Positions 1 to 46,119 of a DNA stretch of 46,119 bases are shown here, one piece after another. Position 1 is the first letter of the stretch; every line of letters begins with the position of its first letter. The DNA comes from Weissella muntiaci (GTDB lineage: Bacteria > Bacillota > Bacilli > Lactobacillales > Lactobacillaceae): assembly GCF_008107635.1 (NCBI RefSeq), contig NZ_SDGZ01000030.1, forward strand, positions 1 to 46,119. Direction: 5' to 3'. The notes beneath the pieces were generated by a model. That model had not been told where the DNA came from, did no database searches, and saw nothing but the letters and a program-made list of their open reading frames with translations. Position numbers and translations under genes: made by a program.

Positions 1-770
1 TGGTTAAAAACAATTACATTAGGCTTAATGACTTGGTTAACACTAGTTCTAAACAGTTCATCATTATGCATATTCCAATCAACACCGATTGCAGGTTGTT
101 GAGGAAGACGTTTAATCTCTTGAGTGAACACTAACTGTAATTCAAATTGACCATTATTTTTACGTTTCACTTTTGAAATGACAATCTTAGAGCCTTTGAG
201 GTTCTTAATGTTTTCAACAACTTGAACAATACCAAATCCTTGAATTTTGATATGGTGTGCTGATTTTATTTCAATTTGACCGTTACTTGGTAATGAAACT
301 GTCTTGAATGATGCTCTGTTACGTAAGAAATTCAATGAACCTTTACGATACCAAGCACGATTTTGGCGATTATTACTATGTTCATTGTTTTTATATGCTA
401 ATTTTTCGTCAATTGTCATTAAAGAAGCTTTATACAAAACTCGTCGATATTGTCCAAAATTAGTAAGCATTGTTTTTAATAGTTCATCGGCAGCTTGCGA
501 ATGTAAGCCAAGTTTAGGACTCCATTTTAACAATCCTTTATGTTGAGCAAACTTAACTTTAATAGCATTCAAAATATAACGTTTCTGGATAACGGTTGCT
601 ACAAATTTACGATTTAAATGTTTGTAACCGTAGGTTGCTTCAAGATACTTGTTAGTAAAATTCCATAATTCATTTTGAACATTAATACTTTGTTGATGAT
701 AATCAGTTAATTCTGGAGTTTCAACTAAACGAAATCGCCTTACGTATACTGATGTAGTTGTTTTAGACAA
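1..770 (-). CDS. tnpB: TnpB, IS200/IS605 family RNA-guided nuclease (5' part, runs off the window)
   Basis: I translated the minus strand from position 770 and found an uninterrupted frame of about 256 codons to the window edge. The start is TTG at 770-768. A stop codon lies three codons upstream and no ATG is available, and an AAGGAG sits about 14 nt before it. The protein is basic and rich in Lys/Arg/Asn, starts with SKTTTSVYVRRFRL, and reaches AIGVDWNMHNDELF near residue 235. That segment matches the first RuvC aspartate of TnpB (G-x-D). The rest of the RuvC domain, the zinc ribbon and any omega/reRNA at the 3' end lie outside the window. TnpB proteins cut DNA under guidance of an RNA made from the transposon end. 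The gene diverges from tnpA, as in IS605. I cannot tell whether the whole gene is intact. Confidence 0.8.
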   Translation of the reverse strand, partial: MSKTTTSVYVRRFRLVETPELTDYHQQSINVQNELWNFTNKYLEATYGYKHLNRKFVATVIQKRYILNAIKVKFAQHKGLLKWSPKLGLHSQAADELLKTMLTNFGQYRRVLYKASLMTIDEKLAYKNNEHSNNRQNRAWYRKGSLNFLRNRASFKTVSLPSNGQIEIKSAHHIKIQGFGIVQVVENIKNLKGSKIVISKVKRKNNGQFELQLVFTQEIKRLPQQPAIGVDWNMHNDELFRTSVNQVIKPNVIVFN

Positions 771-795
771 TTTTATTTAGTAAGCTCCTTCTGGT

Positions 796-815
796 ATATA
801 ATTAGCTAATTATAT
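796..815. promoter_or_regulatory. 20-bp perfect palindrome with opposed TATAAT boxes between tnpB and tnpA
   Basis: Positions 796-815 read the same on both strands around a central AGCT. Each half contains TATAAT (797-802 on plus, 814-809 on minus), so each divergent transposase gene has a -10-like box pointing towards it. No convincing -35 is visible. Symmetric overlapping promoters would make the two genes compete or be co-repressed. The promoter role is inferred. Confidence 0.45.
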
Positions 816-832
816 CATGCGGTGGATTTACT

Positions 833-1259
833 ATGATTGTTCATGAACGTGGCTATGTATACAATTTTAACTTCCATCTTGTTTGGGTTACAAAATATCG
901 TAGACCAATTTCTGTTAATCCAAAGTTAGTTCGAGATATGAAAGATGCATTATCGTATTTAGCAAATGAACACGATATTGAAATTCAAAAAATGGAAGTT
1001 ATGCCAGATCACGTTCATTTACTTGTTTTTTTTAAACCAAAGTATGCATCTTCCGAAATAGTACAAACACTAAAAGGTTCCAGTGCAAAACTTTGGTTCA
1101 CAGCTCATCCAGAAACAAAGAAACTGTTATGGGGTGGGCATCTGTGGTCACCAAGTTATTACATTGGAACACTAGGAGAAATGTCAAAATCAGTTGTATA
1201 AAATTATATTGAAAGCCAGCGTTCTGAAGCTAGCTAGATACGATAAGAAGAAACGTTAA
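833..1259 (+). pseudogene. tnpA: TnpA, IS200/IS605 family Y1 transposase, broken at its 3' end
   Basis: The first 122 codons encode a typical single-strand DNA transposase. It has FHLVWVTKYRRP near the N-terminus, the HUH motif in MPDHVHLLVF and a GTLGEMSKSVV segment. A TAA at 1199-1201 then stops translation. Read past it, the same frame gives NYIESQRSEA, where the tyrosine four residues before the glutamine is the catalytic tyrosine of the family. The product therefore ends just before its nucleophile. A second lesion follows: CTAG is tandemly duplicated at 1230-1237, which shifts the frame. Removing one copy restores ARYDKKKR and a stop at 1257-1259. A GGTGG ribosome site precedes the ATG. 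The element should be unable to transpose without another copy in trans. Confidence 0.85.
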
Positions 1260-1288
1260 CTACTAGAAATTGACCACGGTCTTTGGGT

Positions 1289-1326
1289 GGCTTTCATCTC
1301 GGCACTAAAGTACCGAGTTTTCAGCC
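1289..1326. repeat. Probable subterminal hairpin of the IS200/IS605 element
   Basis: Downstream of tnpA an imperfect hairpin pairs GGCT with AGCC and CTCGG (1298-1302) with CCGAG (1313-1317) around an AT-rich loop. IS200/IS605 ends are recognised as single-stranded imperfect hairpins, and this is the only such structure beside tnpA. The exact cleavage site cannot be read. From 1327 to 1424 I see no gene. Confidence 0.45.
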
Positions 1327-1424
1327 TAATTGTGAACGAAGATTTGCATCGACACGTAATAAAAATCCACAATCACCTTTCAGCTCAGTCATTTCTCACT
1401 GCTAATCAACTTGAATAATCGTCA

Positions 1425-1991
1425 CTAGTGAACTACCACTCTAGGTCCCACCTGTCTTCGAATGCTTAAAATAAGAAAAATTAGAATCGTCAATAAAACG
1501 TACACTGGGTAAAACCAAACTACACCAAAACCGGTCAAGATTATCAAATAATATCCTTTTCGAGGATACCTATTATGATCATTAGCATTCAGCCGGTTCT
1601 CCTTCTCGCGAATCAGCTCCGTTTCCATTAACGTAAATGAAATTGACCATAATAAGATCAAGGACAAATAACTAAACTCTGGAAGGACCTTATCTGGATA
1701 TCGCCCAACCCATGCTGTAAAGAATGGAAACAAACTCATAGTGAATATCCAAAGGCCGTTGTACCAATAAACTCTCGCATTAATTTTTCTCACCGAATTA
1801 AATAGTCCATGGTGATTAAACCATACTACCCAAATCACAAGGAAACTTAACAAATAGGCAAAAAAAGGGAGCATTGCCAACTTTAACGCTGAAAGGCTGG
1901 CATTTTTTGGAATTGGCAATTCTAAAATCATAATGGTTGCGATGATTGCCACAATCGCATCCGTATAATTGAGAAAACGTTCTTTTACCAC
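1425..1991 (-). CDS. TMEM175-like (DUF1211) integral membrane protein, putative K+ channel
   Basis: A 188-residue protein with about five hydrophobic segments. Its first helix carries RFLNYTDAIVAIIATIMILEL, close to the RxxxFSD...AI..T...LEL signature of bacterial TMEM175/DUF1211 channels, although the usual FSD reads YTD. Bacterial members are tetrameric potassium-permeable channels in the cytoplasmic membrane. The start is GTG at 1991 with a GAGG about 10 nt upstream. The next gene upstream on this strand is a frameshifted oxidoreductase, so the pair looks like an accessory patch between the insertion sequence and mgtE. The family assignment is fairly firm. The ion specificity is inferred from homologues. 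Confidence 0.75.
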   Translation of the reverse strand: MVKERFLNYTDAIVAIIATIMILELPIPKNASLSALKLAMLPFFAYLLSFLVIWVVWFNHHGLFNSVRKINARVYWYNGLWIFTMSLFPFFTAWVGRYPDKVLPEFSYLSLILLWSISFTLMETELIREKENRLNANDHNRYPRKGYYLIILTGFGVVWFYPVYVLLTILIFLILSIRRQVGPRVVVH

Positions 1992-2065
1992 GACTCTAAA
2001 TCCTCACGTTCTGCATCATTAAAACAGGCTAGCCTTGCTTGAACACAAACTTAATCCATCACTGT

Positions 2066-3030
2066 TTAGTTATGCGTGGTTTGCAACAAGATTTTCCCGA
2101 CGTTTTTCCCAGTTTCAATGTAATCATGGGCTGCTTGACCGTCTTCCAAGTCAAATACCCTTGGCTCCGTAATCCAAATCTTGTGATCCAAGAAGTAACT
2201 GAATAACCGCTCACTTCGTACTTTCCGCTCTTCAAAACTAGTCAGAAAATCCCATAGATCACCTGACATAATGTTTTTGGAATGTGAAAATAAATCAATA
2301 AAATCAACCTGTGGTGGATTTCCACCTGCCATTCCAAAGAACACAACCTTTCCCCGATTCTTGATTAACGAAATACTTTGATTCAAAGTTGCACCAACAC
2401 CATCATAGACCGTATCAAATCGACCACGTTGCCCAGCAACCCAATTATCATTCCGGCTTGAGAAAACTGCTTTACTACCTTGACGTAAAGCAATTTGCTT
2501 TTTCTCATCTGTTGAGGCCGATCCATAAACATTCATACCATCTGCTATTAACATTTGAGCAAGAATCTGCCCAACGCCGCCACTAATCCCCCTGTAACAA
2601 AAACATCCGAGTCAAACATATCTTTACCCAAATCATGAGCAAGAAAATCCGCTGTTAGCCCTTGCAAGCCAATACTTGCGGCTAGTTTTAGATCAATTCC
2701 GGTGGGTAAAAAGATCAACTTATCGGTGGGAACCGCCACGAATTCTGCATTCGCCAAAGGAACATCAACAAACAAAATTTCCTTATCCATGAGTTCCGAA
2801 TCTACTGCTTGCCCTAATTTAACAATCTTTCCCGATGCCTCATATCCGTTAATCAATGGTTGATGCTGTTCAATGTGATATTCACCCCGTCTCCGATAAA
2901 TATCCGCGAAGTTCAACCCAATATAAGTCGTTTTAACCAACACTTCATTTGCTTGCAATTCAGGCTCAGGAACCTCTCCGTACTTCAATACGTCACTCTT
3001 CCCAAACTCATCAAAGTATAATGCTTTCAA
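2066..3030 (-). pseudogene. Zinc-independent quinone oxidoreductase (MDR family), frameshifted
   Basis: Two adjacent frames together make one medium-chain reductase of about 320 residues. The N-terminal part contains KALYFDEFG, a GroES-like fold and NGYEASGKIV. The C-terminal part holds the Rossmann half, with GVGATLNQS and a C-terminal GKILLQTTHN. The break falls in the glycine-rich NADPH loop. The minus strand reads ACA-GGGGG-ATTAGTGGCGG near 2588-2592, and one extra G would restore VTGGISGGVGQILAQM. A deletion in a G run is therefore the likely cause, either true decay, slippage or a sequencing error. I prefer TTG at 3030, which gives the family's usual MKAL start and lies 7 nt after AGGAG. 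The ATG at 3036 is too close to that site. Confidence 0.85.
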
Positions 3031-3049
3031 TGTCATACTCCTCAATTTT

Positions 3050-3064
3050 AATGACTAGGTCATT
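3050..3064. promoter_or_regulatory. Perfect 7-1-7 palindrome, candidate operator upstream of the oxidoreductase
   Basis: AATGACTAGGTCATT is a perfect inverted repeat of 7-bp arms around one base. It lies 20 nt upstream of the proposed start and next to AT-rich TATTATAAA on the minus strand. Dyads of this form upstream of quinone oxidoreductases are often bound by MarR- or HxlR-type repressors. No regulator gene is adjacent, so the binding protein is unknown. Confidence 0.4.
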
Positions 3065-3208
3065 TTATAATAGCCACGGCACCCCACGGTTATGCATGTG
3101 GATTACCAGCACTTTTCTGATAACGCTTACATCAACTAATTAAAGATTTTAGACTTCTATAGCTAAAATAACAACTTCATCGCCACATCAATTGACTAAT
3201 TATGTGCT

Positions 3209-3240
3209 AAAAAAAGAGGTTGAGATTTCTCCCAGCCCCT
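3209..3240 (-). terminator. Rho-independent terminator after mgtE
   Basis: On the minus strand a hairpin of GGGG...GAGA pairing with TCTC...CCTC, with an internal loop, is followed by seven T. It begins about 20 nt past the mgtE stop. It belongs to the GGCTGGG hairpin group also seen at 7034-7078 and 14054-14091. Confidence 0.7.
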
Positions 3241-3259
3241 TAGTTCTAACTTAGCTATG

Positions 3260-4618
3260 TTAATTCATGAAATGCGTAATAAACATGCCAGCAATTGTAA
3301 AGTAGATGATTACTGATGTTAAATCAGACATTGTCGTTATAAAGGGACCTGAAGCCACAGCCGGATCAATCCCAAAATGATTCATAATCCGTGGAATAAA
3401 GGCCCCTGCGATATTGGCAATCAAGATCGCCATAGCCATGGCTAAGCCAACCGCCATTCCAAGAATGAAATCGCCCTTCCAAAGCCAGACGACTAAGAAA
3501 ATTGTTGTCCCAGCAATGGCCCCCACAGTCGTCCCAATCAACAATTCTGTGATAAATGCACGTAATAATTTTGGTCGTTCGCCTAACGATAACCGACGAA
3601 TGGCTACCGCTAACGACTGAGTTCCAGCGTTACCACCAGTTCCGGTAATCAATGATACAAAGACTGCTAAAACAGAGGCCTTTGCAATTAGATCATCATA
3701 ACCGTCAATAATCGTACTGGTCCCCAAACCAAGAAAAATTAGCCCAATCAGCCATGGTAGACGCTTTAACGCCGCGTAAAACGGGTTTTGTTGGGGCGCA
3801 TCAACATCGGTACCAGCCAAACCAGAATAATCCTGAGTGGCTTCCTCGTCAATCACGTGCACAATATCGTCAATCGTAATTACACCAACCAAATGTCCAG
3901 ATTCAACAACTGGCAGGGCAACGAAATTATAATCAGCCATCACGTGCGCAACGACTTCTTGATCGACCGTTGGCTCGACAGTAATAACGTGTTGATTCAT
4001 AACCTCATGAACTTTCGTATCCGGTTCATTCAAGATTAAAGCTCTAAATGACAGCACACCCAGCAAATCTCCGGCATGGTCAATCACATAAATGTACTGG
4101 AATAATTCGATATGTAAGGCCGCTTCTTTGATTGCCTGCATTGCATCAGTCACGGTAATATCAGCCGGCACGGCAATAAAATCGCCTCCCATTAAGGCAC
4201 CGGCAGACTCTTCTGGATATTGTGCCAACTGCTCCAACATTTGTGAATCGGTTGCTGACAACCATGGCTCATATTGCGCCAATGTCTCTGGATCAAGGTA
4301 TGTCAACATCTGTCCTGAATTATCAGAATACATGGCGTCAACAACCGCTGCTAGCCTTTTCGGCGACAAGACTTTTACTAAAGCAGCAACATCCACTTGA
4401 CTAAAGTTAATATCATTGAACATATGCGCAAGCTGTTCAACTGTTAACCAAGTGCTAACCTGCTGCTGTTGTGCCGAATCAAGATTTGTATAAAACTGCC
4501 CCTGCTCATACGGATGCAAATCCAGGAAAAGTTTCAGGAAGTCGGCCGCAACACCTTTTTCTAAAAATTGATTTAATTGTGCAATATGCTCATTAATACG
4601 TTGATGTTGCTTTTCCAT
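3260..4618 (-). CDS. mgtE: Magnesium transporter MgtE
   Basis: At 452 residues this matches the usual length of MgtE. It has a helical N-terminal superfamily domain (about 1-130), two CBS domains (about 135-255, including VIDHAGDLLGVLSF and VGVITIDDIVHVIDEEA) and a five-helix C-terminal membrane domain. The membrane domain carries GTGGNAGTQSLAVAIR, GAFIPRIMNHFGIDPAVASGPF and the TTMSDLTSVIIYF pore segment. It is a Mg2+-gated magnesium channel of the cytoplasmic membrane. The start is supported by GAGGAAG upstream. It lies 12 nt downstream of the pseudouridine synthase and is probably co-transcribed with relQ-nadK. No magnesium riboswitch is visible, consistent with gating by the protein itself. 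Confidence 0.95.
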   Translation of the reverse strand: MEKQHQRINEHIAQLNQFLEKGVAADFLKLFLDLHPYEQGQFYTNLDSAQQQQVSTWLTVEQLAHMFNDINFSQVDVAALVKVLSPKRLAAVVDAMYSDNSGQMLTYLDPETLAQYEPWLSATDSQMLEQLAQYPEESAGALMGGDFIAVPADITVTDAMQAIKEAALHIELFQYIYVIDHAGDLLGVLSFRALILNEPDTKVHEVMNQHVITVEPTVDQEVVAHVMADYNFVALPVVESGHLVGVITIDDIVHVIDEEATQDYSGLAGTDVDAPQQNPFYAALKRLPWLIGLIFLGLGTSTIIDGYDDLIAKASVLAVFVSLITGTGGNAGTQSLAVAIRRLSLGERPKLLRAFITELLIGTTVGAIAGTTIFLVVWLWKGDFILGMAVGLAMAMAILIANIAGAFIPRIMNHFGIDPAVASGPFITTMSDLTSVIIYFTIAGMFITHFMN

Positions 4619-4630
4619 AAACTTCCTCTT

Positions 4631-5515
4631 TTACTCGATTATCCTTTGCATATCAGCTGGCAGAGGCGCTTCAACCGTCCGATCACCTTGTGTAAATGGA
4701 TCATAATACGTTAGCTTGTAGGCATGTAGTGCTTGGCGATCAATTCCACGATCAAGTGGGCCACCATAAACTTCATCGCCGACCAAGGGATGTCCCAAAT
4801 AACTAAAATGAACTCGGATCTGGTGTGTTCTACCGGTATGCAATTTTACTCGAACCAGTGTTTGATTCCCAAACCGCTTCACAACCCAATATTCTGTCTG
4901 AGAAGCCCGACCATCAGCACGCACCTCACGTCGAATAAAATCATCATCCATTCGTCCAATCGGCGCATCAATTAAGCCATAGTCGTCTGGCAGATCACCG
5001 TCGACCAACGCATAATAACGCTTATCAACCGCATGAACCTTCAATTGCTTGTCTAACAAGGCATGCGCGAAACGGTGTTTTGCCAACAAGGCAACCCCTG
5101 AAGTAAATCGATCAAGGCGCGTCACAACGTGTGGCACTAAATCAGTCGCATGCTGAGCGGCCAAATACCCCTTCACCCGATTTACCATGGTGTTCTCACG
5201 GTCAGCCTTTCCTGGTACGGATGTAATTCCCGCGGTTTTGTCCACCAATAGCCAATTATCATCCTCATACAGAATTTCAATTGGTTCATTTGAGGCAATC
5301 ACAATTTCATTACTTTCTTCAGGTGGCATCACAATCGTTACCGTATCCCCTTGATCAAGATCATCAATTGTGCGAATATGTTGCCCATTCAACAGGATAT
5401 CACCGTTACCATGCTTCATTACTGTAAACATCCGATGTGATACGCCATGTTGAGCTAGGAAAGTCTTCACACGCAACTTCCCCGCATCTTTTTTTGTCCA
5501 TGAGAAACTGGCCAT
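4631..5515 (-). CDS. RluA/RluD family 23S rRNA pseudouridine synthase
   Basis: A 294-residue protein of the RluA family. An S4-like N-terminal region (about 1-80) is followed by the catalytic domain with VTRLDRFTSGVALLAKH, whose Asp is the nucleophile that isomerises uridine. LHTGRTHQIRVHFSYLGHPLVGD is also present. It is the YjbO-type protein that follows yjbM-yjbN in Bacillus, and the order relQ-nadK-rluD-like is the same here. It starts 2 nt after the nadK stop, with GGAGG overlapping the end of nadK. The exact target uridine cannot be told from sequence. Confidence 0.9.
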   Translation of the reverse strand: MASFSWTKKDAGKLRVKTFLAQHGVSHRMFTVMKHGNGDILLNGQHIRTIDDLDQGDTVTIVMPPEESNEIVIASNEPIEILYEDDNWLLVDKTAGITSVPGKADRENTMVNRVKGYLAAQHATDLVPHVVTRLDRFTSGVALLAKHRFAHALLDKQLKVHAVDKRYYALVDGDLPDDYGLIDAPIGRMDDDFIRREVRADGRASQTEYWVVKRFGNQTLVRVKLHTGRTHQIRVHFSYLGHPLVGDEVYGGPLDRGIDRQALHAYKLTYYDPFTQGDRTVEAPLPADMQRIIE

Positions 5516-5517
5516 TA

Positions 5518-6330
5518 TTAATCTACCTCCGGGCCGATAAAACTAGATTTAACACGATGCCAAAATTCTAAATGGCGATACTCAGTAAAAGCAATTTTCT
5601 CCGTTGCAACACGTAGTTCAATCCATTCAACATTTTGAGAAGGCTGATTTAGGTGGTCAAAGGTAATAATTTCTTTACCATCATTTCTTCTCGGCACAAT
5701 TTTAATCGTTTCACTTGGTCCAACAATCAATGGTGAACCTAACGTCCGATAAACACGATTATTAAGTGATGCAATCTCGGATAATTGAATAACCGCTAAA
5801 CTTGGGTGCACTACCGCACCGCCGATTGACTTGTTATAACCAGTCGAGCCAGTCGGTGTAGCTGCTGTTAATCCGTCACCACGGAAACGTTCAAACAATT
5901 CGCCGTTAATATAAACATCGGCGACCAACGTCCCCAATGGACGCTTTATTGCAGCCTCATTTAAAGCTAACTGCCTAGTTGTATGTCCGTCACTGTACTT
6001 AATGACCATCTCCAAGAGCGGGTATTTAACGGTCTTACCAGGTTCATTCAGTAGCGAAGCCACTAGTGCTTGGACCTCATCCTTCTGCCAATCCGAATAG
6101 AACCCTAAATGGCCCGTGTGCATCCCAATAAATCTTATCTCAGTCAATTGCGCACTATATTCATGAAAAGCCGCTAACAGCGTGCCATCACCGCCAACGG
6201 AAATGACAACATCTGGACGGATTTGATCAAAGATGATTTCATGATTATCAGCCGCCATTAGAGCTGCTCTAATTTGATCTGTCACCTCTAACGACGTCTT
6301 TTGATTATTACTGTAAATCGCTAGCCGCAT
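5518..6330 (-). CDS. nadK: NAD kinase
   Basis: A 270-residue ATP-NAD kinase that makes NADP+. It shows the diagnostic GGDGTLLAAFH near residue 50, an ALNEAAIKRP segment with the conserved NE pair, and TPTGSTGYNKSIGGAVVHP for nucleotide binding. The open frame continues upstream, but I place the start at the second ATG of an ATGATG, which gives MRLAIYSNNQ at the family's usual N-terminus with AAGGAA 7 nt upstream. It overlaps the 3' end of relQ by 23 nt, which suggests translational coupling. The pair links alarmone synthesis and NADP supply in one transcript, as in Bacillus yjbM-yjbN. Confidence 0.93.
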   Translation of the reverse strand: MRLAIYSNNQKTSLEVTDQIRAALMAADNHEIIFDQIRPDVVISVGGDGTLLAAFHEYSAQLTEIRFIGMHTGHLGFYSDWQKDEVQALVASLLNEPGKTVKYPLLEMVIKYSDGHTTRQLALNEAAIKRPLGTLVADVYINGELFERFRGDGLTAATPTGSTGYNKSIGGAVVHPSLAVIQLSEIASLNNRVYRTLGSPLIVGPSETIKIVPRRNDGKEIITFDHLNQPSQNVEWIELRVATEKIAFTEYRHLEFWHRVKSSFIGPEVD

Positions 6331-6940
6331 CATCGACTTCCTTTTCCTTGCTTTCGTTAACATGTTGATATAGCTCCGAATAAATATCATCAACTTGCAT
6401 ACTTAATTCGGCCGCTTTTTGTAATTTTGTCGCTAACCACTCTGGATCAGCGACACTATTCTTATAATTTAATGCATGTTCAATCGTTGCCCAAACATTC
6501 ATTTGCAACGTTCTGATTTGAATTTCTGCTAATACTTTGCGTTCACCGGAAATTAGTTGTAATGGATATTCAATCACAATGTGATATGACTGATAGCCCG
6601 ATGGTTTGGGATTCGAAACATAGTCTCGTTCCTCTAAAATCGTGATATCCTGACGTTCACGCAGTAAGTCAACAACCTTATAGATGTCCTCTTTGAACTG
6701 CGTCATAATTCGGAGTCCGGCCAAATCCTCCATGTCCAACTCTAAGCGATCGAGATCAATATGCCTTCGAACAGCCTTTTCTTCAATTGCAAGCGTTGTT
6801 TTTACGCGTCCTGTAACAAATTCAATCGGTGTCTTTACACCAGCCATTGCAAATTCGGTCCGCATTCCGCGCAATTTAACTTTTAATTCTTCAACTGTCT
6901 GTTGGTACGGTTGTAATCGTGTAATCCATTCTTCAGCCAT
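6308..6940 (-). CDS. relQ: Small alarmone synthetase RelQ (GTP pyrophosphokinase)
   Basis: A 210-residue single-domain (p)ppGpp synthetase of the YjbM/RelQ type without hydrolase or regulatory domains. It shows KTTLAIEEKAVRR, the substrate loop in DMEDLAGLRIMTQF, NPKPSGYQSYHIVIEYP and the catalytic EIQIRTLQMNVWATIEHAL. RelQ transfers pyrophosphate from ATP to GDP/GTP as a stress response in the cytoplasm and works as a tetramer. GGAGG lies 6-7 nt before the ATG. An extended -10 (TGGTACAAT, hexamer 6974-6969) upstream makes it the likely first gene of the relQ-nadK-rluD-mgtE operon. Confidence 0.93.
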   Translation of the reverse strand: MAEEWITRLQPYQQTVEELKVKLRGMRTEFAMAGVKTPIEFVTGRVKTTLAIEEKAVRRHIDLDRLELDMEDLAGLRIMTQFKEDIYKVVDLLRERQDITILEERDYVSNPKPSGYQSYHIVIEYPLQLISGERKVLAEIQIRTLQMNVWATIEHALNYKNSVADPEWLATKLQKAAELSMQVDDIYSELYQHVNESKEKEVDDAASDLQ

Positions 6941-6968
6941 TGTTGATCCTCCTAAATTACCCTATGTC

Positions 6969-6974
6969 ATTGTA
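6969..6974 (-). promoter_or_regulatory. Extended -10 promoter for relQ operon
   Basis: On the minus strand TACAAT is preceded by TG-N, about 30 nt before the relQ start. A clear -35 is not seen, as is common with extended -10 promoters. Confidence 0.45.
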
Positions 6975-7033
6975 CCAAAATGTACTCCTTTTCACGAGTT
7001 AAGAAATATATTTTAGTACTTAACCTGACACAG

Positions 7034-7078
7034 AGAAAGGCTGGGTGGCTTCATCCATTCGAAACCACCCAGCCTAAC
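7034..7078 (-). terminator. Strong hairpin after the YjbH-like gene
   Basis: Perfect 11-bp arms, AGGCTGGGTGG (7038-7048) and CCACCCAGCCT (7065-7075), separate the YjbH-like gene from relQ. On the minus strand a short T-containing stretch (TTTCTCTG) follows, so termination is likely but the U-tract is weak. Confidence 0.6.
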
Positions 7079-7095
7079 TTACCATTAAATATCTT

Positions 7096-7626
7096 TTAGA
7101 TGATCTCGCTTTGTAGAGTTACGCCCAAATCAAGAACATCATTGCTCTCAAGAAGTGTTTGTAACTCAACCATCTGCTCATTATCAACAATTAGTAGCGG
7201 CCAATTACCATTTATTTTCCTGACAAATTGTCCCGCCAAACGCTGGTTTCGTAAAACCTGCTGACCAATCAATGGATCTGTCTGTTCGAGTAAGAACTCT
7301 TCCCATTCACCACCTGCCGCCTCGACAAGTTCGGCGACATTTAATTCACTGTATTTGTAACCAAGCAACATTAATTTTTGGCTCTTAATCAAGAATTTTT
7401 GTGCTCGCTTTGCTCCAAAAAGATGCATTGCTTGGTAGTCAAGTGCTAGTTGGTACTTATCTTGAGCATCTTGAAAGTCCAAATCCTTCAAAGTATTCAT
7501 ATTAATCACTGGAACTAATTTTAATTTATTTTTACCACTAAGCTGATTATTTACTTTAATCAACTGTTCTTCAAGGCGAACCACTGCCTCAGATACTTCT
7601 TCAGTGAAAAATAACATCTCGTACAT
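7096..7626 (-). CDS. YjbH/SpxH-like thioredoxin-fold protein without cysteines
   Basis: A 176-residue acidic protein. Position next to relQ and the pattern MNTLKDLDFQ...ALDYQAMHLFGAKRAQKFLIKSQ...QRLAGQFVRKINGNWPLLIVDN resemble the DsbA-like SpxH/YjbH adaptors of lactobacilli, which deliver the regulator Spx to ClpXP. Unlike the Bacillus protein it has no cysteine at all, so it cannot act as a redox protein, and it is shorter at the N-terminus. An SD GGAAGGGG lies 6 nt before the ATG. If it is an Spx adaptor, clpX in this window is its partner protease. The family call is tentative because similarity is judged by eye only. Confidence 0.5.
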   Translation of the reverse strand: MYEMLFFTEEVSEAVVRLEEQLIKVNNQLSGKNKLKLVPVINMNTLKDLDFQDAQDKYQLALDYQAMHLFGAKRAQKFLIKSQKLMLLGYKYSELNVAELVEAAGGEWEEFLLEQTDPLIGQQVLRNQRLAGQFVRKINGNWPLLIVDNEQMVELQTLLESNDVLDLGVTLQSEII

Positions 7627-7675
7627 GACATACCCCTTCCCTTATTTCAGTTGAAATTGTACCTAAAACTTGAAT

Positions 7676-7712
7676 AAAGGTCGAATAATATGCCTTGCCC
7701 TTAATTATTCCT
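7676..7712 (-). terminator. Candidate terminator after the yfcE-type gene
   Basis: On the minus strand AAGGAATAAT pairs with ATTATTC..CCTT around a 14-nt loop, about 15 nt after the phosphodiesterase stop. The following sequence is only moderately T-rich. Confidence 0.45.
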
Positions 7713-7725
7713 TGAAAAATTTCCG

Positions 7726-8253
7726 TTATATCGGACGATTAAATCGCACCAATAATTGATCAACTGGTAGTTGATCACGCGTATAAAACTGCACCGTATA
7801 CTGTTCTGGCGTAACGGTTAAAACCGCATAAGTGCCACCCAGATTAGCATATGGTCCCTTAGGTAGACTAATTGATCCCGGATTAACAAACAATCGATGA
7901 TCAATAATCTCAGCCCCCAACTGATGCGTATGACCAGAAGTTACAACGTTGGCGCCCACCAAAGCTGCTCGCTCACGTAATTGATTAAGATCATTCTCCG
8001 TATGGTAGAAATGACCATGTGTTTGATAAATATCAATCTCAGAGTCCTGGTAATGATGTTCCTTGGCAAAGCCTTGGTCAAAATCCATGTTCCCAATAAC
8101 CGTCGAAACGTCTTTAAAGATCGGATCATCAGCTGGTAATTCTGAATCACCATTATAAAAAATTGCTTTCACCTGACCTCGATAATGATTAAAAATCTTC
8201 GTCAGAATATCACGATCGCCATGTGTATCTGAAATAATCAAATATTGACTCAT
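7726..8253 (-). CDS. YfcE/MJ0936-type metallophosphoesterase
   Basis: A 175-residue calcineurin-like phosphodiesterase. The metal-binding motifs are all visible: ISDTHGDRD at the N-terminus, a YNGDSE segment, VIGNMDF, and TSGHTHQLGAEII with the two histidines, followed by NPGSISLPKG. Family members hydrolyse phosphodiester or related substrates with Mn2+. The natural substrate is unknown. The start ATG overlaps the rdgB stop as ATGA, with GGGAGGAG just upstream, so it is translationally coupled to rdgB. In many Firmicutes rdgB (ysnA) and this gene (ysnB) are also neighbours. Confidence 0.88.
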   Translation of the reverse strand: MSQYLIISDTHGDRDILTKIFNHYRGQVKAIFYNGDSELPADDPIFKDVSTVIGNMDFDQGFAKEHHYQDSEIDIYQTHGHFYHTENDLNQLRERAALVGANVVTSGHTHQLGAEIIDHRLFVNPGSISLPKGPYANLGGTYAVLTVTPEQYTVQFYTRDQLPVDQLLVRFNRPI

Positions 8254-8852
8254 TGTTGCTCCTCCCACCACTGACTGAATTCTTTCATAAATTTGCGTAA
8301 TGCATTCCCACGATGGGACACCGCGTTCTTCTCACTAGCTGACAATTCCGCAAAAGAACGTTGCATAGGCTCATAGAAAAATAATGGATCATAACCAAAT
8401 CCATCATCGCCCCGCGCCTCTTCAAGAATTCTACCAGTAACACTTCCAGTCGCAATCAAAGGGGCAGCATTTGGCTTTACCGCAACAATTACTGAATAAA
8501 AGCTGGCTGATCGATCATCGCCGACCACGCCATTCAATTCTTTTAGCAGTTTAGTATTATTTGCTTGATCATCATGATCTCCAGCATAGCGTGCCGAATA
8601 GATACCTGGAGCTCCATTTAGTGCATCAACCACCAAGCCAGCATCATCAGCAATAACCGGTTGTTGAAATGTCGCTGCGATTGTGCGTGCTTTGATCAAC
8701 GCGTTTTCTGCAAAGGTTGTCCCATTTTCAACAATTGTTGGTACATCTACTAGTTCATTCAATGAACGCACCGTAATCCCTAATGGTGTTAGGAACTCGC
8801 GAAACTCGCGGACCTTCCCTTCATTTTTCGATGCAAAAATTAGTTCAGTCAT
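8250..8852 (-). CDS. rdgB: XTP/dITP diphosphatase (non-canonical purine NTP pyrophosphatase)
   Basis: A 200-residue Ham1/RdgB protein that hydrolyses XTP, ITP and dITP to keep them out of nucleic acids. It shows the SKNEGKVREF N-terminal motif, the VIADDAGLVVDALNGAPGIYSARYAG active-site region, GDDGFGYDPLFF and the C-terminal SHRGNALRKF. It follows murI by 9 nt and overlaps the phosphodiesterase gene by 4 nt. The murI-rdgB-ysnB arrangement is the same as in Bacillus (racE-ysnA-ysnB). Confidence 0.95.
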   Translation of the reverse strand: MTELIFASKNEGKVREFREFLTPLGITVRSLNELVDVPTIVENGTTFAENALIKARTIAATFQQPVIADDAGLVVDALNGAPGIYSARYAGDHDDQANNTKLLKELNGVVGDDRSASFYSVIVAVKPNAAPLIATGSVTGRILEEARGDDGFGYDPLFFYEPMQRSFAELSASEKNAVSHRGNALRKFMKEFSQWWEEQQ

Positions 8853-8861
8853 ATTTAACCC

Positions 8862-9689
8862 CTACTTATTCGTTAATACCACTTGATCGTCTTTAATTGC
8901 GAGACCCTCAACCAATAGCTGATCATCCTCTAGCCACCGCTTAGCAATTGCGCCAAAGTGAGTTGCTGAACCAGTTGTATAAAATCGATTCGCTTTTGTT
9001 GCGACTGATAAAGCATGCTTCAGGTCTTGTTCTGCAAGAATTTTTTCAACAACATTAATGGACTCGGCACCGGCATCAATCAATGTGACTGCTGGTCCCA
9101 TTGCCTGTCCAATAAATGTTTCAATTAGCGGAAAGTGTGTACATCCCATAATCAAAGTATCGACTGGATGTTGCTTAAAATATGCTAATTTATTTTCGAC
9201 GATTTTTGCCACTGTCTCCGATTGGTAATCCATTGTCTCAACAGCAGTCACAAATTCGGGCGCTGCCAGTTGTTCAACTACTAAATCGGATTTCCCGCTC
9301 GCCAAGCCCTGTGCATATGCACCTGAATCAACAGTGCCTTCGGTTGCAATTACACCAACTCGTGGATTCTTACTGTGCAAGGCCGCATCAATCCCCGGCT
9401 GAATCACACCGACAACCGGAATCGATAATTTAGCTTGTAAATCAGGTAATGCCGCCGCTGTAGCTGTATTGCAGGCAATCACCAATAACTTTATATCCTG
9501 CTCAAGCAAGAAATTTGTTATTTGCCAAGTGAAATCACGTACTTCCGCTTGTGGTCTTGGGCCATATGGCATTCGAGCGGTATCCCCTACATAAATAATT
9601 TCTTCATCTGGTAATTGGGTCAAAGCTTGCTTTACAACTGTCAAGCCGCCTACACCAGAATCCATATAACCAATGGCTCGATTATCCAT
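8862..9689 (-). CDS. murI: Glutamate racemase
   Basis: A 275-residue cofactor-independent racemase that makes D-glutamate for peptidoglycan. Both catalytic cysteines are in place, in ACNTATAAALP and MGCTHFPLI, and GYMDSGVGGLTVV and GDTARMPYGPR are typical. I start it at the ATG giving MDNRAIGYMDSG, which has AGGTGA 8 nt upstream. A second ATG three codons earlier has poorer spacing. It is followed immediately by rdgB. Confidence 0.95.
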   Translation of the reverse strand: MDNRAIGYMDSGVGGLTVVKQALTQLPDEEIIYVGDTARMPYGPRPQAEVRDFTWQITNFLLEQDIKLLVIACNTATAAALPDLQAKLSIPVVGVIQPGIDAALHSKNPRVGVIATEGTVDSGAYAQGLASGKSDLVVEQLAAPEFVTAVETMDYQSETVAKIVENKLAYFKQHPVDTLIMGCTHFPLIETFIGQAMGPAVTLIDAGAESINVVEKILAEQDLKHALSVATKANRFYTTGSATHFGAIAKRWLEDDQLLVEGLAIKDDQVVLTNK

Positions 9690-9721
9690 AGTTATCACCT
9701 ACAAAATTCTTTCTTAATTTT

Positions 9722-10339
9722 TTAATTTGAAAACTTTTGTGCAAGTTCCATTGGTGATGCAAAACGATATTCCGCATCCGCAAACTTACTTTGATCACGT
9801 ACACCCCATGCTGCCAGTCCAAATTCAACTCCTGCTGCATGTGCAGCGTACATATCATGAACTGAATCACCAATATAAATTGTTGTTTCAGGGCTCGCAG
9901 ATAAATTGTTAATCGCAAGTTCGATTGGATCACCATATGGTTTCATCCGTGGTGTCATTCCAGCAAAAACAAACGTCTTGAAATAACGATTAATATCAAA
10001 AGCATCTGCATGGTCGTTAAATTCGGCCGCTGTATTTGATGTAACAATTCCTAAATCATATTGGTGAGCAAGTGTCTGCAGCATTGTACTTACGCCATCG
10101 AACAAATCTACTTCTTCCCAGAAATCATGATAGTGACTCTGCCACTTCAATTGAACCGTTTGAGCATCTGAAATATTCAAAAACTTTAAGGCTTCCAACG
10201 AGGGCAAGCCGAATGTTTGATACACTTCTTCATAAGTCTTTGGTTGACCTAGCTCCGCCAAGGTCTTTTGCAGTGAATGCATATACATAGATTCTGTACT
10301 AAGTAGCGTGCCATCAACATCATAGATAATCGTTTGCAT
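9722..10339 (-). CDS. HAD-superfamily hydrolase, subfamily IA
   Basis: A 205-residue phosphatase-like protein. Motif I is YDVDGTLLSTE with the nucleophile and acid-base aspartates. Motif II is the Thr/Ser in IVTSNT, the motif III lysine lies in RMKPYGDP, and motif IV is IYIGDSVHDMYAA. The helical cap between motifs I and II marks subfamily IA (phosphoglycolate phosphatase or beta-phosphoglucomutase-like). The substrate cannot be predicted. It lies just upstream of murI and may be transcribed with it. Confidence 0.88.
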   Translation of the reverse strand: MQTIIYDVDGTLLSTESMYMHSLQKTLAELGQPKTYEEVYQTFGLPSLEALKFLNISDAQTVQLKWQSHYHDFWEEVDLFDGVSTMLQTLAHQYDLGIVTSNTAAEFNDHADAFDINRYFKTFVFAGMTPRMKPYGDPIELAINNLSASPETTIYIGDSVHDMYAAHAAGVEFGLAAWGVRDQSKFADAEYRFASPMELAQKFSN

Positions 10340-10367
10340 CTTTTGAGCCCTGCCCCTCTTTTACTAT

Positions 10368-10405
10368 AAAAAAACTCCAATAGTAATTATACCACTGGAG
10401 TTTTT
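10368..10405 (-). terminator. Terminator after trxA
   Basis: AAAACTCCA pairs with TGGAGTTTT around a 16-nt loop, with T runs on both sides, so it can act in both directions. The loop contains TATAAT on the minus strand (10391-10386), upstream of the HAD gene. Confidence 0.8.
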
Positions 10406-10468
10406 AAACACGGCTTATACCGGCCATATCTAAATAAATTGATTAAATCTACTCGGTCGCCTTGCAAA

Positions 10469-10783
10469 TTATGCCGTGTACTTATTTAAGATTTCCTCTA
10501 GTTGGTGAGCAGGTGTATAACCTGTTAATCGTTCAACAACTTGACCATCCTTCTTGATAATCAAAGTTGGTATCGCCATAATACCAAGCTCGCTGGGAGT
10601 CTCGGGATTTGAGTCGATATCGAGTTTATTGAATTTCACACCATCCATGTGCTTCGCAAGTTCTTCAACGACTGGTGATTGCATCCGACAAGGACCACAC
10701 CACTCAGCCCAGAAATCAGTCAAAGTAACACCTTGACTAGTTGCAGTTTCATAGTTTGCATCAGTAACATTCTCTACAGCCAT
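10469..10783 (-). CDS. trxA: Thioredoxin
   Basis: A 104-residue thioredoxin with the classical WAEWCGPCRM active site near residue 30, LDIDSNPETPSELGIMAIPTLIIKKDGQ with the cis-proline, and a C-terminal helix. It reduces disulfides of cytoplasmic proteins with electrons from thioredoxin reductase. Two in-frame starts exist (GTG and, three codons later, ATG). I chose the ATG, which gives MAVENVTDANY and lies behind GGGGTGA. It follows mutS2 by about 80 nt and ends in a strong terminator. Confidence 0.96.
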   Translation of the reverse strand: MAVENVTDANYETATSQGVTLTDFWAEWCGPCRMQSPVVEELAKHMDGVKFNKLDIDSNPETPSELGIMAIPTLIIKKDGQVVERLTGYTPAHQLEEILNKYTA

Positions 10784-10864
10784 TATCTTCACCCCGTCTT
10801 TAATTACTTATTTTTTGTTAATAATATTGTAAACCAAAAACAGATAAAAAGCTAGTCACACGAT

Positions 10865-13240
10865 TTAACCTAGTTCCACGTAAGTTGCACCCTGATCTGG
10901 ACCAGTGAAATTGAAGTTCTTAACAGAACGATGTGAACGAAGATACTCTTGCACTCCTTTTCGAATTGCACCGGTCCCTTTACCGTGGATGATTTCAACT
11001 GACTGCAAATTATTGAGGAGCGCATTATCGATAAAACGATCAAGTTGACTCATTGCTGATTCATAACGTTCACCTCGTAAATCAAGGGTTGCAGAGGCGT
11101 TCGCTCGATTAGTCGCGCGTGCCGTACTAACATTACGCTTAGTCGATTTATCACTGTCACTAGTTTGGCTCAACGTTTGCTTCTCCAAATCGGCACCTTC
11201 AAGCACCATCTTCAGAATCCCCATTTGAACCTCAAACTTGTCGTCCTTGAGCACGCGTTTAATGACTCCTTGCTGTCCATACTCTCGAACGAGCACGGTA
11301 TCGCCTAATGCCAAAGCCTGCTCTGCTTTGGCTTGTTTAGCTCTACGAAGAATTCGATTATTTTCAGCTGATGGCTCTTGACGTAAGGCATTCAATTCAC
11401 CTTTCGCATCAATAATCTGATTTGTTTTAATCTGCGCACCATCACGTTGCATTTTCTGCAGATCAGCGATAATTCGCTCCGAACGCTTCTTGGCCTCAGC
11501 GACCAGATGATTGGCATCCTGCTTTGCTTTTTCAAGCGTTTTAGCTTGTGTTTGGGCAAGCGTTTCAGCCTTTTGTTCATAATTCATCTTTAATTGACGA
11601 TTTTCAACAACTTGTGCTGCCAATTGAATTTGTTGATCCAAGACGGCGTTGCGTCGTTCAACCAAGTCCGCAATCATATCATTCAACTCTTGCGAATCAT
11701 CAGAGGTCAAATCTGCGGCCGCTTGAATGATCTCATCCGCCAATCCTAAACGCTTTGAAATCTCAAGTGCATTTGACCTTCCGGGAATACCTATTAAGAA
11801 TTTATAGGTTGGACGCAATGTCTCAACATCAAATTCCATTGACGCATTGATCGTATCGGTTCGATTATAACCGTAGACCTTCAATTCAGGATAATGAGTT
11901 GTCGCAACGGTATAAGCGCCCTTTGTACCAACAGCATCTAAGATTGCCATTGCCAGCGCAGCCCCTTCTTGTGGGTCTGTACCGGCGCCCAATTCATCAA
12001 ATAATACCAATGAATGTTCGTCAATCTTTCCTAAGATGTCAACAATATTAACCATATGCGAACTAAACGTCGATAATGATTGCTCAATCGACTGCTCGTC
12101 ACCAATATCAGCAAAAATTTCGTCAAAAATACCAACCGTTGAATATTCAGCAACTGGTAAGAACATTCCTGATTGGGCCATTAATTGCAATAAGCCCAGT
12201 GTTTTTAGCGTGATTGTTTTTCCACCAGTATTTGGTCCCGTCACGATGATTGCCGTGTAATCTTCACCAATCACAATATCGTTTGGAACAGCCTTAGACT
12301 GGTCCAGCAATGGATGGCGGGCCGCTCTTAGGCGAATATGGTTTTCGGGAGAATATTCGGGTTCTTGAGCTTTGATTGCTACAGCATACATTGCTTTGGC
12401 ATTTACAAAATCAAGATGTCCTAAAATTCTAGCATTATTCGAGATTTCGTCGGCAAATGGGCGGAGTACATCTGACAATTCAGCAAGGACTCGTTCCTCC
12501 TCATGTCGTTCTTTCAAATAATGTTCCCGTAAGCGATTGTTCATCTCAACAACATCGGCTGGTTCAATATAAAGGGTCTGACCTGTCTGACTTTGATCAT
12601 GCACCACTCCGCCAAATTGGCTTCGGTACTCAGCTTTGGCTGGAATTACATACCGATCATTTCGCATGGTAACAATTGCATCTGACAAATATTTAGCCAT
12701 CTTACCCCGAGTATAATCTTGCATGCGCTGACGAATCGCGTTCTCGGTGCTACTAATTGCTTGTCTAATTCGGTGTAATTCAGGTGAAGCTTCGTCTGTG
12801 ACACGACCATCACCATCAATCGCTGTATTTACCCGCCGTGTAAGATCATTTAACATAACCAGCTGAGTATAGTAAGGTTCGAGAGCTGTAAAACGCTCCC
12901 CCTTATCCTCAACCAAATTATCAAAGAAAGTCCGCATTTGACCGGTTGTAAATAAGACTCGTCCAACTTGTGCGAGTTCTGTACCACTCAAATTGGCGTC
13001 AATTTTTAACCGCTGCATCTGTGGTTTGATATCTTCCAAATGCGGAATTCTAATTCCAGCAGCTAATCGAATAATTCTCATTGCATCAGCTGTTTCTGCT
13101 AACCATGTCTGCATTTCTGTTGCATCTTTACTTGGCAGGAGCTTATCTAATTCAAGCCTACCAGCAGCCGTTGCCAAATATGGAATCATTTGTGCTTTAA
13201 CTGCGTCATACTCTAAAGTTGCTAGTACCTTTGAGTTCAT
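10865..13240 (-). CDS. mutS2: MutS2, Smr-domain ATPase
   Basis: A 791-residue MutS2. A helical core and clamp region are followed by the ATPase with TGPNTGGKTITLKTLGL (Walker A) and SLVLFDELGAGTDPQEGAAL (Walker B). A coiled-coil of about 515-635 rich in Gln/Lys/Ala follows, then a C-terminal Smr nuclease domain (LDLRGERYESAMSQLDRF...IIHGKGTGAIRKGVQEYL). MutS2 lacks the mismatch-recognition domain of MutS. In Bacillus it acts on collided ribosomes or restrains recombination. Its place between cvpA and trxA matches other Firmicutes. Confidence 0.96.
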   Translation of the reverse strand: MNSKVLATLEYDAVKAQMIPYLATAAGRLELDKLLPSKDATEMQTWLAETADAMRIIRLAAGIRIPHLEDIKPQMQRLKIDANLSGTELAQVGRVLFTTGQMRTFFDNLVEDKGERFTALEPYYTQLVMLNDLTRRVNTAIDGDGRVTDEASPELHRIRQAISSTENAIRQRMQDYTRGKMAKYLSDAIVTMRNDRYVIPAKAEYRSQFGGVVHDQSQTGQTLYIEPADVVEMNNRLREHYLKERHEEERVLAELSDVLRPFADEISNNARILGHLDFVNAKAMYAVAIKAQEPEYSPENHIRLRAARHPLLDQSKAVPNDIVIGEDYTAIIVTGPNTGGKTITLKTLGLLQLMAQSGMFLPVAEYSTVGIFDEIFADIGDEQSIEQSLSTFSSHMVNIVDILGKIDEHSLVLFDELGAGTDPQEGAALAMAILDAVGTKGAYTVATTHYPELKVYGYNRTDTINASMEFDVETLRPTYKFLIGIPGRSNALEISKRLGLADEIIQAAADLTSDDSQELNDMIADLVERRNAVLDQQIQLAAQVVENRQLKMNYEQKAETLAQTQAKTLEKAKQDANHLVAEAKKRSERIIADLQKMQRDGAQIKTNQIIDAKGELNALRQEPSAENNRILRRAKQAKAEQALALGDTVLVREYGQQGVIKRVLKDDKFEVQMGILKMVLEGADLEKQTLSQTSDSDKSTKRNVSTARATNRANASATLDLRGERYESAMSQLDRFIDNALLNNLQSVEIIHGKGTGAIRKGVQEYLRSHRSVKNFNFTGPDQGATYVELG

Positions 13241-13261
13241 TCTGAGTAACCTCCCTACGAC

Positions 13262-13801
13262 TTATTGTCGTATCCACCATTGATAAATCTCACTGGACAA
13301 GAAGGGCGTTTGGGTTAAGATCCATTGTGCAAGTTTTGAGTTTGTTAATTGATCTTGCCACCATGTCACCTGCCAAGTTTGGAAAATCTGGAGGATAAAA
13401 AATATTAATATATAAATAATTATTAGATTCAAAATTGCTCCCAATAAACGGTTAATCCAGCCAATTACGGGAATATGATTTAAAAATTTTACTCCGTTCT
13501 CAACCGATCGCAAAATGAAATAACCAATCATCGTGATTAATCCAAAGGCGATTCCTGATGCCATAAATTGTAGCGCTGTGTCCTTCGCAATATCAGGTAC
13601 GGTTGTAGCTCCGTATTGAGCTGTTGCACTGGAGAAGAAAGTATCCATTAGCCAAACACCAAATCGGTGTGCCAACAGAATTGCAATTACCCAAATCAAG
13701 ATCCGACCAACCATCCGAACAAATGTCCGTAAAAGACCATTTCGATAACCACGAACCCAAGCTGCCAACAAAACAAGTAGTAGTAGAATTGTTAATAGCA
13801 T
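13262..13801 (-). CDS. CvpA family membrane protein
   Basis: A 179-residue protein with four hydrophobic segments, beginning MLLTILLLLVLLAAWVRGYRNGLLRTFVRMVG, the CvpA/YshB pattern of one helix followed by a basic stretch. The family is linked to colicin V production in E. coli and to membrane functions that remain poorly defined in Firmicutes. It starts 4 nt after zapA and precedes mutS2, the usual Bacillus zapA-yshB-polX-mutS2 neighbourhood, but without polX. Confidence 0.85.
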   Translation of the reverse strand: MLLTILLLLVLLAAWVRGYRNGLLRTFVRMVGRILIWVIAILLAHRFGVWLMDTFFSSATAQYGATTVPDIAKDTALQFMASGIAFGLITMIGYFILRSVENGVKFLNHIPVIGWINRLLGAILNLIIIYILIFFILQIFQTWQVTWWQDQLTNSKLAQWILTQTPFLSSEIYQWWIRQ

Positions 13802-13805
13802 TGGT

Positions 13806-14024
13806 TTACCTCCGCGCTTCCTGCATCTTTAACTGATCAGACAAGGCATTAAATGCCAAGAGCATCGCAGCCTCTTCATTTGAAAGGTTCGGATTGCCCG
13901 TTTTAATTGCTGTGAGCTGTTGATTGGCCAAATCCAAGACTGCTTTCATTTGATCCTGACTCTCTTCAGCTGTAAATGTATATGTCTTTCCCAGAATTGT
14001 CCCTTGAAATCGTGAACGTACCAT
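13806..14024 (-). CDS. zapA: Cell division protein ZapA
   Basis: A short (72 residues) ZapA. The N-terminal TILGKTYTFTAEES folds as the beta hairpin and the remainder forms the dimerising coiled-coil (MKAVLDLANQQLTAI...EEAAMLLAFNALSDQL). It bundles FtsZ protofilaments at the division site. Family members are usually 80-100 residues, so the helix is somewhat shorter here. AGGTGAT lies just upstream of the ATG. Gene order zapA-cvpA-mutS2 supports the assignment. Confidence 0.85.
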   Translation of the reverse strand: MVRSRFQGTILGKTYTFTAEESQDQMKAVLDLANQQLTAIKTGNPNLSNEEAAMLLAFNALSDQLKMQEARR

Positions 14025-14053
14025 AATATCACCTCATCTTATTTATATGTATG

Positions 14054-14091
14054 AATGAGGCCAGGCTAGAACATTCTAACCCAGCCTCATT
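14054..14091 (-). terminator. Hairpin between engB and zapA
   Basis: AATGAGGC (14054-14061) pairs with GCCTCATT (14084-14091), and the inner arms are largely complementary. No T tract follows on the minus strand, so it may be an attenuating or mRNA-stabilising hairpin rather than a full terminator. It shares GGCTGGG with two other hairpins in the window. Confidence 0.5.
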
Positions 14092-14125
14092 CCTGCTATC
14101 AATTTGTCTGACAGACGAACCTTAA

Positions 14126-14719
14126 TTATTCGTCAGCCATCCGTGCTTCGATCCAGTCCCACACATCGGTCTTACCGAATTTGGTTTCAGATGAAAACAT
14201 TTCAAAATCCGAAATCTCTGGTTCGAAGTCAAGGCTATTCTTAATGACTGACTCTGCCTTATTCCACTTACCACGAGAAATCTTATCAGCCTTTGTTGCA
14301 ACCACCAGAACTGGAATATTAAAGTAAGTCAACCAGTTATACATTGCGATATCTTCTTCAGAAGGCGCATGCCGGGCATCAACTAGTGAGACAACCCCTT
14401 TAAGTTGTGGACGTTCTGAAAGATATTTTTCAATCATCTGTCCCCACTTCTCACGCTCCTTTTTGGATACCTTTGCATAACCGTATCCAGGAACATCGAC
14501 GAAATAAACCTGTTCTTCGACTTTATAAAAATTCAAAGTCTGAGTTTTACCTGGTTGCGATGAAGTCCTAGCAAAAGCCTTACGATTAATCAATGTGTTC
14601 GTCAAAGATGACTTTCCAACATTTGATCGACCAACGAAGGCGATTTCAGGTAAATCCCCCTCAGGATATTGACTTGGTTGGACCGCTGAAATTGTTAATT
14701 CAACATTATGCACTTCCAT
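14126..14719 (-). CDS. engB: Ribosome biogenesis GTP-binding protein EngB/YsxC
   Basis: A 197-residue GTPase for 50S subunit assembly. All G motifs are readable: [15 protein letters not shown] (G1), TSSQPGKT (G2), [20 protein letters not shown] (G3 and the family-specific extension) and TKADK (G4). It begins 9 nt after clpX, the order seen across Bacillales and Lactobacillales (tig-clpX-engB). Confidence 0.96.
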
Positions 14720-14728
14720 CAGCTTGTC

Positions 14729-15976
14729 CTACTTTCCAATGATTTCAGGCGCCAGATGTTCTTCAACTGTCGCACGCGTAATAATAACTTCCGCAACATC
14801 TTCGCGCCCCGGTAGATCAAACATAATATCCCGCATGACTTCTTCAATAATTGAACGCAAGCCACGCGCACCTGTCTCACGTTGAATTGCCAATTTTGCC
14901 ATTGCACGTAAAGCATCATCATTAAAAGTCAACTTAACGTCATCTAAGGCCAACAGTGCTTGATATTGCTTCACTAGCGCATTCTTAGGCTCCGTCAGAA
15001 TATGCACAAGATCATTCTCGTCTAATTCCTCTAAAGCAGTTAAGATTGGTAGTCGACCAATAAACTCAGGAATCAAACCAAAGCTCATCAAATCTTCTGG
15101 CAAGACATGTTGCATGATTGATGATTCTGAATCATTTAGCGCTTGCAACTTAGAATCAGTACCAAAGCCAATTACCTTCGCTCCTAAGCGTTCCTTAACG
15201 ATTGATTCGATTCCCGCAAAAGCCCCACCAACAATGAACAAAATATTAGTCGTATCAATTTGAATAAATTCTTGATTTGGGTGCTTACGTCCACCTTGCG
15301 GCGGAACGTTTGCAATCGTTCCTTCAAGCATCTTTAGTAAGGCTTGTTGGACTCCTTCACCAGAAACGTCTCGTGTGATTGAGACATTTTCAGACTTCTT
15401 TGCAATCTTATCAATCTCATCAATGTAGATAATTCCAGTCTGAGCTGCCTCAACGTCATAATCAGCTGCCTGAATCAACTTCAACAGAATATTCTCAACG
15501 TCCTCACCAACATAACCAGCCTCGGTCAAGGTTGTCGCATCAGCAATCGCAAATGGCACATTCAAAAGTTGAGCTAAACTTTGCGCAATGTAGGTCTTAC
15601 CTGAACCAGTCGGTCCGACCATTGCAATGTTAGACTTTTGAAGTTCAACACCGCTCTCATCATCCTCACCAGCCAACATGCTATTAATCCGCTTATAGTG
15701 ATTATAAACAGCAACTGCTAATGTTCGCTTCGCTTCGGTTTGACCAATCACGAATTGATTCAAATTCTCAACAATTTCATGAGGCGTCTTTAAAGTTAGT
15801 GTATGCTCCAAAGCATCTTGTTGGAGATCTTCTTCAATAATTGATTGCGCCAAGGCAACACATTCATTACAAATGTAAACGCCAGGTCCCGCAATCAGCT
15901 TCTTTACTTCGGTTGAAGCCTTCCCGCAGAATGAACAATATGCAATACCGTTCGTATTATCGGTTGTGTTAAACAC
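14729..15976 (-). CDS. clpX: ATP-dependent Clp protease ATP-binding subunit ClpX
   Basis: A 415-residue AAA+ unfoldase. The N-terminal zinc-binding domain carries two CxxC pairs (YCSFCGKA and YICNECVA). The ATPase domain shows [15 protein letters not shown] (Walker A), the pore loop [22 protein letters not shown] (Walker B), the RKHPNQEF region and [11 protein letters not shown] (sensor 2). It feeds substrates to ClpP. The start is GTG at 15976 with a perfect AGGAGGTT 6 nt upstream. A short AT-rich stretch with TACAAT (around 16020) may be its promoter, immediately next to the triple repeat. Confidence 0.97.
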
Positions 15977-16050
15977 TGTTCAACCTCCTATGTTTCATTA
16001 AATACAGTTTCTAATATTGTAACAAATTACCTGGATTAATGCAGAGCATT

Positions 16051-16179
16051 ATCAGAGTGCGGTCTGGCCGATCAGTTGGACCGTTGATAAGGAAGCAGTA
16101 AGTGCTTAGCGTTTCCGGCACGGAAATGATGAGTGCTTACTACGACTTATCCTAGGTCCAACAGGCCAGTCCCACGTTT
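16051..16179. ncRNA. Structured element, copy 1
   Basis: P0 pairs CTGGCC with GGCCAG, and P1 pairs GTTGGACC with GGTCCAAC. P2 is GATAAG/CTTATC, P3 AGTAAG/CTTACT with a flanking C-A mismatch, and P4 TTTCCG/CGGAAA closed by GCA. An outer GTG-GG/CC-CAC extension with one bulged C is possible. Typing it as RNA rests on the helix covariation with copy 3. A DNA hairpin role is not excluded. Confidence 0.5.
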
Positions 16180-16308
16180 ATCAGAGTGCGGTAGTGCCGA
16201 CCAGTTGGACCGTTGATAAGGAAGCAGTAAGTGCTTAGCGTTTCCGGCACGGAAATGATGAGTGCTTACTGCGACTTATCCTAGGTCCAACAGGCCAGTC
16301 CCACGTTT
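16180..16308. ncRNA. Structured element, copy 2 (mosaic)
   Basis: The core is the same as copy 1, except that an A-to-G change at the base of P3 turns the mismatch into a pair (GCAGTAAG/CTTACTGC). The 5' arm of P0 reads GGTAGTGCC, like copy 3, while its 3' arm reads GGCCAGTCC, like copy 1, so P0 is broken within this copy. Confidence 0.5.
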
Positions 16309-16437
16309 ATCAGAGTGCGGTAGCGCCGACCAATCAATCCGTTGATAACGTAGGGCAATAAGTTTAGCGGTCTCGGCACGAGTCCGATGAGCTTATTGCA
16401 CAAGTTATCCTAGGATTGATAGGCGCTACCATCTTCA
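16309..16437. ncRNA. Structured element, copy 3 (diverged)
   Basis: All helices have different sequence but remain paired: P0 GGTAGCGCC/GGCGCTACC, P1 ATCAATCC/GGATTGAT, P2 GATAAC/GTTATC, P3 GCAATAAG/CTTATTGC, P4 CTCG/CGAG. The loop and internal-loop residues match copies 1 and 2. The 3' boundary is approximate. Confidence 0.5.
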
Positions 16438-16480
16438 AATGATTCGAACATCCATCAACAGTAACTGTTCATCCGATTCA

Positions 16481-16849
16481 CTAAGCTTCTAGAAACGCAA
16501 AATACTGATCATCCTCAACAGCGAAATAGAATGAGCTCCGGCCATTGACAGTTTGAATCTCACCATAAATTGGCATTGCTGCCGCCACTTTGGCATGCAT
16601 TGCTGCTAAATCATGAACTGAGAAGGCGATCGAAGGCTTGCTGTCAGCAACCTCTGGTGAATTTTCGCGAATAAAGGCAATGTCCCACAGTTGAATACGT
16701 GCATTCCCGTCGATATCTGGTGCCAATACGATCGTCTCCGATGTACCGACAGACATACGTTGAATTTCCACGAAACCAATTTTAATAAATAATTCCGCAA
16801 CTGTTGCCACGCTCTTTACATATAAGTTACTAGTCATTTCAATAGTCAT
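16481..16849 (-). CDS. VOC (glyoxalase/bleomycin-resistance) superfamily protein
   Basis: A 122-residue single-domain protein. The pattern TSNLYVKSVATVAELFIKIGF...IAFSVHDLAAMHAKVAAAM...NGRSSFYFAVEDDQYFAFLE resembles one vicinal-oxygen-chelate module, including the closing glutamate. Members are metal-dependent lyases, dioxygenases or drug-binding proteins. Nothing here points to a substrate. AAGGTGAT precedes the ATG. It separates tig from clpX, which are usually adjacent in this group, so it and the repeat array look like an insertion into the conserved block. Confidence 0.7.
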   Translation of the reverse strand: MTIEMTSNLYVKSVATVAELFIKIGFVEIQRMSVGTSETIVLAPDIDGNARIQLWDIAFIRENSPEVADSKPSIAFSVHDLAAMHAKVAAAMPIYGEIQTVNGRSSFYFAVEDDQYFAFLEA

Positions 16850-16920
16850 AATATCACCTTTTGCTCTACATTCCAGTTATTGACCAATATTATTCTGTGT
16901 AATTAGATTCATCGCTAATC

Positions 16921-16966
16921 AAAGACCGAATAACTTCTATTCAACATAGAAAATTATCCGGCCTTT
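16921..16966 (-). terminator. Terminator after tig
   Basis: AAAGACCGAATAA and TTATCCGGCCTTT form the arms of a hairpin ending in T-rich sequence. The same AAAG-CCG-AT design recurs at 34984-35035 and 41776-41816. Confidence 0.7.
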
Positions 16967-17027
16967 ATTGTAGATTTTATCAACATTATCTGCTGAATGA
17001 AATCTACCTATTTATTTAAATTCAAAA

Positions 17028-18326
17028 TTAAGCTTCTTCAACAGCTGAATTAACAACTACGTCAACAGCCTTCTTAATTTGAATATCATGAGCCAACATG
17101 TCAGGTGTCAAGGCTGCGCGAACAGCATCGGCTTCCATACCATATTGTGCTGCCAAGTCAGCAACTTCAGCATCAACATCCGCATCAGATGCTACAATGT
17201 TTTCAGCCTTTACAATTGCCTCCAAGACCAAGTTAGTCTTTACACGGTCGAATGCGCCTTCTTCATATTGCTTGTGCAAGTCATCTTCACTTGAACCAGT
17301 AATTTGGAAGTACATTTCAGGTGAAACACCTTGGTTTTGCATTGAAGCGAAGAATTGGTTCATCTGACGGTGAACATCTTCATCGATCATTGCGGCTGGC
17401 AAATCGCCACCCTCAACTTCAGCGTTTTCAACAGCAGCAGTAATTGCTACTTCTTCCTTCTTGTCTTGCGCGTCGTTGGCCTTAGTTTCTTCCAAACGAG
17501 TCTTAGTCTTAGCCTTCAACTCATCCAAAGAAGCAACGTCTTCATCAACGTCCTTAGCAAATTCGTCGTCCAAGGCAGGAACTTCCTTAACCTTAACTTC
17601 GTGAATAGTTGTCACGAACTTTGCTTCTTTACCAGCTAAGTCTTCTGCTTGGTAGTCGGCTGGGAAAGTAACATTAACTTCAATTTCCTCACCAGCTTTA
17701 TGACCAACTAATTGCTCTTCAAAGCCAGGAATGAATTGTCCTGAACCAAGCTCAAGACTAAAGTTGTCACCCTTACCACCGTCAAATTCAACACCGTCAA
17801 CTGAACCTACGAAATCGATGATAACTGTGTCACCATCTGAAGCCGCTGTATCCTCAGCCAAAACCAATTCGGCTTGACCTTGACGCAAACGCTCGATCTC
17901 TTCGTCAACTTCTGCATCTGAAACAGTTGTGTCTGCAGCAGGTACCTTAACACCCTTATACTCACCCAACTTGATTTCAGGAGCTAACTCAACTTCAGCA
18001 GTCAACTTCCAGGCTTCACCCTTGTTCATTGATACTGCATCGATATGAGGTTGTCCTACTACCGTGATACCTGCTTCTGCAACTGCAGCTGCATATACTT
18101 CAGGCAAAACATGGTTCAAAGCTTCGTTATACAAAGCCTCTTCACCGTACATTTGCATGAATACTTGCTTAGGCATCTTACCCTTACGGAAACCAGGGAC
18201 GGCAATATTCTTCTTTGCCTCGTTAAATGCTTCATCAATACCCTTTTGGGCTGCTTCAACAGAAACTTCGAATGCCAAAGTTCCCTTGTTGCCTTCACCC
18301 TTAGTGAAAACTGCGCTTGTAGCCAT
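17028..18326 (-). CDS. tig: Trigger factor
   Basis: A 432-residue ribosome-bound chaperone. The N-terminal domain holds the ribosome-docking signature FRKGKMPKQVF (about residues 44-55). The FKBP-type prolyl isomerase domain (about 160-245) shows GDTVIIDFVGSVDGVEFDGG and SGQFIPGFEEQLVG. A long helical C-terminal domain follows and is rich in Ala/Asp/Glu. GGAGG lies upstream of the ATG. A good promoter at 18383-18411 makes it a separate transcription unit upstream of VOC and clpX. Confidence 0.97.
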   Translation of the reverse strand: MATSAVFTKGEGNKGTLAFEVSVEAAQKGIDEAFNEAKKNIAVPGFRKGKMPKQVFMQMYGEEALYNEALNHVLPEVYAAAVAEAGITVVGQPHIDAVSMNKGEAWKLTAEVELAPEIKLGEYKGVKVPAADTTVSDAEVDEEIERLRQGQAELVLAEDTAASDGDTVIIDFVGSVDGVEFDGGKGDNFSLELGSGQFIPGFEEQLVGHKAGEEIEVNVTFPADYQAEDLAGKEAKFVTTIHEVKVKEVPALDDEFAKDVDEDVASLDELKAKTKTRLEETKANDAQDKKEEVAITAAVENAEVEGGDLPAAMIDEDVHRQMNQFFASMQNQGVSPEMYFQITGSSEDDLHKQYEEGAFDRVKTNLVLEAIVKAENIVASDADVDAEVADLAAQYGMEADAVRAALTPDMLAHDIQIKKAVDVVVNSAVEEA

Positions 18327-18382
18327 CTGTTAATTCCTCCAATTTATAACAACAAAAGTTGTCATCATTACATGCTTATAAC

Positions 18383-18411
18383 ATTATACCGATTTAATTG
18401 ACTTGCGACAA
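18383..18411 (-). promoter_or_regulatory. Sigma-A-type promoter for tig
   Basis: On the minus strand TTGTCG (18411-18406) and TATAAT (18388-18383) are separated by 17 nt, about 57 nt before the tig start. The leader contains a small ACAAC-TTTT-GTTGT hairpin. The rest of the 18327-18519 gap holds nothing else I can support. Confidence 0.7.
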
Positions 18412-18519
18412 CCGGTTTACTAGTCTTTGTCTTAGATTTGTCCAGTGATTCTTAAATGATCAAATAACTTAGCTTGTTCTAACTTAGTAATCCTGATTAT
18501 TTTCAAATAACTAACATGC

Positions 18520-19236
18520 CTATCGTCGTTGTAACTCAGCCAATTGATTTGTAATTGAACCTAGTATCTCAACTTGCAATCGCTGAACCTCTAAAGAATC
18601 AGCTTGATCCTGTTGCATCAAATGATCTAGCTTTGAATGCAGTAAACGAATCTCTGCTTCTGATTTACGATTAATTCGATAGCCGTTCGTTGATTCCAAA
18701 CGATCGTATTCTGCCGAGCGGTTCTGGCTCATCAAAATCAAAGGGGCTTGGAAGGCCGCAATCATACTCAACGTTAAATTCAATAAAATAAAGGGATAGG
18801 GATCAAAGTTCATCCCAAATAAGTGCAGGCCATTCAGTACCATCCACACTAACATAAACGCCAAGAACGATAGAATAAACGTCCACGACCCCCCAAAACG
18901 TGCAACACCGTCAGCGATTCGTTGCCCAAAGGTCAGTGTTTCATCAAGATGTTTTCGCACATCAATCTCTTGGTACGCCTCGTTATCCGCCACTTTTGCA
19001 AAGCGATCATGGAATTTGTCATTCTCGTGAAAATCCTTCGCCAAAAGTACATCTAACTTCTTCAGTCGATAATTTGTCAAATGTTGGTACGACATAAAAT
19101 CGCGACGCGTTGCTTTAGGGAAATCCTTACGAATCAACCCAAATAGTTCGCTATCCAACTCTGTCAGAAACACGCCATCTGTCACAGGGTAGTTTTTTCC
19201 GTCAATTAGATCCTTTTGATACTTTAATACTGCCAT
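18520..19236 (-). CDS. DUF1003 membrane protein
   Basis: A 238-residue protein with a cytoplasmic N-terminal half, two transmembrane helices (about 120-140 and 150-172) and a coiled-coil C-terminus. The segment FGGSWTFILSF...NFDPYPFILLNLTLSMIAAFQAPLILMSQNR is the DUF1003 signature. No biochemical function is established. I chose the ATG giving MAVLKYQKDL, with GGGAG 8 nt upstream, over a GTG two codons earlier. It sits between tuf and tig as a separate gene and overlaps no neighbour. Confidence 0.88.
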   Translation of the reverse strand: MAVLKYQKDLIDGKNYPVTDGVFLTELDSELFGLIRKDFPKATRRDFMSYQHLTNYRLKKLDVLLAKDFHENDKFHDRFAKVADNEAYQEIDVRKHLDETLTFGQRIADGVARFGGSWTFILSFLAFMLVWMVLNGLHLFGMNFDPYPFILLNLTLSMIAAFQAPLILMSQNRSAEYDRLESTNGYRINRKSEAEIRLLHSKLDHLMQQDQADSLEVQRLQVEILGSITNQLAELQRR

Positions 19237-19265
19237 TGTCACACTCCCTTCTGTTAATACTATAC

Positions 19266-19297
19266 AAAAAAAACTCTACTGCGAACAGTAGAGTTTT
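19266..19297 (-). terminator. Terminator after tuf
   Basis: AAACTCTACTG and CAGTAGAGTTT pair around a 4-nt loop, followed on the minus strand by a run of T. A second small hairpin, GTTACC/GGTAAC (19304-19321), lies between it and the tuf stop. Confidence 0.88.
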
Positions 19298-19344
19298 CTA
19301 AATGTTACCAATTACGGTAACAAGGGGATTCTAATTAATTAAAA

Positions 19345-20532
<1,188 letters not shown>

Positions 20533-20597
20533 AAGCTTATCCTCCTAATTTTCGCAAGTAAGTCTCTTATCAGACCAACTTAAAGTTGCTTCTAATA

Positions 20598-20603
20598 ATT
20601 ATA
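20598..20603 (-). promoter_or_regulatory. -10 box of the tuf promoter
   Basis: TATAAT on the minus strand, about 66 nt before the tuf start. I see no consensus -35 at the right distance. The remainder of 20604-20753 is AT-rich with no gene. Confidence 0.4.
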
Positions 20604-20753
20604 CTACATTCCTCACAGAACATAAACAACTCGATGCGAAAATCTATTATCTTGTTGTCTCCCCGTGGGAAGCTGTTGTTATTATATAAAAACATAAGCT
20701 CATTGTAAATGAATTTACTTAAAATACTTTAAAAATTTTTTATTTTTAGCCAA

Positions 20754-21572
20754 TTAGGCTAAATTATCGAGTGTTCCAAGGATTGCCCGCCGAATATCGG
20801 ACTGGCTTTTGAGGTCAAACTGATCATCATCGCCCAGCAAATTAGCAAGTAGTCCCTGCACCCATTTTGGTACATCTAAAATCACATCTGCTGCAAAGGG
20901 ATAGAGGTTAATCATAATATACTGATTAATTTGTTCCAAACTACGTTCCATCACTGGATCATTCAGCAGGCTGATTTCTTTTCGAACGGCTAATCGAACT
21001 GGCTGTTCAAACAAATCTGGCAATTCAACTGGCTTGAATTGATGCTCAGTCTGATCGAACCACAAAGAGGTCACCATTTCAGCTAGCTCAACGCGCCTCA
21101 AATGATCCAAAATATTTGTTCGTGTAACTTGACTGCCAAATGGATCAATCAAAACAAACTTGGCACCAACCAAGAAATCTGCCAAGGGCAATCGAAGTGC
21201 ATGCTTCAGTCTGTCTGCTTGTTCATTAAGTGGATACTCCGATAAATGATAAAAATCTCGACTGATTTTTTTGATACTCTCCGGAAAATCAACACGGTAG
21301 CTCAGCTCTGCTTGTTCAATTCGCTCAATCAAACCCTTAGAATTGTCTAACAAATTGATAAATTCGCGTGCCAAAATGAATTCCGCCTCATGTAATAAGA
21401 GATCAAGATAAATTAATTGGAAATCAGACGCTACATACGCTTCTGGTAAATCATTTGCATAATTGAGTGCCTCTGCATATTGCTGCTCCGCCAATAGCGC
21501 TGTCACTAGTTGTCGATTAATTTCAATCGAACGATTTTGCACATAAATTTCTGCCAGTATTTCAACGTCCAT
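20754..21572 (-). CDS. TPR-like helical protein of unknown function
   Basis: A 272-residue, largely helical, acidic protein. The first 100 residues read like tetratricopeptide pairs (LVTALLAEQQYAEALNYAND, LLLHEAEFILAREFINLLDN). The rest has no motif I recognise. The position between rnjB and tuf is held by a TPR-type hypothetical in several Lactobacillaceae, which supports it as a real conserved gene. A weak SD lies upstream of the ATG. Function unknown. Confidence 0.6.
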   Translation of the reverse strand: MDVEILAEIYVQNRSIEINRQLVTALLAEQQYAEALNYANDLPEAYVASDFQLIYLDLLLHEAEFILAREFINLLDNSKGLIERIEQAELSYRVDFPESIKKISRDFYHLSEYPLNEQADRLKHALRLPLADFLVGAKFVLIDPFGSQVTRTNILDHLRRVELAEMVTSLWFDQTEHQFKPVELPDLFEQPVRLAVRKEISLLNDPVMERSLEQINQYIMINLYPFAADVILDVPKWVQGLLANLLGDDDQFDLKSQSDIRRAILGTLDNLA

Positions 21573-21593
21573 ATCTGCTTATCTCCTTAGAAT

Positions 21594-21649
21594 AAAAAGT
21601 CATCTAAAATAATAACACCTTAACGGGCCCTATTATTTTAGATGACTTT
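21594..21649 (-). terminator. Terminator after rnjB
   Basis: Long arms AGTCATCTAAAATAAT and ATTATTTTAGATGACT flank a GC-containing loop, followed by T on the minus strand. The stem is 16 bp. Confidence 0.88.
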
Positions 21650-21661
21650 CTGAATTAATTA

Positions 21662-23557
21662 TTATTTTTGTTCGGCATTCTTGTTTTCGCCGTTTTCACT
21701 TTGCTGCCTTGGCTTACGATTACGCGGACGGCGGTTCTTCTTCACATTGCCTTCACTCGCATCATTTTTGGCCTTCGCATCATTCTTTGGCTTACCATCA
21801 TCGGGCTTTTTTGCTGACTTTTGTGGCTTACCATTTGTGACAGGCGTGTTTTTATTTCCCACACGCTTACGACGACGACCGTTTTGATTTGCTTCCATGA
21901 TAACAGGCAAAATCACAGGGCGGCGACGAGTCTGCTCAAACAAGAACTTACCCAAGACATCACGCACAGAGCTCTTTAAATTACCCCAATCAAACTCTTT
22001 ACTGTTCTTAATCCCATCTTGAACGGCTGTCTCAACCAATGTAGCAGCTTCACGCATCAAATCGCGGGAAGTTTTTACATACACAAAGCCGCGTGAATCA
22101 AGCTTAGGCTTTGCAATCACCTTCTTCTTCTTGCGGTCGATCGTTACGACTGCAATGAAGACTCCATCTTCAGATAGAATACGCCGATCATTCAGGACAA
22201 TTGAACCAATATCTCCAATTCCTGATCCATCAATCATCGTCGAGCCAACCTGGATCGAACCACCCAAGTGCATCTGTCCGTCATCATATCTTAGATTATC
22301 ACCCTTAGCTAATAACCAAGTATTCTCGTCCGTATAACCTAATTCTTTTGCTGCATTATATGCTGCGTTCAACACACGATACTCACCTTGAATTGGAATT
22401 ACATTCTTAGGTTTCAATAAATTAAGCAATAACTGGAAATCATTCTTTGACGCATGTCCTGAAGATTTCATATCAGTTGAAATTTGCTTAACTTGTGCGC
22501 CCGCACGGAAAAGCATATCACGCGTTCGAGCAACGTAGCCTTCCATCGCAGTCGATGGAGTTGTTGTAATGAATACGAGGTCACCTTCAGTGATCTTAAT
22601 GTTTCGATCCTCACCCAAGGCCATTCTTTGCAGATGACGAATTGGCTCACCCATTCGACCGGTTTCCAGAATAACAGTTTCTTCTGGTTCTAGTTTACTC
22701 AAATTTTTAATAGAAACGAACATTTCGTTTTCAGGCATTGGCAATGAAAGCTTCTTCAAACGCAAAGCCGTCCGGACAACTTTCTCCAAGTCATTACCTG
22801 AAAGAACAACCTTACGACCAACCTTAAACGCGGCGTCAATGATTTGTTGAATTCGTTGAATATTTGATGCTACTGCACCAACGACAATCCGCCCATGATG
22901 GTGTCGGAAAGCGTCCAAAATGTAAGCCGCCAGATCGGCCTCGTGTGCAGCGGTCCCATAAGTTGCGGTTCCAGCAGCGTCAGCAAGTAAGGCAACTACA
23001 CCCTTTTGACCAATCTCAGCCAAGCGTAAAAGGTCTGTTTGATAATATGGCAATGCCGTTGTGTCAAACTTGAAGTCACCGGTATATACAACTTCTCCAA
23101 CAGGCGTCTCAATCACCACACCTAATGATTCGGGAATTGTATGAGTCGTTTCAAAGAACGATACGACCGTATCACCAAATGAAACCTCAGAATTTCCACG
23201 AACAACATGATAATCCTCAAAGCCCTTAGCTTCTGGTTCTGCATCAACAGCCAGTTTTGCAAGCTCAATTGTTAACTCTGAACCAAACACAGGTACCTGA
23301 ATCTGAGAAAGCAAGTAAGGCAAAGCACCAATTGCATCAGCATGCCCGTGCGTTAAAAAGACACCCGCAATTTGATCAGCATGTTCAATCAAATAGGCGA
23401 AATCAGGAATAACTACGTCTACCCCTAATAAATCACTTTCGGGATATTTCAGACCAGCGTCCAAAATAAAAATATCATTGTCTACGGTAACTGCGTACAT
23501 GTTCTTTCCATTTTCACGTACACCACCAAAGGGCATAATGCTTAAAGTTGTTGTCAT
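21662..23557 (-). CDS. rnjB: Ribonuclease J2
   Basis: A 631-residue RNase J with the metallo-beta-lactamase, beta-CASP and C-terminal domains. The sequence is the J2 type. The usual HxHxDH motif reads H70-G-H72-A-D74-A, so the last histidine is missing. The HGEYR motif reads QGEYR (Q390). J2 proteins have weak activity and mainly support J1 in a complex for mRNA decay and rRNA maturation. The protein continues about 73 residues beyond the family's normal end (about 555) with a Lys/Arg/Asn-rich disordered tail. I start at MTTTLSIMPFGGV (23557). A frame extending ten codons upstream lacks a ribosome site. Downstream of rpsO-rpsT, as in other lactobacilli. Confidence 0.92.
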   Translation of the reverse strand: MTTTLSIMPFGGVRENGKNMYAVTVDNDIFILDAGLKYPESDLLGVDVVIPDFAYLIEHADQIAGVFLTHGHADAIGALPYLLSQIQVPVFGSELTIELAKLAVDAEPEAKGFEDYHVVRGNSEVSFGDTVVSFFETTHTIPESLGVVIETPVGEVVYTGDFKFDTTALPYYQTDLLRLAEIGQKGVVALLADAAGTATYGTAAHEADLAAYILDAFRHHHGRIVVGAVASNIQRIQQIIDAAFKVGRKVVLSGNDLEKVVRTALRLKKLSLPMPENEMFVSIKNLSKLEPEETVILETGRMGEPIRHLQRMALGEDRNIKITEGDLVFITTTPSTAMEGYVARTRDMLFRAGAQVKQISTDMKSSGHASKNDFQLLLNLLKPKNVIPIQGEYRVLNAAYNAAKELGYTDENTWLLAKGDNLRYDDGQMHLGGSIQVGSTMIDGSGIGDIGSIVLNDRRILSEDGVFIAVVTIDRKKKKVIAKPKLDSRGFVYVKTSRDLMREAATLVETAVQDGIKNSKEFDWGNLKSSVRDVLGKFLFEQTRRRPVILPVIMEANQNGRRRKRVGNKNTPVTNGKPQKSAKKPDDGKPKNDAKAKNDASEGNVKKNRRPRNRKPRQQSENGENKNAEQK

Positions 23558-23697
23558 ATTAATCTCATTTCTTTTCCGGGTCAGCACAACCCAAACGTTT
23601 TTTTGTTTCTTTTACTATACCATAACTCAGTATTTTTTTGATAGATTGCTCATCAAAAGGTGTTAAATTCACCTAGATAAATGTATTAATATGACGC

Positions 23698-23733
23698 AAA
23701 AAAAGGACAAGATCAAAATGATCTTGTCCTTTT
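23698..23733 (-). terminator. Terminator after rpsT
   Basis: AAAAGGACAAGATC and GATCTTGTCCTTTT form a 14-bp stem with a 4-nt loop, followed by T on the minus strand. A second short hairpin, ACCAAT/ATTGGT, lies between it and rpsT. Confidence 0.9.
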
Positions 23734-23766
23734 AACCAATAAAATTGGTATTTTTATCAACGTTGA

Positions 23767-24021
23767 TTACTTGTTTAGCAAAGCAGCCAAACGTGACTTG
23801 TCACGTGAAGCTTTGTTTTTAGCAATCAAGCCCTTTGATGCAGCGCGATCAAGAGCAGATGAAGCGTTCAAGAACAACTCTTGCAAGTTGTCTGATCCAG
23901 CTTCAACGGCCTTGCGGAACTTCTTCACTTCAGTACGGTATGCACTTAATTGTGAGACGTTACGTTCGCGTTGAATCTTGTTCAAACGGGCACGTTGGAT
24001 TGATGACTCGATAATAGGCAT
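23767..24021 (-). CDS. rpsT: Ribosomal protein S20
   Basis: An 84-residue, very basic, Ala-rich helical protein, beginning MPIIESSIQRARLNKIQRERN and ending ASKGLIAKNKASRDKSRLAALLNK, the S20 pattern. S20 is a primary 16S rRNA binder in the 30S subunit. GGAGGG lies 8 nt before this ATG. A longer frame five codons upstream has no support. It follows rpsO by 51 nt and has its own terminator. Confidence 0.96.
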   Translation of the reverse strand: MPIIESSIQRARLNKIQRERNVSQLSAYRTEVKKFRKAVEAGSDNLQELFLNASSALDRAASKGLIAKNKASRDKSRLAALLNK

Positions 24022-24072
24022 CGCTTTTCCCTCCAATGATAAATGTTCAGTATTTTATTTGTGACGTTAAAA

Positions 24073-24342
24073 TTAACGACGCAAACCAAGACTTTGAATC
24101 AACTCACGGTAACGTTGTACATCGTTGTTACGCAAGTAACGCAACAAGTTACGACGGTGACCGATCTTCTTCATCAAACCACGTTGTGAGTGGAAGTCAT
24201 GCTTGTGCTCTGACATGTGAGTGTTTAACTCGTTGATGTCAGCAGTCAAAACTGCGACTTGAACTTCAACTGAACCAGTATCACCTTCGTGACGTGCGAA
24301 CTCTTTAATGATTTCATTCTTGCGTTGTGCAGAAATAGCCAT
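24073..24342 (-). CDS. rpsO: Ribosomal protein S15
   Basis: An 89-residue S15 with [42 protein letters not shown] and the C-terminal [17 protein letters not shown]. It binds the three-way junction of 16S rRNA in the platform. AAGGTGG lies 8 nt upstream. The structured leader (24360-24450) may be a site where S15 represses its own translation. Confidence 0.97.
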
Positions 24343-24359
24343 TAGAATGTCCACCTTTC

Positions 24360-24450
24360 TTATAAAATGTCGCCCAAATCCGCGTACGACGACGGTGAAC
24401 CGTCAAACGCAGAAATAGGTCAAAGATATGTGCTTAATAAGCACTTCCAG
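24360..24450 (-). promoter_or_regulatory. Structured rpsO leader, possible S15 autoregulatory element
   Basis: Downstream of the promoter the minus strand holds a GTGCTTA-T-TAAGCAC hairpin near the start of the transcript. A nested stem pairs GCGT with ACGC around GACGGT/ACCGTC, and a GGGCGACATTTTATAAGAAAGG stretch leads into the ribosome site. S15 is known to bind its own leader in several bacteria through structures that are not conserved. Assigning this one is inference. Confidence 0.4.
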
Positions 24451-24451
24451 T

Positions 24452-24480
24452 AGTTTACACAGAAATACACAAAAATGCAA
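24452..24480 (-). promoter_or_regulatory. Promoter for rpsO
   Basis: TTGCAT (24480-24475) and TAAACT (24457-24452) on the minus strand with 17-nt spacing, about 110 nt before the rpsO start. Confidence 0.55.
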
Positions 24481-24503
24481 GGATATTTAATAAATTCGGC
24501 CTA

Positions 24504-25529
24504 CTAGCCCGCAATATCATGTTGATAACGCAATACAAACAGTTCAAACAATAATTCTGGATCTCGCTGGGTCGACTTCAACTGTTCTTCCATTGCCACG
24601 AGCCCCAGATAAGCTTTTGAAAGCGCGTTAAAGGAAAAATTACGAACCGTCTTTTTAGCGAGCTTAACTCGGTATGGATGTACTTTCAATGCCCCTGCAA
24701 TTGCCTGTTCGCTTTGCTGTAACGACTTAACCTGGATTAATAGCCGGAATTGCCCTACCAAAGCAGCATGTAACCGTAATGGCTCCTCACCGGATAAAAC
24801 CAGTTCGTGATAAAGTTGAACAGCCTTGGTTAAGGACCCTGCTAATAAATTTTCAATCAGATTAAAGATGTTTTCCGACAAAGTGCGCGTCACTAAGGCC
24901 TCAACGGCTGTCAGGTCAATAACCTTACTATCAGCGGCGTACAGGCTCAATTTATCAAGTTCTGACATGATCTGAGTCAATGACATGTTCGTTAACCGAA
25001 TTAATTCCTCTAATGCATCCTTCTCGATCTTGAAATTCTCTTTTTCCAATCGTGAATAGATCATTTTTTGAATATCTCGCTCAGTTAAGTCACCAAAGGC
25101 AAGATACTCAGTTCGTTCTTTCAATTGTTTTACAACTTTTTTGCGCGAGTCAAGTTTTGAGTAGGGCGCAAAAATCACCAAGATTGTCTGAGGTTCCGGG
25201 TGTTGTAAATATTCCAACATTTCATCAGGGTTATGCTCAATTTTATTTTTAGAATTCTCGCCCGTCAGAAAATAAGCGTTGTCCAATATTACAACGCGAA
25301 ATTCACCAAAGAATGGTACTGCACGAGCATCATCCAAAGCGGCGCTCAATGGCGTTTCACTCAAATCAAACTGCCCCAAATTCAAAGTTTGATCTGCTGG
25401 ATCAATTAAGTTCGTGAACATCATTCGTGCTTGATCCAACAAATACTGATCAGTCCCTTGAATTAGATAGATTGGTGCGTGTTCATTTCGTCCAAGTGCG
25501 GCCTTTATTGTATCTAGTGTCACTGCCAC
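24504..25529 (-). CDS. holA: DNA polymerase III, delta subunit
   Basis: A 341-residue clamp-loader delta subunit. The N-terminal AAA+-like domain begins IYLIQGTDQYLLDQAR and has LDNAYFLTGE. The central and C-terminal helical domains carry LEELIRLTNMSLTQIMSELDKLSLYA and a collar region. Delta opens the beta clamp. The start is GTG at 25529 with GGGAGG 9 nt upstream, and it overlaps the end of comEC by 47 nt. The comEC-holA-rpsO order is conserved in Firmicutes. Confidence 0.94.
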   Translation of the reverse strand: MAVTLDTIKAALGRNEHAPIYLIQGTDQYLLDQARMMFTNLIDPADQTLNLGQFDLSETPLSAALDDARAVPFFGEFRVVILDNAYFLTGENSKNKIEHNPDEMLEYLQHPEPQTILVIFAPYSKLDSRKKVVKQLKERTEYLAFGDLTERDIQKMIYSRLEKENFKIEKDALEELIRLTNMSLTQIMSELDKLSLYAADSKVIDLTAVEALVTRTLSENIFNLIENLLAGSLTKAVQLYHELVLSGEEPLRLHAALVGQFRLLIQVKSLQQSEQAIAGALKVHPYRVKLAKKTVRNFSFNALSKAYLGLVAMEEQLKSTQRDPELLFELFVLRYQHDIAG

Positions 25530-27714
25530 TTAACTTTACCTCCCACCATGTAAAATTGCCAAGCCAATTGTATTCAATCATACCATGATTTGCCGTTGAA
25601 AAAAGTTTAAGTCGGGCCTGTTTTGCCGTCCGGAGCGTTTCCAGATGCGGATGCCCATATCGATTTTCAAAACCAGCGGAAATCACTCCAATCTTCGGCT
25701 TGATCGCCCTGATAAATGTTCTAGCGCTACTTGTCTTTGAGCCATGATGGCCTAATTTAATAATATTCGCTTGCAAATTTGGATAAGCGCTCTTAATAGC
25801 TAGCTCCCCACGCCGGTCCAAATCCCCCATTGCTAATAGTGTTTGTGGTCCAACTTGTAAACGGACTACCAGCGAATCTTCATTCCGCCCTGTACCAATT
25901 TGAAAAGGGTATAGAAAGTCACCAAAAACCCGTTCTTGCGGAGCCTGAACCTCATGCACTCGCTGACCCTGATACGATTTTTGCCATGACATGCCTGCTG
26001 GAATATAGATGTTTTTTATTCGGATTTGCTTTGCCAAATCTGTAAAATTCCCAACATGATCGAAATCCCGATGTGTTAATACAACATGGTCCAAGCAATC
26101 AATCCCTTTTGCATGCAAATATTTCAGCATTTGCTCAACGTCAAAATTACGTTGATATCGCCGCCGATTGCCGAATTGAAGTTTCCCACCGACATCAATT
26201 AAAATGACACCTTCATAAGGTCTATGAATCAATGTCGCATCCCCTTGCCCAACATCAAAAAAGGTAACATGACCAATAGGAAGCAATCTCTGATAACTAT
26301 AAGCCAAAAGCCCAATCAAAACCAATAACCCGAAATACAATCGACGAACTTTGATTAACAAAAAAGATCCCACTATCAAAGCTGCGAATACCAAGGCGAT
26401 TGGCGGTTGTCCAAAAATAATTTTGCCAGCAAACTTGGCGATTATTTGCAACAACAACTGCCCATAGCCCAATAAATCGTTAGTTAACATGACCAACGCC
26501 TTAACATCAAAAATTCTGGCAATTGTTCCAATTACGGTTAGTGGTATCACAACACGCGAAAAGATTGGAATCGCGAAGCAATTAACGATTATCGAAATTG
26601 GTGTCCAACTATATGTATGCCAGATGATGATCGGTGATATTAGTATTGCCAGTAAAAAACTAGTTCTCGTTGCTGATCCTGTCTTTTGCCATATTAATCC
26701 CCATGCCAAAAGAAATGACAGCTGACCACCTAACTGCAAAAGTAATGTTGGTTTTAACAACAATGAAACCATCAAACTCAGCCCAAAAACGTCCTTTTTA
26801 TGCAAATTTATCCAATGTAATTCACACCAATTCTCAACGATACCACTTACAACCGCCCGCACTAAGGCGTGCGCCTCACCTGCAAACACTCCCAACATGA
26901 AGATTATCCCTTGCCCAATAATCAATCGTTCTTCTCGAACTAAATAAAATAACCGAGCAATCCTTCCCCATACTCTCTTCAACAGTGTCACCTGATAGCC
27001 AGAAATGCTAAATAAATGCACCAAGCCTAATGTGGATATTTCCATATTGTTCTGATAGAAGTTTTCTGGTACATGCCCCAAAAGAAGGGTTTGTCCATAG
27101 TCACTTAAAATTCCAGGCATGGTTTCGAACCATTTAGTCAATTGGTAATGTATATCTCGAATTAACCAGAGCAAACGGTCCAATCCACCTTTTTTTGAAT
27201 ATATCAAGCTAACTTGATCCAGTTTCATCTGATGTGTTACATTTCTAATTCGCCAATAGTTCGCTTCATCAAATCCGTATCGATTGCTGGCAGCAACCAG
27301 CTTATTTAACCGACCAATTACTACTAATTCGATATTTCCTTGATTGGCTCGTAATTTGTCGGCAATATCCCGATCCACTGGGCCGGTGATTTTTATACCC
27401 AATCCCGCCTTGGTAAATCCATACCCTCGCAGATAACCCGCTTTAATCTGATACCATTCAGCATGACTGATTAATTTCTGGGTTTGCGCTTGTTTTTCCA
27501 TACGAACTTGTCGCCACTGGAGCTCATTGCATGCAAAATAACCACCACAAATAATGAATGTCAAAATCCCCCGCCAAAATTGCGTTCTAAAATGACAAAA
27601 TAGCAGTGCTAGAAACCAGCCTACCAATAAAACACCCCACCAACATTGTCCAATGATTAGGCAATTAATTCCTAGCACACTCCCTGACAGTGTCAACAAA
27701 AAACCAACCTTCAT
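25483..27714 (-). CDS. comEC: ComEC/Rec2 DNA uptake channel
   Basis: A 743-residue membrane protein. An N-terminal soluble OB-like region (about 50-200) is followed by the competence domain of about eight helices, with HLFSISGYQVTLLKRV. A C-terminal metallo-beta-lactamase domain follows (HVTFFDVGQGDATLIHRP, VVLTHRDFDHVGN, KLGHHGSKTSS). The HxDxDH-type ligands are intact. It carries single-stranded DNA across the membrane during transformation. The frame is complete with no premature stop. The start overlaps the comEA stop as ATGA, so the two are coupled. Whether the cell is transformable cannot be judged from these two genes. Confidence 0.94.
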   Translation of the reverse strand: MKVGFLLTLSGSVLGINCLIIGQCWWGVLLVGWFLALLFCHFRTQFWRGILTFIICGGYFACNELQWRQVRMEKQAQTQKLISHAEWYQIKAGYLRGYGFTKAGLGIKITGPVDRDIADKLRANQGNIELVVIGRLNKLVAASNRYGFDEANYWRIRNVTHQMKLDQVSLIYSKKGGLDRLLWLIRDIHYQLTKWFETMPGILSDYGQTLLLGHVPENFYQNNMEISTLGLVHLFSISGYQVTLLKRVWGRIARLFYLVREERLIIGQGIIFMLGVFAGEAHALVRAVVSGIVENWCELHWINLHKKDVFGLSLMVSLLLKPTLLLQLGGQLSFLLAWGLIWQKTGSATRTSFLLAILISPIIIWHTYSWTPISIIVNCFAIPIFSRVVIPLTVIGTIARIFDVKALVMLTNDLLGYGQLLLQIIAKFAGKIIFGQPPIALVFAALIVGSFLLIKVRRLYFGLLVLIGLLAYSYQRLLPIGHVTFFDVGQGDATLIHRPYEGVILIDVGGKLQFGNRRRYQRNFDVEQMLKYLHAKGIDCLDHVVLTHRDFDHVGNFTDLAKQIRIKNIYIPAGMSWQKSYQGQRVHEVQAPQERVFGDFLYPFQIGTGRNEDSLVVRLQVGPQTLLAMGDLDRRGELAIKSAYPNLQANIIKLGHHGSKTSSARTFIRAIKPKIGVISAGFENRYGHPHLETLRTAKQARLKLFSTANHGMIEYNWLGNFTWWEVKLSGSDTRYNKGRTWTK

Positions 27715-28337
27715 ACTGTAATCTGCGCATTTATTCGAGCAAAAATCTTTTCACCAATCCCCGAAACACTCTTTAACGCCTCAATTGTTTTGAAGGGGCC
27801 TTTAGTTTGCCGAAAAGCGATAATATCTTCCGCCCGCTTAATTCCAATCCCCGGTAATTGAGTCAACTCCGTTGCATTTGCTTGATTAATATTGATTACA
27901 TTCTGATCTGTTCGAGTAGTCTGTTGAACTTTGATTCCTGGAATCGGATAATCAGCCGGAACCTCATCATCACCATGTGGAACGTAGATCACCGCTTGAT
28001 CATGTAGTTTAACCGCTAAATTCAATCGTGCATCGTTCACACCCGCCTTAAAACCACCAGCGGCCTTAATTACATTTAGGACCATCGGATTCGTTTCAAA
28101 AAAATAAACGCCTGGGTTGACAACATGGCCTTTAACATCAATCGCAATTTTTTTATTCTTCGAGTGATGTGATTCTGACATTGCAGACCTCAGCGAACTT
28201 TTTGGCTTAATTGTCCCTTGTGGTTCAAGCTTCCGCCCATTAGACGTCTTTAAAAGGAACACCCCACCTAGGACGAGCATCACAAAAAAAAGCGCTATCC
28301 AGCGACGATATTGTACAAAATATTCTTTCCACATCAT
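27711..28337 (-). CDS. comEA: ComEA, DNA receptor for competence
   Basis: A 208-residue protein with a short cytoplasmic N-terminus, one transmembrane anchor (about 12-29), an SLBB-type domain (IAIDVKGHVVNPGVYFF...AAGGFKAGV) and a C-terminal double helix-hairpin-helix (NINQANATELTQLPGIGIKRAEDIIAFR). It captures incoming double-stranded DNA at the membrane and hands it to ComEC. GGAGG lies upstream, and two adjacent ATG codons could each be the start. comEB, which often lies between comEA and comEC, is absent. Confidence 0.93.
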   Translation of the reverse strand: MMWKEYFVQYRRWIALFFVMLVLGGVFLLKTSNGRKLEPQGTIKPKSSLRSAMSESHHSKNKKIAIDVKGHVVNPGVYFFETNPMVLNVIKAAGGFKAGVNDARLNLAVKLHDQAVIYVPHGDDEVPADYPIPGIKVQQTTRTDQNVININQANATELTQLPGIGIKRAEDIIAFRQTKGPFKTIEALKSVSGIGEKIFARINAQITV

Positions 28338-28436
28338 CTGGAGCCTCCTTTAAAATCCATCAATTCAAAATTATCCTTAGTTTATTTGACCTCTACTTTA
28401 ACAAGACTACCCAGCAATTCAATTTGTCAAAAAAAC

Positions 28437-28479
28437 AAAAAAAAGAGCCAACTGCATAATTCAATTACACAGCTAACTC
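28437..28479 (-). terminator. Terminator after the DUF1292 pair
   Basis: GAGTTAGCTG and CAGTTGGCTC form a 10-bp stem including three G-U pairs, followed by eight T on the minus strand. Confidence 0.75.
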
Positions 28480-28488
28480 ATCAAGTTA

Positions 28489-28755
28489 TTAGATCTCAGG
28501 GTTGTTCAAAATCGTCGCCATAACTTCTTCGACCATATCAAACTCTGCATCAGTTTCAATGGGTATCAGTTCACCCGCTTCATCGGCGGGATTGATTGTG
28601 TACGCGAGTACGCCATCAACTTCCGGATCAAGTGCCTGCAAAATAATGTAGGTCTTTCCGTTCTCATCTGATTCAAAGGAGAAAAGTTCAGTAAACTCAA
28701 CCTCATCACCGTTTTCATCTTCTAATACATAAATTTCTGCTTCATTTTCTGCCAT
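28489..28755 (-). CDS. DUF1292 (YrzB-like) acidic protein, second copy
   Basis: An 88-residue, strongly acidic protein with EIYVLEDENGDEVEFTELFSFE and GKTYIILQAL, the YrzB/DUF1292 pattern. It is a diverged paralogue of the gene just upstream. The start is the ATG giving MAENEAEIYV, with AAGGAG 7 nt before it. Function unknown. In Bacillus the single copy follows yrrK (ruvX) in the alaS-yrzL operon. Confidence 0.82.
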   Translation of the reverse strand: MAENEAEIYVLEDENGDEVEFTELFSFESDENGKTYIILQALDPEVDGVLAYTINPADEAGELIPIETDAEFDMVEEVMATILNNPEI

Positions 28756-28829
28756 TCTCAACTCCTTGATTACAACAAAAACCGAGTAATTTCTCAAGGT
28801 ACAGAAATTCCCCGGTAGTTATCAAATAA

Positions 28830-29111
28830 TTATTCGGCCTCGTCAAGGTACTGCGTTAAACGTTCCTCAACCATTTCCCACTCTTCATCGTCTTCAATTG
28901 GCATCAATTCACCCTCTGTATCTGCTTCAACTTCATCGGGATCATAAATATATGCCAACATTTCAACTTCTTCATCCTCTGGCGTGCCAGCAGGAAATAA
29001 TACAATGTAGTTCTTGTTGTATTCCTCAGAATGGAAGGTAAATAAAACTTCATATAGCGTCTCATTACCTTGATCATCAGTTAATGTGATTACATCTTGT
29101 TCGTCATTCAT
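28830..29111 (-). CDS. DUF1292 (YrzB-like) acidic protein, first copy
   Basis: A 93-residue acidic protein with ITLTDDQGNETLYEVLFTF, NKNYIVLFPAG and a C-terminal EEWEMVEERL. It lies 13 nt after ruvX, the position of yrzB in the ireB-ruvX-yrzB set. Very high Asp/Glu content suggests a soluble cytoplasmic protein, possibly nucleic-acid mimicking. That is speculation, as no function is known. Confidence 0.85.
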   Translation of the reverse strand: MNDEQDVITLTDDQGNETLYEVLFTFHSEEYNKNYIVLFPAGTPEDEEVEMLAYIYDPDEVEADTEGELMPIEDDEEWEMVEERLTQYLDEAE

Positions 29112-29124
29112 ATTAAAACACCTC

Positions 29125-29556
29125 TTATTTTACTAGTGGACCTTTACGATCCAAGTAATTTTGCAAAATTAAACTTGCAGCCAACTTATCGATCACTTGC
29201 TTGCGCTTTTTACGTGATGTGTCTGCTTCCTCAACCAACATACGTTCTGCCTCAACTGTTGTCAAGCGTTCATCTTGAAAATCAATTGGCAGGTTAAATT
29301 TTTCTTTCAACAATTCGCCATAATACTGAGCCGCCTCGGCTCTTGGTCCAATTGTGTTATTCATATTTTTCGGTAAACCAAGCACAAAACCACTTGGTTC
29401 ATACTTTGCAACGAGCTCAGCCATCCGTTCTAGGCCGAATTCTTTTTCATCTTCATTGATTCTAATGATCTCAACACCTTGGGCTGTCCAGCCCAAAACA
29501 TCTGATACCGCTACGCCAACGGTTCGTGAACCAACATCTAGTCCCAATATTCGCAT
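29125..29556 (-). CDS. ruvX: RuvX/YqgF, putative pre-16S rRNA nuclease
   Basis: A 143-residue RNase H-fold protein. [22 protein letters not shown] holds the first catalytic Asp, [23 protein letters not shown] is typical, and [16 protein letters not shown] holds the second acidic site. The family matures the 5' end of 16S rRNA in E. coli. I start at [10 protein letters not shown], with AGGAAGG 11 nt upstream. A 28-residue upstream extension is not family-like. Confidence 0.93.
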
Positions 29557-29638
29557 TTGATTTACAAACCTTCCTCTGAAAATTATTTTGTAACAGTTAG
29601 TAATACTAATATTACAAGAATTCCTGATAAAAACCAAC

Positions 29639-29682
29639 AAAAATCGAGCAAGAGTCAGCTAACAATAACTCCTGCTCGATTT
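29639..29682 (-). terminator. Terminator after the HesB-like gene
   Basis: AAATCGAGCA and TGCTCGATTT arms flank a loop with a second small stem (GAGT/ACTC). The minus strand continues with T after the stem. It separates this gene from ruvX. Confidence 0.78.
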
Positions 29683-30048
29683 CTAGTGCCCCATAGTCGT
29701 TCCATCGCGAACAACAACTGTATCATCCAACACTCCTTGTTCACTACTAATAACCATCCCACCAAAGTCGGTCACATCAAGAATCATATGTTCACCCAAA
29801 TAATCCTTCGCATAACTCTTAACTGGGATTTTACCATAATTAGAATCAATCTCTAAATCAAACCATGGTAATAGTGGTTGATTTTCCTCAACGATTAAGA
29901 CTACCAATGAATTTTGCATTGCTCCTTCAGCAGTCACGGAATATGGTGAAACACCATCATCAAACATTAAGACTAATCTACGATTTGGTGTCTTATTCAA
30001 AACTGGCGCGATCTTCTCCATTGCTAAATCAGTTATTCTTAGTTCCAT
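29683..30048 (-). CDS. HesB/YqkB-like (Fe-S biosynthesis fold) protein without cysteines
   Basis: A 121-residue protein beginning MELRITDLAMEKI and carrying LVLMFDDGVSPYS, the pattern of YqkB-type members of the Fe-S_biosyn family. It has no cysteine, so it cannot bind a cluster the way A-type carriers (IscA/SufA) do. A paralogue lies at 43322-43663. It is inserted between ireB and ruvX and has its own terminator. Its function is unknown. Confidence 0.7.
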   Translation of the reverse strand: MELRITDLAMEKIAPVLNKTPNRRLVLMFDDGVSPYSVTAEGAMQNSLVVLIVEENQPLLPWFDLEIDSNYGKIPVKSYAKDYLGEHMILDVTDFGGMVISSEQGVLDDTVVVRDGTTMGH

Positions 30049-30109
30049 CTTTCAATCCACCTCTCTTACTTATTGTTAGTATAACACTTTTCTTAGCCGC
30101 GGTTTCAAT

Positions 30110-30143
30110 AAAAAAAGATCAGCAAACTATCGTTCGCTGATCT
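30110..30143 (-). terminator. Terminator after ireB
   Basis: AGATCAGC pairs with GCTGATCT, followed by seven T on the minus strand. Confidence 0.85.
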
Positions 30144-30160
30144 AAGTTCATACTATTCAA

Positions 30161-30418
30161 CTATTTTTCCAAAAAATCTTTGACCAATGCTTCAATGATC
30201 TCATCACGTTCAAATTTACGGATCAAATTCCGCGCATCATTTGCACGTGGTACATAAGCAGGGTCACCCGAAATCAAATATCCTACAATTTGATTAATAG
30301 GGTTATAACCCTTCTCTTCCAAAGCATGGTACACAACCTTCAGTGTCTCACGAACGTCTTGCTCGTTATTAGCACCTAGATTAAAAACATTTGTCTGCGT
30401 GTTTTCAAAATTGCTCAT
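30161..30418 (-). CDS. ireB: IreB family regulatory phosphoprotein (YrzL)
   Basis: An 85-residue protein with [55 protein letters not shown], a near-complete DUF965/IreB signature. In Enterococcus the N-terminal threonines are phosphorylated by the PASTA kinase IreK to control cell-wall stress resistance. Thr residues are present at positions 7 and 9 here. AAGGAGG lies 7 nt before the chosen ATG. It follows alaS, as yrzL does in Bacillus. Confidence 0.92.
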
Positions 30419-30456
30419 GCACAACCTCCTTAGGGGTTCTCTATTCTAAATCAATC

Positions 30457-33105
30457 TTATCTATTTGACAACCATTCACTAGCTTGTTCGAATGCATCCC
30501 TAATTCCAGCAGGGTTCTTTCCGCCCGCTTTAGCCATCTCAGGTCGTCCGCCACCGCCACCATCTACTGCTGGGGCAATCGCCTTAATCAAGTCACCAGC
30601 CTTTACACCCGCTTTAATTGCATCAGGAGCTACACTGACCATTAGATTAACTTTATCGCCAAGATTAGCCGCCAAAACTAGTACATCAGACGGATACTTC
30701 TGCTTCCAATTATCAGCCGTCTCCATTAAAGCACCCATTGATTCAACTGCCAATTCTGCAGTAATCATCGTAAAGTTACCAGCCTGTTTAACATCATCAA
30801 AGGCCGCTGATGCTGCTTGAGAGGCGATCTTGGACTCTAAAGTTGCAACCTGTTGCTTAGCATCTTTCAGTGAGTTTTGCAAAGCAACAATCTTATCACC
30901 AATTTCCGAGACCTGTGGTGCTTTTACCAGTTGTGCAGCGTTGTTCAATAGTTGATCATGGTTTTTTAGATAATTCATTGTACCACGACCTGTTACCGCC
31001 TCAATCCGACGAACGCCAGCACCTGTTCCTTGCTCCGCTACAATCTTAAACATCCCCAGCTCGGCCGTTGAATTTGCATGTGTCCCACCGTCAAACTCAA
31101 CGTTGAAATCACCAATTGAAACTACTCGAACTGTTTCTCCATATTTCTCAGTAAAGACCGCCACAGCACCGAGCTTCTGCGCTGACTCAAGATCAGTTTC
31201 AACCCATGAAACAGGTAAATTCTCGATAATCTTGTCATTAATAAGATCTTCGATTCTCTGTAAGTCCTCAGTTGAGACGGCTCCGTTGTAGGTAAAATCA
31301 TACCGTAAATAGTCTTCAGTTACTAATGAACCGGCTTGCGTCGTATGCTCACCCAGCAAATTACGTAATGCTTGGTCAAGTAAATGAGTTGCTGTATGAT
31401 TTTTTGAAACCGCAGCGTGATAAGCTTGATCGACAACTAACTTATACTTAGCCCCTACTTTAATTTCACCGACCAATTCAAGTTTGTGTAAGTGCTGACC
31501 ATTTGGCGCGCGCTGTACATCAACAACTCGCGCGACTAAATGATCTTGTTCATCAATAACTGCACCACGATCCGCAACCTGTCCACCCATTTCAGCATAG
31601 AATGGAGTAACCGAAAAGACTGCCAAGCCCGTACCACTTTCGGTAGCATTAACTAATTCATCGTCAACGATTAAGTCAGTCAATGTACTTTCGGCCACTG
31701 TTAGTTCTGACCAACCGACATACCTTGATTCTGTTTTAAGATCGGTAAACAAAGCGTTTTGAATACCCATTGATGCTTTGTTTGATCGTGCCGCGCGGGC
31801 CCGATCTTGTTGCGCCTTCATCTCAGTATCAAATCCTGCACGATCAACCGTAAGCCCAACCTCTTCGGCGGCTTCTTGAGTCAATTCATACGGGAATCCA
31901 TAGGTATCATACAGTTTGAAGGCGATTTCACCGGCAATAACTCCATTGCCGGCTTGAGCTTCTGCAATAACGCCATCCAACAGTGAAAGCCCGTCAGAAA
32001 GCGTCTTATTGAAACGAACCTCCTCTGCCTCAACGACAGAAGCAATATAGCCCGCATTTTCCAATACTTCTGGATAATAGGACGCCATAATTTCGCCAAC
32101 AACGGGAACTAGATCCTTCAAGAATAGTTGATCAATCCCCAACTTACGTCCGTGCAATACAGCACGACGAAGCAAACGTCGAATGATATATCCACGCCCC
32201 TCATTCGAAGGCAGTGCGCCATCGCCAATAGCAAAGGCTACTGCACGAACATGATCAGCTATTACTTTGAATGAAATGTCCTTGACTGGGTCTTGACCAT
32301 ACTTATATTGGCCTGACATTTGTTCAGTCTTTTTAATGATTGGCATGAACAGATCGGTCTCAAAGTTGGTTTTTGCATTTTGGAAGACCGAAACAACACG
32401 CTCTAGCCCCATTCCCGTATCAATATTTTTATGTGGTAATTCTGGATAATCTTTATTGCTAGTCAATCCAGGCAAATGATTGAACTGAGAGAAAACGATA
32501 TTCCATATCTCGAGATAACGCTCATTTTCACCACCGGGATAATTTTCTTTTGCGTCAGCCGCATCAAATTCCACACCGCGATCGTAGAATATCTCTGTAT
32601 CCGGACCAGATGGTCCCTCACCAATATCCCAAAAGTTATCAGGTTCCTCATAAAGATGATCCGCTGGCAATCCAACCACGTTCAGCCATATCTCTTTAGC
32701 CTCAGTATCGTCAGGATAAACTGTTACAAATAATTTCTCAGGATCCATATCATACCATTCAGGACTAGTTAATAGTTCCCAGGCCCATGGAATGACCTCA
32801 GCCTTAAAATAGTCACCAATTGAGAAATTACCCATCATTTCGAAAAGCGTGTGATGACGCGCAGTATGTCCAACATTCTCAATATCATTTGTCCGAATTG
32901 ACTTCTGAGCATTTGTCAAACGTGGGTTCTCAGGCACAATCGTACCATCGAAGTACTTCTTCAAAGTTGCCACACCAGAATTAATCCACAAGAGCGTGGG
33001 GTCATCCTTTGGAATCAAAGATTGAGAAGGTTCAATACTGTGCCCCTTGCTTTCGAAAAAGCGCAAAAACATTGATCGAACTTCTGCTGATGATAATTCT
33101 TTCAT
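30457..33105 (-). CDS. alaS: Alanyl-tRNA synthetase
   Basis: An 882-residue class II synthetase. The catalytic domain contains [23 protein letters not shown] and GMGLERV. The editing domain carries [14 protein letters not shown] and the second zinc-type site [14 protein letters not shown]-terminal C-Ala domain contains [14 protein letters not shown]. It charges tRNA-Ala and removes mischarged serine or glycine. In the second editing motif the usual CGGTH reads DGGTH, as in many lactobacilli. The ATG giving [14 protein letters not shown] fits the family start. Expression is under the T-box upstream. Confidence 0.96.
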
Positions 33106-33129
33106 TTCTACAAAAACCACCTTATTTTA

Positions 33130-33345
33130 AATTAAAAAAAGACAATCAATTACAGACAGGGACGCCAATGCGCGGTACCACCCTGTTTGCAATGATCATC
33201 TAGCTCATTACCTCTTTAAGTTGGCGCCTAACACTGCCACGCGGTTTGCTTACACAAACATAATATAGGTAGCATTAGGATCCCGGTAGCATTCCTCTCA
33301 TCAACTCGAAATGTTTCTACTTGCTCTACCTGCGAATCTAATATA
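33130..33345 (-). promoter_or_regulatory. T-box riboswitch controlling alaS
   Basis: The conserved T-box core AGGGTGGTACCGCG lies at 33184-33171 on the minus strand, followed by GCGTCCCTGT and a run of seven T (near 33140) about 30 nt before alaS. The 5' part forms Stem I, closed by AGGT with ACCT. A GCT alanine codon at 33273-33271 sits in the specifier position, within AATGCTACCT. A second identical AATGCTACC occurs at about 33293-33285. Uncharged tRNA-Ala pairing to the specifier would stabilise the antiterminator and switch alaS on. Confidence 0.9.
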
Positions 33346-33357
33346 TCCTATTGCAAA

Positions 33358-33363
33358 ATTATA
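33358..33363 (-). promoter_or_regulatory. Extended -10 promoter of the alaS leader
   Basis: TG-T-TATAAT on the minus strand, just upstream of the T-box Stem I. No good -35 is seen. The stretch 33364-33447 holds nothing further. Confidence 0.55.
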
Positions 33364-33447
33364 ACATACCTAAGCAACAGCCGATGTATCAGTTTCTTAA
33401 CAATTCTGCAATAAAATACTCGGATTCGACACATCTCGTCTAATTTC

Positions 33448-33489
33448 AAAAAAAGAACGATATCCCATTAATCGGATATCGTTCTTTTT
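33448..33489. terminator. Bidirectional terminator after the ADP-ribosylglycohydrolase-like gene
   Basis: AAAGAACGATATCC pairs with GGATATCGTTCTTT, with A/T runs on both sides. Confidence 0.9.
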
Positions 33490-33498
33490 ATATCAGGA

Positions 33499-34410
33499 TC
33501 AATTAACGATCTCAAAGTATCCACTCTTACTTGCCTGTGCCAGAATTTTCTTTACATCGGCATATTCGGTATCATCAATCCAGGATTTCGGAAGTTGCTC
33601 ATGCCCATAAATGATACCAGCAACCGCCCCCACTAGTGCCAAAATTTGACTAGGATTCCCTTTAATTTGCCCTGCCAAATTAAGTGCATCTTGGAAACTC
33701 TCTGAATTCACAAGAACCCAAATTACAGCTTCTAGTGTTTCAATCACGTCTTCAGAGGCTGAGAGATTTTCCAAAGCCATATTCGCAAAGTCTGGTGTAT
33801 TCAAACGTTCAAAAGCTTCAAGCTCATCAACGAATGAACTAACATTAGCGTAATATTCATATGCCAAGCCGATTGCGGCATCAATTGCTTCAATCAACTT
33901 ATAACCACTCATCAAACGGTTTAAAATCATTGCATATAAACCTAGCGCAATCAAACTACGTGGTTGGTTATGGGTTAACCCCCCAACTTGATGTAAAATA
34001 AGCATTGCAGGGTCATCAATAATAAAGTCCCGTCCATAATTTGCTTCTAAGTAAATTACTAAAGGCGTGATCCGCATCAATGCGCCATTGGTTGTATCAC
34101 CTTCGAGACGGCTCCCTGCAGCGTACAGGTCTTGATGCTCTCTGTATTGTTCAAAAGCAGCGCGGCTTACTCGACTCAAGCTCTGTGGCTTATGCTCAGC
34201 AGTATACGCTCCATTAACATACCAATCCTCAAACCGATTCATGATATCTTGCAAATTATACCCATGACTCAAACTAGCAATCGTTGCAAGGGTTAATGCG
34301 CTATCTGCGCCCCAAACGTATGCTGAGTTTCCGGCCAACTGTTGTGCAAAGATATCACCATTAATTAACCCCAATGTGGAGTTAACCAACGAATTATCAG
34401 GTAACGTCAT
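33499..34410 (-). CDS. ADP-ribosylglycohydrolase-like protein with degenerate metal site
   Basis: A 303-residue all-helical protein of the DraG/ADP-ribosylglycohydrolase fold. Recognisable landmarks are LGLINGDIFAQQ, GDTTNGALMRITPLVIYL, GGLTHNQPRSLIALGLY and a C-terminal IKGNPSQILALVGAVAGIIYG. Active enzymes use (T/S)DDT and GGDTDT/S aspartates to hold two metal ions. Here these read GADSA and KGNPSQ, so most ligands are lost. It may bind ADP-ribosyl groups without cleaving them, or act on another substrate. GGAAGGG precedes the ATG. It diverges from yslB. Confidence 0.72.
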   Translation of the reverse strand: MTLPDNSLVNSTLGLINGDIFAQQLAGNSAYVWGADSALTLATIASLSHGYNLQDIMNRFEDWYVNGAYTAEHKPQSLSRVSRAAFEQYREHQDLYAAGSRLEGDTTNGALMRITPLVIYLEANYGRDFIIDDPAMLILHQVGGLTHNQPRSLIALGLYAMILNRLMSGYKLIEAIDAAIGLAYEYYANVSSFVDELEAFERLNTPDFANMALENLSASEDVIETLEAVIWVLVNSESFQDALNLAGQIKGNPSQILALVGAVAGIIYGHEQLPKSWIDDTEYADVKKILAQASKSGYFEIVN

Positions 34411-34459
34411 ATCGCTGCCCTTCCTTTCGAAACATCATTGTAACACGTCTGATAAATTG

Positions 34460-34489
34460 TTGGCAAATTTGAAAGTTTTTCGTTATACT
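34460..34489 (+). promoter_or_regulatory. Promoter for yslB
   Basis: TTGGCA (34460-34465) and TATACT (34484-34489) with 18-nt spacing, 53 nt before the yslB start. Confidence 0.6.
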
Positions 34490-34541
34490 TGTGATTATTA
34501 TATTATATGTAAAAGCGCAGCCTGCGCGAAAGGAGCTCCTT

Positions 34542-34970
34542 GTGGCTGAAGAACTAACCTCAACTAATAGTTTAAACGCCTTCTCACTTACAGTTCTACG
34601 TGATCGTGTCCTTCCAGACATTTTACAGGAAGATCACAGTGAGATTACATATTGGGCGGGCAAGTCGCTCGCTCGCACCATTGATCTGCATGGAATCGCC
34701 GATATCATTCGTTTCTTTTCAGACGCCGGTTTTGGCTCTCTAACAATCGAGTCACAGAAAGAAACCGAGCAAGTTTGGATTCTAGCTGGCGAGATTATTG
34801 ATATGCGTCTTTACGAAAATGATGCGGCCTCGTTCGATTTGGAAACTGGCTTTCTAGCCGCTCAAACCCAATCACAAATTAATTATGGTGCTGAAGGAGT
34901 CTGGAAACTCGATAAGAACCAAGTAATAATCACCATTTATACAGAAGCACCAGCTGTACTTCCACAATAA
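34542..34970 (+). CDS. YslB family protein (DUF2507)
   Basis: A 142-residue protein with FSLTVLRDRVLPDILQEDHSEITYWAGKSLAR and a basic-hydrophobic beta-rich C-terminus, matching the DUF2507/YslB family (V4R-like fold). Its function in Firmicutes is not established. The start is GTG at 34542 with AAAGGAG 8 nt upstream. An earlier ATG in frame (34491) overlaps the promoter region and has no ribosome site. Confidence 0.82.
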   Translation: MAEELTSTNSLNAFSLTVLRDRVLPDILQEDHSEITYWAGKSLARTIDLHGIADIIRFFSDAGFGSLTIESQKETEQVWILAGEIIDMRLYENDAASFDLETGFLAAQTQSQINYGAEGVWKLDKNQVIITIYTEAPAVLPQ

Positions 34971-34983
34971 AATTTTACAAAAT

Positions 34984-35035
34984 AAAGACCGAATGAATCC
35001 TACTAAGTTAGCGGGAACATATCCGGTCTTTTTTT
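34984..35035. terminator. Terminator shared by yslB and trmB
   Basis: AAAGACCG and CGGTCTTT arms enclose a 35-nt loop and are followed by seven T on the plus strand. It lies between converging genes. Confidence 0.75.
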
Positions 35036-35057
35036 AATCTATTTTGTTAGCAAAGCC

Positions 35058-35720
35058 TTAATCAAAGCTCCCAGTAAATTTATAAATTGGGAACCCTTGC
35101 TCTGAAAATTTTTGTTCATACTCGGTCTCAACATTATCGAGCATCTTTTCACTGTCCTGATGTAGATTTAAAGATAATCCATCAGGCATAAACGTTACTC
35201 CATATTGCGCAAAACTATATAAGGAATATTCAAAAAGTCCCCGATTATCGGTCTTGAATTCTAGCTCACCACCCTTTGGCAGCACTGCTTGATATCCGCT
35301 CAAAAAGCTCTTATAGGTTAGTCGTCGATTTTCATGTCGCGTCTTAGGCCATGGATCAGAGAAGTTTAAATAAATCTTGCTAACCTCACCAGTTGTAAAG
35401 TATGTCTCCACACCTGCACCATCACCATAGATAAATTTCAGATTGGGCAGGTCAGTCTCATCATCAAAAGCCTTACGTGCCGCCACTGCAACTGCCGAGT
35501 CCTGAATTTCCATCCCAATAAAATTAATTGACGGATATTTTTTGGCCATCCCAATAATAAATTGGCCTTTACCAGTACCGATTTCTACGTGGATTGGTTG
35601 CTCTGCTGCAAAAATTGTTTGCCATTTTCCCTGTAACGCAACAGCATGTTCCTGATCAATCACTAAGTCAGCATGTTCTACCAACCATGGTCGAGCCCAT
35701 TTTTTATTTCTTAGACGCAT
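35058..35720 (-). CDS. trmB: tRNA (guanine-N7-)-methyltransferase
   Basis: A 220-residue SAM-dependent enzyme that makes m7G46 in tRNA. It shows VEIGTGKGQFIIGMA (SAM loop), NFIGMEIQDS and the TrmB signature NFSDPWPKTRHENRRLTY. The N-terminal LRNKKWARPWLVEH is typical of Firmicute members. Its own start region is short, and it ends at the shared terminator. Confidence 0.96.
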   Translation of the reverse strand: MRLRNKKWARPWLVEHADLVIDQEHAVALQGKWQTIFAAEQPIHVEIGTGKGQFIIGMAKKYPSINFIGMEIQDSAVAVAARKAFDDETDLPNLKFIYGDGAGVETYFTTGEVSKIYLNFSDPWPKTRHENRRLTYKSFLSGYQAVLPKGGELEFKTDNRGLFEYSLYSFAQYGVTFMPDGLSLNLHQDSEKMLDNVETEYEQKFSEQGFPIYKFTGSFD

Positions 35721-35865
35721 TTTTGCTCCTTAATTGCCGTGTGAGTTACACTCACACCATTAAATTTATTCTTGCATAATGATAACATGAAACCATTCTT
35801 CATCGGACAAATAAAAAAGATCGAGCAACTTTTTTCAAGTAAACTCAACCTTTAGTCTATAATTC

Positions 35866-37101
35866 TTATCCGCGTACATTTAAGGCGTTGATTTGCAATA
35901 ACGTATCAACGGCCTGTTGCATTACCTTGGTTGACACATATTCAAAGCGTCCGTGCATGTTTTCACCACCGGCAAATAGGTTTGGTGTTGGAAGGCCCAA
36001 GAAGGTGATCTTTGATCCATCTGTTCCACCACGAATTGGTTCGATAATTGGCTTAATATTAAGCTCTTCCATGGCTTGCTTAGCCAAATTAACCGAGGTC
36101 ATATCGTCCTTTAGAATCTCACCCATGTTGTAGTACTGATCCTTCATTGTCAATTTGATTCGATCAACACCGAATTCCTTGTTCATCTTATCGACAATTG
36201 ACGCCATCAAATCCTTGCGTTCCTCGAAGACTGCTCGTTCATGATCACGAATAATGTAAGCCATACTTGCTGACTCTGGAGTTCCCTCAAGGCTCAACAA
36301 ATGGAAGAAGCCTTCACGCCCCTCAGTCTTTTCTGGGCGGGCACCCTCAGGAAGTTGTGCATGCAAGTCCATTGCAACTTGCAAGGCATTCACCATAATA
36401 TCCTTAGCTGAGCCTGGATGAACATTTAATCCTTGAATCTCAATCACTGCCCCTGCCGCCGAGAAGGTCTCCCATTCTAGTTCACCCAATGGTCCACCAT
36501 CAACTGTGTAGGCAAAGTCTGCCCCAAAATCTGCAACGTGGAAGTTGTCTGCCCCAATTCCGATTTCCTCGTCAGGTCCGAAACCGAAGACTAACTTACC
36601 ATGTTTAATCTCGGGATGTGCCACCAAATGTTCGGCCATCGTTACAATTTCGGCTACTCCAGCCTTATCATCAGCACCTAACAGCGTAGTTCCATCTGTT
36701 GTGATTAATGTGTGGCCCGCATACTTCTTCAAAGATGCAAAGTCATTTGGTGATAATGTGAAATCATCATTTAACTTAATATCCGAAACACCGTCATAAT
36801 TCTCAACAAACTGAGGATTAATATTTTCCGCGTTGAAATCTGCTGTGTCAACGTGTGAAATAAAGCCAATCGTCGGTACGGTTGCGTCAATGTTTGAAGC
36901 TAATTCTGCAAAAACATAACCGTCAGACATTGTCCGAACGTTTTCTAGTCCGATTGATGTCAATTCCTCTGCAAGGTCCTTCAAGAATGCAACTTCCTTA
37001 GGATCTGATGGAATTGTTTCTGAATCTTCGTTTGATCGTGTATTTACTTTTACGTAACCTACAAAACGATCAACTAACTTAGGATATGCTGTTTCACTCA
37101 T
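35866..37101 (-). CDS. pepT: Peptidase T (tripeptide aminopeptidase)
   Basis: A 411-residue M20B metallopeptidase releasing the N-terminal residue from tripeptides, which helps lactic acid bacteria use casein-like peptides. The metal ligands are visible in [42 protein letters not shown] and [14 protein letters not shown]. The substrate loop [15 protein letters not shown] and [33 protein letters not shown] are also present. It is cytoplasmic, with no signal peptide. Confidence 0.97.
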
Positions 37102-37122
37102 AAAAATAACCTCTCAAATTTG

Positions 37123-37920
37123 TTAAATATAGGTGTATGGATCCGTATTGATTTTGGAAGCGATTACGTCTATTAAGTTCCAATTATAATCCTTTTGCCA
37201 TTGCTTAACCAGTGTAACTAATTTTTCCTTGGCAATCGCTTCCATATGATGATCCGGATCAATTACCACAAAATCATCTGCTAAAACATCATGTGCTCGG
37301 TGATAATAAAAGTCAGCGGTCACGTAAGCATCCGCACCAGCCTGCATTGCTAATGGATATTCTGATCCACCATCCCCACCAAGCACAGCGATCGTCTTAA
37401 TCTGACGTTCCAAATCATTCGCGATTACTCGAACCGCTTGCACATTAAATAAATCTCTTACAAAGTCTGCATATTCCCTTACTGTCACTGGTTGTTCGAG
37501 TTCACCAATGCGCCCCATGCCAGTTTTACCATCAGGATTGGCGACCAACGGACGCACACCACTTAATTTCAACGCCTCTGCCAACCAGTCGTTCATCCCG
37601 CCCGTTGCTGCATCCAAGTTAGTGTGCGCCGCGTACACGACAATATCATGCTTGATTAAATCTGCATACATTTTATTCTGAGGGTTGCTTAAATCTAAAT
37701 TTCGAGTGGGCTTAAAAATCATTGGATGATGCGCAAAGATAAAATCAACCCCTAAATCAATCGCCTCTTGAACTACTTCTGGCCGTACGTCAAGAGTCGT
37801 CATAACCCTCGCAATTTCTTGATTTGGATTACCTAACTGTATTCCAATTGGATCACGCTCCCAAGCTAACGCCTTAGGTGCATATTGCTCAATTTGTGCA
37901 ATTAATGTTGCTGCTTGCAT
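37123..37920 (-). CDS. Nif3-like dinuclear metal centre protein (YqfO type)
   Basis: A 265-residue protein with the Nif3/GTP cyclohydrolase I type 2-like signature: IGIQLGNPNQEIARVMTTLDVRPEVV, FAHHPMIFKPTRNLDLSNP, AHTNLDAATGGMNDWLAE, GGDGGSEYPLAMQAGADAYVTADFYYH and a closing DPDHHMEAI. The histidines coordinate two metals in a hexameric toroid. It lacks the PII-like insertion of the longer Bacillus YqfO. Its ATG overlaps the trmK stop by one base (TAATG), as yqfN-yqfO are coupled in Bacillus. Confidence 0.92.
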   Translation of the reverse strand: MQAATLIAQIEQYAPKALAWERDPIGIQLGNPNQEIARVMTTLDVRPEVVQEAIDLGVDFIFAHHPMIFKPTRNLDLSNPQNKMYADLIKHDIVVYAAHTNLDAATGGMNDWLAEALKLSGVRPLVANPDGKTGMGRIGELEQPVTVREYADFVRDLFNVQAVRVIANDLERQIKTIAVLGGDGGSEYPLAMQAGADAYVTADFYYHRAHDVLADDFVVIDPDHHMEAIAKEKLVTLVKQWQKDYNWNLIDVIASKINTDPYTYI

Positions 37921-38609
37921 TAATCTAACGCCTCCTTAATTGCTTTAATCTGCTCTTGATATTTCTCAAAAGCAGACGTGTCAGCCTTCTTTTTCTGTAT
38001 AAGCTGTGCCGTAATATTTTCTCGCCTTTTAAGTTCCTTAGACCAATATTCACGCCAAATACTTGGTTTCCGCTCCAGATTGTAAGGCCCAAAATTCAGT
38101 GCTTGCTCATCCAAGTGCATTTTCCCAATTACTGCCACCAAAATCTCATAGTAATGACCATCTTCATAAATCATGGTCTCTTCTTGCAAATGATAACCAT
38201 GTTCCATTAGCCAACGTCTGACCAAATCAACATCCGTATTGGGCTGCAAAATTAATGTTGCATAGTGCTTATCATCCTTGAAATCGGCAGCTAAGATATC
38301 GGCAATCAGATGCCCCCCCATACCAGCAATCGTCACTACATCGATTTCATCGGTCGGCGTTATTGCAGCCAATCCATTTGCCAATCTTGCCTCAAGCACT
38401 TGCCCTAAACGATGGCGCTCAATCTCTTCAAGTACGTTTTTATATGGACCGACTGCAACCTCACCGGCGATGGCATAGGCGATTTTCTGATTTAGTAGCA
38501 AATTTGCAGGTAAATAAGCGTGATCAGAACCGATATCTGCCAAACGGGTTCCTTCTGGAACAAACTTTGCAACTGCTTCTAAGCGTTTCGATAGGTGTAC
38601 TGCGTCCAT
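37920..38609 (-). CDS. trmK: tRNA (adenine-N1)-methyltransferase TrmK
   Basis: A 229-residue SAM-dependent enzyme (YqfN) that methylates A22 of tRNA. LADIGSDHAYLPANLL is the SAM loop, VVTIAGMGGHLIADIL follows, and a C-terminal coiled-coil (about residues 180-229, rich in Lys/Glu) matches the family. I start at MDAVHLSKRL, with GGAG 7 nt upstream. A four-codon longer frame is unsupported. Confidence 0.94.
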   Translation of the reverse strand: MDAVHLSKRLEAVAKFVPEGTRLADIGSDHAYLPANLLLNQKIAYAIAGEVAVGPYKNVLEEIERHRLGQVLEARLANGLAAITPTDEIDVVTIAGMGGHLIADILAADFKDDKHYATLILQPNTDVDLVRRWLMEHGYHLQEETMIYEDGHYYEILVAVIGKMHLDEQALNFGPYNLERKPSIWREYWSKELKRRENITAQLIQKKKADTSAFEKYQEQIKAIKEALD

Positions 38610-38664
38610 TAATAACTCCAATAATCTTTTCTATTGCTTCTAGTTTAACAAATATTTACAAAAC

Positions 38665-38717
38665 AAAAAACGCCAGCGTTTATAGAATCAAATTGATCCT
38701 AACAACCACGCTGGCGT
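38665..38717 (-). terminator. Terminator after the nucleoside deoxyribosyltransferase gene
   Basis: ACGCCAGCGT and ACGCTGGCGT form a 10-bp GC-rich stem around a long loop, followed by T on the minus strand. It also closes the region between this gene and trmK. Confidence 0.8.
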
Positions 38718-38731
38718 ACAAATCTTATTTT

Positions 38732-39247
38732 TTAAAATACTTCTCGATCAGCTTCTTTGTAAGGAAGTGATAAGAAATCATAGTTAGTTAGCCCATCAAT
38801 GATGTTCTTCTCTCCACGGAAATAAGCCGTGTACATCGTCAACATCAAATTAAGTGGCTCATCCGTCTCTTCATCAAATTGAACCATAATCACTGGCTTA
38901 CCTTGAGCATGACCATATCCAATTTCCCAGATCGTACCTTCATCTGGACGAACATTGCCAGCTTCTTTATCAAAGTCCAATACAGCAACAATCAAGTCAG
39001 CTTGATTAATTTGACGAACATCGGAATCAAAAGTTGCTGTTTGCCATTCCTTGGTATGCATCGCTTCAGCCAAAACACCATTACCGTACTTATTAACGAT
39101 CTCGTCATTTTGGTTTTCCATCGGCTCAAAGATATAGCCAATATGTTGGTTCGCTTCCAAAGCTGCTCCAACCTTCTTTAAACGGTCAATCTGTCCATCA
39201 GAAAAGAAAGGACCCGCTAGGTAAACACGTAACTTCTCACTTGCCAT
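38732..39247 (-). CDS. Nucleoside 2-deoxyribosyltransferase
   Basis: A 171-residue enzyme of the lactobacillus NTD family, which swaps the base of 2'-deoxyribonucleosides in purine and pyrimidine salvage. VYLAGPFFSDGQIDRL forms the nucleotide-binding start, NQADLIVAVLDF follows, and DEGTIWEIGYGHAQGKPV holds the catalytic glutamate. The length is close to the usual 155-170. It is a separate gene with its own terminator, upstream of trmK. Confidence 0.9.
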   Translation of the reverse strand: MASEKLRVYLAGPFFSDGQIDRLKKVGAALEANQHIGYIFEPMENQNDEIVNKYGNGVLAEAMHTKEWQTATFDSDVRQINQADLIVAVLDFDKEAGNVRPDEGTIWEIGYGHAQGKPVIMVQFDEETDEPLNLMLTMYTAYFRGEKNIIDGLTNYDFLSLPYKEADREVF

Positions 39248-39276
39248 AATAAAACTCCTAGAAGAAATTAGAATGA

Positions 39277-40551
39277 TTAATCATTCTTGCTTTCATCATA
39301 CAACGCAAGCATCTCTGTGTCATCAGGCACAATTTGTAAGTAGCTACTGATTGCTTGATCAGCTAATGCTAACTCACCCTCCTCACGGAAGTAAAAGTAA
39401 GCTTGACGCAAGAAATCCGCATTATCCAGGTAAAATGGCAGCGCCGCATTCCAATATTTGGTTGCCATCTCAAAGTCTTCTAACGCTTGATAACTTTGTG
39501 CTAAATTCCAATAAATCGTTGGATCAACTTCTGCGTCATCATCACTCAGGAATTGGCTCAGTAAATTAATATTATTAATATGGTCATGCAATGCTACCAT
39601 CAAATTCGAATAGCCTAGCGTCAAGGCTAAGTCACCAGGATTATTTATCAAACCTTCACGATACAAATCATCGGCGACTTCCATTTGTCCCAAACTTTGT
39701 GCTGTTCGAGCCGCCTTTACAATTAAAGCAATGTTAAATGCATCGGTCGCAATTCCAGCCTGATAGGTAATCAAAGCCTGATCAAGATCACCTTTATCTT
39801 CATAAAGGCGTCCCAAAGGTTCATATAGTCCACCATACGATGCATCAAGCTCTTGCAACTCTTCCAAAGCTTTAATCGCACGTTCACTCTGCTCTTCATC
39901 TGCTGCATACAACATTGCCAATTGGAATTGAACATCCGGTGTTAAATCGGTTGCCTTAATCTGCTCAAGGTAACCCAAGGCCGTCTCATTCTCACCAGTC
40001 AACGCATACGCAACCCCGATCCGCGAAGCAATGTCCAGTCCTGAGAAGCGACGTTCACCAGCCGCCAGAAGCTCACGATAATACGGAATTGCCTGTTCAT
40101 ATTTACCCGTTGAGAAGTAATGCTCCGCCAATGCGAAATCAATGATTGGTTCATCTGGAGCAACCTGCTTTGCAACAATTAGCTTATTTTCAGCTGATTC
40201 TACCAAGCCTTCTGACGAGTACAAATCTGCCATTACCAACAATGCTTCCACGTATGCATCAGAAGTGGCAGTGATCCCTGCTAAATAGTCCAATGCTAGA
40301 TCCGTCTCGTCCTCATCAATCGCAATATCAGCGAGCGCCGTTCGCAATTGATCCTCATCTGGATATTTTGCTAATAAGTTTTCATACGCCCGCTTAGCCT
40401 GTGTGGCGAAACCTAATCCGTATAATTCCTCAGCCAAGGAGTAAATTGTCTCATCATCATCATGGCGTAACGCCGACGCATAGGATTTCTTAGCTTCATC
40501 GAGTTGCCCACTAGCCAGCTCATCTAACATGCGCTCTGAAAATGTTGTCAT
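39277..40551 (-). CDS. Tetratricopeptide repeat protein
   Basis: A 424-residue acidic protein built almost wholly of TPR units, at least nine by eye, each about 34 residues (for example EQAIPYYRELLAAGERRFSGLDIASRIGVAYALTGENETALGYL). No signal peptide or membrane helix is visible, so it is a cytoplasmic scaffold. Its partners are unknown. It resembles the long TPR protein (YpiA type) found in lactobacilli. A small basic ORF lies 25 nt upstream. Confidence 0.85.
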   Translation of the reverse strand: MTTFSERMLDELASGQLDEAKKSYASALRHDDDETIYSLAEELYGLGFATQAKRAYENLLAKYPDEDQLRTALADIAIDEDETDLALDYLAGITATSDAYVEALLVMADLYSSEGLVESAENKLIVAKQVAPDEPIIDFALAEHYFSTGKYEQAIPYYRELLAAGERRFSGLDIASRIGVAYALTGENETALGYLEQIKATDLTPDVQFQLAMLYAADEEQSERAIKALEELQELDASYGGLYEPLGRLYEDKGDLDQALITYQAGIATDAFNIALIVKAARTAQSLGQMEVADDLYREGLINNPGDLALTLGYSNLMVALHDHINNINLLSQFLSDDDAEVDPTIYWNLAQSYQALEDFEMATKYWNAALPFYLDNADFLRQAYFYFREEGELALADQAISSYLQIVPDDTEMLALYDESKND

Positions 40552-40576
40552 TATAAGAACCTCTCTTTTTCTATCC

Positions 40577-40711
40577 TTACTTTTGGCTTTGCTTACGTGC
40601 CTTTTCTAATAGCGCTGCTCGTGCTGCCTTCTTTTGCTCTTGTGTCACATTACCGTGATTATTCGCACCTCGCGAAAAATCATTTGATTTAATTGAACCT
40701 TTTGACGTCAT
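40577..40711 (-). CDS. Small basic protein of 44 residues, unknown function
   Basis: A short frame reading MTSKGSIKSNDFSRGANNHG, then a Lys/Ala/Arg-rich helix ending in KARKQSQK. GGGAGG lies 6 nt before the ATG, which makes translation likely. It precedes the TPR gene closely and may be co-transcribed with it. I do not recognise a family. The predicted amphipathic, cationic C-terminus could bind nucleic acid or membrane. Confidence 0.6.
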   Translation of the reverse strand: MTSKGSIKSNDFSRGANNHGNVTQEQKKAARAALLEKARKQSQK

Positions 40712-40766
40712 TTTATCCTCCCGAGAATTCTTGTATAATAAAAGTTAAAAAAGAGGGCATATCTAT

Positions 40767-41243
40767 ATGGTTATGGAAGCATATTTTAAACAACTTCGTA
40801 AGAAAATTGGACATGACGAAATCATTATGCCCGGTGTTGCTGGCGTTTTGTTTGATGAAAGTCGTCAGCGAATCCTAATGGAACGTCGCCGTGACGACTC
40901 GACTGGCTGGAGCTTAGTTGGTGGTCTGCAAAACCTTGGCGAATCCGCCCCCGAATCAATGGTTCGTGAATTCAAGGAGGAAACTGGTCTAGACGTTTCC
41001 GTATCAAAGCTAATCGGTGTTGATACCAATTTTCACCATACTTTTCCAAATGGTGATCAAGCTCAAATCCCCATGTTCCTATTCGAAGTTACCGCTCTTG
41101 GCGGGCAACTTCACGCTGATGGTGATGAGACGCTTCAACTCACCTATGTGCCAATCACCCCACTACCTCAAATGTACAACACTCAACACCAACTTGCCGT
41201 TGAACAACTTGCCAAAAAAGCGCCTTATGGTTGGTTCTTCTAG
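40767..41243 (+). CDS. Nudix hydrolase
   Basis: A 158-residue protein with a full Nudix box, GGLQNLGESAPESMVREFKEETGLDV (the GX5EX7REUXEEXGU pattern), at about residues 50-75. An N-terminal MPGVAGVLFDESRQRILMERRR strand comes before it. Nudix enzymes hydrolyse nucleoside diphosphates linked to another moiety. The substrate is not predictable. GAGGGC lies 8 nt upstream of the ATG, and TATAAT at 40734-40739 is a likely -10. It diverges from the small ORF and TPR gene. Confidence 0.85.
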   Translation: MVMEAYFKQLRKKIGHDEIIMPGVAGVLFDESRQRILMERRRDDSTGWSLVGGLQNLGESAPESMVREFKEETGLDVSVSKLIGVDTNFHHTFPNGDQAQIPMFLFEVTALGGQLHADGDETLQLTYVPITPLPQMYNTQHQLAVEQLAKKAPYGWFF

Positions 41244-41258
41244 GCTATAACTAACATA

Positions 41259-41292
41259 GGGCGAATAAGACTAATGCTTATTCGCCCTTTTT
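41259..41292 (+). terminator. Terminator after the Nudix gene
   Basis: GGGCGAATAAG and CTTATTCGCCC form an 11-bp perfect stem followed by five T on the plus strand. Confidence 0.93.
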
Positions 41293-41314
41293 ATTCAACT
41301 GAGTTAACAATTAA

Positions 41315-41458
41315 CTACTTTTCATCTGCCAAAATTGCATCTAGCTCTTCCGCAGAATTCAGCAATTCGACATGAATCTCCCCTCGCTTCAGTTGCAATT
41401 CAACATCACGAGTTAAACGAGCAGCAATTTTCTTTGTAAGACGGTCACGTTTCTTCAT
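41315..41458 (-). CDS. Small charged protein of 47 residues, unknown function
   Basis: A frame reading MKKRDRLTKKIAARLTRDVE and ending in an acidic helix (SAEELDAILADEK). AAGGTGG lies about 11 nt upstream of the ATG. It follows the small membrane protein by 22 nt, so the two probably share a transcript. It has a basic N-terminal half and an acidic C-terminal half. No family is recognised. Confidence 0.55.
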   Translation of the reverse strand: MKKRDRLTKKIAARLTRDVELQLKRGEIHVELLNSAEELDAILADEK

Positions 41459-41479
41459 TTTCCTAAATCCACCTTTAAA

Positions 41480-41677
41480 TTATTTTTTTATGAATAATAC
41501 AATAAAACCCCAAACAATCAGGATTAATCCAATACCAAAGGTAAAAAGCACGTGCGCCAATTTACCACCAAGCGTCGATTTATCGCGAGCTCCACGATAT
41601 TTTCTAATTCCTTGGCCACCCGCAAAAAATTGCCAAATGCCCAAGCCGATAAAAATCAGTCCAAACCAGCGTCCCAT
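41480..41677 (-). CDS. Small membrane protein of 65 residues
   Basis: Two predicted transmembrane helices (about 4-20 and 43-62) flank a basic loop, GQGIRKYRGARDKSTLGGK. The sequence is rich in Gly/Ile/Phe. I do not recognise a named family. An SD-like AGGAG precedes the ATG. It is likely in one operon with the 47-residue ORF downstream. Confidence 0.6.
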   Translation of the reverse strand: MGRWFGLIFIGLGIWQFFAGGQGIRKYRGARDKSTLGGKLAHVLFTFGIGLILIVWGFIVLFIKK

Positions 41678-41775
41678 GGGATATCACTCCTAATATATTG
41701 ATATTATAAATTATAGCGTAAATTGACCCATAAAAACAAAAAGCTTCAAATATTACTCAAGTCAAACGAATAAGC

Positions 41776-41816
41776 AAAGGCCGAATAATTTCAAAATCGA
41801 AATCATCCGGCCTTTT
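41776..41816 (-). terminator. Terminator after tRNA-Val
   Basis: AAAGGCCG and CGGCCTTT arms with inner ATTTC/GAAAT pairs form a near-perfect stem starting 5 nt past the tRNA. Confidence 0.85.
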
Positions 41817-41821
41817 AACAA

Positions 41822-41894
41822 TGGACGTTACAGGGATCGAACCTGTGACCCCCTGCTTGTAAGGCAGGTGCTCTCCCAGCTGAGCTAAACGTCC
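41822..41894 (-). tRNA. tRNA-Val (anticodon UAC)
   Basis: A 73-nt cloverleaf on the minus strand. The acceptor arm is GGACGTT/AACGTCC with discriminator A. The D arm carries AGCTCAGCTGGGAGAGC. The anticodon stem CCTGC/GCAGG has loop CTTACAA, giving anticodon TAC, and the T arm is ACAGG-TTCGAAC-CTGT. CCA is not encoded. Confidence 0.97.
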
Positions 41895-41924
41895 AAAACA
41901 AATATAACTTTAACAACGTTATTT

Positions 41925-41953
41925 ATAATAACCAATATACAATCTTTTTGCAA
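41925..41953 (-). promoter_or_regulatory. Promoter for tRNA-Val
   Basis: TTGCAA (41953-41948) and TATTAT (41930-41925) on the minus strand with 17-nt spacing, about 30 nt before the tRNA. The rest of 41954-42127 holds no gene. Confidence 0.65.
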
Positions 41954-42127
41954 GACTTTTTTAACTGCGCAAATTAACATCAATATTTTCCCCAAACTTT
42001 AATGGAATTTATCAATTTTAGGGTCTGTTCAAAATCTTGTAATCAGAGTAAAATAGTCCACTGTGGGTAAAACGTTAATATAACCGACGTGAATGATATT
42101 TGAAAGAAACTTTTTAAAGAGGATATT

Positions 42128-43279
42128 ATGGATAATCCAGTTACAGAACGTGGCTCATTTCCACTAATGGCTGATGTTAGAGACTTTTTTTGGAAAGATA
42201 AAGTCTTCTTGGTAGCATTTATTTTGGCCGTTATCTCGGTCATTTTTGGCCGTTTTGAAACTAAATTTTTTGATTATAAGGTGATCTTCACCGTATTTGG
42301 GTTAATGCTAGTTATCGGTGGATTTAAGTCAACCGGGTTACTTCGTTATATGGGTCAATCGCTAGTTAAACGTAGTCAAACGACGCGTCAGCTCGTAAGA
42401 TTTACGACTATGTTAACCTTCTTTATGGCAATCTTCTTTACTAACGATTTAACCATCTTAACGGTTCTACCTCTTTATTTAACAATTACAAAAGATGTTA
42501 CCGATCGTCGCAGTGTCTACATTGGCGCAGCCCTCATCTTACCGGCTGTTCACCTTGGATCCTCACTGTTTCCATTTGGTAATCCGCATAATCTCTATGC
42601 CTATTCATTTTTTCATATGAACAACCTTGAATTTTTCAAGGGAACTGGGTTATTATTTATCGCTGGATTTATCGTATTAAATTTAGCGGTTCAATTCTTT
42701 ATCAGTAATGAGCCTTTTACTATTAACACTCAAGTTGACGCTTTTGATAAGGTCGAAGCAACATTGTATACGTTACTAATGGCCTTAATGGCTGCTTCCG
42801 TCTTCGGTTGGATCTCTTATATGTATGCCGCTGCCATTACAGCAGTAGTTGTTCTCTTCCACAAACCTAAGTTGTTTGCCGAGGTCGACTATCACCTATT
42901 GTTGACATTCGTTTGTTTCTTCCTGATTGTTGGAAACATCGTTAGTATTAAACCAATTACAGAATTAATCTCAGCGGCCTTCGTTGGACCACATACTTCA
43001 TTTCTGGGAACCGTCCTAGTTAGTCAAGTTATCTCCAACATTTCTTCAACCGTCCTAATTTCACCATTCACTACTCATGGTATGTCAGTCCTACTAGGTG
43101 CTGATATTGGCGGAATTGGTACGGTCGTAGCTTCGATGGCAACCTTGATTTCATATAAGATTATCATGGTCGCCGCTCGAAGTGAGGCTAAAGGCTTTGC
43201 AAAATATTTTGCTTACATTAACACAATTTTCTTTATCATTTTTACAATCATCGGATTGGGGATTGTTTCAATCCTATAA
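42128..43279 (+). CDS. ArsB/NhaD (SLC13-like) ion transporter family permease
   Basis: A 383-residue protein with about ten transmembrane helices. FFTNDLTILTVLPLYLTIT and GSSLFPFGNPHNLYAYSFF form the two hairpin-like motifs of the ion transporter superfamily (YbiR/ArsB/SLC13 type), with a second repeat around NISSTVLISPFTTHG. The substrate could be a carboxylate, arsenite or Na+/H+. The sequence does not decide. The N-terminus ahead of the first helix is about 25 residues. GAGGATATT lies before the ATG. It is a single-gene unit with a strong terminator. Confidence 0.78.
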   Translation: MDNPVTERGSFPLMADVRDFFWKDKVFLVAFILAVISVIFGRFETKFFDYKVIFTVFGLMLVIGGFKSTGLLRYMGQSLVKRSQTTRQLVRFTTMLTFFMAIFFTNDLTILTVLPLYLTITKDVTDRRSVYIGAALILPAVHLGSSLFPFGNPHNLYAYSFFHMNNLEFFKGTGLLFIAGFIVLNLAVQFFISNEPFTINTQVDAFDKVEATLYTLLMALMAASVFGWISYMYAAAITAVVVLFHKPKLFAEVDYHLLLTFVCFFLIVGNIVSIKPITELISAAFVGPHTSFLGTVLVSQVISNISSTVLISPFTTHGMSVLLGADIGGIGTVVASMATLISYKIIMVAARSEAKGFAKYFAYINTIFFIIFTIIGLGIVSIL

Positions 43280-43317
43280 AAAACATCAGACAATTCCAAA
43301 TTGCCTGATGTTTTTTT
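43280..43317. terminator. Bidirectional terminator between the permease and HesB-like genes
   Basis: AACATCAG-CAAT and ATTG-CTGATGTT arms enclose a short loop with A/T runs on both sides, between converging genes. Confidence 0.92.
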
Positions 43318-43321
43318 ATTT

Positions 43322-43663
43322 CTATCGTGTTTGCAAGCTCATATTAGGATCAATCATTCCTGAATCCCCTTTTAACTGAAAGCGAAGATACTTATCAAGA
43401 TCAATTGATGCATTCTCATCCAACTGATTTATAGCGTATCCTTTAACATAGACTTGTCCAAGATTGCTTGGTACCGTCTCATCAAAGTCCTTACTTATTT
43501 TTTCAGGATCAACAACAATTAAATTAAAGGCCACATCTAACGTGCATGTCGCTTCATCAGAAAACGGACCGACACCATCATCGAAATCTAATACTAATGC
43601 CTTATTCGGCTCTAAATCTCGTTCAACTCGTTCCTTCGCTGCATCTGAAAATACAATCTTCAT
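43322..43663 (-). CDS. HesB/YqkB-like protein, second paralogue
   Basis: A 113-residue protein starting MKIVFSDAAKERVERDL and carrying ALVLDFDDGVGPFSDEATC, the same DDGV-P-S motif as the gene at 29683. It has a single cysteine and lacks the CxnCGC pattern of A-type iron-sulfur carriers, so it is a YqkB-type member of unknown role. I prefer the third codon ATG as start. It ends at the shared terminator and lies downstream of dtd. Confidence 0.72.
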   Translation of the reverse strand: MKIVFSDAAKERVERDLEPNKALVLDFDDGVGPFSDEATCTLDVAFNLIVVDPEKISKDFDETVPSNLGQVYVKGYAINQLDENASIDLDKYLRFQLKGDSGMIDPNMSLQTR

Positions 43664-43708
43664 CACCATTTCCCCCTTTATTAGCTTACACTATATGGTA
43701 CACCTTTC

Positions 43709-44158
43709 TCAGACTGATGCATCTTTAGTGTCTAAGATTATCGTTACTGGCCCGTCATTCACGGATTCAACTGCCATATTCGCTCCAAAACGACCTTGCT
43801 CAACTGACACAAATTCTTTTAACATTTGATTGAATTGTTGATACATCTGCTCAGCAAGTGTGGGCTCGGCAGCCTTGGTAAAACTAGGTCGATTTCCATT
43901 CTTGATGTCAGCATATAGTGTAAACTGTGAAACAGACAGAACCGCGCCATGGATGTCCTGAATTGACAAATTCATTTTACCGGCTTGATCCGAAAATATT
44001 CGTAAATTTGTTATCTTGCGTACGGCATATGTTAAATCAAAGATCGTGTCATCCGGTCCAATTCCCACCAATAATAACAATCCAATTCCAATCTTCCCAA
44101 TCACTTTTTCATCAGTTGTAACTGAAGCTTTTGTAACCCGTTGAACTATGATCTTCAT
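43709..44158 (-). CDS. dtd: D-aminoacyl-tRNA deacylase
   Basis: A 149-residue Dtd that removes D-amino acids from tRNA. Its two signatures are visible: [19 protein letters not shown] and, near the C-terminus, [12 protein letters not shown] start at [13 protein letters not shown], the family's usual N-terminus. An upstream extension of ten codons is not family-like. In many Firmicutes dtd follows relA. Here it stands alone with a HesB-like gene. Confidence 0.95.
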
Positions 44159-44259
44159 TCCATCGACCCACCTGTATTTTTTATTCAATATAACATAATT
44201 TCATTAAAAGGTGACTTACCATATAATTAGAGTTAGAAAAACAATGGAGGAAATTAAAT

Positions 44260-45201
44260 ATGCGAATCGCAATTGCTGGCGCTGGTGCCATGGGTAGTCG
44301 CTTCGGGCTGATGCTTCATCAGGCAGGAAATGATGTTCTCTTAATTGATGGTTGGGAAGAGCACATCGACCAGATTAAACAGCATGGTTTACAAGCAAAC
44401 TTTAATGGTACCGATATGACCGTGGATCTGCCGATTGTCAGTCAAACAAACCTTGAACAACAACCACCTGTTCAATTAGTCATTGTCTTTACCAAAGCAA
44501 TGCAACTTGAGGGCATGTTACAGGACATTAAATCACTTCTTACAAACGATACTAAAGTGGTTGTCCTACTTAATGGTATTGGTCACGAAGACATTATTAA
44601 GCAATATCTACCGCTTGAGAATATCTTTATCGGTAATACAATGTGGACGGCAGAATTAATCGGTCCTGGTCAAATTAAATTATTAGGTAGCGGTTCGGTC
44701 GTTTTACAAAACATTGCACCTGGTCAAGAAGAAACCGCCCACAAGTTGGCCGAAATATTATCGGAAGCTGGGTTGAATGCGCGCTACTCCGATAACATTC
44801 GCTATGAGATCTATAAGAAGGCCACCGTTAATGCAAGTTTAAATACCTTATCGACGATCTTGGAAGCCAACATTACAACAATCGGTAATACGCATACAGC
44901 ATTAGATATCATCAAAAAATTAATTGGTGAATTTGTTGCCGTTGCGGCGGCCGAATCAATTGTTCTTGACCTCGATGAACTCGTTGCCAATATTGAAAAA
45001 ACGTTTGACCCGGCTGGAATTGGCCTTCATTTCCCTTCAATGTACCAAGATTTAATTCAAAATCATCGTTATACTGAGGTTGATTACATCAATGGAGCAA
45101 TTTCGCGTAAAGGTCAAGCATACGGAATTCCAACACCCTACAATGATTTGCTAACAGCGCTTGTTCACGCGAAGGAAGACATTCTAATCAAAGGTATTTA
45201 A
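44260..45201 (+). CDS. panE: 2-dehydropantoate 2-reductase
   Basis: A 313-residue ketopantoate reductase for pantothenate (and so CoA) synthesis. GAGAMGSRFGLMLHQAG is the NADPH loop, VVLLNGIGHED and NTMWTAELIGPGQIKLLGSG are typical. KKATVNASLNTLSTILEANITTI holds the conserved lysine and asparagine, and SMYQDLIQNHRYTEVDYINGAI with the catalytic Glu follows. TGGAGG lies 9 nt upstream of the ATG. Confidence 0.93.
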   Translation: MRIAIAGAGAMGSRFGLMLHQAGNDVLLIDGWEEHIDQIKQHGLQANFNGTDMTVDLPIVSQTNLEQQPPVQLVIVFTKAMQLEGMLQDIKSLLTNDTKVVVLLNGIGHEDIIKQYLPLENIFIGNTMWTAELIGPGQIKLLGSGSVVLQNIAPGQEETAHKLAEILSEAGLNARYSDNIRYEIYKKATVNASLNTLSTILEANITTIGNTHTALDIIKKLIGEFVAVAAAESIVLDLDELVANIEKTFDPAGIGLHFPSMYQDLIQNHRYTEVDYINGAISRKGQAYGIPTPYNDLLTALVHAKEDILIKGI

Positions 45202-45269
45202 AAGCCATATCATATCCTTTATAATTGACCAAGTAAGCACTATGATCCTACTTGAAAGAAGAATGTATT

Positions 45270-45689
45270 ATGTCTAGCTATCAAAATTTTATCGATTCGT
45301 CATACGGATTGGTTTATCTGTCAACTGCAGAGGACAACAAACCCAGCAGCCGGATCGTATCATTCGCTGTTGACGAAAATGATGCCAGTATTTGGTATGT
45401 TTTCTCAATTAATGCTGATACTTTAAAAACTCGTCAAGTTGAAAAGAACAACAAGATCGCGCTAATCACACCAGTTGATTTAAAGACAGGCATGCGTATG
45501 GGTTCTAACCGTGCTAAGATGATCAAATCATCTAAGTCTTGGGCAGACGTTCATCAACTTTTTGAAAATAATAAAGGTTTCATGTCAGCTCACAAACCAG
45601 CCACTGAGACATTATATGAAATTCATCTGAGTTCTTTGCTTCTGCAAACTTATAACCCAGCTGATGATCAAATTATCAATTTTAAATAA
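45270..45689 (+). CDS. Pyridoxamine 5'-phosphate oxidase-like split-barrel protein
   Basis: A 139-residue FMN-binding split-barrel protein. It begins SSYQNFIDSSYGLVYLSTAEDNKPSSRIVSFAV, with the KTRQVEKNNKIALITPV strand typical of general-stress/PPOX members. A flavin or related cofactor is expected. The substrate is unknown. Two starts are possible, 45252 (TTG) and 45270 (ATG), and I chose the ATG. It follows panE by about 70 nt on the same strand. Confidence 0.7.
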   Translation: MSSYQNFIDSSYGLVYLSTAEDNKPSSRIVSFAVDENDASIWYVFSINADTLKTRQVEKNNKIALITPVDLKTGMRMGSNRAKMIKSSKSWADVHQLFENNKGFMSAHKPATETLYEIHLSSLLLQTYNPADDQIINFK

Positions 45690-45778
45690 AATAAACGCTT
45701 CCCCAAAAAACGAAGTGTACCCAAAAGTTGCTTCAACTATTCTGGTACGCCTCAAAGTACGGGAAGCGTTTATTTTTT
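45688..45778. terminator. Long-armed hairpin, bidirectional terminator
   Basis: AAAATAAACGCTTCCC (45688-45703) and its 16-nt perfect complement (45761-45776) flank a 57-nt loop. The loop itself holds GTGTACC/GGTACGC and GTTG/CAAC stems. A run of T follows on the plus strand and A on the left. It overlaps both flanking stop codons. The unusual size of the loop suggests a small palindromic insertion recruited as terminator. Confidence 0.7.
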
Positions 45779-46069
45779 AATTTTCTGAATCTTTCCTTGT
45801 TCATTAACCGTAATGCCTTCTGCATTCAAACGCTTAATCTGCTCATCTCGTCCGTCACCCAGCAAAGCGATTCTGCCATCAGCTCGCACAACCCGCCACC
45901 AAGGCAGCTTATATTCATCAGATAGCCCGTGCAGGACTCTTGACACCTGCCTTGCGCCACGTGGAATACCAGCCAGGTTGGCAACATCGCGGTAACTTAC
46001 CACTTCACCATCTTTTAAATCCTGTAACACGCTAATTATTCGTTTCGTATTTTCAGTTAATTCAGCCAT
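45770..46069 (-). CDS. Alkyltransferase-like protein (ATL, MGMT fold)
   Basis: A 99-residue protein with the MGMT DNA-binding fold: GEVVSYRDVANLAGIPRGARQVSRVLHG (the arginine finger and recognition helix), then LPWWRVVRADGRI. Active MGMT has PCHRV. Here the cysteine is replaced by tryptophan, so it cannot take up alkyl groups. ATLs bind O6-alkylguanine and flag it for nucleotide excision repair. Length and motif agree with the ATL1/YbaZ group. It is the last gene in the window. Confidence 0.9.
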   Translation of the reverse strand: MAELTENTKRIISVLQDLKDGEVVSYRDVANLAGIPRGARQVSRVLHGLSDEYKLPWWRVVRADGRIALLGDGRDEQIKRLNAEGITVNEQGKIQKIKK

Positions 46070-46097
46070 TATCTTACCTCAATTTTTTACAAAAAAG

Positions 46098-46119
46098 ACA
46101 CCCATCACTGGGTGCCTTC
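46098..46119 (-). terminator. Terminator at the window edge
   Basis: GGCACCCA pairs with GGGTGTC, followed by six T on the minus strand. It would end a minus-strand gene lying beyond the window. Confidence 0.65.

Follow-up and report, generated by a model that had tools for sequence, protein, structure and literature searches.

In Weissella muntiaci, the spacer between tig and clpX holds three tandem copies of a 129-nt sequence, which raises the questions of whether the copies preserve a fold, in which molecule and on which strand such a fold would act, and how the array came to lie at this site. The analysis was performed on a window of 46,119 nt, i.e., the whole stretch of contig NZ_SDGZ01000030.1 under study, and positions are counted from its first letter. 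An earlier note on this DNA had claimed three 129-nt tandem copies spanning 16051-16437. Repeat analysis confirmed them, finding the same period twice; the array itself had been recognised correctly, but its phase was two bases off and is corrected here to 16049-16435. The copies lie head to tail with no indel among them. The array and its surroundings comprise the following features:

14729-15976, minus strand: clpX, neighbour gene.
16016-16021, minus strand: TACAAT, apparent -10 element of clpX, between the array and clpX, conserved in the genus (presumed role).
16049-16177, plus strand: copy 1 (version A), hairpin proper at 16061-16172.
16178-16306, plus strand: copy 2 (hybrid), hairpin at 16190-16301, P0 broken.
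16307-16435, plus strand: copy 3 (version B), hairpin at 16319-16430.
16481-16849, minus strand: VOC-like ORF of 122 aa, its 3' end facing the array 45 nt away; possibly co-acquired.
17028-18326, minus strand: tig, flanking gene.

Copies 1 and 2 are 96% alike, differing at 5 positions, and copy 3 has 63% identity to copy 1 at exactly equal length; a single ungapped alignment and a single scheme of 45 pairs accommodate all three. A coding repeat is unlikely, as stops recur in all six frames of the array.

The selection on a fold proposed in the earlier note is supported by the way in which copies 1 and 3 differ. Under the pairing scheme, which was derived from these same sequences, 18 of the 45 pairs change on both sides, a number reached by 0 of 500 shuffles (mean 6.9), and pairing is kept in all 18; in a control with slid partners, the double changes fell to 0-2. 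Of the 45 pairs, 43 are formed by copy 3, whereas permutation of its 3' letters gave 23.2 on average and 35 at most. Six pairs change on one side only. Three of them are exchanges between Watson-Crick and G.U pairs, and of the remaining ones the pair at columns 65/77 is lost (T.T in copy 3), that at columns 15/122 is gained (T.T in copies 1 and 2), and columns 48/94 are unmatched in both copies. The earlier statement that each change is matched on the other arm thus stands for the double changes, but not for these three pairs of columns, nor for columns 15-18 of P0 in copy 2. Moreover, copies 1 and 3 agree more often in unpaired columns (33 of 39 identical) than in paired ones (48 of 90; Fisher p 0.0007), as in a structured RNA. 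Covariation beyond chance, the general mark of a selected structured RNA, is present; it represents one comparison of two versions, because copy 2 is not independent (see below). An ordinary double-stranded binding site is disfavoured, since the inner motifs are fixed while the stems vary yet match; a dsDNA operator, which would keep its arm sequence, was therefore dropped.

The invariant segments, all read on the plus strand, are as follows:

16049-16063, also 16178-16192 and 16307-16321, plus strand: 15-nt 5' leader TTATCAGAGTGCGGT, from the alignment.
16081-16090 (copy 1) and 16339-16348 (copy 3), plus strand: CCGTTGATAA, its GTT being one side of a 3x3 internal loop.
16106-16111 (copy 1) and 16364-16369 (copy 3), plus strand: TTAGCG, pairing with GATGAG.
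16116-16122 (copy 1) and 16374-16380 (copy 3), plus strand: apical CGGCACG, with a GCA triloop.
16128-16133 (copy 1) and 16386-16391 (copy 3), plus strand: GATGAG, from the alignment and fold.
16147-16156, 16276-16285 and 16405-16414 (copies 1-3), plus strand: TTATCCTAGG, its CTA being the other side of the 3x3 loop.

TTAGCG and GATGAG had earlier been described as unpaired; in the plus-strand fold they pair with each other save for one G.A mismatch, and include one invariant U.G. Inside the hairpin, the segments that are both invariant and unpaired are GTT/CTA and the GCA triloop. CCGTTGATAA is a possible pairing partner of the 5' leader (TTATCA...CGG) as well as of the 3' arm (TTATC...GG), so that each unit might switch between two folds; the alternative 5' hairpin has an energy of -16.7 kcal/mol in copy 1 and -10.3 kcal/mol in copy 2, and it is not the minimum-energy fold in copy 3. 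Copy 1 also carries TACTACGAC at 16138-16146, altered in copies 2 and 3. It resembles the nick site of pMV158-type plasmids, and this candidate was dropped as a probable chance likeness because the other copies differ.

On the plus strand, each copy folds as RNA into one long hairpin (-64.4, -61.3 and -60.6 kcal/mol for copies 1, 2 and 3; z -8.0, -7.0 and -8.7), and on the minus strand the energies are weaker in all three copies (-51.7, -53.8 and -51.4 kcal/mol; z -5.3, -5.8 and -6.1); for every copy and strand, 0 of 200 shuffles were as low. In a sliding fold scan of the window (3,066 positions, 129 nt wide, step 15), the 13 lowest plus-strand energies all fell inside the array. The lowest energy outside it on either strand, -56.2 kcal/mol, is below that of the array's own minus strand, and on the minus strand a site at about 6961 folds lower than the array. 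An intergenic stretch there (6955-7089, minus strand) contains two strong hairpins (-57 kcal/mol), the first terminator-like and the second again a long palindrome, with no credible match in Rfam. Folded as DNA, copies 1 and 3 gave -28.9 and -33.1 kcal/mol on the plus strand (z -5.6 and -8.1) and -24.6 and -29.0 kcal/mol on the minus strand (z -4.0 and -6.0). On the plus strand, G.U occurs in one or more copies at five distinct pairs and A.C at one, the roles being swapped on the minus strand; the wobble pairs weakly point to the plus strand as the selected one, the count being small (5:1) and G.T being tolerated by single-stranded DNA as well.

Copy 2, counted earlier as a copy in its own right, turned out to be composite, its left end resembling copy 3 and its body copy 1. 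Its columns 1-24 (16178-16201) match copy 3 except at column 18, and columns 25-129 match copy 1 except at column 94. Accordingly, the two arms of its P0, broken at columns 15-18, seem to come from different parents, and the broken P0 suggests that constraint may have relaxed at this locus. The order A-hybrid-B is exactly that expected from an unequal crossover within an original A-B pair, which is probably how copy 2 arose. A and B probably came in together as elements that had already diverged, perhaps accompanied by the VOC-like gene. Their identity (63%) is below that between the genome of the window and its relative G017 in clpX and tig (80-83%); because coding and non-coding sequences evolve at different rates, this is no more than a hint of a divergence of A and B before arrival. 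It is also possible that the array is ancestral and was lost elsewhere, a less simple history than arrival.

The placement of the array between the VOC-like gene and clpX is indeed unusual, as the earlier note had remarked: of the 27 other genomes of the genus, 25 have tig and clpX in near adjacency, with the aligned pieces of the two genes 81-253 nt apart. In G017, the best-matching relative, similarity on the side of clpX reaches 16031 by BLAST and, by eye, about 16048, the start of copy 1. The motif TGNTAYAAT (minus strand, 16016-16024) occurs upstream of clpX in 25 of the 26 relatives examined (G008 being left out) and is taken as the apparent extended -10 element of clpX. A gap of about 25-30 nt separates it from the start of the array, which lies upstream and abuts the apparent promoter. 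A clpX leader, one of the roles suggested earlier, is therefore improbable, as the apparent conserved -10 lies between the array and clpX. In G008 (L168; assembly 66% complete), the clpX and tig blocks are forward-oriented but reversed in order, and long ORFs are present. In G022, a different insertion occupies the tig-clpX spacer, namely an ORF of 786 aa (2.4 kb; 234-2594, minus strand, of L306, G022:C41:15200-18200) with an apparent signal peptide, judged by eye; the spacer may therefore be a permissive insertion site.

The VOC-like ORF has no match in Pfam and one weak match in NCBIfam, to a glyoxalase model (E 0.13), and is 35.7% identical to a plasmid gene annotated as a VOC family protein. 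Homologues were found in 10 of the 27 other genomes of the genus (26-46% identity; none in G017) and in 18 of 145 other genomes of the family (28-36%), one of which, G002, is also among the ten.

The earlier note had recognised no known RNA class in the array, and had proposed a search of Rfam and a covariance model run on homologues as checks. With Rfam 15 at the gathering cut-off, the whole window yielded a tRNA at 41822-41894 and nothing at the array, in agreement with that view. Six matches around the array fell below threshold (best E 1.2), and a C/D-box-like RNA was dropped, its match being sub-threshold only. The covariance model, R1, was built from three sequences only, i.e., the array copies. 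In the genome of the window (96.5% complete), R1 found the three copies and their own minus-strand mirror images, and blastn found the array locus alone. Among 28 genomes of the genus, including this one, blastn revealed no relative (best other match E 0.006 over 27 nt), nor did R1 with permissive filters in the 27 others. Family samples of 151 and 397 genomes and samples of 395, 398 and 398 genomes for the order, class and phylum gave matches to R1 in the window's own genome only, so that the homologue search from genus to phylum returned none; these sizes include that genome, the samples overlap, and above 40 genomes stricter filters apply, with which weak matches can be lost.

In plasmids and phages, blastn at E 1e-5 found no relative. 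At E 10 there was one 23-nt match in plasmids (Vibrio) and one in phages; R1 gave nothing above 10.5 bits at the two loci, both of which look like coding sequence by eye, the records being unannotated there, and both matches were taken as chance. A DNA pattern run over genome contigs picked out at least 118 stretches, and no relative was found by R1 on 80 of them or by inspection of the 25 lowest-energy folds. Six DNA patterns run over IMG/VR picked out 4, 13, 37, 67, 7 and 3 stretches. R1 was run on all 17 stretches of the first two patterns (the folds of which were also viewed), on 98 of the 104 of the third and fourth and on all 10 of the fifth and sixth, and no relative was found; the only two weak matches (19.4 bits, E 0.26) both begin on the 14-mer bait. 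In the literature, nothing was recognised as describing the element among the matches listed. The array is so far an orphan among the Rfam families, genomes, plasmids, phages and viral contigs searched.

The reading that we favour, tentatively and at slightly less than an even chance, is a tandem structured RNA on the plus strand that displays a repeated binding site. The selected molecule would be the plus-strand RNA, with each copy forming a rigid stem that shows the invariant GUU/CUA internal loop, the G.A/U.G patch and the CGGCACG apex. These features would constitute a putative repeated binding site for a protein or another RNA, and their repetition in tandem would increase dose or avidity, as it does in sponge RNAs or in small RNAs present in several copies. 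Horizontal transfer would have brought the A-B pair into the tig-clpX spacer, perhaps along with the VOC-like gene; copy 2 would then be the product of an unequal crossover at the left end that A and B share. Such an RNA is favoured by the pairing of all 18 both-side changes, set against the slid controls, by the G.U use, the better plus-strand folding and the three Watson-Crick/G.U exchanges among six, as well as by the stops in six frames and the lineage-specific placement. A promoter and terminator scan of 15500-17200 returned eight promoter-like sites on both strands (shuffle mean 4.0, sd 1.9), including plus-strand ones within clpX (15932-15960) and, pointing outward, at the end of copy 3 (16416-16443); no site in the scan was a convincing promoter for the array. 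The scan also returned two terminator-like sites, both on the minus strand within the VOC-like ORF, and none at the array. The case for a plus-strand RNA is weakened by the lack of a convincing plus-strand promoter upstream, of a plus-strand terminator and of a plus-strand gene directly downstream, by the significant folding of the minus strand, and by there being two independent versions only, with no relative in any collection searched.

Among known RNAs, LhrC of Listeria is a multi-copy tandem bacterial small RNA. The array is like such tandem small RNAs in having near-copies of a structured unit side by side in intergenic DNA, and unlike them in that a convincing promoter or terminator for each copy is absent, the units are almost wholly paired and Rfam gives no match. 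In type III toxin-antitoxin systems, the toxin gene is directly preceded by short RNA repeats in tandem; here, the units are 129 nt long and are flanked by clpX and by a VOC-like gene reading toward the array.

The main rival, which we consider unlikely, is a fold of the plus-strand DNA itself, brought in and left by a mobile element and acted on, like a lagging-strand origin or an attC site, by an enzyme of replication, transfer or recombination. Covariation requires a folded single strand, which need not be RNA, and a DNA site would need neither promoter nor terminator, in line with the scan; the DNA fold is better on the plus strand in both copies folded, and the insertion is lineage-specific. 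However, none of the adjoining genes (clpX, the VOC-like ORF and tig) is a replication, relaxase or recombinase gene, and no plasmid relative was found by blastn. In an excerpt of PMC5703833, ssoA is described as a sequence of about 160 nt whose strand folds into one large structure, and an excerpt of PMC10378824 places the CS-6 consensus TAGCGA/T in an exposed loop of the folded single-strand origin; putative ssoA can occur on chromosomal elements, according to an excerpt of PMC5090054. The array is similar in its one large strand fold and in the TAGCGT of copies 1 and 2, which fits CS-6 as quoted, but in the predicted fold the motif lies within a stem, copy 3 has TAGCGG, the units are in tandem and no replicon genes adjoin them. 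On pUB110, the sole single-strand-origin plasmid tested, the best match of R1 was 8.1 bits (E 0.59) with filters off.

Integron attC sites are bounded by RYYYAAC...GTTRRRY end boxes and form an imperfect hairpin with conserved inner features and variable stems. The array shares the imperfect hairpin, the conserved inner features, the variable stems and an adjacent small ORF, but the end boxes are absent: P1 is GTTGGAC...GTCCAAC in copy 1, in reverse order, and ATCAATC...GATTGAT in copy 3. No integrase was found among the 23 ORFs scanned of the 52 listed ORFs of at least 100 aa in the window. Elsewhere, the contig carries two separate Fe-S_biosyn genes (Pfam PF01521), at 29683-30048 and 43322-43669 (minus strand).

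It is quite improbable that the minus-strand RNA is the functional one, acting as the VOC-like gene's 3' UTR and either stabilising that gene's mRNA or shielding clpX from read-through. The VOC-like gene does read toward the array across a gap of 45 nt, and the minus-strand copies fold well (z -5.3 to -6.1); nevertheless, the G.U use favours the plus strand, no terminator-like site was found at the array in the scan, fixed inner motifs are not needed by a 3' stabiliser, and the element was present at 0 of the 26 VOC-homologue loci examined with default filters.

A miniature mobile palindrome that landed twice at the array site is very improbable. MITE, REPIN and ERIC-like elements have a similar length and hairpin shape and, like the array, are long intergenic palindromes; the insertion is lineage-specific, and an IS200-like Y1 transposase gene is present elsewhere on the contig (833-1201, plus strand; Pfam Y1_Tnp, E 2e-33). 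The array differs from these dispersed elements in being a single locus by both blastn and R1, and no target-site duplication was seen by eye. Mobile repeats also keep their arms, whereas here the arms vary in a matched way rather than being copied, and the inner motifs stay. The inverted repeats around the Y1 transposase ORF are unlike the array by eye.

The correction of quasi-palindrome arms against each other by template switching is an established mechanism that can produce paired changes in a long inverted repeat and needs no selection, but it is the most improbable of the readings, as it should erase inner mismatches, while A and B share GTT/CTA, G.A and U.G unchanged and the unpaired positions are the most conserved in the array.

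Beyond the preferred plus-strand RNA with its repeated binding site, it is possible, though doubtful, that the array represents a new class of structured RNA, or of folded single-stranded DNA site, spread horizontally as arrays of diverged units, each of them a rigid hairpin in which the apex and two inner patches do not vary. If transcribed, the array would define a new RNA class, and copy 2 with its broken P0 would serve as an internal mutant, ready for studies of structure and function. Should the array instead be a DNA site, a mobile element that has escaped sampling would be indicated. As the array lies against the apparent promoter of clpX, an effect on this central protease gene could be easily tested.
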